From Candidatus Moraniibacteriota bacterium (GTDB lineage Bacteria > Patescibacteriota > Minisyncoccia > Moranbacterales > UBA11712): a stretch of DNA of 54,593 nt. Of the stretch, positions 1-54,593 are shown in pieces. Positions within the stretch are counted from its first letter, which is position 1; each line of letters begins with the position of its first letter. Location: assembly GCA_030679895.1 (NCBI GenBank), contig JAUXSN010000007.1, positions 1 to 54,593 of the forward strand. Reading direction: 5' to 3'. The notes under the pieces were generated by a model. It was not told the DNA's origin, searched no databases, and was given only the letters and a program-made list of their open reading frames with translations. Position numbers and translations under genes: made by a program.

Positions 1-273
1 GCGCGACATCAAAAAAATGTAGAGAAAATTTTTCTGTTTTGGGACTGAAATTTCTTCAAAATTTCAGGGCGGAAGCGGAGCGGAGGTCAGGCTGAATTTT
101 GAAAAAAAGTTCGAGCTTGGTTGTAAATCCGCACCAAAATCTGACTGCCACCGCCGTTGGCGGGGTGCCGCAAGAGGCGGCATAAATCTGGCGCCTTCGG
201 GCTCTTATGGATAGAATCTCGAAGCGTAGCGAAGATCCCGCCGTTGGCGGGGCCTCCCTGCCCACCATTTCAT

Positions 274-301
274 AAAAACAATCCAAAACCGGGTTGTTTT
301 T
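274..301 (+). other. Hairpin upstream of the Clp ATPase (possible terminator of an upstream gene)
   Basis: AAAAACAATCC-aaaacc-GGGTTGTTTTT, 11-bp stem including one G.T, ending in a T run. Confidence 0.45.
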
Positions 302-352
302 ATTTTGCCTATTTTATGGTATTATATTGTCAAAAGGGGACGGAAAAACAAA

Positions 353-2830
353 ATGGACTTCATTACTTGGCATTTTACTCAAGGAACAAAAAAATTTTTG
401 GAGATTTGGAAAAATTATCTTGGCTTTTTTTGGTGGTATTTTGGAATTTCCCGGCATTTTTGGACTTTATTTTCATCCTGGAAAAGGGATATTTCCCGCG
501 TCGGCCGGCGAGGATTTCACCCGGTGCTTTGGATCCAATCCGTTTTTGAAAATATTGTCACTCGTTTTTTGGGCGCGATAGTGAGGAGCTTTGTGATAAT
601 TATCGGGGTATTTGTGGAACTTATAGCCGCGCCTTCGGGCTTTTTTATCTTTTTGATATGGCTTTTTTCTCCGCTCTTGATTGTGGTTTTCGGAATTGGC
701 GCAGTGGTTTCTTCTCTTTATGGAGCAGCCTCCTTCGCTCTTAGCGGTATTTTTCTTTTTCTTATATCGATTTTTCTTTTTTACGCTTCCATAAGGTCAT
801 ACTTGGCTCAAGACAAAAGCGCTTCAGAAATAAGTTTGGAAAATTTTGCTTCACAGCCTTGGTTTTCAAGAGTCTGGCAAAGAATCGGAAAAGATCCGAC
901 AGGCGAAGAAGTCAGTTCTTTTTCAAATCCTGAAAATTTAAAAGAGTTTTTGAGAAGCTGCGACATAACGCCAGAAGAGTTTCAAAAAATTATCGAATGG
1001 GAGAAAACAGCCCAAGATAAAAAAGAACAAAAGAGAAAATTTTGGCTGAAAGCTAATTTGTACAACACTTTGCCTATCGGCCAAAACTGGACCTATGCCT
1101 ATACCGTCCATCTTGACCGGCACTCAACGGACCTGTCGGAAGGCGATCCGACGGAATATAAAGAATCGAAACTAGTCGGACATGTTCAGGATCTGGAACT
1201 TCTGGAACTGATTCTCACCCGTCCCAGCCAGAATAGCGCTTTTATCATTGGCGAAGCCGGAGTCGGAAAGCGGACGCTTGTCCATACGCTGGCAAAAAAA
1301 ATCAGAGAAAAAACAGCCAATCCGTATTTAATAGGAAAGAGAGTGCTCGAAATCAATATCGGTGAGATTTTCACGGGACTTACTGACCAAGGCCGGATCG
1401 AGAATGTTTTGCGGTCTATTTTTTTTGAAGCGGCTTATGCCGGAAATATAATTCTCGTGATTGACAATCTCGGCCATTTCCTTAAGTCTAATCCTAAAAA
1501 TCCGGGCGATGACATTTCGGCGGTACTGGCGGAATTTCTGGCCGCGCCGACTTTTCAAATAGTGGGCCTCGCAAACCCCGCTGAATTTCATGAAAATATC
1601 GAGAAAAAGGAGGGTCTTATGAAATACTTTGATAAGGTCCAGCTTGAGGAAATGACCGGCGACCAGACGCTGGAGGTTCTTCTGTATAATCTGAAAGATA
1701 TGGAAAGCGAAGGAGTGATTTTCACTTTCCAGGCTCTTCGCGAAATCATAAAGCTTTCCGATCGATATATAACCGATTCGCCTTTTCCGGAAAAAGCGCT
1801 TGACTTGATGGAGGAAGTTCTGCTTTTTTGGTCGCAGGCGCCAGCGGAAAAATATATCGGCCCGCAAACCGTGAGTGAAGTGGTTTCAAAGAAGATCAAG
1901 GTGCCTTTGGGCGAAATGCGAGAGAATGAAAAAGAAAAATTGGCCAATCTCGAAGAAATTATGCATAAGCGTGTCGTCGGACAGGAGTTTGCCATTCAGC
2001 AAATTGCCGAGACAATGCGCCGGGCCCGGGTGGGAATGGCCAGCTCCACAAAACCGATAGGCAGCTTTCTTTTTCTCGGCCCGACCGGTGTTGGGAAAAC
2101 CGAATCCGCCAAAACTCTGGCTGAAGCGTACTTTGGGGATGAACATCGGATGATACGTTTGGATATGAGTGAGTATCGAAGAGCCGATTCGACGGACAGG
2201 TTATTGGGCTCCGTCGAGATAAATATGACCGGGCAGCTGACCAACAAGGTAAAAGAAAATCCCTACGCGATTCTGCTTCTGGACGAAATCGAAAAAGCTC
2301 ATCCGGATATCCTGAACCTTTTTTTGCAGATTTTGGACGAAGGATGGCTGACTGATGCCTTTGGAAAAAAAATAAATTTCCGCAATTTGATAATAATCGC
2401 GACGTCCAATGCCGGATCGGATTTCATCAAAGCGGCCATAGATTCCGGGATGGATCCGCAGGAGCTGCAGGACAAACTGACAGACCATATCATCAAAGAA
2501 GGAATTTTCCGCCCTGAATTTCTGAATCGTTTCGAGGGAGTCATATTTTTTCACCCCCTAAGTAAAATAGAAATAACAAGAGTGGCCGAGCTTTTACTCG
2601 AAAAATACGCCCAAAAGCTGAAGAAAGAAGAGAATATCAATATTCAGTTCGATTCCGGCATAGCGGAATACACGGTTCAAAAAGGTTATGACCGAAAATT
2701 CGGAGCCAGGTCGATCGATCGCTTCATTCAGGACAGTATCGGCGACAAAATTGTCAAAAAATTGATCAGCGGAGAAATAAAAAAGGGAGATGATTTTTCT
2801 TTGGGGGTTGAAGAATTGTTAGCCCAATAA
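353..2830 (+). CDS. Membrane-anchored Clp-family AAA+ ATPase (two AAA modules, N-terminal hydrophobic segment)
   Basis: D2 Walker A GPTGVGKTESAKTLAE and Walker B AILLLDEIEKAHPDILNLFLQILDEG; Clp C-terminal domain (FRPEFLNRFEGVIFFHPL). ATG at 353 is in frame with the longer ORF starting at 305. Confidence 0.9.
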   Translation: MDFITWHFTQGTKKFLEIWKNYLGFFWWYFGISRHFWTLFSSWKRDISRVGRRGFHPVLWIQSVFENIVTRFLGAIVRSFVIIIGVFVELIAAPSGFFIFLIWLFSPLLIVVFGIGAVVSSLYGAASFALSGIFLFLISIFLFYASIRSYLAQDKSASEISLENFASQPWFSRVWQRIGKDPTGEEVSSFSNPENLKEFLRSCDITPEEFQKIIEWEKTAQDKKEQKRKFWLKANLYNTLPIGQNWTYAYTVHLDRHSTDLSEGDPTEYKESKLVGHVQDLELLELILTRPSQNSAFIIGEAGVGKRTLVHTLAKKIREKTANPYLIGKRVLEINIGEIFTGLTDQGRIENVLRSIFFEAAYAGNIILVIDNLGHFLKSNPKNPGDDISAVLAEFLAAPTFQIVGLANPAEFHENIEKKEGLMKYFDKVQLEEMTGDQTLEVLLYNLKDMESEGVIFTFQALREIIKLSDRYITDSPFPEKALDLMEEVLLFWSQAPAEKYIGPQTVSEVVSKKIKVPLGEMRENEKEKLANLEEIMHKRVVGQEFAIQQIAETMRRARVGMASSTKPIGSFLFLGPTGVGKTESAKTLAEAYFGDEHRMIRLDMSEYRRADSTDRLLGSVEINMTGQLTNKVKENPYAILLLDEIEKAHPDILNLFLQILDEGWLTDAFGKKINFRNLIIIATSNAGSDFIKAAIDSGMDPQELQDKLTDHIIKEGIFRPEFLNRFEGVIFFHPLSKIEITRVAELLLEKYAQKLKKEENINIQFDSGIAEYTVQKGYDRKFGARSIDRFIQDSIGDKIVKKLISGEIKKGDDFSLGVEELLAQ

Positions 2831-2892
2831 ATATAGCCAAAGCAAAGTTCTTTCTTTCCCTTAGCGGGATCTTTTATTTACATCGGCAGTTC

Positions 2893-2911
2893 TGGACTTT
2901 TGTCCATTTTT
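2893..2911 (+). terminator. Possible small rho-independent terminator between clp and pheS
   Basis: TGGAC-TTTT-GTCCA-TTTTT. Confidence 0.4.
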
Positions 2912-2927
2912 GAGCTAGATTTAAAAT

Positions 2928-3950
2928 ATGGACAAGGAAAAAATAATCAGCATTAAGTCAAAATTTCTTATTGAAATCACTAAAGCTCAAAGCGAGAAGG
3001 AACTTTATGATATAAAGGTGAAATACGCCGGGCGAAACGGCGAACTTACTAAAATACTTAAAAATTTGAAAAATCTTCCGGCGGAAAAGAGAAAAGAAAT
3101 CGGACCACTGGCAAATCAGGCGCGCCAAGTTATCGAAAAGACTTATGAAAAACGCCGCAAAGAACTCGGTTCGCAGATCGACTGGGAAAAAGAAAAGATC
3201 GATGTGACGATTCCCGGAGAAAAAGCCTCCCGCGGCAGTCTTCATCCGATTACCTTGGTTTATAGGGAAATCGAGAAAATATTTTCCTCGATGGGCTTTG
3301 AAGTTGTCGAAGGGCCGGAGCTCGAGACGGATTGGTATAATTTCACCTCGCTTAATTTTCCACTCGATCATCCGGCGCGCGATATGCAGGATACTTTTTG
3401 GATAAAATCTCCGAAGGAAAAAATGGTTTTGCGCACCCATACTTCGCCGGTGCAGGTACGATACATGGAGAAACAAAAACCCCCTTTTCGAATAATTGTT
3501 CCCGGAAGAGTATATCGCAATGAAGCGACGGACGCCGCGCATGAACATACCTTGCATCAATTCGAGGCTCTTGTCGTTGGAGACGATATAAATGTCGGCC
3601 ATTTCAAGTATATTGCGAAAGAATTTTTCAGCGCTTTTTTTGGTAAAAATATAAATATCCGCCTTCGGCCAAGCTTTTTTCCGTTCACGGAACCAAGCTT
3701 TGAATTTGATATCAGTTGTACGGTTTGCGGCGGAAAAAAATGTCCCTCGTGCAAAAATTCCGGCTGGCTGGAAATCGGCGGCGCGGGAATGGTCAATCAA
3801 AATGTTTTTGTGTCAGCCGGATACCTGCGAAATCGATATCAAGGCTTTGCCTGGGGATTTGGCATCGAACGCCTCGCAATGATGAAATACAAAATTGATG
3901 ACATCCGCTGGTTTGAGAGCGGGGATTTGAGGTTTATTAAGCAGTTTTAG
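2928..3950 (+). CDS. pheS: Phenylalanine--tRNA ligase alpha subunit
   Basis: LHPITLVYREIEKIFSSMGFEVVEGPELETDWYNFTSLNFPLDHPARDMQDTFW, class II aaRS motifs, FAWGFGIERLAMMKY. Confidence 0.97.
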   Translation: MDKEKIISIKSKFLIEITKAQSEKELYDIKVKYAGRNGELTKILKNLKNLPAEKRKEIGPLANQARQVIEKTYEKRRKELGSQIDWEKEKIDVTIPGEKASRGSLHPITLVYREIEKIFSSMGFEVVEGPELETDWYNFTSLNFPLDHPARDMQDTFWIKSPKEKMVLRTHTSPVQVRYMEKQKPPFRIIVPGRVYRNEATDAAHEHTLHQFEALVVGDDINVGHFKYIAKEFFSAFFGKNINIRLRPSFFPFTEPSFEFDISCTVCGGKKCPSCKNSGWLEIGGAGMVNQNVFVSAGYLRNRYQGFAWGFGIERLAMMKYKIDDIRWFESGDLRFIKQF

Positions 3951-3952
3951 TA

Positions 3953-3975
3953 TTCCTAATCTCGTAGATTAGGAA
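3953..3975. repeat. Short palindrome at pheS 3' end
   Basis: TTCCTAATCT-CGT-AGATTAGGAA, 10-bp perfect arms, 2 nt after the pheS stop. Confidence 0.85.
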
Positions 3976-3983
3976 AATAATTT

Positions 3984-6014
3984 ATGAAGTATAGTTATAC
4001 TTGGCTCAAAGAATTATCTGGAACAAAAAAGTCGCCAAAGCAATTGGCGGAGCTTTTGACTATGCGCTCATTTGAGTTTGAAAACATAAAAACCGAAGGA
4101 AAAGAAACCCAACTCGAATTTTCCATTTTACCCAACCGCGGACACGACGCGCTTTCGCATATCGGAATGGCGCGGGAAATATGCGCGTTGGAAAGACGGA
4201 AGTTTTCGCAGACGTCCCCATTCCACTTGGAAACTAAGTTTCCAAGTGGAATGGAAGTGAAAATTACGGACAAAAAACTTTGCCCGCGTTACATCGGAGC
4301 GGTTTTAGAAAATATCAAAGTAACGGCTTCACCCAAATGGATGCAGGAAAGGCTTGTCGTTTGCGGGATAAAACCAATAAATAATATTGTAGACATTACA
4401 AATTATGTCATGCTTGAAGCGGGCCAGCCGCTTCACGCTTTCGATGCAAAGAAAATATACCAGATACCAGATACTAAATACCAGATACTTATCCGCCGAG
4501 CCAAGAAGAATGAAGAAATAAAATTATTGGACGAAAAGATTTATAAGCTTACCGAAAACAATCTCGTGATTGCTGACTTCAAAAAAGCGCTGGCATTGGC
4601 AGGTGTGATGGGCGGGTTTGAATCATCCATAAACAGCAAAACCACTTCAATAATTCTTGAATCAGCCAATTTCAATTCGACGAGCATCAGGAAAACGAGA
4701 GCTTTGCACAGCATAATCACCGAATCGTCGCATCGCTTCGAGCGCGACATTGACCCGAATCTGGCGGAAACAGCCATGGCGCGCGCGATTATATTGATCA
4801 AAGAAATAGGCGGAAAAAATATTGAAGTTACCGCGCTATCTGACGTTTATCCGAAAAAAGCGAAGCCCTGGCAGATAAAATTGGATACAAACTATGCAAA
4901 TAGTTTACTTGGTGAAAAGATTCCAATTTCAAAAATGAAAAATATTCTTGAAAATCTCGGGATTAAATTACTTGGAAACTTAGTTTCCAAGTTGAATGTT
5001 GAAGTTCCAACTTATCGGATTGATCTCAAGACGCAGGAAGACCTCATCGAAGAAATCGGCCGCATCTACGGATATGAAAATATCAAAGAGCAGGCGCCGT
5101 GTGTCGAAATAAAAACTCCGCCTCAAAACGCGAAAAGGGACTTCGAAAATAAACTTCGTGATATTCTGGTCGGCCTTGGATTTTCGGAAGTGATGAATTA
5201 TTCATTCTATGGCGCTGAAGATGTTGCGAAATGCAATTTGAAAATTGAGGATCATATCGAAGTGGCGAATCCCTTAAGTTCGGAACAGCAGTACTTGCGC
5301 CGAAATTTAATCTCAGGCCTTTTGAAAAATATAAGACTAAATCTGAAAAATTTCTCTGAGGTTCAGATTTTTGAAATTGGGGAAAAGTTTTGCAATGATA
5401 AGGAGAAGTTCAGTGAAATACCACTCTTGGTCGGAGCATTGGCGAATGATGATGCAAAAAAATCTCCCTTCTTTAAACTAAAAGGAATGTTTCAAGAGCT
5501 GCTCCAAAAAACAGGAATTAGAAATGCTGAATACAAGGCGCTGAACGAAGAGTATAAATTCTGGCATCCGACCCGGGCAGCGCAGATTATTATAAACGGA
5601 AAGAAAATTGGCAGAATTGGAGAAATCAGCCCAATTGTCTTGAAAAATTATGGCATAAAGCGACGGGTGGCTGTTTTTGGACTTAAGATTGAAGAACTGA
5701 TAAAAATCGGCGCTCAAGATAAGCAGTATAACTCAATCAGCAAATTTCCAACTGTGGAGCGCGATATTTCTATGTTTGTCGGAAAAGAAACAAAATATGC
5801 CGACATAGTTTCAAATATTCAAAAGAATGGAGGAAATCTCGTGAAGAACGTCGAGCTGTTTGATGTTTTTGAGAAAGAAGGCGAAAAGAGCCTGGCGCTC
5901 CGCATCAAAATCGGATCCAATTCAAAAACATTGACCTCCGGAGAAATTGACGCGGTGATGGAAAAAATAGTCTCTTCGCTGGAAAAAAATTTAAAAGTGA
6001 AAGTGAGAAAATAG
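3984..6014 (+). CDS. pheT: Phenylalanine--tRNA ligase beta subunit, short form apparently lacking the N-terminal EMAP-type tRNA-binding domain
   Basis: LPNRGHDALSHIGMAREICAL, LALAGVMGG, EEIGRIYGYENI, C-terminal anticodon-binding (FDX-ACB) domain ending in KNLKVKVRK. Confidence 0.95.
   Translation: MKYSYTWLKELSGTKKSPKQLAELLTMRSFEFENIKTEGKETQLEFSILPNRGHDALSHIGMAREICALERRKFSQTSPFHLETKFPSGMEVKITDKKLCPRYIGAVLENIKVTASPKWMQERLVVCGIKPINNIVDITNYVMLEAGQPLHAFDAKKIYQIPDTKYQILIRRAKKNEEIKLLDEKIYKLTENNLVIADFKKALALAGVMGGFESSINSKTTSIILESANFNSTSIRKTRALHSIITESSHRFERDIDPNLAETAMARAIILIKEIGGKNIEVTALSDVYPKKAKPWQIKLDTNYANSLLGEKIPISKMKNILENLGIKLLGNLVSKLNVEVPTYRIDLKTQEDLIEEIGRIYGYENIKEQAPCVEIKTPPQNAKRDFENKLRDILVGLGFSEVMNYSFYGAEDVAKCNLKIEDHIEVANPLSSEQQYLRRNLISGLLKNIRLNLKNFSEVQIFEIGEKFCNDKEKFSEIPLLVGALANDDAKKSPFFKLKGMFQELLQKTGIRNAEYKALNEEYKFWHPTRAAQIIINGKKIGRIGEISPIVLKNYGIKRRVAVFGLKIEELIKIGAQDKQYNSISKFPTVERDISMFVGKETKYADIVSNIQKNGGNLVKNVELFDVFEKEGEKSLALRIKIGSNSKTLTSGEIDAVMEKIVSSLEKNLKVKVRK
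4218..4254. repeat. 37-nt near-perfect palindrome inside pheT coding sequence
   Basis: CCATTCCACTTGGAAACT-A-AGTTTCCAAGTGGAATGG; 18-bp perfect arms, 1-nt spacer. Confidence 0.95.
4457..4491 (+). repeat. Heptanucleotide word array inside pheT
   Basis: ATACCAG ATACCAG ATACTAA ATACCAG ATACTTA (5 x 7 nt), encoding IYQIPDTKYQI. Confidence 0.9.
4970..4992. repeat. Second copy of the pheT palindrome core, in a different reading frame
   Basis: ACTTGGAAACT-T-AGTTTCCAAGT; same core as 4225-4247. Confidence 0.92.
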
Positions 6015-6020
6015 CGATTA

Positions 6021-8390
6021 ATGAAAGAAATCTCCAAGCACTACAATCCCCAGGAAGTTGAGCCGAAGTGGCGCGAATTTTGGGAAAAAGAAGGAATATA
6101 TAGATTCAACCCCAAAGCCAAAGGGGAGATTTTTTCTGTGGACACTCCTCCGCCCTATGTTTCGGCCGACCATCTGCATGCCGGGCATGTGATGAGCTAC
6201 GCGCAAGCTGAATTTGTCGTCCGCTTCAAGCGCATGCGCGGATTCAATGTCTATTACCCGATGGGCTTTGACGATAACGGCTTGCCGACGGAAAGATTTG
6301 TTGAAAAGAAATATAAAATCAATAGGTCGAAAATTTCCCGATCCGAGTTCATAAAGCTTTGTCTTGAAGAAACAAAAAAAGGTTCAGAAAACTATAGAAA
6401 GCTCTGGACTCTTTTGGGAATTTCCGTTGACTGGACAAAAACATACAGCACCATTAACAAGCATTGCCGCCGGATTTCGCAGTGGTCTTTTATAGATCTC
6501 TATAAAAAAGAAAAAATTTACCGGGCCAAGAAGCCAATTCTCTGGTGCACGGCTTGCCGGACAGCCATTGCGCAAGCGGATCTTGAAGCCGAAGAAAAAG
6601 AAAGCAATCTGGTATATATAAAAGTAAAAGTTGAAACCGGAGACGAAATTGTTTTTGCGACAACAAGACCGGAACTCTTGCCCGCCTGTATGGGAATTTC
6701 CGTCCATCCGAACGACAAGAGATATAAAAAACTAATCGGAAAAAAGATCACTCTGCCTCTCACGAAAAAGAAGATAACCCTCACCGCGGATGTTGCAACG
6801 GACATGAAGTATGGTTCCGGAGTCGTCTATTATTGTTCTTACGGGGGAGGGGAATGCATTGAGTGGCTTTCGCGCCATCCAGAAGCGAAAGCGATTGAGC
6901 TCGTTCTTCCCAACGGACGATTTTCCAAGAACGGGGGCTCCTATGAAGGCATGAAAGTTTTGGAAGCCAGAAAAAAAATAGTCGAAGATCTCCAAAAAGC
7001 CGGCGCGATTGAAAAAATTGAACCGATCAAACATTCGGTTTATGTGCACGAACGATGCGGAACAGATGTAGAATATATCGAATCGGAGCAATGGTTCATT
7101 AAATTACTTGAAAGCAAAAAAGAATTTCTGAAGCGCGGACAGGAACTGAAATGGTTTCCAAAAACAATGAAACGAATTTATGACGAGTGGGTAGAAAACC
7201 TTAAATGGGACTGGTGCATTTCCCGCCAGCGCTATTTCGGCGTTCCTTTTCCGGTTTGGCATTGCGCGAAGTGCAGTGAAGTGATTTTGCCGGATGAAAA
7301 AGATCTGCCCGTCGATCCTCTCGAAGAGCAGCCAAGAATCAAAGCTTGCCCCAAATGCGGCGCAAAGGTATTCTTGCCGGAAAAAGACGTTTTTGACACC
7401 TGGCAGACATCGTCTCTCACGCCGATAATATCTCAAAAGCTCATGGGAGACGCGGCGACGCAGAAAAAACTGTACCCGAGTTCGCTTCGGCCGCAAGCGT
7501 TTGAAATAATAAGAACCTGGCTTTTCTATACGATCGTAAAATCCCACTATCACCACAACCATTTGCCATTCGCAAACGCTATGATTTCCGGGCATGGCCT
7601 CGATGAACAGGGAAGAAAAATATCAAAGCGATTGGGAAATTATATTCCGCCCGAAAAAATCATTGAAGAATATGGCGCTGACGCGATGCGTTATTGGGCG
7701 ACCGGGGCGACTCTCGGCCAGAGCTTGAGATTCAATATTTTGGAAGTCAAAAAAGGGCGGCGAACGACCACGAAATTGTGGAATGTGGCCCGCTTTATGG
7801 CTATGCACGAAAAAAAGCCCAAGCTCATCGCAAATAGCGACCATTTGGAACGGGCAGATTTCTGGATCCTTGAGGAAATGGATAAAACCATCGCCGAAGT
7901 TACCAAAAATTTTGAAAATTATACCTACGCCAAAGCCAAAGACAAGATTGATGATTTTTTCTGGTCGAAATTGGCGGATTATTATGTTGAATTTATCAAA
8001 TACCGGCTTTTTGGCGAAGATAAAAAATCAAAAGACGCGGCCATAAGAACGCTTACGACAGTTTTTTTCAATGTCATCAAAATGTACGCGCCGATTATGC
8101 CTTTTGTGACAGAAGAAATCTTCCAGACATTTTTTAAGGGCGCTGAAAAATCAAAGAGTATCCATTTGTCCGGATGGCCTGAAGAAATATCCGCATCGGG
8201 CGGAAAAGCCGCTGACATCTCGGATTTCAAGGAGGCTATTAAAGCTATTGACGAAATTCGCAAATTCAAAACCGAAAAGGGAATTTCATTGGGTATCGAC
8301 ATTAAATCGCTGAAACTGAAAACTAAAGTAAACCTCAAAAAATACGGCGATTTTTTGAAGAAAGCGGGACGGGTAAAAAAAATAACATAA
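6021..8390 (+). CDS. valS: Valine--tRNA ligase (short form)
   Basis: HAGHVMSYAQAEFVVRFKRMRGFNVYYPMGFDDNGLPTE; VVYYCSYGGGECIEWL; DTWQTSSLTP; KISKRLGN. Confidence 0.93.
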   Translation: MKEISKHYNPQEVEPKWREFWEKEGIYRFNPKAKGEIFSVDTPPPYVSADHLHAGHVMSYAQAEFVVRFKRMRGFNVYYPMGFDDNGLPTERFVEKKYKINRSKISRSEFIKLCLEETKKGSENYRKLWTLLGISVDWTKTYSTINKHCRRISQWSFIDLYKKEKIYRAKKPILWCTACRTAIAQADLEAEEKESNLVYIKVKVETGDEIVFATTRPELLPACMGISVHPNDKRYKKLIGKKITLPLTKKKITLTADVATDMKYGSGVVYYCSYGGGECIEWLSRHPEAKAIELVLPNGRFSKNGGSYEGMKVLEARKKIVEDLQKAGAIEKIEPIKHSVYVHERCGTDVEYIESEQWFIKLLESKKEFLKRGQELKWFPKTMKRIYDEWVENLKWDWCISRQRYFGVPFPVWHCAKCSEVILPDEKDLPVDPLEEQPRIKACPKCGAKVFLPEKDVFDTWQTSSLTPIISQKLMGDAATQKKLYPSSLRPQAFEIIRTWLFYTIVKSHYHHNHLPFANAMISGHGLDEQGRKISKRLGNYIPPEKIIEEYGADAMRYWATGATLGQSLRFNILEVKKGRRTTTKLWNVARFMAMHEKKPKLIANSDHLERADFWILEEMDKTIAEVTKNFENYTYAKAKDKIDDFFWSKLADYYVEFIKYRLFGEDKKSKDAAIRTLTTVFFNVIKMYAPIMPFVTEEIFQTFFKGAEKSKSIHLSGWPEEISASGGKAADISDFKEAIKAIDEIRKFKTEKGISLGIDIKSLKLKTKVNLKKYGDFLKKAGRVKKIT

Positions 8391-8400
8391 TGGCTGTTTG

Positions 8401-9255
8401 ATGAAAAGTAAGAAACTCAAAATAAGGGTTGCGAAGCATTCCGGTTTTTGTTTTGGAGTGAAAAGGGCGTATGACTTGGTTTGCGTCAATTCCAAGAACT
8501 GCGAAAAGCTTTATATTCTCGGAAAGTTGGTCCACAATGATGACGTTTGCGGAAACATCCGAAAAAAAGGAATTAAAGAAATTAAGTCGCTTAGAGACAT
8601 ACAAGAGGGAACCGTCATTTTCACGGCTCATGGAGTCGGACCGAATATGTATGAAAAAGCGAACGAGCGGGGCTTAAAAATAATCGATACCACCTGTCCT
8701 AAAGTGGTGAAGGCGCAAAGACTGGCAAAAACCTATTTCAAGAAAGGATATCAAATTATCGTTTTCGGAGACAAAAATCACAAAGAAGTGAGAAGCATCA
8801 AAGAATGGGCGGAGAATGAAGCCGTTATTGCGGGAAATTTCGACGAAGTTAAGGAATTGAAACTGGATCCCGGAAGAAAATATTGTCTTGTCTCCCAAAC
8901 CACCCAAAACGCGAAAGAGTTCAAAAAATCCGCCGTTTACCTCAAGAATAGACTAAAAAATTTCATATTTTTCAACACGATTTGCGATTCAACCGAACAG
9001 CGCCAAAAAGAAATCCGTAACCTTGCCAAAGTTAACGATGTTGTGATAATAGTCGGCGGCAGGGACAGCGCCAATTCTAAGATGCTTTTTGAAATTGCCA
9101 GTAAAATAAACCCGAAATCCCATTTCATCGAAAACGCAAAAGGCCTGAAACCGCAACGGCTCATGAGCGCGAAATCAGTGATTATCGGCGCCGGCGCCTC
9201 GACACCGGAGTGGGTAATAGAAAAAGTGGTTGATAAAATAAGAAAAATATCCTAA
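8401..9255 (+). CDS. ispH: 4-hydroxy-3-methylbut-2-enyl diphosphate reductase
   Basis: IspH/LytB: HSGFCFGVKRAYDL, TAHGVGP, DTTCPKVVKAQ, TICDSTEQRQKEIRNL, GASTPEWVIEKV. Confidence 0.95.
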   Translation: MKSKKLKIRVAKHSGFCFGVKRAYDLVCVNSKNCEKLYILGKLVHNDDVCGNIRKKGIKEIKSLRDIQEGTVIFTAHGVGPNMYEKANERGLKIIDTTCPKVVKAQRLAKTYFKKGYQIIVFGDKNHKEVRSIKEWAENEAVIAGNFDEVKELKLDPGRKYCLVSQTTQNAKEFKKSAVYLKNRLKNFIFFNTICDSTEQRQKEIRNLAKVNDVVIIVGGRDSANSKMLFEIASKINPKSHFIENAKGLKPQRLMSAKSVIIGAGASTPEWVIEKVVDKIRKIS

Positions 9256-9264
9256 GCTTGTATT

Positions 9265-10494
9265 ATGAAACAATCCCAACTTTTCACTAAAACTCAAAAG
9301 AACGCGCCCAAAGATGAAATGAGTCTCAATGCCCAGCTCCTTATTCGTGGCGGTTTTGTCGATAAATTGATGGCCGGAGCCTATACTATTTTGCCGTTGG
9401 GTTGGCGAGTCATGAAAAAGATCGAGAATATCATTCGGGAAGAAATAGACGCTATCGGCGGTCAAGAAATTTTTATGCCGGCTCTCCAACCAAAGGAGAA
9501 TTGGGAGCGTACTGGAAGATGGAGCACTATGGATGATTTGTATAAAGTGAAGGACTCAAGTGATCGGGAGTTTGCGCTCGGTGCCACCCATGAGGAGGTC
9601 ATTTCGCCACTCGTAAAAAAATTTATAAATTCCTATAAAGATCTGCCATTTTCCGCCTATCAGATCCAAAGTAAATTCCGGATGGAGTTACGGGCTAAGT
9701 CTGGTATCCTGCGGGGCCGCGAATTTATGATGAAAGATCTTTATTCTTTTCATCTGGATCAAGAGGATCTTAATAATTATTATGAAAAGGCAAAAAAGGC
9801 TTATAAAAATATTTTTGAGCGTGTTGGTATCGGCGACAAAACTTTTGTAACATTCGCTTCAGGCGGTTCATTTTCCAAATATTCGCATGAGTTCCAAACA
9901 CTTACCGAGGCCGGAGAGGATATTATTTATATTTGCAATAAATGCAATCTAGCCATAAACAAAGAAATCAAGTCTGAAACGCCACAATGCCCCGATTGCC
10001 AGGGAAGCGATTTTAGGGAAGAAAAAGCGGTGGAAGTCGGGAATATATTCAAACTCGGAACAAAATACAGCGCGCCTTTCAATTTGGCAGTTGACAATAA
10101 GCAAGGGGAAAAAGTAACTTTGATCATGGGATGTTACGGAATCGGTCTGCAAAGGCTGATGGGAACGATCGTAGAGGTCGATAATGATGAAAAGGGGATT
10201 ATCTGGCCGGAATCGATCGCGCCTTTCAAGGTTCATCTTGTTAGTCTTGGAAAAAATGAGGAAGCGGAAAAAATATATCAAGATCTTCTAAAGAAAAATA
10301 TTGAAGTATTGTACGACGATCGGGACGTAAGCGCCGGAGAAAAGTTTGCCGATACGGATCTTATCGGTCTTCCTTATCGCGTAGTCGTTAGCGAAAAATC
10401 CCTCAAAAGCGGGGGAGCGGAAATAAAAAAACGCCCGGAACCAAAAGGCGAAATTATTCCGACTGACAAAATAGCAGCGGAATTATCCAAATAG
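9265..10494 (+). CDS. proS: Proline--tRNA ligase, short form without the INS editing domain
   Basis: LLIRGGFVDKLMAGAYTILPLGWRVMKKIENIIREE; GATHEEVISPLV; GILRGREFMMKDLYSFH; CYGIGLQRLMGTIVE. Confidence 0.95.
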   Translation: MKQSQLFTKTQKNAPKDEMSLNAQLLIRGGFVDKLMAGAYTILPLGWRVMKKIENIIREEIDAIGGQEIFMPALQPKENWERTGRWSTMDDLYKVKDSSDREFALGATHEEVISPLVKKFINSYKDLPFSAYQIQSKFRMELRAKSGILRGREFMMKDLYSFHLDQEDLNNYYEKAKKAYKNIFERVGIGDKTFVTFASGGSFSKYSHEFQTLTEAGEDIIYICNKCNLAINKEIKSETPQCPDCQGSDFREEKAVEVGNIFKLGTKYSAPFNLAVDNKQGEKVTLIMGCYGIGLQRLMGTIVEVDNDEKGIIWPESIAPFKVHLVSLGKNEEAEKIYQDLLKKNIEVLYDDRDVSAGEKFADTDLIGLPYRVVVSEKSLKSGGAEIKKRPEPKGEIIPTDKIAAELSK

Positions 10495-10518
10495 CATTCC
10501 CAATCAATTATCCTGCGT

Positions 10519-10541
10519 CAGTCGAAGCGACTGGCTTTTTT
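10519..10541. terminator. Rho-independent terminator between convergent proS and aspS
   Basis: CAGTCG-AAG-CGACTG followed by GCTTTTTTT. Confidence 0.75.
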
Positions 10542-10555
10542 TATAGACAATATTA

Positions 10556-12340
10556 TTATTTTTTCACTGCAATATTCGCTTCGTTCAGTTGTTTTTCATC
10601 CACTTCGCTCGGACTATCCATCATCAGGTCTCGTCCGCTTCCGTCTTTGGGAAAAGCGTATATGTCCCGAATGGAGTCCAAATCATGAAGAACCATCAAA
10701 ATGCGGTCAATTCCCGGCGCGTTTCCTCCATGGGGAGGAGCGCCGTATTTGAAGGCGCGAACCAGCGCGCCAAAACGTTCATCCACGTCTTTCCTGGAAT
10801 AATTCGCGATTTCAAAAGCTTTATACATTATTTCCGGATCATGGTTTCGAATAGCGCCGCTGGAGGCTTCAAAACCGTTCAAAACCAAGTCGTATTGATA
10901 GGCTAGAACATCCAGGGGATCTTTTTCTTGAAGCGCCTGGAGTCCGCCTTGGGGCATAGAAAATGGATTGTGTTCAAAATCAATTTTTTTAGGGTCAATT
11001 TCCGAATAGGAATACATCGGGAAATCAACAATCCAGCACCAGGCCGCCAAGCTGCTGTCTTTCAATCCCAATTTGGCCGCGCATTCACTTCGGACAGCTC
11101 CCAGGCTCAAGCAAACCATTTTCCAGTCATCGGCTCCGAAAAATATAATATCATTTTCTTTCGCGCCGACCTCATCCACAATTTTTTGCGCCAAATCATC
11201 GCCTAAAAATTTAATTATGGGCGATTGTAATTTTCCTTCGCGGAAAAATATATAGGCAAGTCCCTTGGCACCTTTCATTTTCGAGATTTCGGTAAATTCG
11301 TCAATTTCTTTTCTCGTGAATTTTGCTCCGCCTTCAACTTTCAAGGCGTGAACGACACCGCCTTTATCGATCGCGTCCGAAAATACCGAAAATCCACAAT
11401 CTTTGACCGTTTCCGTGATCGGCCTGATCTCCATCTCAAATCTCAAGTCCGGTTTATCGGTTCCGAAGCGGGTCATAGCTTCCCGCCAGGGAATTCTTTG
11501 AAATTTTCCATTTTCATCCAGATTGACAATTTTCTTTTGGGAGAATTTTTTCGTCAGATCTATCATCAACGGATCCATCAGATCCAAAACATCTTCCTGG
11601 GTCACAAAACTCATTTCAATATCAAGTTGATAAAACTCGCCATAGTGCCTGTCCATTCGAGGATCTTCGTCCCGAAAACAGGGAGCAATTTGAAAATATC
11701 GGTCCAATCCTCCGACCATCAGAAGCTGTTTGAATTGCTGGGGGGCTTGAGGAAGAGCATAGAATTTCCCCGGGTGCAGCCGGGAAGGAACCAGAAAGTC
11801 GCGCGCCCCTTCCGGAGAAGAATTGGCGAGTATCGGCGTCTGGATTTCAATGAAATCGCGTGCCTGAAGATAATTTCTTATGTGTTGAATGTATTTATCT
11901 TTCAATGCGAGTAGTTTTTGGAGTTCCGGACGGCGCAGGTCAACGAAACGATACTGCAATCGCAAAGTTTCATTGGCTTCGTCTGATTTTTCTTCATCGA
12001 GTTCAAAGGGAGGAGTTTCGGATTTATTGAGAATCGCAAGTTCGCTGATTTCAACTTCTATTTCGCCGGTCACAAGTTTGGGATTGATCATTTCCGCGGG
12101 CCTCGCGACAACCGTGCCGGCAGCTTTCACGACCCACTCGTGCCGCAACTTGTCGGCCTCTTTCCATGCAACGCGGTCGATCGCGGAATCAAACTTGATT
12201 TGCGTAAGTCCGTAGCGGTCCCGCAGATCAATAAAAATAATCCCGCCATGATCCCGCCGCCGGTGCACCCAGCCGGCCAGAACAACCCCTTGGCCGATAT
12301 TGGATTTATTCAATTCCCCACAAGTGTGCGTTCGTAGCAT
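10556..12340 (-). CDS. aspS: Aspartate--tRNA ligase
   Basis: MLRTHTCGELNKSNIGQGVVLAGWVHRRRDHGGIIFIDLRDRYGLTQI; bacterial class II catalytic core; GAPPHGGNAPGIDRILM. Confidence 0.97.
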   Translation of the reverse strand: MLRTHTCGELNKSNIGQGVVLAGWVHRRRDHGGIIFIDLRDRYGLTQIKFDSAIDRVAWKEADKLRHEWVVKAAGTVVARPAEMINPKLVTGEIEVEISELAILNKSETPPFELDEEKSDEANETLRLQYRFVDLRRPELQKLLALKDKYIQHIRNYLQARDFIEIQTPILANSSPEGARDFLVPSRLHPGKFYALPQAPQQFKQLLMVGGLDRYFQIAPCFRDEDPRMDRHYGEFYQLDIEMSFVTQEDVLDLMDPLMIDLTKKFSQKKIVNLDENGKFQRIPWREAMTRFGTDKPDLRFEMEIRPITETVKDCGFSVFSDAIDKGGVVHALKVEGGAKFTRKEIDEFTEISKMKGAKGLAYIFFREGKLQSPIIKFLGDDLAQKIVDEVGAKENDIIFFGADDWKMVCLSLGAVRSECAAKLGLKDSSLAAWCWIVDFPMYSYSEIDPKKIDFEHNPFSMPQGGLQALQEKDPLDVLAYQYDLVLNGFEASSGAIRNHDPEIMYKAFEIANYSRKDVDERFGALVRAFKYGAPPHGGNAPGIDRILMVLHDLDSIRDIYAFPKDGSGRDLMMDSPSEVDEKQLNEANIAVKK

Positions 12341-12453
12341 AAATAAATAGTACTTTATATTGGAATATTATTCAAGACCACTGTTTTTTTTCTCCGTTTA
12401 TGCTAATGTTATAATTAATGGATTTCAATAGTCATAATTTTTCATAAAACATT

Positions 12454-13719
12454 ATGGACGCAAATAAAAATTGGGAAATTCTCAAACAAACCGATCCGGA
12501 GATATACGACGCCTTGATCGGCGAAGAAAAAAGGGAACAAAAAGGAGTGGAACTCATTCCTTCGGAAAATTATACCTATCCCGAAGTTTTTGCCGCCAAC
12601 GGCTCGATTTTGACTAATAAATACGCCGAAGGCTATCCGGGCAAACGATATTATGGCGGGCAAGAATATACGGATATTGTCGAAAATCTCGCGCGAGACC
12701 GCGCCAAGAAACTTTTTCGCTGTGAACACGCCAACGTCCAACCTCTTTCCGGTTCGCCTATGAACCAAGCCGTATATTTTGCCTTTCTCAATCCCGGCGA
12801 CACCGTTCTCGCGATGGAACTTTCGCATGGAGGGCATTTGACCCACGGCGCGCCGGTTTCGCACATGGGAAAAGTCTTCAATTTTGTCCGTTACAAAACC
12901 CATCCGGACGAAAAAGGAAGAATCGATTTTGAAGAACTTTTGAAAGTTGCCAAAGAATGCCGGCCGAAAATCGTCATGTGCGGATATACTTCTTATCCGC
13001 GAGATTATGATTATACGGATTTCAAAAAAGTGGCGGATGAAGTGGGCGCCATAACTTTCGCGGACGTCGCCCACATTGGGGGACTCATAGCAGCCGGCGT
13101 GATGAGAAATCCTTTTGATTATGGCTTTGACGTGGTTTCGACGACGACCCACAAGTCATTGCGCGGCCCGCGAGCGGGAATGATAATGTGCAAAGAAAAA
13201 TACGCCGCACAAATTGACAAATCTGTTTTCCCCGGTCTGCAGGGCGGTCCGCATATGCAAACAATTGCGTCAATAGCTGTCGCATTGGGCAAAGCGCTTG
13301 AACCGGAATTCAAGGAGTATGGAAAACAAGTTCTGGCCAATTCGAAAACTTTGGCCCGGGAGCTTATGGATAACGGTGTGAAACTTGTCACGGACGGGAC
13401 AGACAATCATATGATGGTTGCGAACACAGTGCAAAGTTTCGGCATCGACGGAAAATTGGCCGAGCAAACCCTGGATAAAATTTCCATCACTGTCAACAAA
13501 CAGATCATCCCGGATGATCCCAACCCGCCCTTGAAACCCAGTGGCATCAGATTGGGAACTCCCGCGGCGACAACGCGAGGAATGAAAGAAGATGATATGA
13601 AAAAATTGGGAAAATGGATCATTGAAGCCTTGAAAAATCATCAAGACGAAAGCAAACTGGAGGAAATCAAAAAAGAAGTTGAGAAGTTTTGCATCAAATT
13701 TCCAGTGCCGGGAATATAA
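12454..13719 (+). CDS. glyA: Serine hydroxymethyltransferase
   Basis: LIPSENYTYPEVFAANGSILTNKYAEGYPGKRYYGG; VVSTTTHKSLRGPRAGMIM. Confidence 0.97.
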   Translation: MDANKNWEILKQTDPEIYDALIGEEKREQKGVELIPSENYTYPEVFAANGSILTNKYAEGYPGKRYYGGQEYTDIVENLARDRAKKLFRCEHANVQPLSGSPMNQAVYFAFLNPGDTVLAMELSHGGHLTHGAPVSHMGKVFNFVRYKTHPDEKGRIDFEELLKVAKECRPKIVMCGYTSYPRDYDYTDFKKVADEVGAITFADVAHIGGLIAAGVMRNPFDYGFDVVSTTTHKSLRGPRAGMIMCKEKYAAQIDKSVFPGLQGGPHMQTIASIAVALGKALEPEFKEYGKQVLANSKTLARELMDNGVKLVTDGTDNHMMVANTVQSFGIDGKLAEQTLDKISITVNKQIIPDDPNPPLKPSGIRLGTPAATTRGMKEDDMKKLGKWIIEALKNHQDESKLEEIKKEVEKFCIKFPVPGI

Positions 13720-13722
13720 CCC

Positions 13723-13745
13723 ACTCCAACATTCAATGTTGGGGT
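13723..13745. repeat. Short palindrome at glyA 3' end
   Basis: ACTCCAACATT-C-AATGTTGGGGT (one G.T), 3 nt after the glyA stop; related copy at 47385. Confidence 0.85.
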
Positions 13746-13872
13746 AAAGAAATCTATTTATATGAAAAAGAGCAATATGCCTCCATACACGATCTGTTGC
13801 AAAACTTTCAGGTATAATATCTTGAGAGCCTTTTACTGTTGTTGATAAAAAATATATAAGGATTAGCGGAAG

Positions 13873-13901
13873 AAAAGTTCTCAAGATATGAGAACTTTTT
13901 T
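13873..13901 (+). terminator. Strong rho-independent terminator upstream of the ParB-like gene
   Basis: AAAAGTTCTCA-AGATA-TGAGAACTTTT + T run; 11-bp perfect stem. Confidence 0.85.
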
Positions 13902-13919
13902 AATTTTTTACATAAAAAC

Positions 13920-14309
13920 ATGAAGAAAATTCAAATTATATCGATAAAAAAACTGAAGCCGCATGAAAAAACGAACCGGATAAACTTGAAAAAAATAAAA
14001 TTTCAACTACGCAAAGAGGGTCGGCTTATTAATCCGATTATTGTCGATCGGGATAATCTGATTATTCTTGACGGGCACCATAGGGTCAGAGCGTTGGCAG
14101 AACTGGGTTATAAAAAAATTGCGGCTTACTTAGTCGACTATTCCAGCGAACGGATAAAAGTGCTTCCGCGGAGACCTGGCATAAAGATTTCAAAGGAAAT
14201 AATTATCAAAAAAGCGCAAGCGGGGAAAGTTTTCCCGCATAAAACCTCAAAGCACCTTATTCCCGACAGGCCGAAAAATATAAACACCCCGCTTTATAGC
14301 TTGAAATAA
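13920..14309 (+). CDS. ParB/Srx-like N-terminal domain protein
   Basis: ISIKKLKPHEKTNRINLKKIKFQLRKEGRLINPIIVDRDNLIILDGHHRVRALAELGYKKIAAYLVDY, ParB-like DGHHR motif. Confidence 0.8.
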   Translation: MKKIQIISIKKLKPHEKTNRINLKKIKFQLRKEGRLINPIIVDRDNLIILDGHHRVRALAELGYKKIAAYLVDYSSERIKVLPRRPGIKISKEIIIKKAQAGKVFPHKTSKHLIPDRPKNINTPLYSLK

Positions 14310-14499
14310 AAGGGATGCGGAGATATGATAAGATTAGAGTTGATTTTAAACCACTAATATTTCTACGAAACTCATAAAAAAAATGACATGTGCGAATATT
14401 TGTCGCAAAAATGAATATTTGCTATATTATAACTAATGGAGCAAAAACAAAAAACAAAGGACGAAAGCTGCACTGCTTATCAGTGTAGCGAGGGAGAAC

Positions 14500-14630
14500 C
14501 AGGATGTGAAATTTCGAAAATCGTTTGACGGATCTTTTTGCAATAGCTTCCCTTGCGATTTTTTTATCAATTTTCCGCTAACTCCCTGTCCTTGGTATTT
14601 TTTATCAACCGTCAAACTGTGGTCTTCTTA
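14500..14630 (-). pseudogene. GNAT acetyltransferase remnant
   Basis: Minus-strand translation EDHSLTVDKKYQGQGVSGKLIKKSQGKLLQKDPSND matches a GNAT acetyl-CoA-binding motif (Q-x-x-G-x-G/A type) but has an in-frame stop just upstream and no complete fold. Confidence 0.6.
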
Positions 14631-14696
14631 ACTAATTACCCAAAAAGATATTAGAAATCTAGAACTTTTAAGTTTTACTAACTGCGTAGAAATCAT

Positions 14697-15620
14697 ATGA
14701 GTTGGTTTTTTATAGCACTTCTCGGGCCTTTTTTGTATGCTCTGACGAATTATATTGATAAAGTTCTCCTGGAGAGATATTTTAAAAAGAGTGGGATTGG
14801 CACTGTCCTACTTTTCTCTTCTTTGGGTTCTGTGTTTGCACTGCCTTTTTTCTTATTGATAGATAGAACAGTGTTAGATGTTAGTTTTGTAAATATTCTT
14901 ATTCTCGCGATTAAAGGAATGTTGGGTGTGGGGGTGCTGTGGTGCTATTTAATAGCTCTCAGGGACGAAGAAACCTCCGTAGTAATAGTTTTTTACCAGC
15001 TTGTTCCTGTGTTTGGAAGCATATTGGGTTATCTTGTGCTTGGTGAAGTTTTAACCCATATGCAATTGATTTCCATGGCGATCATTATTCTTGGTACGAC
15101 AATCATTGCGTTTGAAGTAGATTTAGATAATCATTTTAAGCTTCGAAAAAAGAGTACTATTATACCAATGCTAGGGGCTTCCTTTTTTTGGGCATTAGGC
15201 GGAACCATTTTTAAATTAGTAGCGCTTAAAGAAAATTTATGGAGATCATTGTTTTGGGAAAACCTTATGTTCGTATTAGTAGGTATTTGTATATTTATTT
15301 TTATACGTTCTTATCGAGAAAATTTTATATCGGCGTTTAAAAGTAACTCTAAAAATATTTTATCACTCAATGTTTTGAATGAGTCTATATACATATCAGG
15401 AAATGTGGTTGTTGCCTACGCGTATCTTCTTGCTCCTGTCGGGCTCGTATTGCTTACACAATCATTTCAACCAATTTTCGTTTTGTTTATAGGTGTGATA
15501 CTGACCGTTTTCTTTCCAAAAATAATAGTTGAGAAAATAGAGGCAAAACATATCTGGCAAAAAATTATTGCAATCAGTCTAACGGGAATCGGCACCTATC
15601 TTTTGCTTTTTTATAAATAA
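14697..15620 (+). CDS. EamA/DMT-superfamily transporter
   Basis: About 10 predicted hydrophobic helices; DEETSVVIVFYQLVPVFGSILGYLVLGEVLTHMQLISMAIIILG. Confidence 0.8.
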   Translation: MSWFFIALLGPFLYALTNYIDKVLLERYFKKSGIGTVLLFSSLGSVFALPFFLLIDRTVLDVSFVNILILAIKGMLGVGVLWCYLIALRDEETSVVIVFYQLVPVFGSILGYLVLGEVLTHMQLISMAIIILGTTIIAFEVDLDNHFKLRKKSTIIPMLGASFFWALGGTIFKLVALKENLWRSLFWENLMFVLVGICIFIFIRSYRENFISAFKSNSKNILSLNVLNESIYISGNVVVAYAYLLAPVGLVLLTQSFQPIFVLFIGVILTVFFPKIIVEKIEAKHIWQKIIAISLTGIGTYLLLFYK

Positions 15621-15698
15621 GATTCGCTAATTTAAAATTTTGCCATTTATATAGAAAAGTAATATAGTAAGGTTCATTCAACATATTTACTATTTTTT

Positions 15699-16658
15699 AT
15701 GATACCCGAATTTCCGAATTTCAAAAAACTAGAGCTGTCAGACAAAAAAGAGATTGAAAAATTTCTTTCAAAATTCCCACCGTACTCAGTTTTTAATTTT
15801 ACGAATTTATGGGCGTGGGATATAAGAGCTGATCGTAAAATAGCAAAACTAAATGGAAATTTAGTTGTACGCTTTACGGACTATGAAACAAAGGAGCCAT
15901 TCCTTTCTTTTTTAGGTGTCAATAAATGTGAAAGTACCGTATTCACACTTTTGTCATTTGCCGGCAGTTCAAATATATCTCCAAAACTCCGCTTCATAAC
16001 AGAAGAATCAAGCATGCGTCTGCAATCTGTCAATTTGCTTGTAAAAGAGGACCGCGACAATTTTGATTACTTTTTTTCTACGGCTGAGCTAGCTAAGCTC
16101 CAAGGTATCAAATTTAAAAAACATAGGAATCTTGCCAGAAGATTCTCGGAAAAATATCCGGATGCTGTTTTTCAATTAAAAGATCTGAGTGATTTATCAA
16201 TACAGAACAAACTTCATCTTGTGTTGCGACAGTGGGAGCAGCGGAAAAAAATGCAAAATAAAGCATGCGATCTAAAGTTTGAAAAAAAAGCACTCAATCG
16301 TTTGCTAAAAAATGCCAAGACTCATAAGTTAATCTTGTCCTGCATTTTTTTACATGATGCGTTGCTTGGTTTCAGTATTGACGAAGTATTGCCCGGTCGA
16401 AACGCGATTGCCCATTTTATCAAAGCCGATAATTCTTTTAGAGGCATATATGAGTTTCTCAATAGGGAATTAGCTCAATATCTAACAACCCTTAAAATTA
16501 CGTTATGGAATTGGCAACAAGATTTAAATATTAAAAATTTAAGGGAAACAAAATTAGGTTATCGTCCAATTGCTTTCCTCAAAAGATATACAGTCTCACT
16601 TAATGCTGCCCATGAGCATGATTTGCAAAAACTACACAAAGAAGTTCTTAAAAAATAA
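15699..16658 (+). CDS. DUF2156 (phosphatidylglycerol lysyltransferase C-terminal-like) protein
   Basis: MIPEFPNFKKLELSDKKEIEKFLSKFPPYSVFNFTNLWAWDIR; C-terminal ITLWNWQQDLNIKNLRETKLGYRPIAFLKRY. Confidence 0.75.
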   Translation: MIPEFPNFKKLELSDKKEIEKFLSKFPPYSVFNFTNLWAWDIRADRKIAKLNGNLVVRFTDYETKEPFLSFLGVNKCESTVFTLLSFAGSSNISPKLRFITEESSMRLQSVNLLVKEDRDNFDYFFSTAELAKLQGIKFKKHRNLARRFSEKYPDAVFQLKDLSDLSIQNKLHLVLRQWEQRKKMQNKACDLKFEKKALNRLLKNAKTHKLILSCIFLHDALLGFSIDEVLPGRNAIAHFIKADNSFRGIYEFLNRELAQYLTTLKITLWNWQQDLNIKNLRETKLGYRPIAFLKRYTVSLNAAHEHDLQKLHKEVLKK

Positions 16659-16730
16659 ATATAAGGCGTTGATGTCCTTGCTCTTGCATAATCACACTTA
16701 TTTATGTAATATTAATGTAGCAAATCGACT

Positions 16731-17147
16731 ATGGATGTTAAACAAAAAATTCGTAATTACTTTTTTTTCTACATACTCGCGACTCTTATTTTCGTCGTCG
16801 GTGTTTTTTCTTATTACCGTTTTATTATCAAGCAAGACTATATGGTTGGATATGAAGGCGTCTGCGATCCAGTTGCAAATACGAATAAATGTTTTGTAGG
16901 TTGCGAGGATGATGCTTGCACTAAAGAGTACTACTACTTAAAGATGGTAAAATATGCGCCTGATTTATACAAAGAATGCGGCGAAGATATAACTGATTGT
17001 GAATCGGCTAATTCGTGTCTTCCGGGCGATCACGATTGTTCCGAAACATATTGCAACCCTGAAGACGAAGGTGACACTTGCGCAACGGAGAAAAATACCC
17101 AAAACGATAAGAACGATGTTAAAGAAGAATCATCACAAAATGAATAA
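16731..17147 (+). CDS. Membrane-anchored, cysteine-rich hypothetical protein
   Basis: N-terminal TM helix followed by an acidic segment with 10 Cys. Confidence 0.65.
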   Translation: MDVKQKIRNYFFFYILATLIFVVGVFSYYRFIIKQDYMVGYEGVCDPVANTNKCFVGCEDDACTKEYYYLKMVKYAPDLYKECGEDITDCESANSCLPGDHDCSETYCNPEDEGDTCATEKNTQNDKNDVKEESSQNE

Positions 17148-17159
17148 ATAATCCAATTT

Positions 17160-18863
17160 ATGATCTGCTATTTATTTTCAAAGCCTCTATATTTCATATT
17201 CTCCTCGGATGTACCGTCACTTCTATATTATTCACATATACCGACAGCTATAGTTGCAATCTTGATTGGTATTTTTGTCTTCTGGAAAGGCAAGCAATTA
17301 CTAATCAACCGGTTGTTATTTGCTATCTCCGCTTGTTTTTCTCTTTGGGTAATTTTAAATCTTATCTTATGGACAAATATTCATAGTGATCTTATGCTGT
17401 TTGTTTGGTCCTTTCTTCGGGTATTGTCCTCTCTCATATCAATCCTCAGCATATATTTCATTTATGTCTTTCTGGGGGGGAAAGACGTATCTTTCCGGCT
17501 TAAAATTATTTTTTTAATACTTACGGTTCCTATTATTATTTTATCTTCAACCTATATAAATCTGAGGGGATTCAATATTGCAAGTTGTGATGCGTTTATG
17601 TTCGAAGGACCCTTGTTTCAGTTCTCCCGTGTCTTTTTTGGAGTATTGGCAATGATTTGGATATTTGTTCTGCTTATTCGCAAATACCGCACAGCAGAAG
17701 TTAATTTCAGAAAACAAATATTACTCATGGGAGTAGGGATGGAGTTGTTTCTCTTTTCTTTCTTTATGGTAACATTCTTAGCGGCATATCTTACTGATAT
17801 GGGCTTAGTGTCTGATTCGCGAATTGAGTTTTATGGACTGTTTGGCATGGATATATTTGTTGCTTTCTTGGCCTATCTCATTGTCCGCTACAAGACCTTC
17901 AATATCAAATTGATCGCGACCCAGGCTCTTGTCATCGCCCTTATTATTCTCATAGGCTCGCAGATCTTCTTCGCCCAGAGCCTTACTAATACAATCTTGA
18001 TAGGCGTCACTCTTATCATATCTCTGGCATTCGGCTACATGCTCGTAAGATCGGTAAATATGGAAGTCCAAAGAAAAGAAGAACTTGAAATTCTTTCTAC
18101 TAAGCTGGCGCAAGCGAATGATAAGTTGCATCAGCTCGACAAGACCAAATCGGAGTTTATTTCCATCGCTTCGCATCAGCTGCGGACGCCGTTGACGGCC
18201 ATCAAGGGCTTTGTGTCGCTTCTTTTGGAGGGAACCTACGGCCAGGTGCCGGAAACCCAAAAAGGCGCGCTGGAGAAAGTATATATTTCCAATGAAAGGC
18301 TGGTGCAATTGGTTGAGGACTTACTGAACATTTCCCGCATTGAGTCCGGGCGGATGGAATTTGATTTTCAGGAGGCGCAAATTGAGGATCTCATCACCGA
18401 AGCGGCGAATACGCTTGATCTTTCGGCGAAGAATAAGGGGCTATATCTCGAATGGAAAAAGCCGGAGAAAATATCCCCAAAAATCAAAATTGACATCACC
18501 AAGGTCAAAGAAGTTATTTCCAATATGATCGATAACTCGATCAAGTATACGCAAAAAGGCGGTGTCACTGTCCGGATGGAAAATGGCGTTTTTTTTGATC
18601 ACAACACAATGGAACGGAAAAATGTTTTGCGGGTGATCGTATCTGACACTGGAATCGGGATGGAGAAAGAGGATATTGAGAATATTTTCGATAAATTCGT
18701 GCGCGGAAAAGAAATCAGCCACTACCACACCGACGGAACGGGACTCGGAATGTTCATCGCCAAGAAAGTAACCGAGGCCCATCAAGGCAAAATCTGGGCC
18801 GAATCAGCTGGAAAGGGGAAAGGAAGCCGGTTTATTTTGGAATTGCCGGTGAATATCACGTAA
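17160..18863 (+). CDS. Multi-TM sensor histidine kinase
   Basis: N-terminal hydrophobic sensor, H-box KSEFISIASHQLRTPLTAIKGF, N box NMIDNSIKYT, G boxes DTGIGM and GTGLGMFIAKKV. Confidence 0.92.
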   Translation: MICYLFSKPLYFIFSSDVPSLLYYSHIPTAIVAILIGIFVFWKGKQLLINRLLFAISACFSLWVILNLILWTNIHSDLMLFVWSFLRVLSSLISILSIYFIYVFLGGKDVSFRLKIIFLILTVPIIILSSTYINLRGFNIASCDAFMFEGPLFQFSRVFFGVLAMIWIFVLLIRKYRTAEVNFRKQILLMGVGMELFLFSFFMVTFLAAYLTDMGLVSDSRIEFYGLFGMDIFVAFLAYLIVRYKTFNIKLIATQALVIALIILIGSQIFFAQSLTNTILIGVTLIISLAFGYMLVRSVNMEVQRKEELEILSTKLAQANDKLHQLDKTKSEFISIASHQLRTPLTAIKGFVSLLLEGTYGQVPETQKGALEKVYISNERLVQLVEDLLNISRIESGRMEFDFQEAQIEDLITEAANTLDLSAKNKGLYLEWKKPEKISPKIKIDITKVKEVISNMIDNSIKYTQKGGVTVRMENGVFFDHNTMERKNVLRVIVSDTGIGMEKEDIENIFDKFVRGKEISHYHTDGTGLGMFIAKKVTEAHQGKIWAESAGKGKGSRFILELPVNIT

Positions 18864-18934
18864 CACAAAACAAAGAGCATGGAATAATGTTTGCGCCGCG
18901 TTTTTTGTTCCATGTTACGTGTTCTGTGCTCTAT
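18858..18934. repeat. Inverted pair of heptanucleotide word arrays at HK 3' end
   Basis: ACGTAAC ACAAAAC AAAGAGC ATGGAAT ... GTTCCAT GTTACGT GTTCTGT GCTCTAT. Confidence 0.9.
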
Positions 18935-18996
18935 GGAAAAATTGTCTTTTCGTGCCGATTGTGGTACGATTTTTTAGTAATAATTGATTAGAATTC

Positions 18997-20277
18997 ATGC
19001 AAAAAAATATGGAAAAAGTCTGCGTCATTGGTCTCGGATATGTCGGTTTCCCGCTGGCGGTTTTGTGTTCGGTGAAAGGCTACGAAGTTTATGGATTTGA
19101 CAAGGATGAAAAAAAACTCGCGAGAATTGAAAAGGGCGAAAATATCGTTGAGGAAAAATATCTCGGTGAACTGCTCCCGAAAGCGAAAATTAAGGTGATT
19201 CGCGACGAATCTCAAATGAAAGACTGCGATATTTTCATTATCGCCGTTCCAACGCCGGTCGATGAAAAATATTATCCGGATTTGAGTTATATTGTTTCTG
19301 CCTCCGAAACCGTGGCCAAAAACATGAAAAAAGGCTCCTTAGTCATCGTGGAATCAACAATCAATCCGGGTGTTTGCGAAGAATTCGTCCGCCCGGCCTT
19401 CGAAAAGGAAGGATTTGCCATCGGCCAAGACGTTTTTATTTCTCATTGCCCCGAGCGAATTAATCCGGGCGATCCAAGGTGGAACGTAACCAACATCCCG
19501 CGAGTGGTCGGCTCATTTGACGAGAAAGGACTCGAAAAAAGCGTGAAATTTTATGAAAGCATAATCGACGCGAAGATCATGCCGATGAAAACTATTCGAG
19601 AGGCGGAAGCGGTCAAAATAATGGAAAATTCCTTTCGCGACATCAATATTGCTTTTGTCAACGAGCTGGCGAGATCTTTCAATCTGATGGATATAGACGT
19701 GGTTAATGTCATCCGGGGCGCTTCAACCAAGCCTTTTGCATTTATGGCTCATTGGCCCAGTTGCGGCGTTGGGGGACATTGCATTCCGGTCGATCCTTAT
19801 TATCTGATCGAAAAAGCCAAGGAAAATGATTTCGACCATCAGTTTTTGCGAGTGGCTCGCGCCATCAACAACGGAATGCCATTGTATAGCGTTGAACTTT
19901 TGCAAGATGAGCTCAATAGTCTGGGCAAATCATTGAAAGGCGCCAAAATTGGCCTTCTGGGAGTTTCTTATAAGGCCAATGTCGGCGATCTGCGCGAAAG
20001 TCCGGCCCTCAAGATCATCGAGCTTTTGGAAAAGCATGGCGCGGTTCTCAATATTTACGATCCGTTTATTCCGAAACTTTCGAACGTCAGCAGTGTTGAA
20101 GAAATTTTGGAAAAATCAGAGGCTATCTTTCTTGCCACAAGTCACAATGAATTTGTGAAAATTCCCGCGGAAAAATTTAGGGAAAAGGGGATCGGCTTGA
20201 TTGTGGACGGGATGAACTGCCTGGATAAAGACAAAATACTGGCACTGGGGATAAAGTATAAGGGAATAGGCCGCTAG
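18997..20277 (+). CDS. Nucleotide-sugar (UDP-glucose/UDP-ManNAc family) dehydrogenase
   Basis: VCVIGLGYVGFPLAVLCSVKGYEVYGFD; STINPGV; CVGGHCIPVDPYYL-like SCGVGGHCIPVDPYYLIEKA. Confidence 0.93.
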   Translation: MQKNMEKVCVIGLGYVGFPLAVLCSVKGYEVYGFDKDEKKLARIEKGENIVEEKYLGELLPKAKIKVIRDESQMKDCDIFIIAVPTPVDEKYYPDLSYIVSASETVAKNMKKGSLVIVESTINPGVCEEFVRPAFEKEGFAIGQDVFISHCPERINPGDPRWNVTNIPRVVGSFDEKGLEKSVKFYESIIDAKIMPMKTIREAEAVKIMENSFRDINIAFVNELARSFNLMDIDVVNVIRGASTKPFAFMAHWPSCGVGGHCIPVDPYYLIEKAKENDFDHQFLRVARAINNGMPLYSVELLQDELNSLGKSLKGAKIGLLGVSYKANVGDLRESPALKIIELLEKHGAVLNIYDPFIPKLSNVSSVEEILEKSEAIFLATSHNEFVKIPAEKFREKGIGLIVDGMNCLDKDKILALGIKYKGIGR

Positions 20278-20283
20278 GAGCGG

Positions 20284-20400
20284 AATTTCCAATTTCAAAT
20301 TTCCAATTTCAAAACAAATCCCAATTTTCAAAATTCTAATTTTATAAACTTTTTTGAATTTTGGTTATTTGAGCTTTGATATTATTTCGGATTTTTGTCG
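20284..20400. repeat. Heptanucleotide word array in intergenic region
   Basis: AATTTCC AATTTCA AATTTCC AATTTCA ... with partly complementary downstream GAATTTTGGTTATTTGAGCTTTGATATTATTTCGGATTTTTG. Confidence 0.75.
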
Positions 20401-20468
20401 CATCCCGAAGTTTGTTTTTTTGTTTTTTAGCATGTATAATAACGACATAAATCAATTAAAGTAAAGTT

Positions 20469-21296
20469 ATGGCGAAAATAATGATCGTCGAGGATGATCC
20501 GATGCTGGTTGAAATATACGAAAAAAAGCTCTTGGACACGGGATTTGAAATCAAAATCGTGACGAGCGGCAAAGCGGTAAAAGATGAAGCCCTTTTATGG
20601 CATCCTGATCTAATTCTCCTGGACGTTGTTTTGCCGGATATGGACGGATTTGAAATCCTTGAAGCCGTCAAAAAAGAAAATGAGATCAAAAGCATTCCGG
20701 TATATGTATTCAGCAACTTAAGCGCCAAAGAAGATATTGACCGGGCCACAAGTTTAGGCGCGGCGGGTTTTTTGACAAAATCGAATTTTACCCCTTCCCA
20801 GCTGGCGGAAGAAGTAAAAAAACTGGTCGGCGACCAATCCTCATCTTCCATTACCTCTCCACCGGAACCATCCCAGTCAGCTTCTCCGACCGAAGAATTT
20901 CCGCTTAAAAAAGAAACTGGCGGACACAAAGTTCTGATAATCGAAGATGAAGATATTTTTATTGAAATGTTCGGGGACAAACTAAAACAGGAAGGTTTTG
21001 AAGTTGTCGCGGCTAAAAATGGAAAATGGGGAATCAAGGAAGCGGAAAAGGGTCTTTTTGACTGCGTACTTCTTGATATGATGATGCCGGCCATGAACGG
21101 CTACGAGGCGATAAAGGAACTTCGGGCAAATGAAGCGACAAAAAATACTCCGGTTATCATTTTGTCCAACTCGGCAATGGATAGCGAAGTGAAACAAGCG
21201 CTTGACCTGGGAGCCGACGCGTACTATGTGAAAACGCAAATCACTCCCGGCGAAGTGGTCAAGAAAGTGAAGGAACTTATTGGAAATAAAAAATAG
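20469..21296 (+). CDS. Response regulator with two tandem receiver (REC) domains
   Basis: REC1 DLILLDVVLPDMDGFE...FLTKSNFTP; REC2 DCVLLDMMMPAMNGYE...YYVKTQITP. Confidence 0.92.
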   Translation: MAKIMIVEDDPMLVEIYEKKLLDTGFEIKIVTSGKAVKDEALLWHPDLILLDVVLPDMDGFEILEAVKKENEIKSIPVYVFSNLSAKEDIDRATSLGAAGFLTKSNFTPSQLAEEVKKLVGDQSSSSITSPPEPSQSASPTEEFPLKKETGGHKVLIIEDEDIFIEMFGDKLKQEGFEVVAAKNGKWGIKEAEKGLFDCVLLDMMMPAMNGYEAIKELRANEATKNTPVIILSNSAMDSEVKQALDLGADAYYVKTQITPGEVVKKVKELIGNKK

Positions 21297-21316
21297 ATCC
21301 CTCGATTTTCTGGTAA

Positions 21317-22531
21317 ATGAAAATAAAACACACAGAAAAACTAAATTTACCCCTTCTGAAAATCCTATCCTTTTGTTCCTTTCTTCTCGGAATTTCTTCG
21401 GCTCTCATTCTTTATCTTGAGTCGGATTATTTCAGGATTGCCCTTGGAAGCGACAATATCACTTTCTACTTCATCGCCGGATATGTTTTGGCGCTGATTC
21501 TCATATTTAACTGGCACCACCTTGTGAGGCGCTTCGGAAAAGTGAGGGTTTTTCTTGTGAACATCACCGCGAAAGCCGTCATCGTTTCGCTTATCGGCCT
21601 TTTTCCGATAAATCAGGCAAGCGCCTGGCTCCTTGTGCTTTATATAGCCTCAACGGTGCTAATGTGGGTTGATCTCGATGTTCTTCTTGAGTCTTGCTCA
21701 AGAGACGTGAAAACTGGGAAAATCCGGGGGGCTTACCTCACTATCATGAACGCGGGATATCTCATCTCGCCTTTTTTCGCGGGTCTCATCATCAGCCGGT
21801 GGGGGATGAATTCCGTTTTTTTGATTGCCGCGACTATTTTGGTTATCGTTTCCGTCATCGCCCTTTTCCGCCTCAAGCGGATTCCGGAATGCGACATCGA
21901 GGATTTGAGCTTCTTTTCTCTCATGAAAAAAGTTTTCCAACGAAAGAATGTCATGCGCGTATATTATATCTCTTTCCTTCTGGAGCTTTTTTACGCCCTT
22001 ATGATCATCTATACGCCGCTTTATCTTCTGGAACTCGGTTTTTCCTGGAGCGAAATCGGCGGAATGTTCACAATAATGCTCATTCCTTTCGTCATCTTGC
22101 AGTATCCGGCCGGAATTTTGGCCGACAAAAAATTTGAGGAGAAAAACATGATTGTTTTTGCGCTTCTTCTCATGGCGGCGTCCACAACTGTAATATTTTT
22201 CTTGTCTTCCAAGGACTTCGCGATTTGGGCGGCTGCCCTTTTCGCGACCCGCATCGGAGCGAGCCTTATTGAGATTCTTCGCGATTCGTATTTCTATAAG
22301 CGCATCGACCACACAGACGTCGACATTGTTGATTTTTTCCGGAGCGTCCGCCCGATGGCTTATATCCTCGGGCTCCTCATCGCCACTCCGATTGTCTATA
22401 TGTTCCATATCCGTTTTATCTTCCCGTTTGTAGGTGTGATGATGCTCACCGGCGTGCCTTTCGCGCTGAAGCTCGCCTCAAGCCGCATTCCACCCGTCTA
22501 CGGCCAGCTTTCCGGAAAAATAAAGAGATAA
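21317..22531 (+). CDS. MFS transporter
   Basis: About 12 hydrophobic helices; MFS-like loops (GILADKKFEEKNMIVFALLLM). Confidence 0.82.
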   Translation: MKIKHTEKLNLPLLKILSFCSFLLGISSALILYLESDYFRIALGSDNITFYFIAGYVLALILIFNWHHLVRRFGKVRVFLVNITAKAVIVSLIGLFPINQASAWLLVLYIASTVLMWVDLDVLLESCSRDVKTGKIRGAYLTIMNAGYLISPFFAGLIISRWGMNSVFLIAATILVIVSVIALFRLKRIPECDIEDLSFFSLMKKVFQRKNVMRVYYISFLLELFYALMIIYTPLYLLELGFSWSEIGGMFTIMLIPFVILQYPAGILADKKFEEKNMIVFALLLMAASTTVIFFLSSKDFAIWAAALFATRIGASLIEILRDSYFYKRIDHTDVDIVDFFRSVRPMAYILGLLIATPIVYMFHIRFIFPFVGVMMLTGVPFALKLASSRIPPVYGQLSGKIKR

Positions 22532-22628
22532 TTTTTTTGATTCCGATCCCAAGCCTTAGCTTCGGATTTTTTATTTCCAATAACCGGAAAAAATGCTATT
22601 ATAAATACATAAGCGCTAAAAAAAACAT

Positions 22629-23141
22629 ATGGCCATTTCCAAAAAAATCATCGATCATCTCAAGGAAAAAAAGTATAAATTCGAGATAATCGAGCACAAA
22701 ACCACCTATACCGCCTTTGACACGGCGCGGACAGCCCAAAAGCAGGAAAAGGAAGTGAAGTCCGACGAAATTGCGAAAGCGCTGGTCGTGAAAGCGGACA
22801 AAGACTACGCGGTAGTCCTGGTTCCGGCCAGCAAAAGACTCGACAAAAAGAAGCTGCTGAAAATTATAAATGCGCTGAAAAAGAAGAATAAAGAAAAATT
22901 ATATAAATCCCTCGACCTCGCCAAGGAAGCATGGATGAAGAAAAATATTCCCGGAAAAGTGGGCGCCACTCCCGCGTTCAAAGAGCTTCTCGGGATTGAT
23001 ATTTATATCGATGCGGTTCTGGCCAAGCAAAAAAACCTCTACGTCGGCTCGGGCGAATACGAATACTCTATCAAACTTCCGGCCAAGCAATATCTCAAAA
23101 ATGAAATGCCGGTGAAGGGAAGCTTTGGGGTGAAAAGGTGA
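22629..23141 (+). CDS. YbaK/EbsC (ProRS editing-domain family) aminoacyl-tRNA deacylase-like protein
   Basis: YTAFDTARTAQ...KSDEIAKALVVKADKDYAVVLVPASKRLDKKKL; GKVGATPAFKELLGIDIYID. Confidence 0.8.
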   Translation: MAISKKIIDHLKEKKYKFEIIEHKTTYTAFDTARTAQKQEKEVKSDEIAKALVVKADKDYAVVLVPASKRLDKKKLLKIINALKKKNKEKLYKSLDLAKEAWMKKNIPGKVGATPAFKELLGIDIYIDAVLAKQKNLYVGSGEYEYSIKLPAKQYLKNEMPVKGSFGVKR

Positions 23142-23148
23142 ATTTTCT

Positions 23149-23895
23149 ATGTATAACGTAAAATTATTAAAATTCGAAGGCCCGTTGGATTTGCTTTTGC
23201 GCCTCATAGAGGAGCAAAAACTCGACATTGCGGAAGTGAGCCTGGCAAAAGTAGCCGATGGCTATCTTGAATATGTCCGCAGCGACCAGAATATTTCCCT
23301 TGAAAATCTTTCCGAGTTTATCAGCATCGCCGCGAAAATAATTCTCATTAAGTCCCGCAATATTCTTCCGACGCTTGAGGTCACGCCCGAAGAGGAAAAA
23401 GAAATCAAGGATCTGGAGGAGCAGCTCAAGCTCTATCGGGAATATAAGGACATTTCCGAAAAAATAGGCTCGCTTCTCCGGAAAAATAAGTTCGCCTATT
23501 CGCGGGACTATTTGCTGGGAATCGCAAATGTTTTTTCTCCCCCTAAGAATGTAAATTTGTTTGATCTCAAGAAGTGCTATAATGAAGCTATAGCGCAAAT
23601 AATTCTTCCCGAGAAAATTCCCGAAGAGGCCGTGAGAGATATTTTTACGCTTGAAGACAAAATCAGCGAATTTCAAAAAACACTGCGGGAGAGAATTGAG
23701 TTCAGTTTTTCGGATATGAAAGCGTCGGCCAAAGATAAAATCGAAATAATTGTCAGCTTTTTGGCTCTTCTTGAGATGATCAAGCAAAGAATAATAACAG
23801 CCGAACAGCACGAATTATTCGAAGATATAAGGATATCCAAGTTTGGCTCGCACGAAAATCAGGTTCGGGCGTCAGAAGTTCAAATGTTTACTTAA
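23149..23895 (+). CDS. scpA: Segregation and condensation protein A
   Basis: KLLKFEGPLDLLLRLIEEQKLDIAEVSLAKVADGYLEYV. Confidence 0.95.
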   Translation: MYNVKLLKFEGPLDLLLRLIEEQKLDIAEVSLAKVADGYLEYVRSDQNISLENLSEFISIAAKIILIKSRNILPTLEVTPEEEKEIKDLEEQLKLYREYKDISEKIGSLLRKNKFAYSRDYLLGIANVFSPPKNVNLFDLKKCYNEAIAQIILPEKIPEEAVRDIFTLEDKISEFQKTLRERIEFSFSDMKASAKDKIEIIVSFLALLEMIKQRIITAEQHELFEDIRISKFGSHENQVRASEVQMFT

Positions 23896-23923
23896 ATAAT
23901 TTATTTTTTTCCAAACTATCGCT

Positions 23924-24502
23924 ATGGAGCCAAAGAAACTGAAATCTATCCTGGAAAGCCTTCTTTTTATCTCCGGCGAGCCGATCCGGACTTCCCGCCT
24001 TGCAAAAATCTGCGATATTCCCAAGAATGATATGGAAGCGGCCCTCGGGGAGCTGGAACAGGATTTCAAACGCGAGGAGAGAGGATTAATGATAATTTTC
24101 AAGGAAGATCTTGTCCAATTGGCCACTGATCCTCAAAATCAGGAATTTGTGAATCAGCTGGTTAGCGGCGAACTGGGATCCGACCTGTCGCGCTCGTCTC
24201 TCGAAACCCTTTCTATTGTTGCCTATCGCGGTCCCATTTCCCGAGTTCAAATTGAAGTTATCCGGGGCGTAAACTGCAGCTATGTCTTGCGAAGCCTGCT
24301 TTTGAGGGGCCTGGTCGAAAGAAAAGAAGAATCCGACGTGAGAGGATATTTATATGAAATATCATTTAATTTTTTGAAAAATCTGGGAATTGGAAATGTG
24401 AAGGATCTTCCGGAGTGGGAGAAACTGTCAAAAAACGAAAAGGTGGCCGAGCTTCTTAAAACAAACCTCCAGGAACCGGAAGAAAATGCGCCTCCGTCGT
24501 AA
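23924..24502 (+). CDS. scpB: Segregation and condensation protein B
   Basis: LKSILESLLFISGEPI; LETLSIVAYRGPISRVQIEVIRGVNCSYVLRSLLLRGLVE. Confidence 0.95.
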   Translation: MEPKKLKSILESLLFISGEPIRTSRLAKICDIPKNDMEAALGELEQDFKREERGLMIIFKEDLVQLATDPQNQEFVNQLVSGELGSDLSRSSLETLSIVAYRGPISRVQIEVIRGVNCSYVLRSLLLRGLVERKEESDVRGYLYEISFNFLKNLGIGNVKDLPEWEKLSKNEKVAELLKTNLQEPEENAPPS

Positions 24503-24532
24503 GCGTAAAAAGAAGATCATAAAAATCATTTC

Positions 24533-25558
24533 ATGAATACTATAGCCGGCGTAATCTTAATCCTCTTTTTTCCCGCTCAATATTATTTGTACGGTTTTTT
24601 CACGGCGCCTGAAAACTTCAATCGATCACCCGCCGCCCAAGTCGAAGGCGCAACCTCGGAAAAATACAAATCTTCGAGTGAAAAAAGCCTCAAAGGCAGA
24701 CTCTCCAACCAAAAAAATGAAAATAGCAATTATGGAGGCTCGGGACTAATTCCCGAGAGAAAGAAGGATTATTACAATACAAAAATTTTCGCCGGATCAT
24801 CAGTAGTTATCGACGTCGATTCCGGCACTATTTTGCATTACGACAACGGGAGGGGAAAAATACCCATCGCTTCCCTGACTAAAATAATGACAGCCGTTCT
24901 GGTCTTAGAAAACGTGAAGAACCTGGACGAACCGGTGACTGTTGATGAAGAAGCCCTATCGGCTGACGGAACTAAAGTTGGCTGTCCCCAGACGGGATAT
25001 TGCGTGGATGAAAGGCTTCATATCGGCGAGAAAGTCACTGTCGGCGATCTTTTGATGGCTATGCTCCTTGACAGCGCCAATGACGCCGCTATCGCTCTTG
25101 GCAAGTATATCGCCGGTTCGCAAAAAGATTTTGCCGGCCTTATGAACGACAAAGCTAAAGATTTGAGCCTCATGGATTCTCATTTCTGCAATCCGTCCGG
25201 GCTTGACGAGGATGATTGTTATTCATCCGCCTACGATATTGCCCGCATTGCCGCCTATTCAATGCAATATGAAAAGATCTGGAAGATAATGAAAACTCCG
25301 GAAATTGAAATCAGTTCAACCGACGGAAAATACACCCATAAACTCAAAAATACGGATCTTCTCCTTGACCAAATCCCGAATTGCCTGGGCGGAAAAACGG
25401 GTTTTACGTATAATGCCGGAAAATCCCTGATGATGGCGGCCGCGGATCCTTCCGGCGAACGCCATAAGATAATCGCCGTGATACTAAACGACAACGAACG
25501 CTGGGCGGATATGAAAAAGCTGATAGACTGGACTTTTGAAAATTATAATTGGAAATAA
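24533..25558 (+). CDS. D-alanyl-D-alanine carboxypeptidase (S11 family)
   Basis: IASLTKIMTAVLVLE (SxxK), DSANDAAIAL (SxN), LGGKTGFTYNAGKSLMMAA (KTG). Confidence 0.93.
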   Translation: MNTIAGVILILFFPAQYYLYGFFTAPENFNRSPAAQVEGATSEKYKSSSEKSLKGRLSNQKNENSNYGGSGLIPERKKDYYNTKIFAGSSVVIDVDSGTILHYDNGRGKIPIASLTKIMTAVLVLENVKNLDEPVTVDEEALSADGTKVGCPQTGYCVDERLHIGEKVTVGDLLMAMLLDSANDAAIALGKYIAGSQKDFAGLMNDKAKDLSLMDSHFCNPSGLDEDDCYSSAYDIARIAAYSMQYEKIWKIMKTPEIEISSTDGKYTHKLKNTDLLLDQIPNCLGGKTGFTYNAGKSLMMAAADPSGERHKIIAVILNDNERWADMKKLIDWTFENYNWK

Positions 25559-25559
25559 T

Positions 25560-26648
25560 ATGCATTTTGCCGACATTACAACTATTCCCGCCGCGATGGC
25601 AGTTTTCAAGATTTGGATCTTGGGCACCTTTGCTTTTGTTTTGGCTATGGCCTGGACGCCGATTCTGACTCATTTTCTCTACAAATACAAAATCGGCATA
25701 AAGATCAAGGAAAATTCCGTTGACGGCCGAAAGGCTCCCATTTATCACGGCCTGCATAAGGATAAAAGCGGAACACCTTCGATGGGGGGGGCTTTAATTT
25801 GGGCGACTGTCCTTTTTTTAGCCGTATTTGCTCACTTTTTCACCCCTTTTTTTGATGCGAAAATAATCACCCGGCTCGATTTTTTGAGCCGTTCCCAAAC
25901 CTGGCTGCCTCTTTTTGCCCTCGTTTCCGCCGCCATTCTCGGTGCTTTTGACGATATCTTCAGCGCGAAAGGCTGGGGATCAAATAAAGGGGGCGGGATC
26001 CGGTTTCTTTTCCGTTTTGGGTGGCTATTTCTCATCGCTATTCTGGGAGCTCTTTGGTTTTATTTCAAGCTTGATTTTCACGCTATTCACATACCGGGAG
26101 TGGGCGACCTTGCGATAGGCTGGTGGTATATCCCTTTCTTCGTTTTTGTGGTGCTGGCCACGGCTTTTTCTTCCAATGAAACCGACGGCCTCGACGGCCT
26201 AAACGGCGGGATACTTTTGATCGCTTTCGCGGCCTTCGGAGCAATAGCTTTCACTCAAAGCAAGATTGATCTCGCGGCTTTTTGCGCCGTTATTTGCGGT
26301 TCACTTCTCGCTTTTCTTTGGTTTAATATATACCCCGCCCGTTTTTTTATGGGCGATACGGGATCGATCTCGCTTGGGGCAACCCTGGCTGTTGTCGCTA
26401 TGCTCACTAACTCTGTTTTGGTTTTGCCGATAATTTGCCTCGTCTATGTTATTGAATCTTTATCAGTGATAGTCCAGCTGACATCCAAAAAATTATTTGG
26501 ACGCAAGATTTTTTTGTCCACGCCGATTCACCATCATTTCGAAGCTAAAGGCTGGCCGGAGACTAAAATAACCATGCGGGCCTGGATCCTGACCGGCGTT
26601 ACGGCGGGAATCGGACTCATAATCGGAATATTAGGAATGGGAAAATGA
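25560..26648 (+). CDS. mraY: Phospho-N-acetylmuramoyl-pentapeptide-transferase
   Basis: GTPSMGGALIW, NETDGLDGLNGG, FMGDTGSISLGATLA, TPIHHHFEAKGWPE. Confidence 0.96.
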   Translation: MHFADITTIPAAMAVFKIWILGTFAFVLAMAWTPILTHFLYKYKIGIKIKENSVDGRKAPIYHGLHKDKSGTPSMGGALIWATVLFLAVFAHFFTPFFDAKIITRLDFLSRSQTWLPLFALVSAAILGAFDDIFSAKGWGSNKGGGIRFLFRFGWLFLIAILGALWFYFKLDFHAIHIPGVGDLAIGWWYIPFFVFVVLATAFSSNETDGLDGLNGGILLIAFAAFGAIAFTQSKIDLAAFCAVICGSLLAFLWFNIYPARFFMGDTGSISLGATLAVVAMLTNSVLVLPIICLVYVIESLSVIVQLTSKKLFGRKIFLSTPIHHHFEAKGWPETKITMRAWILTGVTAGIGLIIGILGMGK

Positions 26649-26727
26649 TCGCCAGTGAACAACAATCAATGAACAATAATCGATCGATAATTTAAAAATA
26701 AAAATACTGATCACTGATCGCTGATCG
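26646..26727. repeat. Heptanucleotide word arrays between mraY and pgk, GATC-rich
   Basis: TGATCGC CAGTGAA CAACAAT CAATGAA CAATAAT CGATCGA ... CTGATCA CTGATCG CTGATCG. Confidence 0.85.
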
Positions 26728-26735
26728 CTAAAAAA

Positions 26736-27779
26736 ATGAAATATTTAAAAGACATCGATTTTAAAAACAAACGTGTATTATTAAGGACGGACTTCAATGT
26801 TCCGCTTGAAAACGGGAAAGTGAAAGACGACTGGAGAATCCGGGCTGTTTTGCCAACCATAAAATATATCTTGAAGCAGCCCAAGTCCAAAATTGTCATC
26901 ATTTCTCACCTTGGCCGGCCGGAAGGAAAAATTGATCCTAAATTTTCACTACGCCCGGTGGCGAAAAAATTAGGCGAAATTATTGGCCGGAAAATCGTTT
27001 TTATTGAGGATATGCTAAACAACGAAGGAAATGATATCATAAGATCATTAGGAGAAGGGGAAATAGCGCTCGCGGAGAATATCCGATTCTATCCGGAAGA
27101 AGAAAAAGATGATGAAAATTTCGCCATTAATCTCTGTCATCATTTCGGAGTCTTTGTGAATGACGCTTTTAGCGCCACTCATCGCGCCCATGCAACAGTA
27201 GCTCAAATTCCCCGCTTCAAACCCAGTTGCGCCGGACTTTTGATGGAAAAAGAAATAGATGAATTATCAAAAGCCCTAAAGCCGCCAAAGAGGCCTTCGA
27301 TAGCCGTAATCGGAGGCGCGAAAATAGAAACAAAACTTCCCTTAATTGAAAGCCTGGCTGATATTTATGACGTTGTTTTGGTTGGGGGACGGGTAGCCGT
27401 CGAAGCTCAAGAAAAAAAGATAGCTTTTAAGCAGAATGTCGTTTTTCCCGACGATTATATAGACGGGACTCTCGACATCGGCCCCAAAACAACCGAGAAA
27501 TACAAAATGGCTATTTCAGCCGCGTCTTTTCTCGTCTGGAACGGCCCGATGGGAAAATTTGAAGAAGAAAAATACCGGAAAGGAACAGAGGAAATATATG
27601 CGGCTATTATCAGCTCGGACGCGTATAAAATCGCCGGGGGAGGCGAGTCGGTCGAATTTATCAATTCTCAAAATGGCGCGGATAAGTTCGATTTCATTTC
27701 CTCCGGCGGAGGAGCCATGCTCGAATTTTTGAGCGGAAAAAAATTGCCAGGAATCGTCGCTTTGGAAAACAACCTTTAA
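26736..27779 (+). CDS. pgk: Phosphoglycerate kinase (short)
   Basis: KRVLLRTDFNVPLENGKVKDDWRIRAVLPTIKYI; ISHLGRPEG; VWNGPMGKFE; SSGGGAMLEFLSGKKLPG. Confidence 0.97.
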   Translation: MKYLKDIDFKNKRVLLRTDFNVPLENGKVKDDWRIRAVLPTIKYILKQPKSKIVIISHLGRPEGKIDPKFSLRPVAKKLGEIIGRKIVFIEDMLNNEGNDIIRSLGEGEIALAENIRFYPEEEKDDENFAINLCHHFGVFVNDAFSATHRAHATVAQIPRFKPSCAGLLMEKEIDELSKALKPPKRPSIAVIGGAKIETKLPLIESLADIYDVVLVGGRVAVEAQEKKIAFKQNVVFPDDYIDGTLDIGPKTTEKYKMAISAASFLVWNGPMGKFEEEKYRKGTEEIYAAIISSDAYKIAGGGESVEFINSQNGADKFDFISSGGGAMLEFLSGKKLPGIVALENNL

Positions 27780-27812
27780 ATGCTATAATATTTACAGTTA
27801 AACACTTTTTTT

Positions 27813-29060
27813 ATGCCAAAAATAAAGAAAATTTCAGCTCTCGAAATTCTTGATTCAAGGGGAAATCCGACCGTAAAAGCGAACATAATTCTTGATAATG
27901 GTGTTGTCGGCGCCGCATCTGTTCCTTCAGGAGCTTCTACGGGAACATACGAAGCGTTGGAATTGCGCGATAGGGATACGCGCTATGGCGGATTGGGAGT
28001 TTTGAACGCGTGCGAAAATATCGAAAGAAATATCTCGAAAAAATTGATTGGATTCGATGCGGCTGATCAGAAAAAAATTGATGAGGCTATGATCGAACTT
28101 GACGGGACAGATGATAAATCGAATTTGGGAGCAAACGCCATCCTGGCAGTTTCTCTGGCAACGGCTCGCGCCGCAGCTAGCAGCGAAAATATTCCTTTGT
28201 ACGAATATCTTGCCGAAACGTTCAAATTTAAGAAGCCAAAAACAATGCCGACGGTTTTTTTCAATGTGATAAATGGCGGGGCGCATGCCGATTCAGGACT
28301 ATCTATCCAGGAATTTCAAATTATTCCCCGAGAATTCAAAAGTTTTTCTGAAAAACTGCGTGTGGCCAGTGAGGTATACCATAAACTCAAAGAACTTCTT
28401 GCGAATTCAGGCTATACGGTCGGCGTGGGAGACGAGGGCGGATTCGCGCCGAAACTCGACAGTCACAGTGAAGCCTTTGAATTTATCACGAGAGCCATCG
28501 AAGAAGCGGGATATAAGGAAAAAATCTCACTTGGGATTGATGCGGCCGCCTCGTATTTTTTCGACGCCAGCGAAAACAGCTATACGTTGAAACCGGAAAA
28601 TATTTCCCTTGAGCCTGAAAGGCTGATTGCTCTCTATCAGGAATGGATGAAAAAATACAACATTATTTCCCTTGAGGACGGACTTGCGGAAGATGATTTT
28701 GAAAGCTGGAAAAAAATGAATGAAAAAATCGGGCAAGATTTTTTGGTCGTCGGTGACGATCTCTTAGTGACTAATATCGGCCGCTTGGAAAAATCTCTCT
28801 CATTTTCTGCGGTAAATGCTGCAATTGTGAAGCCAAACCAGATCGGGACGCTCTCCGAAACGATGAATTTCATCAAAAAATGCCAGAAAAACAAAATCAA
28901 ATGCATTGTTTCTCATCGTAGTGGAGAAACAGAAGACGCTTTTGATGCCGACCTGGCTGTCGCCACGGGAGCAGAATACGTCAAATTCGGCGCGCCCTGC
29001 CGGGGAGAGCGCACGGCAAAATACAATCGAATGCTCGAAATAGAAAAGTTTATAATGTGA
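27813..29060 (+). CDS. eno: Enolase
   Basis: ALEILDSRGNPTVKANI; SVPSGASTGTYEALELRD; SHRSGETEDAFDADLAVA. Confidence 0.98.
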   Translation: MPKIKKISALEILDSRGNPTVKANIILDNGVVGAASVPSGASTGTYEALELRDRDTRYGGLGVLNACENIERNISKKLIGFDAADQKKIDEAMIELDGTDDKSNLGANAILAVSLATARAAASSENIPLYEYLAETFKFKKPKTMPTVFFNVINGGAHADSGLSIQEFQIIPREFKSFSEKLRVASEVYHKLKELLANSGYTVGVGDEGGFAPKLDSHSEAFEFITRAIEEAGYKEKISLGIDAAASYFFDASENSYTLKPENISLEPERLIALYQEWMKKYNIISLEDGLAEDDFESWKKMNEKIGQDFLVVGDDLLVTNIGRLEKSLSFSAVNAAIVKPNQIGTLSETMNFIKKCQKNKIKCIVSHRSGETEDAFDADLAVATGAEYVKFGAPCRGERTAKYNRMLEIEKFIM

Positions 29061-29075
29061 GTTTACTACCTCTAA

Positions 29076-30617
29076 ATGAAAAAAACAAAACCGACAATTC
29101 TTGCCATTCTTGACGGATGGGGAATTGGAGCAAAGGATGATACGAACGCGATTTGGCTTGCCAAGACGCCGGTTTTTGATTATTTATTCGAAAAATATCC
29201 TTATACGGAGCTGAACGCGACCGGTACGGCCGTCGGACTTGATAATCGCCAAACCAGCGGATCGGAAACCGGCCATATGAACATCGGCGCCGGCAGAATC
29301 GTGAAGCAGGATTCAAGAAAAATATCCGAAAGCATCAATACGGGAACTTTTTTTCATAATGCCGCCTTTCTTGGCGCGATTTCGCACGTCAAAAAGAATA
29401 AGGCGAACCTTCATCTCGCGGGACTATTGGGAAATGAAGACAGTCCGCACATGAGCCCTTACCATCTCGAAGCCCTTTTGCTTCTTGCAAAAAGAAACAA
29501 CGTAAAAAATGTCTTTATTCATTTTTTCACCGACGGGCGGGATTCATACCCCAAAAGCGCGCTGGCGCATCTCGCAGACTGGGAGAAGAGAATGAAGCAA
29601 ATCGGCGTAGGCAAAATCGCGAGCCTCATCGGCCGCTTTTACGCGATGGATCGGGCAAAAAATTGGGATCGGCTGAAAATCGCCTATGATCTTATGGTAT
29701 CCGGCAAGGGGAAAAAGTTCAGCGAGGCAAAGGGCGCCGTGAGATATTATTATCAAAATAAACTTACCGACGAATATATAAAACCATCGCTTATCGATGG
29801 AAAAGGGGAGAAGTTTGTTACAATAAACAATAATGATTCAGTAATATTTTTCAATCTTCGCTCTGATCGCGCCCGGCAGTTCGCGAAACTCTTTGTTCTT
29901 GAAAAATCAAAGGAAACAAAATTGCCTGTGCCGCGTCTCAAAAATTTGTATTTTGTCGCAATGACAAATTTTGGACCGGACCTTCCGGTGCATACCGCTT
30001 TTCAGGACCATCCGGTTAACGGAACATTGCCCGCTGCGCTTACAAAGTTTTCCCAGCTTTACATAGCCGAAACGGAAAAATTCGCGCATATAACGTATTT
30101 TTTGAATGGCGGCTATGCGGATGCTCTCAACGGCGAAGATCGCCTGATGATTCCGTCGCCCGTCACTGACAATTATGCCAAAATTCCGCAAATGTCAGCG
30201 GAAAAAATCACGCAAAAAGTTTTGGGATTTTTGAAAAAAGAAAAGTATAATTTTACGGCGATCAATTTTGCCAACGCCGATATGATCGGACATACCGGAG
30301 AAATAAAAGCGGCAGTCAAAGCGGTTGAATGCGTGGATAGAAATCTCGGAAAATTATATAAAGAGTTGCAAAAGTGCGGCGGAAATCTGATTGTCACCGC
30401 CGATCATGGAAATGCCGATTGTATGTGGGACAAAAAAGCGAAACTTCCGATGACCTTTCATACTAAAAATCCGGTGCCGTTTATTTTAGCCGGCGATAAA
30501 TATAAAAAAATTAAATTGCAATCGAACGGAGTTTTGGGAAATATCGCGCCGACCATTTGCGATGTTTTGCAAATCGGAAAATTACCGGAAATGAAACTTG
30601 AAAGTTTGCTAAAATAA
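29076..30617 (+). CDS. gpmI: 2,3-bisphosphoglycerate-independent phosphoglycerate mutase
   Basis: LAILDGWGIG; NATGTAVGL...TSGSETGHMNIGAGRIV; HFFTDGRDSYP; NFANADMIGHTG; TADHGNAD. Confidence 0.97.
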   Translation: MKKTKPTILAILDGWGIGAKDDTNAIWLAKTPVFDYLFEKYPYTELNATGTAVGLDNRQTSGSETGHMNIGAGRIVKQDSRKISESINTGTFFHNAAFLGAISHVKKNKANLHLAGLLGNEDSPHMSPYHLEALLLLAKRNNVKNVFIHFFTDGRDSYPKSALAHLADWEKRMKQIGVGKIASLIGRFYAMDRAKNWDRLKIAYDLMVSGKGKKFSEAKGAVRYYYQNKLTDEYIKPSLIDGKGEKFVTINNNDSVIFFNLRSDRARQFAKLFVLEKSKETKLPVPRLKNLYFVAMTNFGPDLPVHTAFQDHPVNGTLPAALTKFSQLYIAETEKFAHITYFLNGGYADALNGEDRLMIPSPVTDNYAKIPQMSAEKITQKVLGFLKKEKYNFTAINFANADMIGHTGEIKAAVKAVECVDRNLGKLYKELQKCGGNLIVTADHGNADCMWDKKAKLPMTFHTKNPVPFILAGDKYKKIKLQSNGVLGNIAPTICDVLQIGKLPEMKLESLLK

Positions 30618-30634
30618 TTCATAATTTTTCAAAA

Positions 30635-31609
30635 ATGAAATACGATCTCGTCGCTATCGGCTCGGCCGTCAAAGATATCTTTCTTGTCACTGATCGGGGA
30701 AAAATTTTCAAAACTCCGAAAGATAAATTGGCCCCCGAATGGCTGGGGTTTGAATTGGGAGAAAAAATATGCGTGAGTGAAGAATACGAATGCCTGGGAG
30801 GAGTGGCTGCCAGCGTCGCAATCGGGACGACCAAATTAAATTTGAAAACAGGCATCGTTTCCACCTTGGTCGCCAATTATGACTGGATTGCGGGAGAACT
30901 GAAAAAACATAGAATCGATACAAAATATCTTGCGAAACACATTCCCCAGCTTCTGTCTCTTTCCGTCATCATTGTGGACAAATATACCAGCGAACGGGTA
31001 ATTTTATACAACCAATCCTCCGGAAAAATTGATATAGACCTCCTGAAAATGCCAAAAGCCGAATACTATTGCGTCTCGTCCCTGACCGGAAAATGGGCCA
31101 AAAATGTGCTTAAAATTGTTGATTTTCTAAAGAAAAATAAGGCAAAATTGATCATCCTTCCCAGCACCAACCAAATCCGGGAGGGATTCAACGATCTTAA
31201 AAAACTTTTAGGAGCGGCGGAAATCCTCATTCTGAACCGCAACGAAGCCGTTGAAATAGCCAGCCATCTCAAAATAAAAGATTTCGGCATGAAAAATTTG
31301 TTCAAAGTCCTCCATGATCTCGGCCCTAAAACCATTTGTATCACCGACGGAACAAAAGGGGCTTGGTCCAGCGACGGAAAGCAAATCCTCCACAGCCCGA
31401 TAATAAAAGTGAAAGCCGTTGATTCTACCGGCGCCGGCGACGCGTTCGCCAGCGGATTTCTGGGATTTTATCTCAAAGGCGCCACTCTCGAAGCTTCTCT
31501 CAAGGCCGGAGTCATTAACAGCGCCAGCGTCGTGAAATACGTGGGAACGATGAAGGGACTCCTGACGAAAAAAGAAATATTGGGAGATCCTAACCTTTCC
31601 CAATATTAA
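30635..31609 (+). CDS. PfkB-family sugar/nucleoside kinase
   Basis: C-terminal DSTGAGDAFASGFLGFYL; N-terminal ECLGGVAASVAIG. Confidence 0.9.
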   Translation: MKYDLVAIGSAVKDIFLVTDRGKIFKTPKDKLAPEWLGFELGEKICVSEEYECLGGVAASVAIGTTKLNLKTGIVSTLVANYDWIAGELKKHRIDTKYLAKHIPQLLSLSVIIVDKYTSERVILYNQSSGKIDIDLLKMPKAEYYCVSSLTGKWAKNVLKIVDFLKKNKAKLIILPSTNQIREGFNDLKKLLGAAEILILNRNEAVEIASHLKIKDFGMKNLFKVLHDLGPKTICITDGTKGAWSSDGKQILHSPIIKVKAVDSTGAGDAFASGFLGFYLKGATLEASLKAGVINSASVVKYVGTMKGLLTKKEILGDPNLSQY

Positions 31610-31661
31610 ATGTCAGGAAAACGGAAGAGCCTTTTTTTGGCTTTTGTGCTATAATTTGACC

Positions 31662-33740
31662 ATGAGAAACCTCGAATCTTTTTTCAATCCCCGTTCTATC
31701 GCCATCGTCGGCGCATCGCCCCATAAGGGAAAAATGGGAAATGTTATTTTGCGAAATATCCGTTCGGCCGGCTGGAAAGGCCGGATTTTCTGCGTTAATC
31801 CCAGCCACAAAAAGATCGGGGATCTGGCCTGCTTTTCCAAGTTAAGCGATATTGGAAAAAATATTGATCTGGTCCTGGTTGCCATTCCAGCTCCTTTTAT
31901 TAATGAGGCAATCGAGAATGGCGCAGGATCAATTCCAAAAATATCCAATTTTGTCGTCATTTCATCGGGCTTCAAGGAAACCGGTCCGGATGGGAAAAAA
32001 CGCGAGGAAGAACTGGCCGGGCTCGCTAAAAAATATCAACTGAATATTCTGGGGCCGAATTGTCTTGGATTTATCAATCCAAGATTAAAGCTAAACGCCA
32101 GTTTCACATCGGGTAATTTTAAACCCGGAAAAGCCGCGATCGTATCCCAATCCGGAGCGCTCGGGGTAGCTCTTCTCGATTGGACGGAGAATTTATCGCT
32201 TGGTTTTTCAAAAGTGATCTCTATCGGAAACAAAGCCGATCTCGATGAAACTGAAATCACGGATTATCTTGCCGGCGATAAAGATACCCAGGCGCTGGCC
32301 CTTTATCTCGAGGACATCAAAAACGGTCCTGATTTTATTTCATCAATAAGCAAAATAATCAATGAAAAACCGGTCTTCGTATTGAAAGCCGGAAAAAATA
32401 CCGTCGGGCAAAAAGCCATTTCTTCCCATACCGGATCGCTGGCGCAAGATGAGGCTGTTATTTCGGCGATTTTCGCGAAATTGGGCGTCATAGAAGCTAA
32501 AAATATCGCCGAATTTCAAGATTTGATCCTATATACCAGTTCCGATTCCGTCCCGAGAAAAAAAGAAGTGATCATTGTCACAAACGCGGGCGGACCCGGC
32601 GTTTTGGCCGCCGATTATGTCGGAAAATCAAAATCCATAAAATTGCTCGATTTCCCGGAAGATTTTAAAAAAGAGCTGAAAAAGCATCTTCCGGAAAGCG
32701 CTTCTGTCGAAAATCCGATTGATGTCATAGGGGACGCCCCGCCGGAAAGATACGCGGATGTTTTGGAGCGTATTTCCCGAAAATATCCGGCTCATCCCAT
32801 TTTGATTATCCTGACGCCCCAATCCCAGACTGATCCGGAAAAAGTCGCTAAAATCCTCGTTAATTTCAAGAAAAAATTTCCCGTACTGACCACTTGCTTT
32901 ATGGGCGGAGTGAAAATTCAAAAGGCGATAGAAAATTTGCATAAAAACGGCGTGGCCAATTTTGAAAGTCCGGAACGGGCTCTGGCTGTCATTAAAAAAC
33001 TTGTCCGGTTCAATTCTGTCGAAAAAAAGCCGGTACTAAGCGCGGAACAGGAAGAGATTAAGCTGAAATACAAGGTAAATTCCATTTTGCAGTCGGCCGT
33101 CTGCCAAAAACGAGAGATGCTTTATTGGAATGAAACCAAAAAAATATTTGAGAATTACGGCCTGAAACTGGCGCCATCCATATCGGCCGGGGAAGGAAAA
33201 ATAATGAATTTTAAAAAAATAAAGTATCCTTGCGCTCTGAAAACCGATGATCCGAAGATTATTCACCGCTGGGATAAAAAGGCCGTCATCCTGAATATTC
33301 AAAACAAACGGGAATTGAAAACCGCTTTCCGAAAAATCCAAAAGACGACCGGGACAAAAAACTTGTTAGTTCAGCCTATGGCCAAGCCCGGCCTTGAGCT
33401 GATTATCGGACTAAAAAGGGACAAATCCTTCGGACCGGTAATTGTCTGCGGCTTGGGCGGAACATTCACCGAAATCTGGAAGGATCGGGTGATTCTAATC
33501 CCTCCTTTGACCGCCGCCCAAATTTCGGAGGAGCTGAAAAAACTGCGAATTTTCCCCATTCTCAAGGGATATCGCCGGGACAAGGGCTATAATTTGAAAG
33601 AAATCGCTAACATCATCCTGGCTCTCCAAAATATGGCCGTGGAAAATCAGGATATATCCGGAATTGATATTAACCCTGTCATGGTTTATAATGATGGCAG
33701 CAAATATCAGATTCTGGACGCAAAAGTATATACTAATTAA
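31662..33740 (+). CDS. ADP-forming acetyl-CoA (acyl-CoA) synthetase, alpha-beta fusion
   Basis: CoA-binding domain SIAIVGASPHKGKMG; NILGPNCLGFINP; VSQSGALGVALLDW; ATP-grasp C-terminal half. Confidence 0.93.
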   Translation: MRNLESFFNPRSIAIVGASPHKGKMGNVILRNIRSAGWKGRIFCVNPSHKKIGDLACFSKLSDIGKNIDLVLVAIPAPFINEAIENGAGSIPKISNFVVISSGFKETGPDGKKREEELAGLAKKYQLNILGPNCLGFINPRLKLNASFTSGNFKPGKAAIVSQSGALGVALLDWTENLSLGFSKVISIGNKADLDETEITDYLAGDKDTQALALYLEDIKNGPDFISSISKIINEKPVFVLKAGKNTVGQKAISSHTGSLAQDEAVISAIFAKLGVIEAKNIAEFQDLILYTSSDSVPRKKEVIIVTNAGGPGVLAADYVGKSKSIKLLDFPEDFKKELKKHLPESASVENPIDVIGDAPPERYADVLERISRKYPAHPILIILTPQSQTDPEKVAKILVNFKKKFPVLTTCFMGGVKIQKAIENLHKNGVANFESPERALAVIKKLVRFNSVEKKPVLSAEQEEIKLKYKVNSILQSAVCQKREMLYWNETKKIFENYGLKLAPSISAGEGKIMNFKKIKYPCALKTDDPKIIHRWDKKAVILNIQNKRELKTAFRKIQKTTGTKNLLVQPMAKPGLELIIGLKRDKSFGPVIVCGLGGTFTEIWKDRVILIPPLTAAQISEELKKLRIFPILKGYRRDKGYNLKEIANIILALQNMAVENQDISGIDINPVMVYNDGSKYQILDAKVYTN

Positions 33741-33753
33741 TAACTTTAAAAAT

Positions 33754-34320
33754 ATGCCGGACAGTAGTTACAAAATATTAATCGTAGACGATGATGATGT
33801 TATTCGGGAAACCTATGCTCAGATATTCAAACAAAAGAAAGCCGAAGTGATCAGCGCCAAAGACGGCGTGGAAGGGCTTGATCTGGCAACGAAAGAAATG
33901 CCGGATGTGATTATGACCGGAATCATCATGCCCCGGATGGACGGTTTTCAGCTGATCAAGGCGCTCAAGGAAAATGTTCAGACCGCGGTTATTCCCATCG
34001 CCGTCCTTTCTCACCTGGGGCGGGAAGAAGATCGAAAAAAAACCGAGGAGCTGGGGATTACTAATTTTATCGTTCAGGGATCTGTAACTCCGAACGAGCT
34101 TGTCGACAGGATAAAAAACATGACTCATGCCAGTGGATCATTCAAATTGAGTTTTGATCCGTACGCCTGGGACGCGCCAAGGCTCGCGAAAACTCTTGAC
34201 GGGAAAAATTTAAGCTGCCCGAACTGCCAGGAAAAATTGATTATGGAAGTGACGGCAAAAAAAGAAGGACGCGGTTTCGATGGAATTTTGAAGTGTCCGA
34301 AGTGCGATTATTCGACATAG
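33754..34320 (+). CDS. Pseudo-receiver domain protein with C-terminal zinc-ribbon-like CxxC pair
   Basis: REC fold sequence ILIVDDDDVIRE...MPDVIMTGIIMPRMDGFQLIKAL...FIVQGSVTP; C-terminal LSCPNCQEKL...LKCPKCDYST. Confidence 0.88.
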   Translation: MPDSSYKILIVDDDDVIRETYAQIFKQKKAEVISAKDGVEGLDLATKEMPDVIMTGIIMPRMDGFQLIKALKENVQTAVIPIAVLSHLGREEDRKKTEELGITNFIVQGSVTPNELVDRIKNMTHASGSFKLSFDPYAWDAPRLAKTLDGKNLSCPNCQEKLIMEVTAKKEGRGFDGILKCPKCDYST

Positions 34321-34334
34321 CTAACCGATAAATA

Positions 34335-36044
34335 ATGAAATGGATCCTGAAGCCGTCTCCCGAAATACCAGGGGAGTTACAATCTGTTTCCTTGAATCCT
34401 ATTACCCTTCAGCTTTTGGTTCAAAGGGGTTTTTTTTCAAAAGTTGACATTCAAAAGTTCCTCAACTCGAGTTATGATGACCTGCACTCCCCGGATGGCC
34501 TCGCGGGAGTGAAGGAAGCGGTTGACAGATTGGCAAAAGCGATTAAAAAAAAGGAAAAAGTGGCTATTTACGGGGATTATGACGCCGACGGGATCACCTC
34601 GACTGTTCTCCTCAAGGAAGTTTTGGAAAAAGTGGGCCTAAGCGCCGAAACTTATATTCCGGATCGCAATAAGGAAGGCTACGGACTTAATGAAAAAGCG
34701 CTGGATATGATAAAGGCTGATTACGGCGCCGACCTTCTTATCACGGTTGATTGCGGAATATCAAATAAAGATGAAATAGAATACGCCCGCAAGAAAGGAA
34801 TGGGAGTGATTGTCATCGACCATCATTCCATTCCGAAAGCGCTTCCTCAAAATTGCATTCTGATCAATCCGAAACTTCCCGGCCAAGAATATCCTTTCAA
34901 GGATCTGGCCGGTGTGGGAGTGGTCTTCAAATTCGCTCAAGCCTTGTGGAAAAAAATAATTCCGGAAAAAGAAGCTCATTTGAAATGGTTTCTGGATCTG
35001 GTCGCTATCGGAACGGTCGCTGATTGCGTACCCTTGATCGATGAAAACAGGATATTTGCCAAATTCGGCCTTATTGTCCTTCAAAAAACCAAGCGGCTGG
35101 GAATCCAGGAGATCATTAAAACGGCCAGGCTTAATATTGATGAAAAGAATCCTCCCAGCGTGGAAAATATCGGCTATCAAATCGGACCGCGATTCAACGC
35201 GGCTGGCAGAATGGACCATGCCGACCTCACCTTGAATCTTTTGACGGGAAAAGATCCGGTGAAAGCCCGGATTCTGGCCCTTGAACTTGAAAGTATGAAC
35301 AGCGCGAGGCAAAAAATAACCCAGCAAGTCCTGGGCGAGATAAAAAGCACTCTGGAGCCCGGAAAGGATTACCGGCTGATCATCCGAAAGGGCGCTCACT
35401 GGCCGATGGGGATACTTGGCGTCGTAGCCGGAAAAATTGCCGACGAATATTATTGTCCGGTTTTTATTCTTCGCGAAAATAAAGATCTTATTGAAGGATC
35501 CGGCCGCAGCATCGAGGCTTTCGATCTTATTTCGGCTGTCAGTCGACTTGATGATTTGGTGGAGAAATACGGAGGACATTCGCAGGCTATGGGCCTCAAA
35601 ATAAAACCGGAAAATCTTCCCAAATTTGAAAAAAGGCTGGAGAAATTAATCAAAGACGTTTATAATGAAGAAGCATGGGGGAAAGCCATCCATGTTGACG
35701 CGGAAATAGCCACCGAAAAAATAGACTGGGATCTTTTTTCCGAGACGCGGAAATTGGAGCCTTTTGGAGAAGGCAATCGCGAACCTGTTTTTCTTTCCCA
35801 TAACTTGCTAGTGCGAGAAATGAATCTTGTCGGAAACGGACAAAAACACATCAAATTTTCTTTCAGTCTCGATAAGGATAAAAAAATAATCGAAGGAATA
35901 TTTTTTAAAGGCGCTGAAATTTTTTCGCAGATGAAAAAGGGGGAAACCATATCCGCGGTTTATAATCTGAAATCAAACAAATGGAACGGGAGCCAAAAAC
36001 TGGAACTGAATATTATTGACATTCACAACAAGCAATATGGATAA
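34335..36044 (+). CDS. recJ: Single-stranded-DNA-specific exonuclease RecJ
   Basis: YGDYDADGITSTVLLKEVL; DCGISN; VIDHHSIP; GPRFNAAGRMDHADLTLNLL; EGSGRSIEAFDL; GGHSQAMGL. Confidence 0.96.
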   Translation: MKWILKPSPEIPGELQSVSLNPITLQLLVQRGFFSKVDIQKFLNSSYDDLHSPDGLAGVKEAVDRLAKAIKKKEKVAIYGDYDADGITSTVLLKEVLEKVGLSAETYIPDRNKEGYGLNEKALDMIKADYGADLLITVDCGISNKDEIEYARKKGMGVIVIDHHSIPKALPQNCILINPKLPGQEYPFKDLAGVGVVFKFAQALWKKIIPEKEAHLKWFLDLVAIGTVADCVPLIDENRIFAKFGLIVLQKTKRLGIQEIIKTARLNIDEKNPPSVENIGYQIGPRFNAAGRMDHADLTLNLLTGKDPVKARILALELESMNSARQKITQQVLGEIKSTLEPGKDYRLIIRKGAHWPMGILGVVAGKIADEYYCPVFILRENKDLIEGSGRSIEAFDLISAVSRLDDLVEKYGGHSQAMGLKIKPENLPKFEKRLEKLIKDVYNEEAWGKAIHVDAEIATEKIDWDLFSETRKLEPFGEGNREPVFLSHNLLVREMNLVGNGQKHIKFSFSLDKDKKIIEGIFFKGAEIFSQMKKGETISAVYNLKSNKWNGSQKLELNIIDIHNKQYG

Positions 36045-36474
36045 GATCAAAATTTTTTCTGACGGCGCCGCGCGGGGCAATCCCGGACCTTCATCCATCG
36101 GCGTCGTAATCGAGGCTGACGGAAAGAAAAAAACTTATCGGGAATTTATCGGTTATGCCACCAATAATGAAGCCGAATATAAAGCTCTGATTTTCGCCCT
36201 GCAGAAAGTAAAACTGCTTTTTGGCAAGACAAAATCAAAAACTTTAAGCCTTGATTGTTATCTCGACAGTGAACTGGTTGTCAAACAGCTGAATCACGAA
36301 TATAAGGTGAACGAAGAGAATATTCAGAAACTTTTTCTTTTGGTCTGGAATTTATCCATCGATTTCAAGGATGTCAGTTACAGCCATATTCCAAGAGCAA
36401 AAAACGCGGAAGCGGACAGGCTGGCTAATTTAGCCCTTGACGAAGCCACCAGAGCCCAAAGCCGGATGTTCTAA
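36037..36474 (+). CDS. RNase H-like protein
   Basis: KIFSDGAARGNPGPSSIGVVIE; TNNEAEYKALIFAL; DSELVVKQLNHEY; NAEADRLANLAL. Confidence 0.93.
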   Translation: MDKIKIFSDGAARGNPGPSSIGVVIEADGKKKTYREFIGYATNNEAEYKALIFALQKVKLLFGKTKSKTLSLDCYLDSELVVKQLNHEYKVNEENIQKLFLLVWNLSIDFKDVSYSHIPRAKNAEADRLANLALDEATRAQSRMF

Positions 36475-36498
36475 AATAGCTTATTTAAGCTATTTTTT
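36473..36498 (+). terminator. Rho-independent terminator after the RNase H gene
   Basis: AAAATAGCTTA-TT-TAAGCTATTTT followed by TT. Confidence 0.85.
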
Positions 36499-36510
36499 AT
36501 TTATTTAACA

Positions 36511-36539
36511 TTGACAAAACCCTGGAAATAAAGTAGCAT
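36511..36539 (+). promoter_or_regulatory. Sigma70-like promoter for rnpB
   Basis: TTGACA - 17 nt - TAGCAT. Confidence 0.7.
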
Positions 36540-36544
36540 CATTA

Positions 36545-36955
36545 GGTTAGTCAAGCTGGATAATCGCTCGTTTAACCCTCAAAAGTTAAGCGGGAGGAAA
36601 GTCCGGACACCTGCCCGCGTTATTGCGGGTATACTATGGGCAGTGGGTAACCCCCACCGGATGCATTGAAAGATGCATTTAGGGAAAGTGCCACAGAGAC
36701 TATACTGTCCCGCTTAGCGGGAGAAAGGTGAAAAGCCGATTAATGTTTATTTTGCTTTTGTGAAATAAGCTGTAATTGGAGCCGACTGGCGACAGTCGGA
36801 ACTCGGCAAACCCTGCCTGGTGCAAGTCTGTGTCTCCCGGCGTTTCATCGGGAGAAAGACGCTCGATCCCGATAGTAATATCGGGGCTAGATAAATGATT
36901 ATCTCTTTCGCCTTTGGCGAATAGACAGAATCCGGCTTATAGGCTTCGGCTAACA
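36545..36955 (+). ncRNA. rnpB: RNase P RNA
   Basis: GGGAGGAAAGTCCGGACAC near the 5' end; CACAGAGACTATAC; GGCAAACCCTGCCTGGTGCAAG; AGACAGAATCCGGCTTATAGGC at the 3' end; terminal GTTAG/CTAAC pairing. Confidence 0.93.
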
Positions 36956-36960
36956 ACAGC

Positions 36961-37045
36961 CTATGAACTACGAATATACGAATGGCTAATTCCAGAAAAT
37001 TCGTAATTCGTATATTCGTAGAGCGTAGCGTATTCGTAATTCGTA
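36961..37045. repeat. Heptad-word inverted repeat between rnpB and the sugar transferase
   Basis: CTACGAATATACGAAT (36968-36983) / ATTCGTATATTCGTAG (37006-37021), 16-bp perfect arms, plus further TTACGAA/CTACGAA words. Confidence 0.9.
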
Positions 37046-37054
37046 GAGAAATCC

Positions 37055-38476
37055 ATGAAGAAATCCGAACTTTTTTTTGGAATGCTTCTGGTTCCGGTTG
37101 ATTTCGCGATGATCGCCACGGCCTCCATTTTGGCGTATTGGCTGCGATTCACTCCGAGCATCCTTGAACTCAAGCCGGTGTTATTCGACTTTCCATTTAA
37201 TGAATATTTGAAAGTGGCGCTGTCCACGGCGCCGCTTTTTGTGCTGATATTCGCTTTCGAAGGGCTATATTCCCTGAAAGCCACCCGGACTTTCTGGAGG
37301 GAATTTTTCAAAATTGTCTTTTCCGTAACAGTCGGAATTACCATAATCATTCTTATCATCTTCCTTCAAAGAGAATGGTTTTCTTCCCGTTTTGTGATTC
37401 TGACGGCTTGGCTGATGGCGGTCATACTCATAACTCTGGCGCGTTTTGCCATAAATTTCATTCAAAAACTTCTTCTCGTATACAAAGAAATTGGCGTCCA
37501 TCGGCTCGTTCTCATTGGCGGCGGCGCTTTTTGCGAGACTTCATCCCGGGAATTCAAAGATCATCCGGAACTGGGTTATAAAATAATCGCCCGGGAAAAC
37601 AAAATAGACATTGATTCGCTTCGCTTGATCCACAAAGAAAAGGGAATTGATGAAATCATGGTCTGCGATCCGGAGATAACAATGGCCCAGTTGCGCCAAG
37701 CCAGTGATTTTTGCCAAAGAAATCGCATCGAGTTTAAGTTTATTCCGGCCATACTCCAGTCCATAAGCACGAATTTTGAAATCAAGGTGCTTTTCGACGA
37801 ACCCATTATCGAAATAAAAAACACACCGCTCGACGGCTGGGGAAAAATCACCAAGAGAGCTTTTGACATTATGGGATCGGCCTTTGGCATTGTTATCACT
37901 TCTCCCTTGATGCTCGCCGCGGCCATCGCCATCAAGCTTGATTCCCGCGGACCGATCATATTCAAAAACGAACGGGTCGGCCACGAGGGCAATTTCAATT
38001 TGCTGAAATTCCGTTATATGAAGCTGGAGCTTTGCACAAGCGGCCAAAACCCTGATCTCGAAAAGGCGATCAACCTTGAAAATAATTTAATCAGCCGGCA
38101 AAGTGTCCGAAAAGGTCCCGTGTATAAGATAAAAAATGATCCCCGAAAAACCCGGGTGGGAAAAATTATCGAAGCTTTTTCAATTGACGAGCTTCCGCAA
38201 TTTTTCAATGTCATTAAAGGAGATATGAGCTTAGTCGGTCCCAGGCCGCACCAGCCCAGAGAAGTGGAAAAATATGAAATATGGCAAAAAAGAACTCTTT
38301 CCATTAAGCCCGGGATGACGGGCCTGGCCCAGATTTCCGGCCGATCGGACTTGAGTTTTTCCGACGAAGCCCGCCTGGATATATTTTATATCGAGAAATG
38401 GTCGCTGTGGCTTGATATTGAGATATTGTTCAAGACTTTTTTCGTTCTCCTAAGAAAAAGAAAAAATATTAATTAG
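37055..38476 (+). CDS. Polyprenyl-phosphate sugar phosphotransferase (bacterial sugar transferase)
   Basis: KRAFDIMGSAFGIVITSPLMLAAAIAIKLDSRGPIIFKNERVGHEG; SIDELPQFFNVIKGDMSLVGPRPHQPREVEKYE. Confidence 0.93.
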   Translation: MKKSELFFGMLLVPVDFAMIATASILAYWLRFTPSILELKPVLFDFPFNEYLKVALSTAPLFVLIFAFEGLYSLKATRTFWREFFKIVFSVTVGITIIILIIFLQREWFSSRFVILTAWLMAVILITLARFAINFIQKLLLVYKEIGVHRLVLIGGGAFCETSSREFKDHPELGYKIIARENKIDIDSLRLIHKEKGIDEIMVCDPEITMAQLRQASDFCQRNRIEFKFIPAILQSISTNFEIKVLFDEPIIEIKNTPLDGWGKITKRAFDIMGSAFGIVITSPLMLAAAIAIKLDSRGPIIFKNERVGHEGNFNLLKFRYMKLELCTSGQNPDLEKAINLENNLISRQSVRKGPVYKIKNDPRKTRVGKIIEAFSIDELPQFFNVIKGDMSLVGPRPHQPREVEKYEIWQKRTLSIKPGMTGLAQISGRSDLSFSDEARLDIFYIEKWSLWLDIEILFKTFFVLLRKRKNIN

Positions 38477-38484
38477 GCTTCCAG

Positions 38485-39078
38485 ATGCCCGATATAAGTT
38501 CTCAAGAATTTATACGCTTGCTCCCTTATTGGGGATATCCGTTGATGTTTTTGATGATGACTCTTGAGGGGCCAATCGTGACCATAATCGCGGCCTTTCT
38601 GGCTTCGATGGGTTATTTTAATATCTTCCTGGTTTTCGCCTTAAGCGTGACCGGGGATGTAGTCGGCGACATCATTCTATATTTCATCGGATATTTCGGG
38701 GGAGCAAGAATTCTCGCAAAAGCGGAAAAGTTTTTGAAAATTAGCGCAACTGTTGTTGAAAAATTGAAAGCTAAATTTCACCAAAACAGCGGAAGAATAA
38801 TTTTCTATGTCAAATCAACAACCGGTTTGGGATATATCACCTTTATTCTCGCAGGCACGCTGAAAATAAATTTTTCCAAATTTGTCAGGAGCTCCATATT
38901 CGGAGGGCTTGTCTGGAGTTCATTCCTGGTCGTTATGGGTTATTTCTTCGGCTACGCGGCGGAGCGTATCAGCCAGTACATCAAATATGCCGGTGTGATA
39001 ATTTTTGCCGGAGCAGTAGTATTTTTTATCGGACTTTCGCTATATAAAAAACGACAAGGGAAAGAAATATTGGAATAA
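38485..39078 (+). CDS. DedA-family membrane protein
   Basis: GPIVTIIAAFLASMGYFNIFLVFALSVTGDVVGDIILYFIGYFGGARIL. Confidence 0.85.
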   Translation: MPDISSQEFIRLLPYWGYPLMFLMMTLEGPIVTIIAAFLASMGYFNIFLVFALSVTGDVVGDIILYFIGYFGGARILAKAEKFLKISATVVEKLKAKFHQNSGRIIFYVKSTTGLGYITFILAGTLKINFSKFVRSSIFGGLVWSSFLVVMGYFFGYAAERISQYIKYAGVIIFAGAVVFFIGLSLYKKRQGKEILE

Positions 39079-39161
39079 TTTTTTTTCATTCATTTTATAT
39101 ACCAAGGCTGCCGAAGTCTTTTTTTATTGCCAAACTTATCAAAAAAAGCTAGAATTTATGC

Positions 39162-40262
39162 ATGAAAATCGCTTTAGTCCATGATTATCTAGTCCAGTAC
39201 GGCGGCGCCGAAAGAGTGCTCGAATGTTTCATGGAAATTTGGCCGTACGCGCCGATTTATACTTTGATTTACGACGAAGGGAAAACCCACGGAATTTTCA
39301 AGAAAAAAAGAATTTACACTTCCTTTCTTCAAAAATTCCCTTATTCACGCTCCAACCACCGCGTTTTTCCGGCTCTTATGCCGCCAGCCATTGAGCAATT
39401 CGATTTTTCAAAATACGACATCGTCCTTTCCGATTCCTCGAGTTTTGCCAAAGGAATCATCACTCCGCCGGAAACGCTCCATATTTGCTATTGCCACACT
39501 CCGATGAGATACGCTTGGGATGATTGCCAGAAATATATCCAGGAATTCGGTTTTCCGAAAATCGTCAAGAAATTTATTCCTTTCATAATGAATTATATCC
39601 GCCTTTGGGATCGGGTAAGCGCCGACCGGGTGGATGAATATATCGCTAATTCCAAATTCGTCGCCGGAAGAATTAAAAAATACTACCAAAAAAAATCGAT
39701 CGTCATCAATCCGCCTGTCGATATCCAAAAATTTTATCTCGACGAAAAAAAAGAAGGCTATTTTCTTATGGTTGGAAGATTGATGGCCTACAAGCGCTTT
39801 GACATAGTTATCGAGGCTTTTAACGCGCTCGGCTGGCCGCTAAAGATCATAGGCCGCGGACCTGACCTTAAGCGGCTTAAGAAGATGGCCAAGCCCAATA
39901 TCGAGTTCTCCGGACGATTGAGCGACGAAGATCTTGCCAGAACCTACGCCCGCGCCAAAGCCTTTATTTTTCCCCAGGAAGAAGATTTTGGAATCGTAGC
40001 GATGGAGGCGATGGCTTCAGGAAAACCGATAATCGCTTTTCGGGGAGGGGATATCGTGGAGCACGTGAGAGAAGGCGAGGAGGGGTTATTTTTCGACAAG
40101 CAAAATTCAAAAGATATAATCGAAGTTCTAAAAAAATTTGATTCTGGCAGTTTTGATCCCGTCCATATCCGCGAGCGTTCCCTCGGATTTGACAGGGAGA
40201 TATTTAAGGGTAGAATGAAAGACTACGCGGAGAATGCGTTAGCAAGACACAAGTCCAAATAA
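39162..40262 (+). CDS. GT4-family glycosyltransferase
   Basis: VHDYLVQYGGAERVLE; FLMVGRLMAYKRFDIVIEAF; FPQEEDFGIVAMEAMASGKPIIAFRGGDIVE. Confidence 0.93.
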   Translation: MKIALVHDYLVQYGGAERVLECFMEIWPYAPIYTLIYDEGKTHGIFKKKRIYTSFLQKFPYSRSNHRVFPALMPPAIEQFDFSKYDIVLSDSSSFAKGIITPPETLHICYCHTPMRYAWDDCQKYIQEFGFPKIVKKFIPFIMNYIRLWDRVSADRVDEYIANSKFVAGRIKKYYQKKSIVINPPVDIQKFYLDEKKEGYFLMVGRLMAYKRFDIVIEAFNALGWPLKIIGRGPDLKRLKKMAKPNIEFSGRLSDEDLARTYARAKAFIFPQEEDFGIVAMEAMASGKPIIAFRGGDIVEHVREGEEGLFFDKQNSKDIIEVLKKFDSGSFDPVHIRERSLGFDREIFKGRMKDYAENALARHKSK

Positions 40263-40283
40263 TTAATTCCCGCATATAAAATT

Positions 40284-40898
40284 ATGGAACTCAAGGAATA
40301 CTGCGAAATTCTCAAAAAAAATATTTCGGTCGTAATTTACGCGGCTGTCATCACGGTTATAGCGGTTTACGCCTGGTCAGTCAAACAATCGGAAACTTAT
40401 TCGACTTCTCTTCTCCTTAATATTGGCCGGATAGAAACCCAGTCAACGGCTGACTATCGCTTTGATCAGTTTTATCGAATTCAGGCTGACGACAAATTCT
40501 CTGATACCGTTTCGGAGTGGCTGAAGATGCCCGGCGTCGTCCAGGAAATATCCGGCAAAGCCGGCCTCAAATCCGATGGAAAATCTCTGCGCCAGTTAGC
40601 TAAGACTTTTAACGCCGATAAAATGTCTTCGCAAATAATCGAAGTTCGCTTTTCACCCGCGAGTCCGGAAGAGGCGGAAAAAATATCGGGCGCTATAGCC
40701 TCCGTCATTTCCGAAAAAACAAAAGCTCTCAACGCCGACGCGCGCGACCCGAACTGGTTCAAAGCGGATCCTTCAAATTTAATAACCGCCAAAAACGTAC
40801 AAGATTTGCGCATAAACTTATCTGTTGCCGCGCTGGTCGGTTTGGTATTTGGAATATTTTTTGCTTTCGTAAAACATTATATATCAGAGGAAAAATAA
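40284..40898 (+). CDS. Wzz/chain-length-determinant-like membrane protein
   Basis: Two terminal TM helices flanking a soluble segment; LKEYCEILKKNISVVIYAAVITVIAVYAWSVKQSETYSTSLLLNI. Confidence 0.65.
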   Translation: MELKEYCEILKKNISVVIYAAVITVIAVYAWSVKQSETYSTSLLLNIGRIETQSTADYRFDQFYRIQADDKFSDTVSEWLKMPGVVQEISGKAGLKSDGKSLRQLAKTFNADKMSSQIIEVRFSPASPEEAEKISGAIASVISEKTKALNADARDPNWFKADPSNLITAKNVQDLRINLSVAALVGLVFGIFFAFVKHYISEEK

Positions 40899-40899
40899 T

Positions 40900-40918
40900 C
40901 CTAAGATACCATCTTAGG
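40900..40918. repeat. Short palindrome at the Wzz-like gene 3' end
   Basis: CCTAAGAT-ACC-ATCTTAGG, 1 nt after the stop codon. Confidence 0.8.
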
Positions 40919-40928
40919 CAACCAATCA

Positions 40929-42092
40929 ATGCGGATCGGAATTGACGCAAGATGCCTTGAGGAGGAAAAAATATCCGGGGTCGGAGAGTACGCCCTGGAA
41001 CTTTTTAAAAATATTCTCGAAATAGACAGGGAAAATGAATACGTATTTTTTTCTAATTCATTCAAGGGGGGGAATAGCCATTCAGCCTTTCTTGAAAAAT
41101 ATCCGAATATCACGCAAAAGAATTTTCATTTTCCCAACAAACTTCTTAATTTATCCCTTTGGTTTTTCGGCTGGCCGCGGCTGGATAAGCTCATCGGAGG
41201 AGCGGACATTTTTTTCGCTCCTAATATCAATTTCATCGCGATCAGCCGCCGCTGCCGACTTGTTCTCACTTTTCACGATCTGTCTTTTGAAAGATATCCG
41301 GAATTATTTCCCCAAAAAGCAAGGCTTTGGCATTTTTTGATCAACCCCCGGAAAATGGTTCGAGAAGCCGGCAAATTAATCGCCGTTTCAGAGTCAACCG
41401 GGAACGATCTGGAAAGTATATATGGCGCCAGGACGAAAAATATTTCGGCCATTTCAAGCGGTTTAAGCGGAAAATACAGCATTATAGACAGAAATAATCC
41501 GGAACTGCTCGCTGTTCAAAAAAAATACAACCTCCCGTATAAGTTTATCCTGACGCTCGGAACAATAGAACCCCGAAAAAACGCGCTTTCTTTGATAATG
41601 GCATACGAAAATATGCGCGATAATTTCCCGGCGCTCAAAAAATATAAATTAGTTGTCGTCGGCTTCATATCAACTTTCAGCAAAAACGTCCGCGAACATA
41701 TCGAAAAATCTAAATACAAAAATGATATTTTGATAACAGGCTACGCGGACAGTAAAGATAAAGTTTATTTATATAACCTGGCTTCACTTTTCGTGTATCC
41801 TTCTTTTTTTGAGGGATTTGGTTTTCCGCCGCTTGAGGCTATGGCCTCCGGAACACCGGTTATCGCTTCTAACACATCTTCTCTTCCGGAAGTGGCTGGA
41901 AAATCAGCCGTCCTGATTGATCCTACCCGTCCCGACGAAATCGCAGAAGCTATGCGGGCTGTCTTATTGGACGAAAAGTTGTATAATTATTTGAGAGATG
42001 AGGGCCTGAAAAGAGCGCGCGTTTTTAGTTGGAAAAAATGCGCGCAAGATTTGTTGGCGCTTTTTCAATCAACCTTCAAGACTAAGTCTTGA
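40929..42092 (+). CDS. GT4-family glycosyltransferase
   Basis: [77 protein letters not shown]-like segment. Confidence 0.94.
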
Positions 42093-42093
42093 A
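42075..42093. repeat. Short palindrome forming the last codons and stop of a GT4 gene
   Basis: TTCAAGACT-A-AGTCTTGAA; contains the TGA stop at 42090-42092. Confidence 0.85.
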
Positions 42094-42113
42094 AAAATAT
42101 TAATCCATAAATT

Positions 42114-43241
42114 ATGCGAATCGGCATCGACGCCCGTTTTTACGGATCTGTGGGAAAAGGACTCGGGCGATATACCCAGAAGCTGATAGAGAATCTGGAA
42201 AAAATTTCCACCCCGTATGGAAATCGGTATTTTATATTCCTTCGAAAGGAAAATTGGGAAGAGTACCAGCCCCAAAACAATAATTTTACCAAAGTTCTGG
42301 CCGACATTCCCTGGTATAGCGTCAGAGAACAGATAATATTCCCTCGGATATTAAAGAGGCTTAATCTTGACCTGGTCCATTTTCCTCATTTTAACGTTCC
42401 CTATTTTTACTCGGGAAAATTCGTAGTGACTATTCATGACCTTATCCTTTTTCATTTTCCGACTCGCCGGGCTTCAACTCTTTCTCCGCTATTTTACCGC
42501 CTGAAGCTGGCCGCCTATAAAATCGTCATTAAAAACGCCGTCAGGAACGCAAGGGCGATTCTGGCGGTATCCGAACACACCAGAAAAGACATTTTGAAGC
42601 ACTTTAAAACAAATCCCGATAAAGTTTTTGTTACCCATGAAGCTGTTGATCTTTTGCCCGCAATTCCGTCTGATCTGCCTCGCCAGGAAGTTCTCAAAAA
42701 ATATGGTATAATGAAACCGTATATCCTTTATGTGGGAAACGCCTATCCCCATAAGAATTTGGATGTGCTGGCTACGGCCTTTCGAGAGGTGATCAGGAAG
42801 CACCCCTTGTTGAGGTTGGTGCTGGTTGGAAAAGAAGATTATTTTTACCGGCGGCTCAAAAAATTCGTCGGGGACGGAAAAATTAAAAATATTATTTTTG
42901 CCGGTTTTGTGGGTGATAATTATCTGCCGATTGTTTATCAGGAAGCCCAAGCCTATATTTTCCCTTCTCTTTATGAAGGTTTCGGCCTGCCGCCCCTCGA
43001 AGCGATGCGCGAGGGCACGCCGGTAATAAGCTCCGAAAGTTCCTGCCTTCCTGATATCCTGGGAGAAGCCGCTTATTATTTCGATCCGAAAGCGGCCGGC
43101 GAAATCGCCGAAGCGATAGAAAAAGCGCTTATTGACAAGGAGTTGAGGGAAAAATTAATTTCAGCCGGCAGAAGGCAAATAAAAAAATATAACTGGGAAA
43201 AGATGGCCAGGGAAACACTGAAAGTTTATGAAACTGCGTAA
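42114..43241 (+). CDS. GT4-family glycosyltransferase
   Basis: RIGIDARFYGSVGKGLGRYTQKLIENL; LYVGNAYPHKNLDVLATAF; FPSLYEGFGLPPLEAMREGTPVISSESSCLPDILGEAA. Confidence 0.94.
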   Translation: MRIGIDARFYGSVGKGLGRYTQKLIENLEKISTPYGNRYFIFLRKENWEEYQPQNNNFTKVLADIPWYSVREQIIFPRILKRLNLDLVHFPHFNVPYFYSGKFVVTIHDLILFHFPTRRASTLSPLFYRLKLAAYKIVIKNAVRNARAILAVSEHTRKDILKHFKTNPDKVFVTHEAVDLLPAIPSDLPRQEVLKKYGIMKPYILYVGNAYPHKNLDVLATAFREVIRKHPLLRLVLVGKEDYFYRRLKKFVGDGKIKNIIFAGFVGDNYLPIVYQEAQAYIFPSLYEGFGLPPLEAMREGTPVISSESSCLPDILGEAAYYFDPKAAGEIAEAIEKALIDKELREKLISAGRRQIKKYNWEKMARETLKVYETA

Positions 43242-43248
43242 ATAAGAT

Positions 43249-45750
43249 ATGTCAAAACGAAAACAAATCCTAAAACAAATGTTTGACGTGCGGCCGACCC
43301 ATTCGGATGGCTCTTTGGATTTGGAAAAAATACAGCGACTGAAAAAAACTGTCTTTATTTCGGAAAAAATAGTTGCGCAGAAGCCGAAAACATACAAGAA
43401 ATTTTCCGATATAAAGCGGACAACCGAAATATTTTATGAAGAAATATTCGAAGAAGCGCCTGCCCGCGAAAATGACGCGGCAGAAGCCGATTTTGTCCGC
43501 CGACCCAACATAATCCAGCTTGGCCAAATGATGTCTGATGATTTGCTGTCAGTTTCAAAAGTCTCTTCTCCGCCAGTTTTCACTGATTATAAAAATGCTG
43601 CAACAATCGACTCCGACATTGAAAATTCCACGGACGATTTACTTAAAAAATTAAAAGCTGAAAAAAAGAAGATTCGGCACAAAAAAGAAAAGGAGGGATT
43701 GGAAAAATTTGATAAAAATACCGAGCTTAGTTTTTCAAAATTATTTTTTTCAAATTATTTAACAAAAGAAAAACTTAATTACGGATTTTGCTTTGTGTCC
43801 GTTCTGCTCATTTTTTCCCTATTGATTCCCGGCTTTTCTCTGCTGCGGAAGGGGCTGGATGCAAAATCAACTGTTATTGCCCAAAGCCAGGAAGCTCTCG
43901 GCCAATTTGCCCGGGCCAAGGAGAATATATCCAGCGGCCAACTCGATAAGGCGGCCGTTAATTTTGAAGAATCCTACGAATTATTAAATAGCGCCCACCA
44001 GGATATTTCTGAAATTGGCGGAAAATTCAGCGAGATTCTGCGATTTATTCCCGGAATATCCAAAGTGGCCAGCGCGAATTATCTTATGGCAGCCGGAGAA
44101 AACCTCGCCCTCTCCGGAAAATACCTCGCGACATCCGCCAAATCCATAAACCAGATTGAAAATCCGCTGAAAGAAAATAACATTTCAAACCAGCCGCCTT
44201 TGACGGATATTTTCATCGGCCTTCGCGACGGAATAGAAAGCGCCAATAAGGAACTATGCCTTGCTCAAGAAAGCTTAAGCAAGGTTGACCTTGACGATTT
44301 GCCCGAAGAAATAAAGCCTGAATTTATCGATCTTAAGAATAAATTGCCTATTGTCACCTCGAATCTCCAAAATTTTTTGGATTATTCCCGGATTTTTCTG
44401 GATGTATTGGGATATAACGGTCCCCGAAAATTTCTATTCTTATTCCAAAACAACCAGGAAATGCGGGCTACCGGCGGATTTATCGGAAGCTATGGCATTC
44501 TTGATATAACAAACGGCCGGATTAAAAACCTTTTCGTGGATGATATTTATAATCCTGACGGCCAGCTTCAGTCCCGGATCATCCCTCCCGAACCGATCCA
44601 AAAAATGAGCGCTGTCTGGACCATGCACGACGCGAATTGGTTTCCCGATTTTCCGGCTTCGGCGGAAAAAGTCGCTTCTTTTTATGAAAAAACCGGCGGT
44701 CCGACAGTGGACGGAATTATCTCGATAACCCCCAATCTGCTTCAAGATCTTCTCGAAATCACGGGACCTATTGAAATGCCGGAATACGACACAACCGTGG
44801 ACAAATCCAATTTTGTCGAAAAGACCCAAAATGAAGTAGAGGTCGAATATGATAAGGAGCTGAACAAACCCAAAAAATTCATTGCGGACCTCACTCCCAA
44901 AATTCTGGACAAGGTGTTCAGCTCAAGAGACTTGGGCCAGATGGTCAGAATACTTGAAGCGCTCAACAGCTCCCTCAAGGAAAAACACCTGCTCTTATAT
45001 TCAAAAAATTATAACATTCAAAAGCTTATCTCCGGACAAGGCTGGTCGGGGGAAATTCTTAACACCGGCAAAGACTATCTGTCCGTCATCAATACTAACA
45101 TTAACGGCTACAAAACCGACGGCGTGATTGATGAAACCATCAAGCATTCAAGTGAAATCCAGAAAGACGGAAGCATTATTGACACAATGAGCGTAACGCG
45201 CAAGCATAACGGAGGCAACAAAGAACAGGATTGGTGGAATAGAGTGAATTCCGATTATATGAGGGTCTACGTTCCCGAAGGCTCCAGTCTTCTTGAGGCC
45301 AGCGGCCAAACTCGGGAATTCGTTTCGCCGCCGCTTGATTATCGGTCTCTCGGATTTAAAAAAGACCCTCAACTGCAAGCCGAAGAAGATTCGACCGAAG
45401 TGGATGAAAAAACAGGCACCCGTATTTACACGGAAAACCACAAAACCGTTTTTGCCAACTGGACTTATGTCAGTCCCGGCGAGACAATGGTACTGGAATA
45501 TAAATACCGCTTGCCTTTCAAACTTAGCTTCGATGATCTTCACCACCCGGCTGATTCTTTCTCTGTCTTATACCAAAAACAATCCGGAAGCCAGGGGAGC
45601 AAGCTTATGGCCGAAGTCAAGATGCCGGAAAATTACAAAACTATCTGGCATTGGCCGGATGATGCCAAAAATAATTCGGGCAGCCTGAAGATGGAAACCA
45701 TTCTTAATAAGGATAAATTTATCGGTTTGACACTGGAAAAGAATCAATGA
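43249..45750 (+). CDS. DUF4012-domain membrane protein
   Basis: N-terminal cytoplasmic segment, one TM, then FLFLFQNNQEMRATGGFIGSYGILDITNGRIKNLFVDDIYNPDGQL. Confidence 0.85.
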   Translation: MSKRKQILKQMFDVRPTHSDGSLDLEKIQRLKKTVFISEKIVAQKPKTYKKFSDIKRTTEIFYEEIFEEAPARENDAAEADFVRRPNIIQLGQMMSDDLLSVSKVSSPPVFTDYKNAATIDSDIENSTDDLLKKLKAEKKKIRHKKEKEGLEKFDKNTELSFSKLFFSNYLTKEKLNYGFCFVSVLLIFSLLIPGFSLLRKGLDAKSTVIAQSQEALGQFARAKENISSGQLDKAAVNFEESYELLNSAHQDISEIGGKFSEILRFIPGISKVASANYLMAAGENLALSGKYLATSAKSINQIENPLKENNISNQPPLTDIFIGLRDGIESANKELCLAQESLSKVDLDDLPEEIKPEFIDLKNKLPIVTSNLQNFLDYSRIFLDVLGYNGPRKFLFLFQNNQEMRATGGFIGSYGILDITNGRIKNLFVDDIYNPDGQLQSRIIPPEPIQKMSAVWTMHDANWFPDFPASAEKVASFYEKTGGPTVDGIISITPNLLQDLLEITGPIEMPEYDTTVDKSNFVEKTQNEVEVEYDKELNKPKKFIADLTPKILDKVFSSRDLGQMVRILEALNSSLKEKHLLLYSKNYNIQKLISGQGWSGEILNTGKDYLSVINTNINGYKTDGVIDETIKHSSEIQKDGSIIDTMSVTRKHNGGNKEQDWWNRVNSDYMRVYVPEGSSLLEASGQTREFVSPPLDYRSLGFKKDPQLQAEEDSTEVDEKTGTRIYTENHKTVFANWTYVSPGETMVLEYKYRLPFKLSFDDLHHPADSFSVLYQKQSGSQGSKLMAEVKMPENYKTIWHWPDDAKNNSGSLKMETILNKDKFIGLTLEKNQ

Positions 45751-47381
45751 TCAAAAAATTAAGCGAAAAAATAATCAGTTTCAGGCCATCTTCGTCTATA
45801 TCCTCCGCCGCCCTTGTGATCTCCGTGGCGGGGATTTTGAGCCGGGTCTTGGGACTTTTGCGCGACCGTATTTTGGCCTCTCAATTCGGAGCGGGGGATA
45901 CGCTTGATGTTTATTACGCCGCTTTTCGAGTGCCTGATCTCTTGTATAATCTTCTTATTCTTGGAGCTTTGAGCGCCGCTTTCATTCCTGTTTTCACCGG
46001 ACTTATCGCCCGCGAAGAAAAAAAAGAAGCCTGGAAATTAGCCGACGGCCTTCTTAACGCGGCTCTTTTGGCCTTAATGCTTATCAGCGGCTTGATGGTG
46101 ATATTCACTCCGTGGATCATGAAAATTGTCACTCCCGGTTTTTCAGGAGAAAAGATGGCCCAAGTTGTCACCCTGACGCGCATAATGTTTTTGAGCCCCA
46201 TTTTTCTCGGCATAAGCGGTATTTTCGGCGGCATCCTGAATTCATTCAAAAGATTTTTGATTTATTCGCTGGCTCCGATAATGTACAACCTGGGAATCAT
46301 TATCGGAGCCGTTTTTTTCGTGCCCCGTCTAGGAATCATCGGTTTGGCCTGGGGAGTAGTCATGGGGGCCTTGTTGCATATGCTGATTCAATATCCGGCC
46401 GTCAAGATCAGCGGTTTTCGATATCGTTTCATCCTTGATTTCAAAAATCATCATCTTCAAAAAGTCCTTAAACTAATGGTTCCAAGGACTTTGGGACTGG
46501 CCGTAACCCAAGTGAATTTGCTGGTTGTAACCGTGATCGCTTCGACTCTCGCCGCGGGGAGCCTCTCTATTTTCAATTTTGCCAATAATCTGCAAAGCTT
46601 TCCCTTGGGAATTTTTGCCATTCCTTTTGCCTTGGCCGTATTTCCGACTCTCTCTCATTTTTCCGCCAAAGACGACCGGGAAAATTTTATCGCCAGCTTC
46701 TCCCAAACTTTTCGCCAAATTCTCTTTTTCGTCATTCCGGCGAGCGTTCTGATTCTTGTTCTCCGGGCTCAAATCGTGCGAGTGGTTCTGGGATCCGGAA
46801 AATTCGATTGGGAAGACACTATTCTCACCTTCCAGTCTTTGGGAATTTTTGCCGTGAGTCTTTTCGCCCAAAGCCTCGTCCCGCTTTTGGCCCGCTCTTT
46901 TTATGCCCTTCATAACACAAAGATCCCGTTTTATACGGGACTCGTAAGCGAGGCGGTCAATCTTGTTTCCGCTATTGTCTTATCCCGATTTTTCGGAATA
47001 TTGGGACTTGTCTGGGCCTTTTCTCTCGCAAGCGCCGTCAATATGTTTCTTCTTTTGCTTGTCCTGCGGGTGAAACTGAAAAGCCTTGATGATAGTAAAA
47101 TAATTTCAACAACCCTTCGAATATCCATTTCCGCTCTCGCGGCCGGCTTCACGGCTCAAATGACAAAATACGTGATCCAGCCCTATATTAATCTGGACAC
47201 TTTTATGGGCGTTTTCTCGCAATTGGCCTTTTGCGGACTGTCCGGAATTTCAATTTATCTTCTTTTCACCCGTCTCTTCAAATTGGAAGAATTTTATTCG
47301 ATCAAGAATCTTTTTTCATCCAAACTATTCCGCTTCCGGCAAACCATCCCGGAAGACCCAACGGAAGCGAGTGGGATTTAG
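45747..47381 (+). CDS. murJ: MurJ/MviN-family lipid II flippase
   Basis: ISVAGILSRVLGLLRDRILASQFGAGDTLDVYYAAFRVPDLLYNLLILGALSAAFIPVF. Confidence 0.93.
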   Translation: MIKKLSEKIISFRPSSSISSAALVISVAGILSRVLGLLRDRILASQFGAGDTLDVYYAAFRVPDLLYNLLILGALSAAFIPVFTGLIAREEKKEAWKLADGLLNAALLALMLISGLMVIFTPWIMKIVTPGFSGEKMAQVVTLTRIMFLSPIFLGISGIFGGILNSFKRFLIYSLAPIMYNLGIIIGAVFFVPRLGIIGLAWGVVMGALLHMLIQYPAVKISGFRYRFILDFKNHHLQKVLKLMVPRTLGLAVTQVNLLVVTVIASTLAAGSLSIFNFANNLQSFPLGIFAIPFALAVFPTLSHFSAKDDRENFIASFSQTFRQILFFVIPASVLILVLRAQIVRVVLGSGKFDWEDTILTFQSLGIFAVSLFAQSLVPLLARSFYALHNTKIPFYTGLVSEAVNLVSAIVLSRFFGILGLVWAFSLASAVNMFLLLLVLRVKLKSLDDSKIISTTLRISISALAAGFTAQMTKYVIQPYINLDTFMGVFSQLAFCGLSGISIYLLFTRLFKLEEFYSIKNLFSSKLFRFRQTIPEDPTEASGI

Positions 47382-47384
47382 AAC

Positions 47385-47406
47385 ACTCCAACATTCAATG
47401 TTAGGT
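47385..47406. repeat. Degenerate copy of the glyA-3' palindrome at the murJ 3' end
   Basis: ACTCCAACATT-C-AATGTTAGGT. Confidence 0.8.
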
Positions 47407-47412
47407 AAAAAA

Positions 47413-48525
47413 ATGGGAATTGAAAACCATCCAGAAATAAAAAACGGTTCCGACCCCGAGAAAAATTCCGCGACGAAAAGAAATTCCTTCAAGCAATTCG
47501 CAGGACTGGCTTTAGCGGCCGGTATTTTGACCTTGGGAACAAGCGACTCCGCACTAGCCAAAAAGAGAAGCGAACCTCAAAGGACTGAGACATTTATTTC
47601 TCAAGTTTTAACGAACACTCCGGATCGACAAAAAGAATATCGTCAAAAAATCGACTTTCTGGAAAATTTCTTTTCTAAAAAAATTTTTGAATATTTAGCT
47701 ATCGCTGAAACGCAGTCGCACGAAGCGAAAGGAAAAATCAAAGCGCACCCGCAGCTGAAAGGATTTGAGCAGCTTGGCATCGATCCAAAATTCATGCTGA
47801 AAGTTTTCAGCGAAAAAGACGGTTGTTTTCCAGCTGGGATGATAGACGGTAATGTTGCCGAGCTAAGATACATAAACAAGACTCATGAATCATTTAGCCA
47901 GTACGGAATGGCCGGCAGATTCGCATCCTCAGCCATCGAAAGCCGGCATAAAGACAATATATTATTCTATCGGTCTCCTTATGATCCTCGCAGTCCCGAG
48001 AAAGGGGATCCGGGTGATGCGTTTCAGATTCGGATAATTACCGCTTTCGCGAGCCATGAGGCCGGTCATATGGCGGCGGGTGATTTCAGTAATTCCATGA
48101 CGCCGGAACAGAGGGTCGATTTTTTCTACGAGGTTGCCCATATGTACCACGATTCAAATATACGCGAGACTATCGCCAGCAAAGATTATGTCGATCAAAT
48201 AAATGCCAGGGACGAAAAATCCCAAAACTATCTCGTCGTTTCGGAATACTGGGCAATTTTATGTGAAAGTTATTTAAATAGGCCCGAAGAATTTTTCGCG
48301 ATTGCCTCGAAACAAGAGAATGAATTAGTCCAAAAGTGGCTTCTCAAGGAAAAAGGGAAAGATTTTGATCCCAAAGCGGCACGGGATAAAAGATATTATC
48401 TGACCGAGCAAATGGTGGCCGCTCAAATCGCCAAAGCTAAACAAAGAATGGGAGAAAAAACAAGGCTGACTGCGCCCAAAAAGCATCTTCAAGGAAAAAA
48501 ACCGGCGTTTCCCCGACGGAGATGA
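47413..48525 (+). CDS. Secreted HExxH-motif (putative zinc metallopeptidase-like) protein
   Basis: Signal/TM-like segment FKQFAGLALAAGILTLGTSDSALAKK; ITAFASHEAGHMAAGDF; downstream SEYWAILCESYL. Confidence 0.65.
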   Translation: MGIENHPEIKNGSDPEKNSATKRNSFKQFAGLALAAGILTLGTSDSALAKKRSEPQRTETFISQVLTNTPDRQKEYRQKIDFLENFFSKKIFEYLAIAETQSHEAKGKIKAHPQLKGFEQLGIDPKFMLKVFSEKDGCFPAGMIDGNVAELRYINKTHESFSQYGMAGRFASSAIESRHKDNILFYRSPYDPRSPEKGDPGDAFQIRIITAFASHEAGHMAAGDFSNSMTPEQRVDFFYEVAHMYHDSNIRETIASKDYVDQINARDEKSQNYLVVSEYWAILCESYLNRPEEFFAIASKQENELVQKWLLKEKGKDFDPKAARDKRYYLTEQMVAAQIAKAKQRMGEKTRLTAPKKHLQGKKPAFPRRR

Positions 48526-48555
48526 AGGGCTTTCATGAAATGATAAGGTACGCAA

Positions 48556-48580
48556 CTCAAGGTTTTCCTTGAGCTTTTTT
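48556..48580 (+). terminator. Rho-independent terminator
   Basis: CTCAAGG-TTTT-CCTTGAG-CTTTTTT. Confidence 0.85.
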
Positions 48581-48631
48581 ATTTGAAAAAAAGCCCGGAT
48601 GGGAGTAGGATAAAGGTAGAAATATCACCCA

Positions 48632-49030
48632 ATGGACACATATATTTGGTATCAAAAGCTCCTGAAGCCCTCCTGGGCGCCGCCGAGCTGGCTTTTCGGG
48701 CCAGTGTGGGCGGTTTTATACGCGATTATCGCCGTTTCGTTCGGCGCGGCCGGCTATATGTTTTGGAAAGGCCGGATATCTTTTTTTGTTCTTTTGCCGT
48801 TTATCTTGAATCTGATTTTCAATCTCGCCTTCACTCCCATCCAATTTCGGCTCCAGAACAATCTCCTCGCCGCGGTTGATATTCTGCTCGTCCTCGGAAC
48901 GCTCGTCTGGGCGATGGTGGCAATATATCCCCATGCAAAATGGATTGCGCTGGCGAACATCCCGTATCTCTTGTGGGTGCTGTTTGCAACAATTTTGCAG
49001 CTAACAATTACATATTTGAATTGGAAATAG
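48632..49030 (+). CDS. tspO: TspO/MBR (tryptophan-rich sensory protein) family
   Basis: LLKPSWAPPSWLFGPVWAVLYAIIAVSFG; NLIFNLAFTPIQFRLQNNLLAAVDILLVLGTLVWAM; IPYLLWVLFATILQLTITYLN. Confidence 0.92.
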   Translation: MDTYIWYQKLLKPSWAPPSWLFGPVWAVLYAIIAVSFGAAGYMFWKGRISFFVLLPFILNLIFNLAFTPIQFRLQNNLLAAVDILLVLGTLVWAMVAIYPHAKWIALANIPYLLWVLFATILQLTITYLNWK

Positions 49031-49073
49031 GGGATTCATGAAATTACGTATTTAATTACTTACATATAAACAA

Positions 49074-49658
49074 ATGGCGCTCACTTTCAAAAATTCGACC
49101 AAAAGAGTTCAGACCACGGGAACTGTGACACCGGACAATCTGAACCTGATAAATATTTTGATATGTCCAAAATGCGGCGAGCCGGTACTCGGAGACGCGC
49201 CCGGGCACAAATGCGGGGAATTCAAACGGATGCTCGACAAACTCAGGGCGTTCGACATGCACAACCATCCGGGAGTTTACGATGACATGTACCGAAGGCT
49301 TCTCGATACTTATGAAGACGCCAAGAAATTCTGGCGCGAAAAAGGGCCGGGGAGGCAGATCGAGGAAATAACGCTGCAGTTGAGAAGCCGTGACGCGGAA
49401 GACGCGAGGAAAAGAATGGAAGATGATCCGGGGGACAAGGATGACAAAAAGGACGAAGAGGACCCTCTGAATAAAAGCGGGGAAGAACCCGAAGCTTTCC
49501 AGCGTATGGAAGGACAGGTAAGGTTTACCAAGGACGCTCCCGAAGAGCTCAAGCAGGTCCAGGCAACGGTTGACAAACTGAGAGGGATTTTGGATCGACA
49601 GAAAGCAAGGGACGTAGCAGCAGATGTCATTGAAAAGCTTAAAGGCGGGATAAAATAG
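49074..49658 (+). CDS. Hypothetical charged protein with a small zinc-binding-like knuckle
   Basis: ICPKCGEPVLGDAPGHKCGEF; long acidic/basic low-complexity C-terminal half. Confidence 0.6.
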   Translation: MALTFKNSTKRVQTTGTVTPDNLNLINILICPKCGEPVLGDAPGHKCGEFKRMLDKLRAFDMHNHPGVYDDMYRRLLDTYEDAKKFWREKGPGRQIEEITLQLRSRDAEDARKRMEDDPGDKDDKKDEEDPLNKSGEEPEAFQRMEGQVRFTKDAPEELKQVQATVDKLRGILDRQKARDVAADVIEKLKGGIK

Positions 49659-49760
49659 GAGAAAAAAACAGAAAGTGGTTGTGAAAAGAATCGAAGGCGG
49701 TCTCGAAATCCGCGACTATCGGAGTAAATAAGTTGTCCACAGGGGAGAAGCTTGCCCACA

Positions 49761-49789
49761 TAGTGATATAGTGATAATATATCACTATA
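49761..49789. promoter_or_regulatory. Possible operator upstream of dam
   Basis: TAGTGATA TAGTGATA direct repeat; TATAGTGATA-ATA-TATCACTATA inverted repeat (49767-49789). Confidence 0.55.
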
Positions 49790-49809
49790 AGCAAATTAAA
49801 ATAAAAAAG

Positions 49810-50784
49810 ATGCCAGAAAATAAAGAATTACTAAAAAGTATTGCTACGGAATTTAATGTTCACCCAATTCATTTGAGAATGTTTATGGCTAATTTTAAAT
49901 GCGAACTCGAAAACATAAAATCCGTCTTCGAGAAAAGCAATATTGTCAGTCCGAAACCATTTGTAAAATGGGTTGGCGGAAAAAGACAATTAGCAAAACA
50001 ATTTCGTGATCTCGATCTTTATCCGCCGGATGAATTCAATCCCGAGACAGCGACCTATTTTGAGCCATTCGTCGGAGGAGGAGCAATGTTTTTCGATCTG
50101 TTGCCTCAAGAAGCTGTTTTGTCTGACATGAACCAAGAGTTGGTGATTGCATATAGTGTCATCAAAAAAAATGTTGACGCTTTAATAAAAAAACTCAGAG
50201 AGCATCAGAAAAAAAACAGTAAAGAATATTACCTGAAAATTCGGGCGCAAGAAACGAACAAACTTTCTCCATTGTCCGTGGCTGCGCGCTTCATATATCT
50301 CAATCGCACGGGATTCAATGGACTATATCGGGTGAACCGAAAAGGAATATTCAATGTTCCTTATGGGGACAACAAAAATCCATTGATTTGCGATGAAAAG
50401 AATTTGAGAAAGGTAAATGCCGCTTTGAAAAGTACAAAAATATTTCGGCAGGATTATAAAAAAGTTTTAAACAGTGCAAGAAAAGGCGATTTTATCTATT
50501 TTGATCCGCCCTATTATCCAGTTAGCAAAACTGCTGCCTTTACAAGCTACACAAAGGAGGCCTTTCTGGAAAAAGAGCAAACGGAACTTCGAGATGTTTT
50601 TATGAAGCTTCACAAACAAGGCTGTTTTGTGATGCTTTCCAACTCCGACACGCCATTCATCAACAAGCTATATTCTAATTTAGATAAAAAAATCACAACT
50701 AACAAAGTCTTCGCTGGGCGATCGATTAACTCGAAAGGAAGCGGGAGAGGGAAGATTAGTGAGATTGTGGTAATTAACTATTAG
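49810..50784 (+). CDS. Dam-type DNA adenine methyltransferase (D12 class)
   Basis: PFVKWVGGKRQLAKQF; YFEPFVGGGAMFFDLLPQEAVLSDMNQELV; DFIYFDPPYYPVSKTAAFTSYT. Confidence 0.95.
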   Translation: MPENKELLKSIATEFNVHPIHLRMFMANFKCELENIKSVFEKSNIVSPKPFVKWVGGKRQLAKQFRDLDLYPPDEFNPETATYFEPFVGGGAMFFDLLPQEAVLSDMNQELVIAYSVIKKNVDALIKKLREHQKKNSKEYYLKIRAQETNKLSPLSVAARFIYLNRTGFNGLYRVNRKGIFNVPYGDNKNPLICDEKNLRKVNAALKSTKIFRQDYKKVLNSARKGDFIYFDPPYYPVSKTAAFTSYTKEAFLEKEQTELRDVFMKLHKQGCFVMLSNSDTPFINKLYSNLDKKITTNKVFAGRSINSKGSGRGKISEIVVINY

Positions 50785-50788
50785 TGAA

Positions 50789-51388
50789 ATGAAAATAATT
50801 TTTGATACACTTTTTATTTATTTGGATAGTTTAAAATGGCCAATTACGCTTGGTGTATTTGGATATTATTTTAGAATTGAGTTGAAGCAGATTTTTAAAA
50901 ATGGATTTTTCCTAAAACATGGCAATACCGAACTTAATTTCCCTCAAGTCAATCAAAGCCCGGCGGAAGAAAAAAACAACGAGGAAATCGAAAAAACAAC
51001 CGAAAGTAAAACTCAAGAAGAAATCCAAAATCTTTTGGATGACAATAAAGATAAAGACAATCAAATCTTTAAATTTAAGCTTGAAAAGCATTTTGAGTAT
51101 ACTTATCGCATTATATTTAAATCACAAATTAATTTATTGTTAAAAATGCAAGCCATTACTGATGGCTTCCCCCCACTTCAAATAGGATCGTATTTCCAAG
51201 ACATTCAAAAATCATTTCCCATTTTAAAAAACTCATCAGTGGATCAGTATTTAAAGTTTGTGCTTGACCAAAATTTGATTGATAGAGATAGTACTACTGG
51301 AAAAATTAAATTAACTCCCATAGGTAATTTATTTTTGCAATACATTATATTGAATCAATATAATTTTGAATCTGAAAAAATTATATAA
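50789..51388 (+). CDS. Hypothetical protein with N-terminal TM-like helix, acidic linker and C-terminal winged-helix-like segment
   Basis: ORF between dam and dpnII in the same orientation; C-terminal SSVDQYLKFVLDQNLIDRDSTTGKIKLTPIGNLFLQYI. Confidence 0.6.
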   Translation: MKIIFDTLFIYLDSLKWPITLGVFGYYFRIELKQIFKNGFFLKHGNTELNFPQVNQSPAEEKNNEEIEKTTESKTQEEIQNLLDDNKDKDNQIFKFKLEKHFEYTYRIIFKSQINLLLKMQAITDGFPPLQIGSYFQDIQKSFPILKNSSVDQYLKFVLDQNLIDRDSTTGKIKLTPIGNLFLQYIILNQYNFESEKII

Positions 51389-51417
51389 GCTAATTTTGAT
51401 TTCGCTTATTGAACAAT

Positions 51418-52284
51418 ATGGAAAAAAATTTTGAGAATCTAGTTATCACGTTAAAAAATTCTCTCAAAACCTGGGATTATTTTGTTAATTGGGAAAAGAT
51501 TTTTTCCAATAGCTCAGAATTAGAAATTATTCTCAATAAGCTTAATTACCTCCTAGGAAAAGAAGATTTGAAGGCAGAATTCAAAAAACTATTTGAAACT
51601 AATCCTGACATCGTGAAAGCCTTCCCTGTTTTGCTAGCCGTTCGTGAAAAACAACTTGAAATATTTTCGATCGATGACGGAAGTTCTGAATTTTTTAATT
51701 TTGGCGCAAGCCGAAAAGAAGACGATGGCTTTGAAAAATATTATTCATTTCTTGAAAAATCTAATTTGATAAATCTTTTCAAAAAGGATGGCATCAAAAA
51801 TTTGGTCGATTATGTAATTGGAGTTGAAGTCGGATTAGATAGTAATGGAAGAAAAAACAGGGGAGGTTCTCTCATGGAAAAAATAGTTGAATCGCACATA
51901 AAAAATTTATGCGATTTAAATGGTTTTGAATTTATAGCGCAAGCCAGAGCAACAGACATCCGCAAGAAATGGGGTGTCGAAGTTCAAGTGGATAAATCAG
52001 AAAGAAGTTTTGATTTCGCCGTTTATAATCAGGGTAATGAACAAATAAAATTATTCGAAGTGAATTTCTATAATGGTGGCGGATCAAAATTGAAGGCTGT
52101 TTGTGGAGAATTTAAGAGTTTATACGATGAACTCAAAAGACAAAATATTGATTTCGTTTGGATTACGGATGGGTTGGGTTGGCACACGGCTAAGCGACCA
52201 TTAGAGGAAACATACAATCATAACGAATACGTTTTCAATCTTCATATGATTGAGCAAGGGGTTCTTGGAGAATTAAATTGGTAA
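51418..52284 (+). CDS. DpnII/MboI-family type II restriction endonuclease (predicted GATC)
   Basis: LKTWDYFVNWEKI; FETNPDIVKAFPVLLAVRE; GSLMEKIVESHIKNLC; KSERSFDFAVYN...KLFEVNFYNGGGSKLKAVCGEFKSLYDEL. Confidence 0.9.
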   Translation: MEKNFENLVITLKNSLKTWDYFVNWEKIFSNSSELEIILNKLNYLLGKEDLKAEFKKLFETNPDIVKAFPVLLAVREKQLEIFSIDDGSSEFFNFGASRKEDDGFEKYYSFLEKSNLINLFKKDGIKNLVDYVIGVEVGLDSNGRKNRGGSLMEKIVESHIKNLCDLNGFEFIAQARATDIRKKWGVEVQVDKSERSFDFAVYNQGNEQIKLFEVNFYNGGGSKLKAVCGEFKSLYDELKRQNIDFVWITDGLGWHTAKRPLEETYNHNEYVFNLHMIEQGVLGELNW

Positions 52285-52338
52285 CAAATAAGCGATAATT
52301 AAAATATTCAGTCAGCACGGACTTCAATTTTTTCTATT

Positions 52339-52950
52339 ATGACTCAATATCCAACAGTAAAGCTAAATGTAAATTTAAGGGATGACGAGGCACTCGACGA
52401 TATAGTTGAAAAGCATGAAAGAAATAGAAATATACTTAGGGAGCGCGCTCTTAAGGAGTTTTTAATGGAGAGGCCTGGCACGGGAACAAAAGAGCTGGCA
52501 GCGAACTATAGATATGACGTCGAGACTTTAGCTAACGGGGACTGTGTTTTTGTAACCAGGCCAGTTGCACTTAATAAAGGCTTTGATTTTATTATCCATG
52601 TAACTAATCACGTTTTTTCCAATAATAGAGACTATCCTAGGCATGACGATATATTTAACGATATTAGAAATAAAATTGAATTTGTTGAAGACAAGTTGAA
52701 AGATAATCTAAGAAAGGATTTATACACTATCTTTGAAAAGGTGTATTTTTGTGTGAATACCGATTTAATTTTAGAAAATTTTAAATTATCAGATGAATCT
52801 TTCAATAAACTTCCTGGCTTCAGTTTAGAAATGCTAATAAAGGTTATTAAATGGTTTTTTATTGAACAAGACATTAGATATTGGAATTGGTCTGGAAGAA
52901 AGAAATTCTGGGATTCTTTGGTTGAAATAGTCGGAAAGCCGACGAAATAA
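52339..52950 (+). CDS. Hypothetical protein paired with a DNA methylase
   Basis: Conserved-looking C-terminus IEQDIRYWNWSGRKKFWDSLVEIVGKP; same orientation, 12 nt from the methylase ORF. Confidence 0.6.
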   Translation: MTQYPTVKLNVNLRDDEALDDIVEKHERNRNILRERALKEFLMERPGTGTKELAANYRYDVETLANGDCVFVTRPVALNKGFDFIIHVTNHVFSNNRDYPRHDDIFNDIRNKIEFVEDKLKDNLRKDLYTIFEKVYFCVNTDLILENFKLSDESFNKLPGFSLEMLIKVIKWFFIEQDIRYWNWSGRKKFWDSLVEIVGKPTK

Positions 52951-52962
52951 GAATAAAAAAAA

Positions 52963-53712
52963 ATGAAGAAAGAACTGAAGCTTCATCCTGAAATTTTTGA
53001 TTTGGAATGCACTACTGTTTGGTCATTTCCGCGGCGGGGGAATTGGGCGACGCACAAGTCTGACTGGCGGGGGAATTGGGCGCCGGAGGTGGTGCGTAAT
53101 TTGATTTTGCGCTATTCCAAAGAAAGCGACCATTTGCTTGACTGCATGATTGGTGGGGGAACAACCGCCATTGAAGCCAAAATTTTAAATCGCCATATCA
53201 CTTGTGTTGATGTCAATGACGAAGCCTTAAAACGAACAGCAAAGGCGTTGGAATTTGAAGTAAAGAATAATTCCCGGCAACGAATTAAAAAATGCGACGC
53301 GCGCGACATGGATTTTATAAAAAATGAGGAAATAGATTTTATTCTCACTCATCCGCCTTATGCGGATATTATAAAATATAGCGATGGAAAATTAGCTGAT
53401 GATTTGTCGAATATTCATGATTTGGATAGTTTCGTGGGAGAAATGGAAAAAGTGGCCAAGGAATTATATAGGGTGCTGAGGAAAGGAAAATGTTGTGCAG
53501 TCCTCATCGGCGATACTCGACGCAATAAAATGTATCAGCCCTTAGCATTCAAAGTAATGGACAAATTTTTGAAACAAGGATTTTTACTAAAGGAAGATAT
53601 AATTAAAAGACAACATAATTGCACCGCCACTGGCTTTTGGGTAAACAAATCAAAAGAAAGTAATTTTCTTTTGATTATGCATGAGCACTTGTTTGTTTTT
53701 CAAAAAGTTTAG
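52963..53712 (+). CDS. DNA methyltransferase (N4-C/N6-A type)
   Basis: FPRRGNWATHKSDWRGNWAPEVVRNLILRYS; LLDCMIGGGTTAIEAKILNRHITCVDVN; LTHPPYADIIKY. Confidence 0.85.
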   Translation: MKKELKLHPEIFDLECTTVWSFPRRGNWATHKSDWRGNWAPEVVRNLILRYSKESDHLLDCMIGGGTTAIEAKILNRHITCVDVNDEALKRTAKALEFEVKNNSRQRIKKCDARDMDFIKNEEIDFILTHPPYADIIKYSDGKLADDLSNIHDLDSFVGEMEKVAKELYRVLRKGKCCAVLIGDTRRNKMYQPLAFKVMDKFLKQGFLLKEDIIKRQHNCTATGFWVNKSKESNFLLIMHEHLFVFQKV

Positions 53713-53725
53713 CTTCAGAAACGAG

Positions 53726-53745
53726 ATACGTATTTCCAGCGGGGG
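53726..53745 (+). repeat. Intergenic direct repeat copy 1
   Basis: ATACGTATTTCCAGCGGGGG. Confidence 0.8.
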
Positions 53746-53766
53746 GTAATAATTTTAAATAATAAA

Positions 53767-54360
53767 ATGGGTCGAGAGGCAATTATTGAAAAATTAGACA
53801 AAGAATTGAGGAACGATATAAAAAACGAGTGTCGGGTTGTTTATATTTTATCTAGAGTCAGAAAAATTTTAGATTACGAAAAAGCTGACAATAAAATTTT
53901 GCGTTTTTATTGCAATTGGGTTTTGCATATTAACTTGGAGCATAAAAATACAACACTATTTATATCAAAAATGTTTGATTCGTGTATTGATTTTTCGAAA
54001 AGTGAGAAAGATATTGCTCGCGAAATGAAATCTTGTCAGTCTGATTTTTTTAAACTTAACGATCTTAAAGATGATTTAAGAAAATTTTTTGAAAATCATG
54101 ATTTACCACTTTTTTTAGTAAATAAAAATAGATACTGGATTAATTTTATAAAGTTACTTCTAGAAATAATCGAGGAATGTCCAGTTATCTGCATCGGGAG
54201 TTCAGAGAAAATAAGAAGTTTAGAATTGGTAAAAAATGATAAGGGAACATATTGTTACAAATTCAGCCTTACTAATTCAAAGAATAAGCCAGTAATCAAA
54301 TTAAAGTTTAAATCTAACCTTTCCCAACATCCAATATCAGGAAAACAGCCTGGGATTTAA
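53767..54360 (+). CDS. Hypothetical protein
   Basis: Uninterrupted 197-aa ORF, AT-rich, same orientation as neighbours; no family recognised. Confidence 0.5.
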   Translation: MGREAIIEKLDKELRNDIKNECRVVYILSRVRKILDYEKADNKILRFYCNWVLHINLEHKNTTLFISKMFDSCIDFSKSEKDIAREMKSCQSDFFKLNDLKDDLRKFFENHDLPLFLVNKNRYWINFIKLLLEIIEECPVICIGSSEKIRSLELVKNDKGTYCYKFSLTNSKNKPVIKLKFKSNLSQHPISGKQPGI

Positions 54361-54391
54361 GCTTTTCTAAAGTTTAACTTAAGGAATAAGA

Positions 54392-54426
54392 GAAATACGT
54401 ATTTAAATACGTATTTCCGGCGGGGG
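54392..54426. repeat. Perfect 26-bp palindrome merging into intergenic direct repeat copy 2
   Basis: GAAATACGTATTTAAATACGTATTTC (54392-54417); ATACGTATTTCCGGCGGGGG (54407-54426). Confidence 0.85.
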
Positions 54427-54443
54427 AATGGTAAATACAAGTT

Positions 54444-54593
54444 ATGGATCTGAAATCAACTTATAACAAAATTGCCAAAGATTGGACAGGAGATCATTTC
54501 AAAGACACTTGGTGGATTGATGGAACTGATAAATTTCTTTCGCTTTTGAAGCCGAAGGCATCAATTTTGGATGTTGGTTGCGGAAGCGGCTAT
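54444..54593 (+). CDS. Class I SAM-dependent methyltransferase, truncated by window end
   Basis: MDLKSTYNKIAKDWTGDHFKDTWWIDGTDKFLSLLKPKASILDVGCGSGY. Confidence 0.8.
   Translation, partial: MDLKSTYNKIAKDWTGDHFKDTWWIDGTDKFLSLLKPKASILDVGCGSGY

Follow-up and report, generated by a model that had tools for sequence, protein, structure and literature searches.

A RAYT-linked palindrome within pheT and other genes of a Moraniibacteriota bacterium, and its probable conversion in place

The pheT locus and its palindromes

The window, the whole stretch of 54,593 nucleotides analysed here, comes from a Candidatus Moraniibacteriota bacterium and carries pheS followed by pheT, whose product has 3pco_B as its top sequence match in the PDB (E 2.5e-90). 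Within pheT the sequence ACTTGGAAACT-N-AGTTTCCAAGT, named F1 here, occurs exactly twice (Table 1). The first copy lies inside a longer palindrome with perfect 18-bp arms (4218-4235 and 4237-4254) separated by a single base, and the arms of the second are perfect over 11 bp. When up to three mismatches are allowed, these two copies remain the only ones in the window, and none was found in 100 dinucleotide-preserving shuffles of it. The copies begin at codon positions 2 and 3, respectively, and are read as HLETKFPSGM and LLGNLVSKLN. A sequence-only reading of this stretch had described the same palindrome twice inside pheT in two frames; the copies, the longer arms of the first and the peptides named for both are exactly as it gave them.

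Table 1. Genes and palindromes of the window
Feature	Position	Strand	Remarks
pheS	2928..3950	+	upstream of pheT; translation typical of the PheRS alpha subunit
F4 family palindrome	3953..3975	.	TTCCTAATCTCGTAGATTAGGAA (TTCCTAATC..GATTAGGAA); in the pheS-pheT gap
pheT	3984..6014	+	phenylalanine-tRNA ligase beta subunit, 676 aa; hosts both F1 copies
Palindrome with 18-bp arms	4218..4254	.	pheT loop 1; outer 7 bp CCATTCC/GGAATGG
F1 copy	4225..4247	.	ACTTGGAAACTAAGTTTCCAAGT; translated (H)LETKFPS
F1 copy	4970..4992	.	ACTTGGAAACTTAGTTTCCAAGT; translated LGNLVSK
F3 family palindrome	13725..13743	.	TCCAACATTCAATGTTGGG; stop-rich family; called intergenic
F3 family palindrome	47387..47405	.	TCCAACATTCAATGTTAGG; at a gene edge

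The two other palindrome families of the window have RAYT genes of their own in the source genome (G000, 1.03 Mb in 57 contigs), at G000:C2:4399 for F4 and at G000:C27 for F3.

The two pheT segments had been taken as candidate lineage-specific insertions, and the alignment of PheT with relatives does not bear this out. Median lengths of the two loops are 34.5 and 29 aa in palindrome-bearing proteins and 34 and 28 aa in palindrome-free ones (the palindrome-free loop-2 row of G009 is mis-parsed, which does not affect the median), and the E. coli protein aligns across loop 1 with no gap. A plain insertion of 23-24 nt at pheT is ruled out by these equal loop lengths. The palindrome at 4970 is also not particular to one lineage, as G006 and G003 have it at the same site as G000 and G002 has one there with another core; what stands of the earlier reading is that the copies lie in loops of essential proteins. 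At other F1 sites the net gain relative to the congeneric genome G001 falls short of the length of the element, being about +12 nt in the ROK gene, +15 in DnaX, +33 for a double copy in SMC, 0 in CapA and -9 in Elp3. Such small gains may reflect either overwriting or an insertion that was followed by trimming or by decay in G001.

Most genomes of the family carry a palindrome in PheT loop 1, drawn from different palindrome families, and in G007 and G002 it corresponds to a RAYT encoded in the same genome. The outer arms of the window palindrome (CCATTCC/GGAATGG) are identical to those of the G007 PheT palindrome CCATTCCTAAAGC..GCTTTAGGAATGG, which would fit a replacement by F1 of the middle part of an older palindrome; the case stands alone and might be due to chance. 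At the position occupied by F1 in miaA of the source genome, the RAYT-free genome G001 carries another palindrome, rich in GC, CCCCGCCCTTCGCGAAGGGCGGGG (L163:14352).

F1 copies in genes and the RAYT gene

At a tolerance of three mismatches the source genome holds 22 F1 copies, of which 14 are exact, while the reversed pattern gave none in the same search. The earlier suggestion of a dispersed element with further genomic copies, in several frames, is thus supported. The copies are located within or beside genes, and all three frames are represented among them, giving LETKFPS, LGNLVSK or TWKLSFQV. Their hosts, named from Pfam except for PheT and the glycosyltransferase-like protein, are a ROK kinase, PGA_cap, DNA topoisomerase I, MnmA, a radical SAM protein (Elp3-like), RuvX (two copies), DnaX, YchF, SMC, MiaA, the glycosyltransferase-like protein and PheT (two copies). 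F1 is read through in every gene examined, and its central base tracks the frame, TNA being a non-stop codon in one frame and NAG in another. That one DNA sequence gives three different peptides also upholds the argument that its identity lies beyond protein-level selection.

A scan of 84,980 species genomes, a set that may lack close relatives of the window, found the exact motif in Patescibacteria only, namely in Moran-, Zambryski-, Giovannoni-, Sungi- and Taylorbacteria and in unnamed Parcubacteria. Among exact copies in other genomes, 31 of 47 lie inside ORFs. Overlapping tandem pairs of F1, about 42 bp long, are present at L020:1982-2023 and in L018, L019 and L003, and encode 13-14 residues such as LETKFPSGNLVSK. 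In Parcubacteria GWA1_40_21 (L201, L213, L218, L225, L228) the motif lies mostly between genes, has extended arms and looks like a terminator, and it is possibly reused there. A DNA uptake sequence was also considered and dropped, as the copy number of F1 is far too low.

Location with respect to genes was scored for seven palindrome families, five of them with their own RAYT, over about 448 kb of the source genome, leaving aside the RAYT cassettes of F1, F2 and F5. Stop-poor families (F1, F2 and F7, open in at least four of six frames) have 17 of 22 sites in genes, whereas stop-rich families (F3-F6, mostly with one to three open frames, F3 being mixed) have 2 of 33 (Fisher p = 5e-8); individual coding or intergenic assignments may be wrong because the ORFs were called by a crude mechanical procedure. 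F1 by itself, again without its RAYT cassette, has 11 of 12 sites in genes. It is open in four of six frames when both strands are counted, which makes genes accessible to it. The plain reading of this split is blind placement followed by selection. Such a split by stop content inside a single genome suggests that an 'extragenic' location is an outcome of selection and not a property of insertion.

Two of these families have further features. F2 (TGGAAGTTTAGCTTCCA) forms REPIN-like inverted doublets of about 37 bp (L191:17069-17339, L172, L181), several of which are in frame within large genes. F6 (TTCCTAAAGTTNAACTTTAGGAA; L175, L181, L183, L187, L188, L190) is intergenic at nearly all scored sites; no RAYT of its own was found, and F6-like palindromes accompany RAYTs in G002 and G007.

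The RAYT linked to F1 is a Y1 transposase of 213 aa encoded at G000:C22:18166-18804, and F1 is present three times at its gene, upstream (18110), in frame inside (18612) and downstream (18810). The protein scores above the Pfam cut-off for Y1_Tnp (PF01797); its HUH residues N79, H80 and H82 are invariant and its tyrosine is in a YTKYFN motif. The NCBIfam model REP_Tyr_transpos gives 22.5 bits, far under its cut-off of 80 bits, and a profile sequence search of the PDB returned nothing useful. Only a fold search with the AlphaFold model (pLDDT 85.4) gave a match, and its top PDB hit is 4er8 (E 8.6e-6), the E. coli RAYT in complex with a REP hairpin.

Equivalent cassettes, each carrying the core of its own genome, are present in G006, G002, G009, G103 and G131. 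Of 44 RAYTs from 12 genomes, 37 have the cognate palindrome upstream, 32 in frame inside the gene and 34 downstream, and 39 have it in at least two of these three places. The in-gene palindromes lie either before the HUH motif (around residues 51-69) or after the tyrosine (around 148-158). RAYT clades sort by palindrome type, and 'double-foot' RAYTs of the GTAG..CTAC type (G006_L131, G007_L098, G007_L117) share a supported clade with those of the ACTTGG type. A second type of Y1 protein, with an MPNHLHG motif (L129, L128), has its own palindromes around and/or inside the gene, of a GAGACGC type in L129.

Palindrome and RAYT do not always occur together. G003 has six F1 copies and no F1-type RAYT was found there, and for the PheT loop-1 palindromes of G004, G005 and G006 a cognate RAYT was not found in the genome concerned; for these, loss of the RAYT or incomplete assemblies must be assumed. 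G001 has neither a Y1 gene nor a copy of F1. That the F1 RAYT moved horizontally between G000 and G006 in recent times is rejected as far as the family is concerned, because its locus is syntenic, beside NUDIX and SecD, and divergence at fourfold-degenerate sites is at the level of housekeeping genes.

Shared sites and the change of core

Sites with identical boundaries in G000 and G006 are found in ROK, PGA_cap, TopA, MnmA, PheT loop 2 and inside the RAYT gene. Over these six groups the palindromes are identical at 138 of 138 positions and the flanks are 81% identical; fourfold-degenerate sites of the genes concerned are 43-56% identical, which is near saturation. The palindromic DNA is thus kept in relatives, and the pattern that would have spoken against the earlier reading, the same peptide from diverged, non-palindromic DNA, was not found. 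Exactly the same boundaries recur at about ten sites across two to four genomes, and copies at matching gene positions agree within a genome even where the cores differ between genomes.

A change of core is seen in G002, whose syntenic RAYT has the core AAGTTCGGYTT. All ten G002 copies examined (one further weak copy lies outside this set) have this core or a close variant, and all are at sites common to another genome: PheT loop 2, MnmA, two in RuvX, ROK, a thymidylate kinase-like protein, a glycosyltransferase-like protein and three RAYT copies. Relative to G000 the arms are 95% and the cores about 31% identical, most changes being paired on both arms, and the peptides at shared sites become LEAELPS or LGSSASK. 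The presence of the new core at all ten old sites suggests conversion in place rather than fresh transposition. Homogenisation in G002 is imperfect, as some of its copies have broken arms. Copies in G007 are mostly broken as well, although their number is small. Decay of the palindromes after loss of the RAYT, as the broken G007 copies might indicate, was set aside because these copies are few and arms are broken in G002 too.

We consider F1 and its RAYT to be, with little doubt, a REP/RAYT system. The reading as a whole, a RAYT-linked palindrome of the REP type which is kept in genes by selection and converted in place, is probable. According to it, F1 would be the REP-type palindrome of a chromosomal RAYT, an HUH/Y1 single-strand nuclease that presumably recognises and cuts the hairpin of single-stranded F1 and joins copies of it elsewhere. 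Insertion would be indifferent to genes, and selection would retain stop-free copies in tolerant loops. Cut-and-copy conversion, with other copies as donors, would then rewrite long-resident copies where they stand, a process that would keep copies identical and allow a new core to sweep all old sites. No benefit to the host gene would be needed, the peptides being a tolerated and probably neutral by-product. The conversion step taken by itself, which is drawn from comparison of sequences, is somewhat favoured. A stronger form, in which the RAYT acts as a genome-wide converter of hairpins and rewrites all resident palindromes in concert, those of essential genes included, seems to us evenly balanced between true and false. 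If it is true, peptides in unrelated proteins would shift with the sequence preferred by the transposase while their positions and the protein lengths remain fixed.

The main rival to conversion in place is repeated targeting of the same sites, in which the system is again REP/RAYT and strong target sites are hit independently time after time. Unrelated palindrome families in PheT loop 1 of at least five relatives, and the two different palindromes of miaA in G000 and G001, are what such re-insertion would produce. However, it would also have to reproduce boundaries that are exactly equal at some ten sites in two to four genomes, and the flanks of F1 sites have only a weak CC/GG at the edges and no strong target-site motif was seen in them. 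Moreover, after the switch of core none of the ten G002 copies examined is at a site found in G002 only. We regard repeated insertion as unlikely.

Selection gene by gene for a hairpin in mRNA or DNA (for a folding pause, stability or attenuation), with the RAYT being incidental, could account for the long-term conservation of sites and pairing and for changes on both arms. It is highly improbable, because the identity spans unrelated genes and frames, the core change is concerted, stop content alone accounts for location, and G001 lacks both the palindrome and the RAYT. More doubtful still is a palindromic element of the Rickettsia type, specialised in in-frame insertion into genes and unrelated to RAYTs. 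In-frame copies in essential genes are shared with such elements, and the earlier likening of F1 to them holds to the extent that F1 is an in-frame intragenic palindrome. However, a dedicated RAYT has F1 both within its gene and on either side of it, sister families in the source genome are intergenic, and the CGTC tag of RPE-4 and RPE-6 is absent in and beside F1; F1 is thus a RAYT-linked palindrome of the REP type and not a relative of the Rickettsia elements. That LETKFPS or LGNLVSK are functional peptides under constraint is hardly credible despite read-through in all genes examined, since one DNA sequence yields three peptides, LEAELPS/LGSSASK stand at the same sites in G002, and PheT without a palindrome is normal.

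On the question of how REPs spread, orthologous intragenic sites provide a marker-rich record which separates transposition to new sites from conversion in place, here pointing to conversion. Palindromes linked to RAYTs are common across the reduced genomes of Patescibacteria, where they alter loops of core proteins (PheT, TopA, SMC, DnaX, MnmA, MiaA and RuvX), which can mislead annotation and phylogeny.

Relation to known REP/RAYT systems

In-frame palindromes of this kind are already known. REPs in frame have been published both in genes (PMC3733652) and in RAYT genes (PMC6006769). No paper linking RAYT and Patescibacteria was found in the open-access literature, nor did that literature yield an account of a radiation in Patescibacteria, of families divided by stop content inside a single genome or of cores that change in concert while their sites stay fixed. 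Di Nocera 2013 (PMC3733652) describes intragenic GTAG/CGTC REPs in frame in genes for DNA repair, replication and tRNA; F1 differs from those REPs in having neither a GTAG nor a CGTC tag. The TIRtron/TIRYT category, as set out in the same paper, comprises a RAYT-like gene with non-GTAG inverted repeats at its flanks, and this is the arrangement found here.

The Rickettsia elements RPE-1, RPE-4 and RPE-6 resemble F1 in being in-frame palindromes within many genes. Their sequence, judged by description, and their host are different, and a dedicated RAYT is present here. RPE-4 and RPE-6 have been equated with CGTC REPs in PMC3733652.

TnpAREP subclass 2.4 has REPs in frame inside the transposase gene and 'double-foot' near-perfect palindromes (PMC6006769). 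Both features are shared by the system described here. However, insertion in subclass 2.4 is generally between the HuH and Tyr motifs (PMC6006769), unlike the positions before HUH or after Tyr observed here. The 'orthoswitch' of Nunvar 2013 (PMC3686654), in which orthologous RAYTs have different palindromes, is shared as well. In the model given there, new copies spread and old ones decay, whereas here old sites retain the palindrome with a new core; the pattern of G002 is not what spreading to fresh sites and decay at old ones would yield, and conversion in place does yield it.

F1 has the foot ACTTGG and lacks the GT[AG]G of classical REPs. It is not a classical GTAG REP on two counts, the absent foot and a location that is not predominantly extragenic, and it differs from described REP/RAYT systems also in its patescibacterial host. 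With REP/RAYT (TnpAREP), REPtrons and REPINs (Nunvar 2010, PMC2817692; Bertels and Rainey 2011, PMC3116915; Quentin 2018, PMC6006769) it shares an HUH/Y1 RAYT flanked by the palindrome that belongs to it, a separate palindrome family for each RAYT, the presence of several RAYTs in a genome, and dispersed copies. By gene, arrangement and fold, the F1 system belongs with REP/RAYT in the broad sense.
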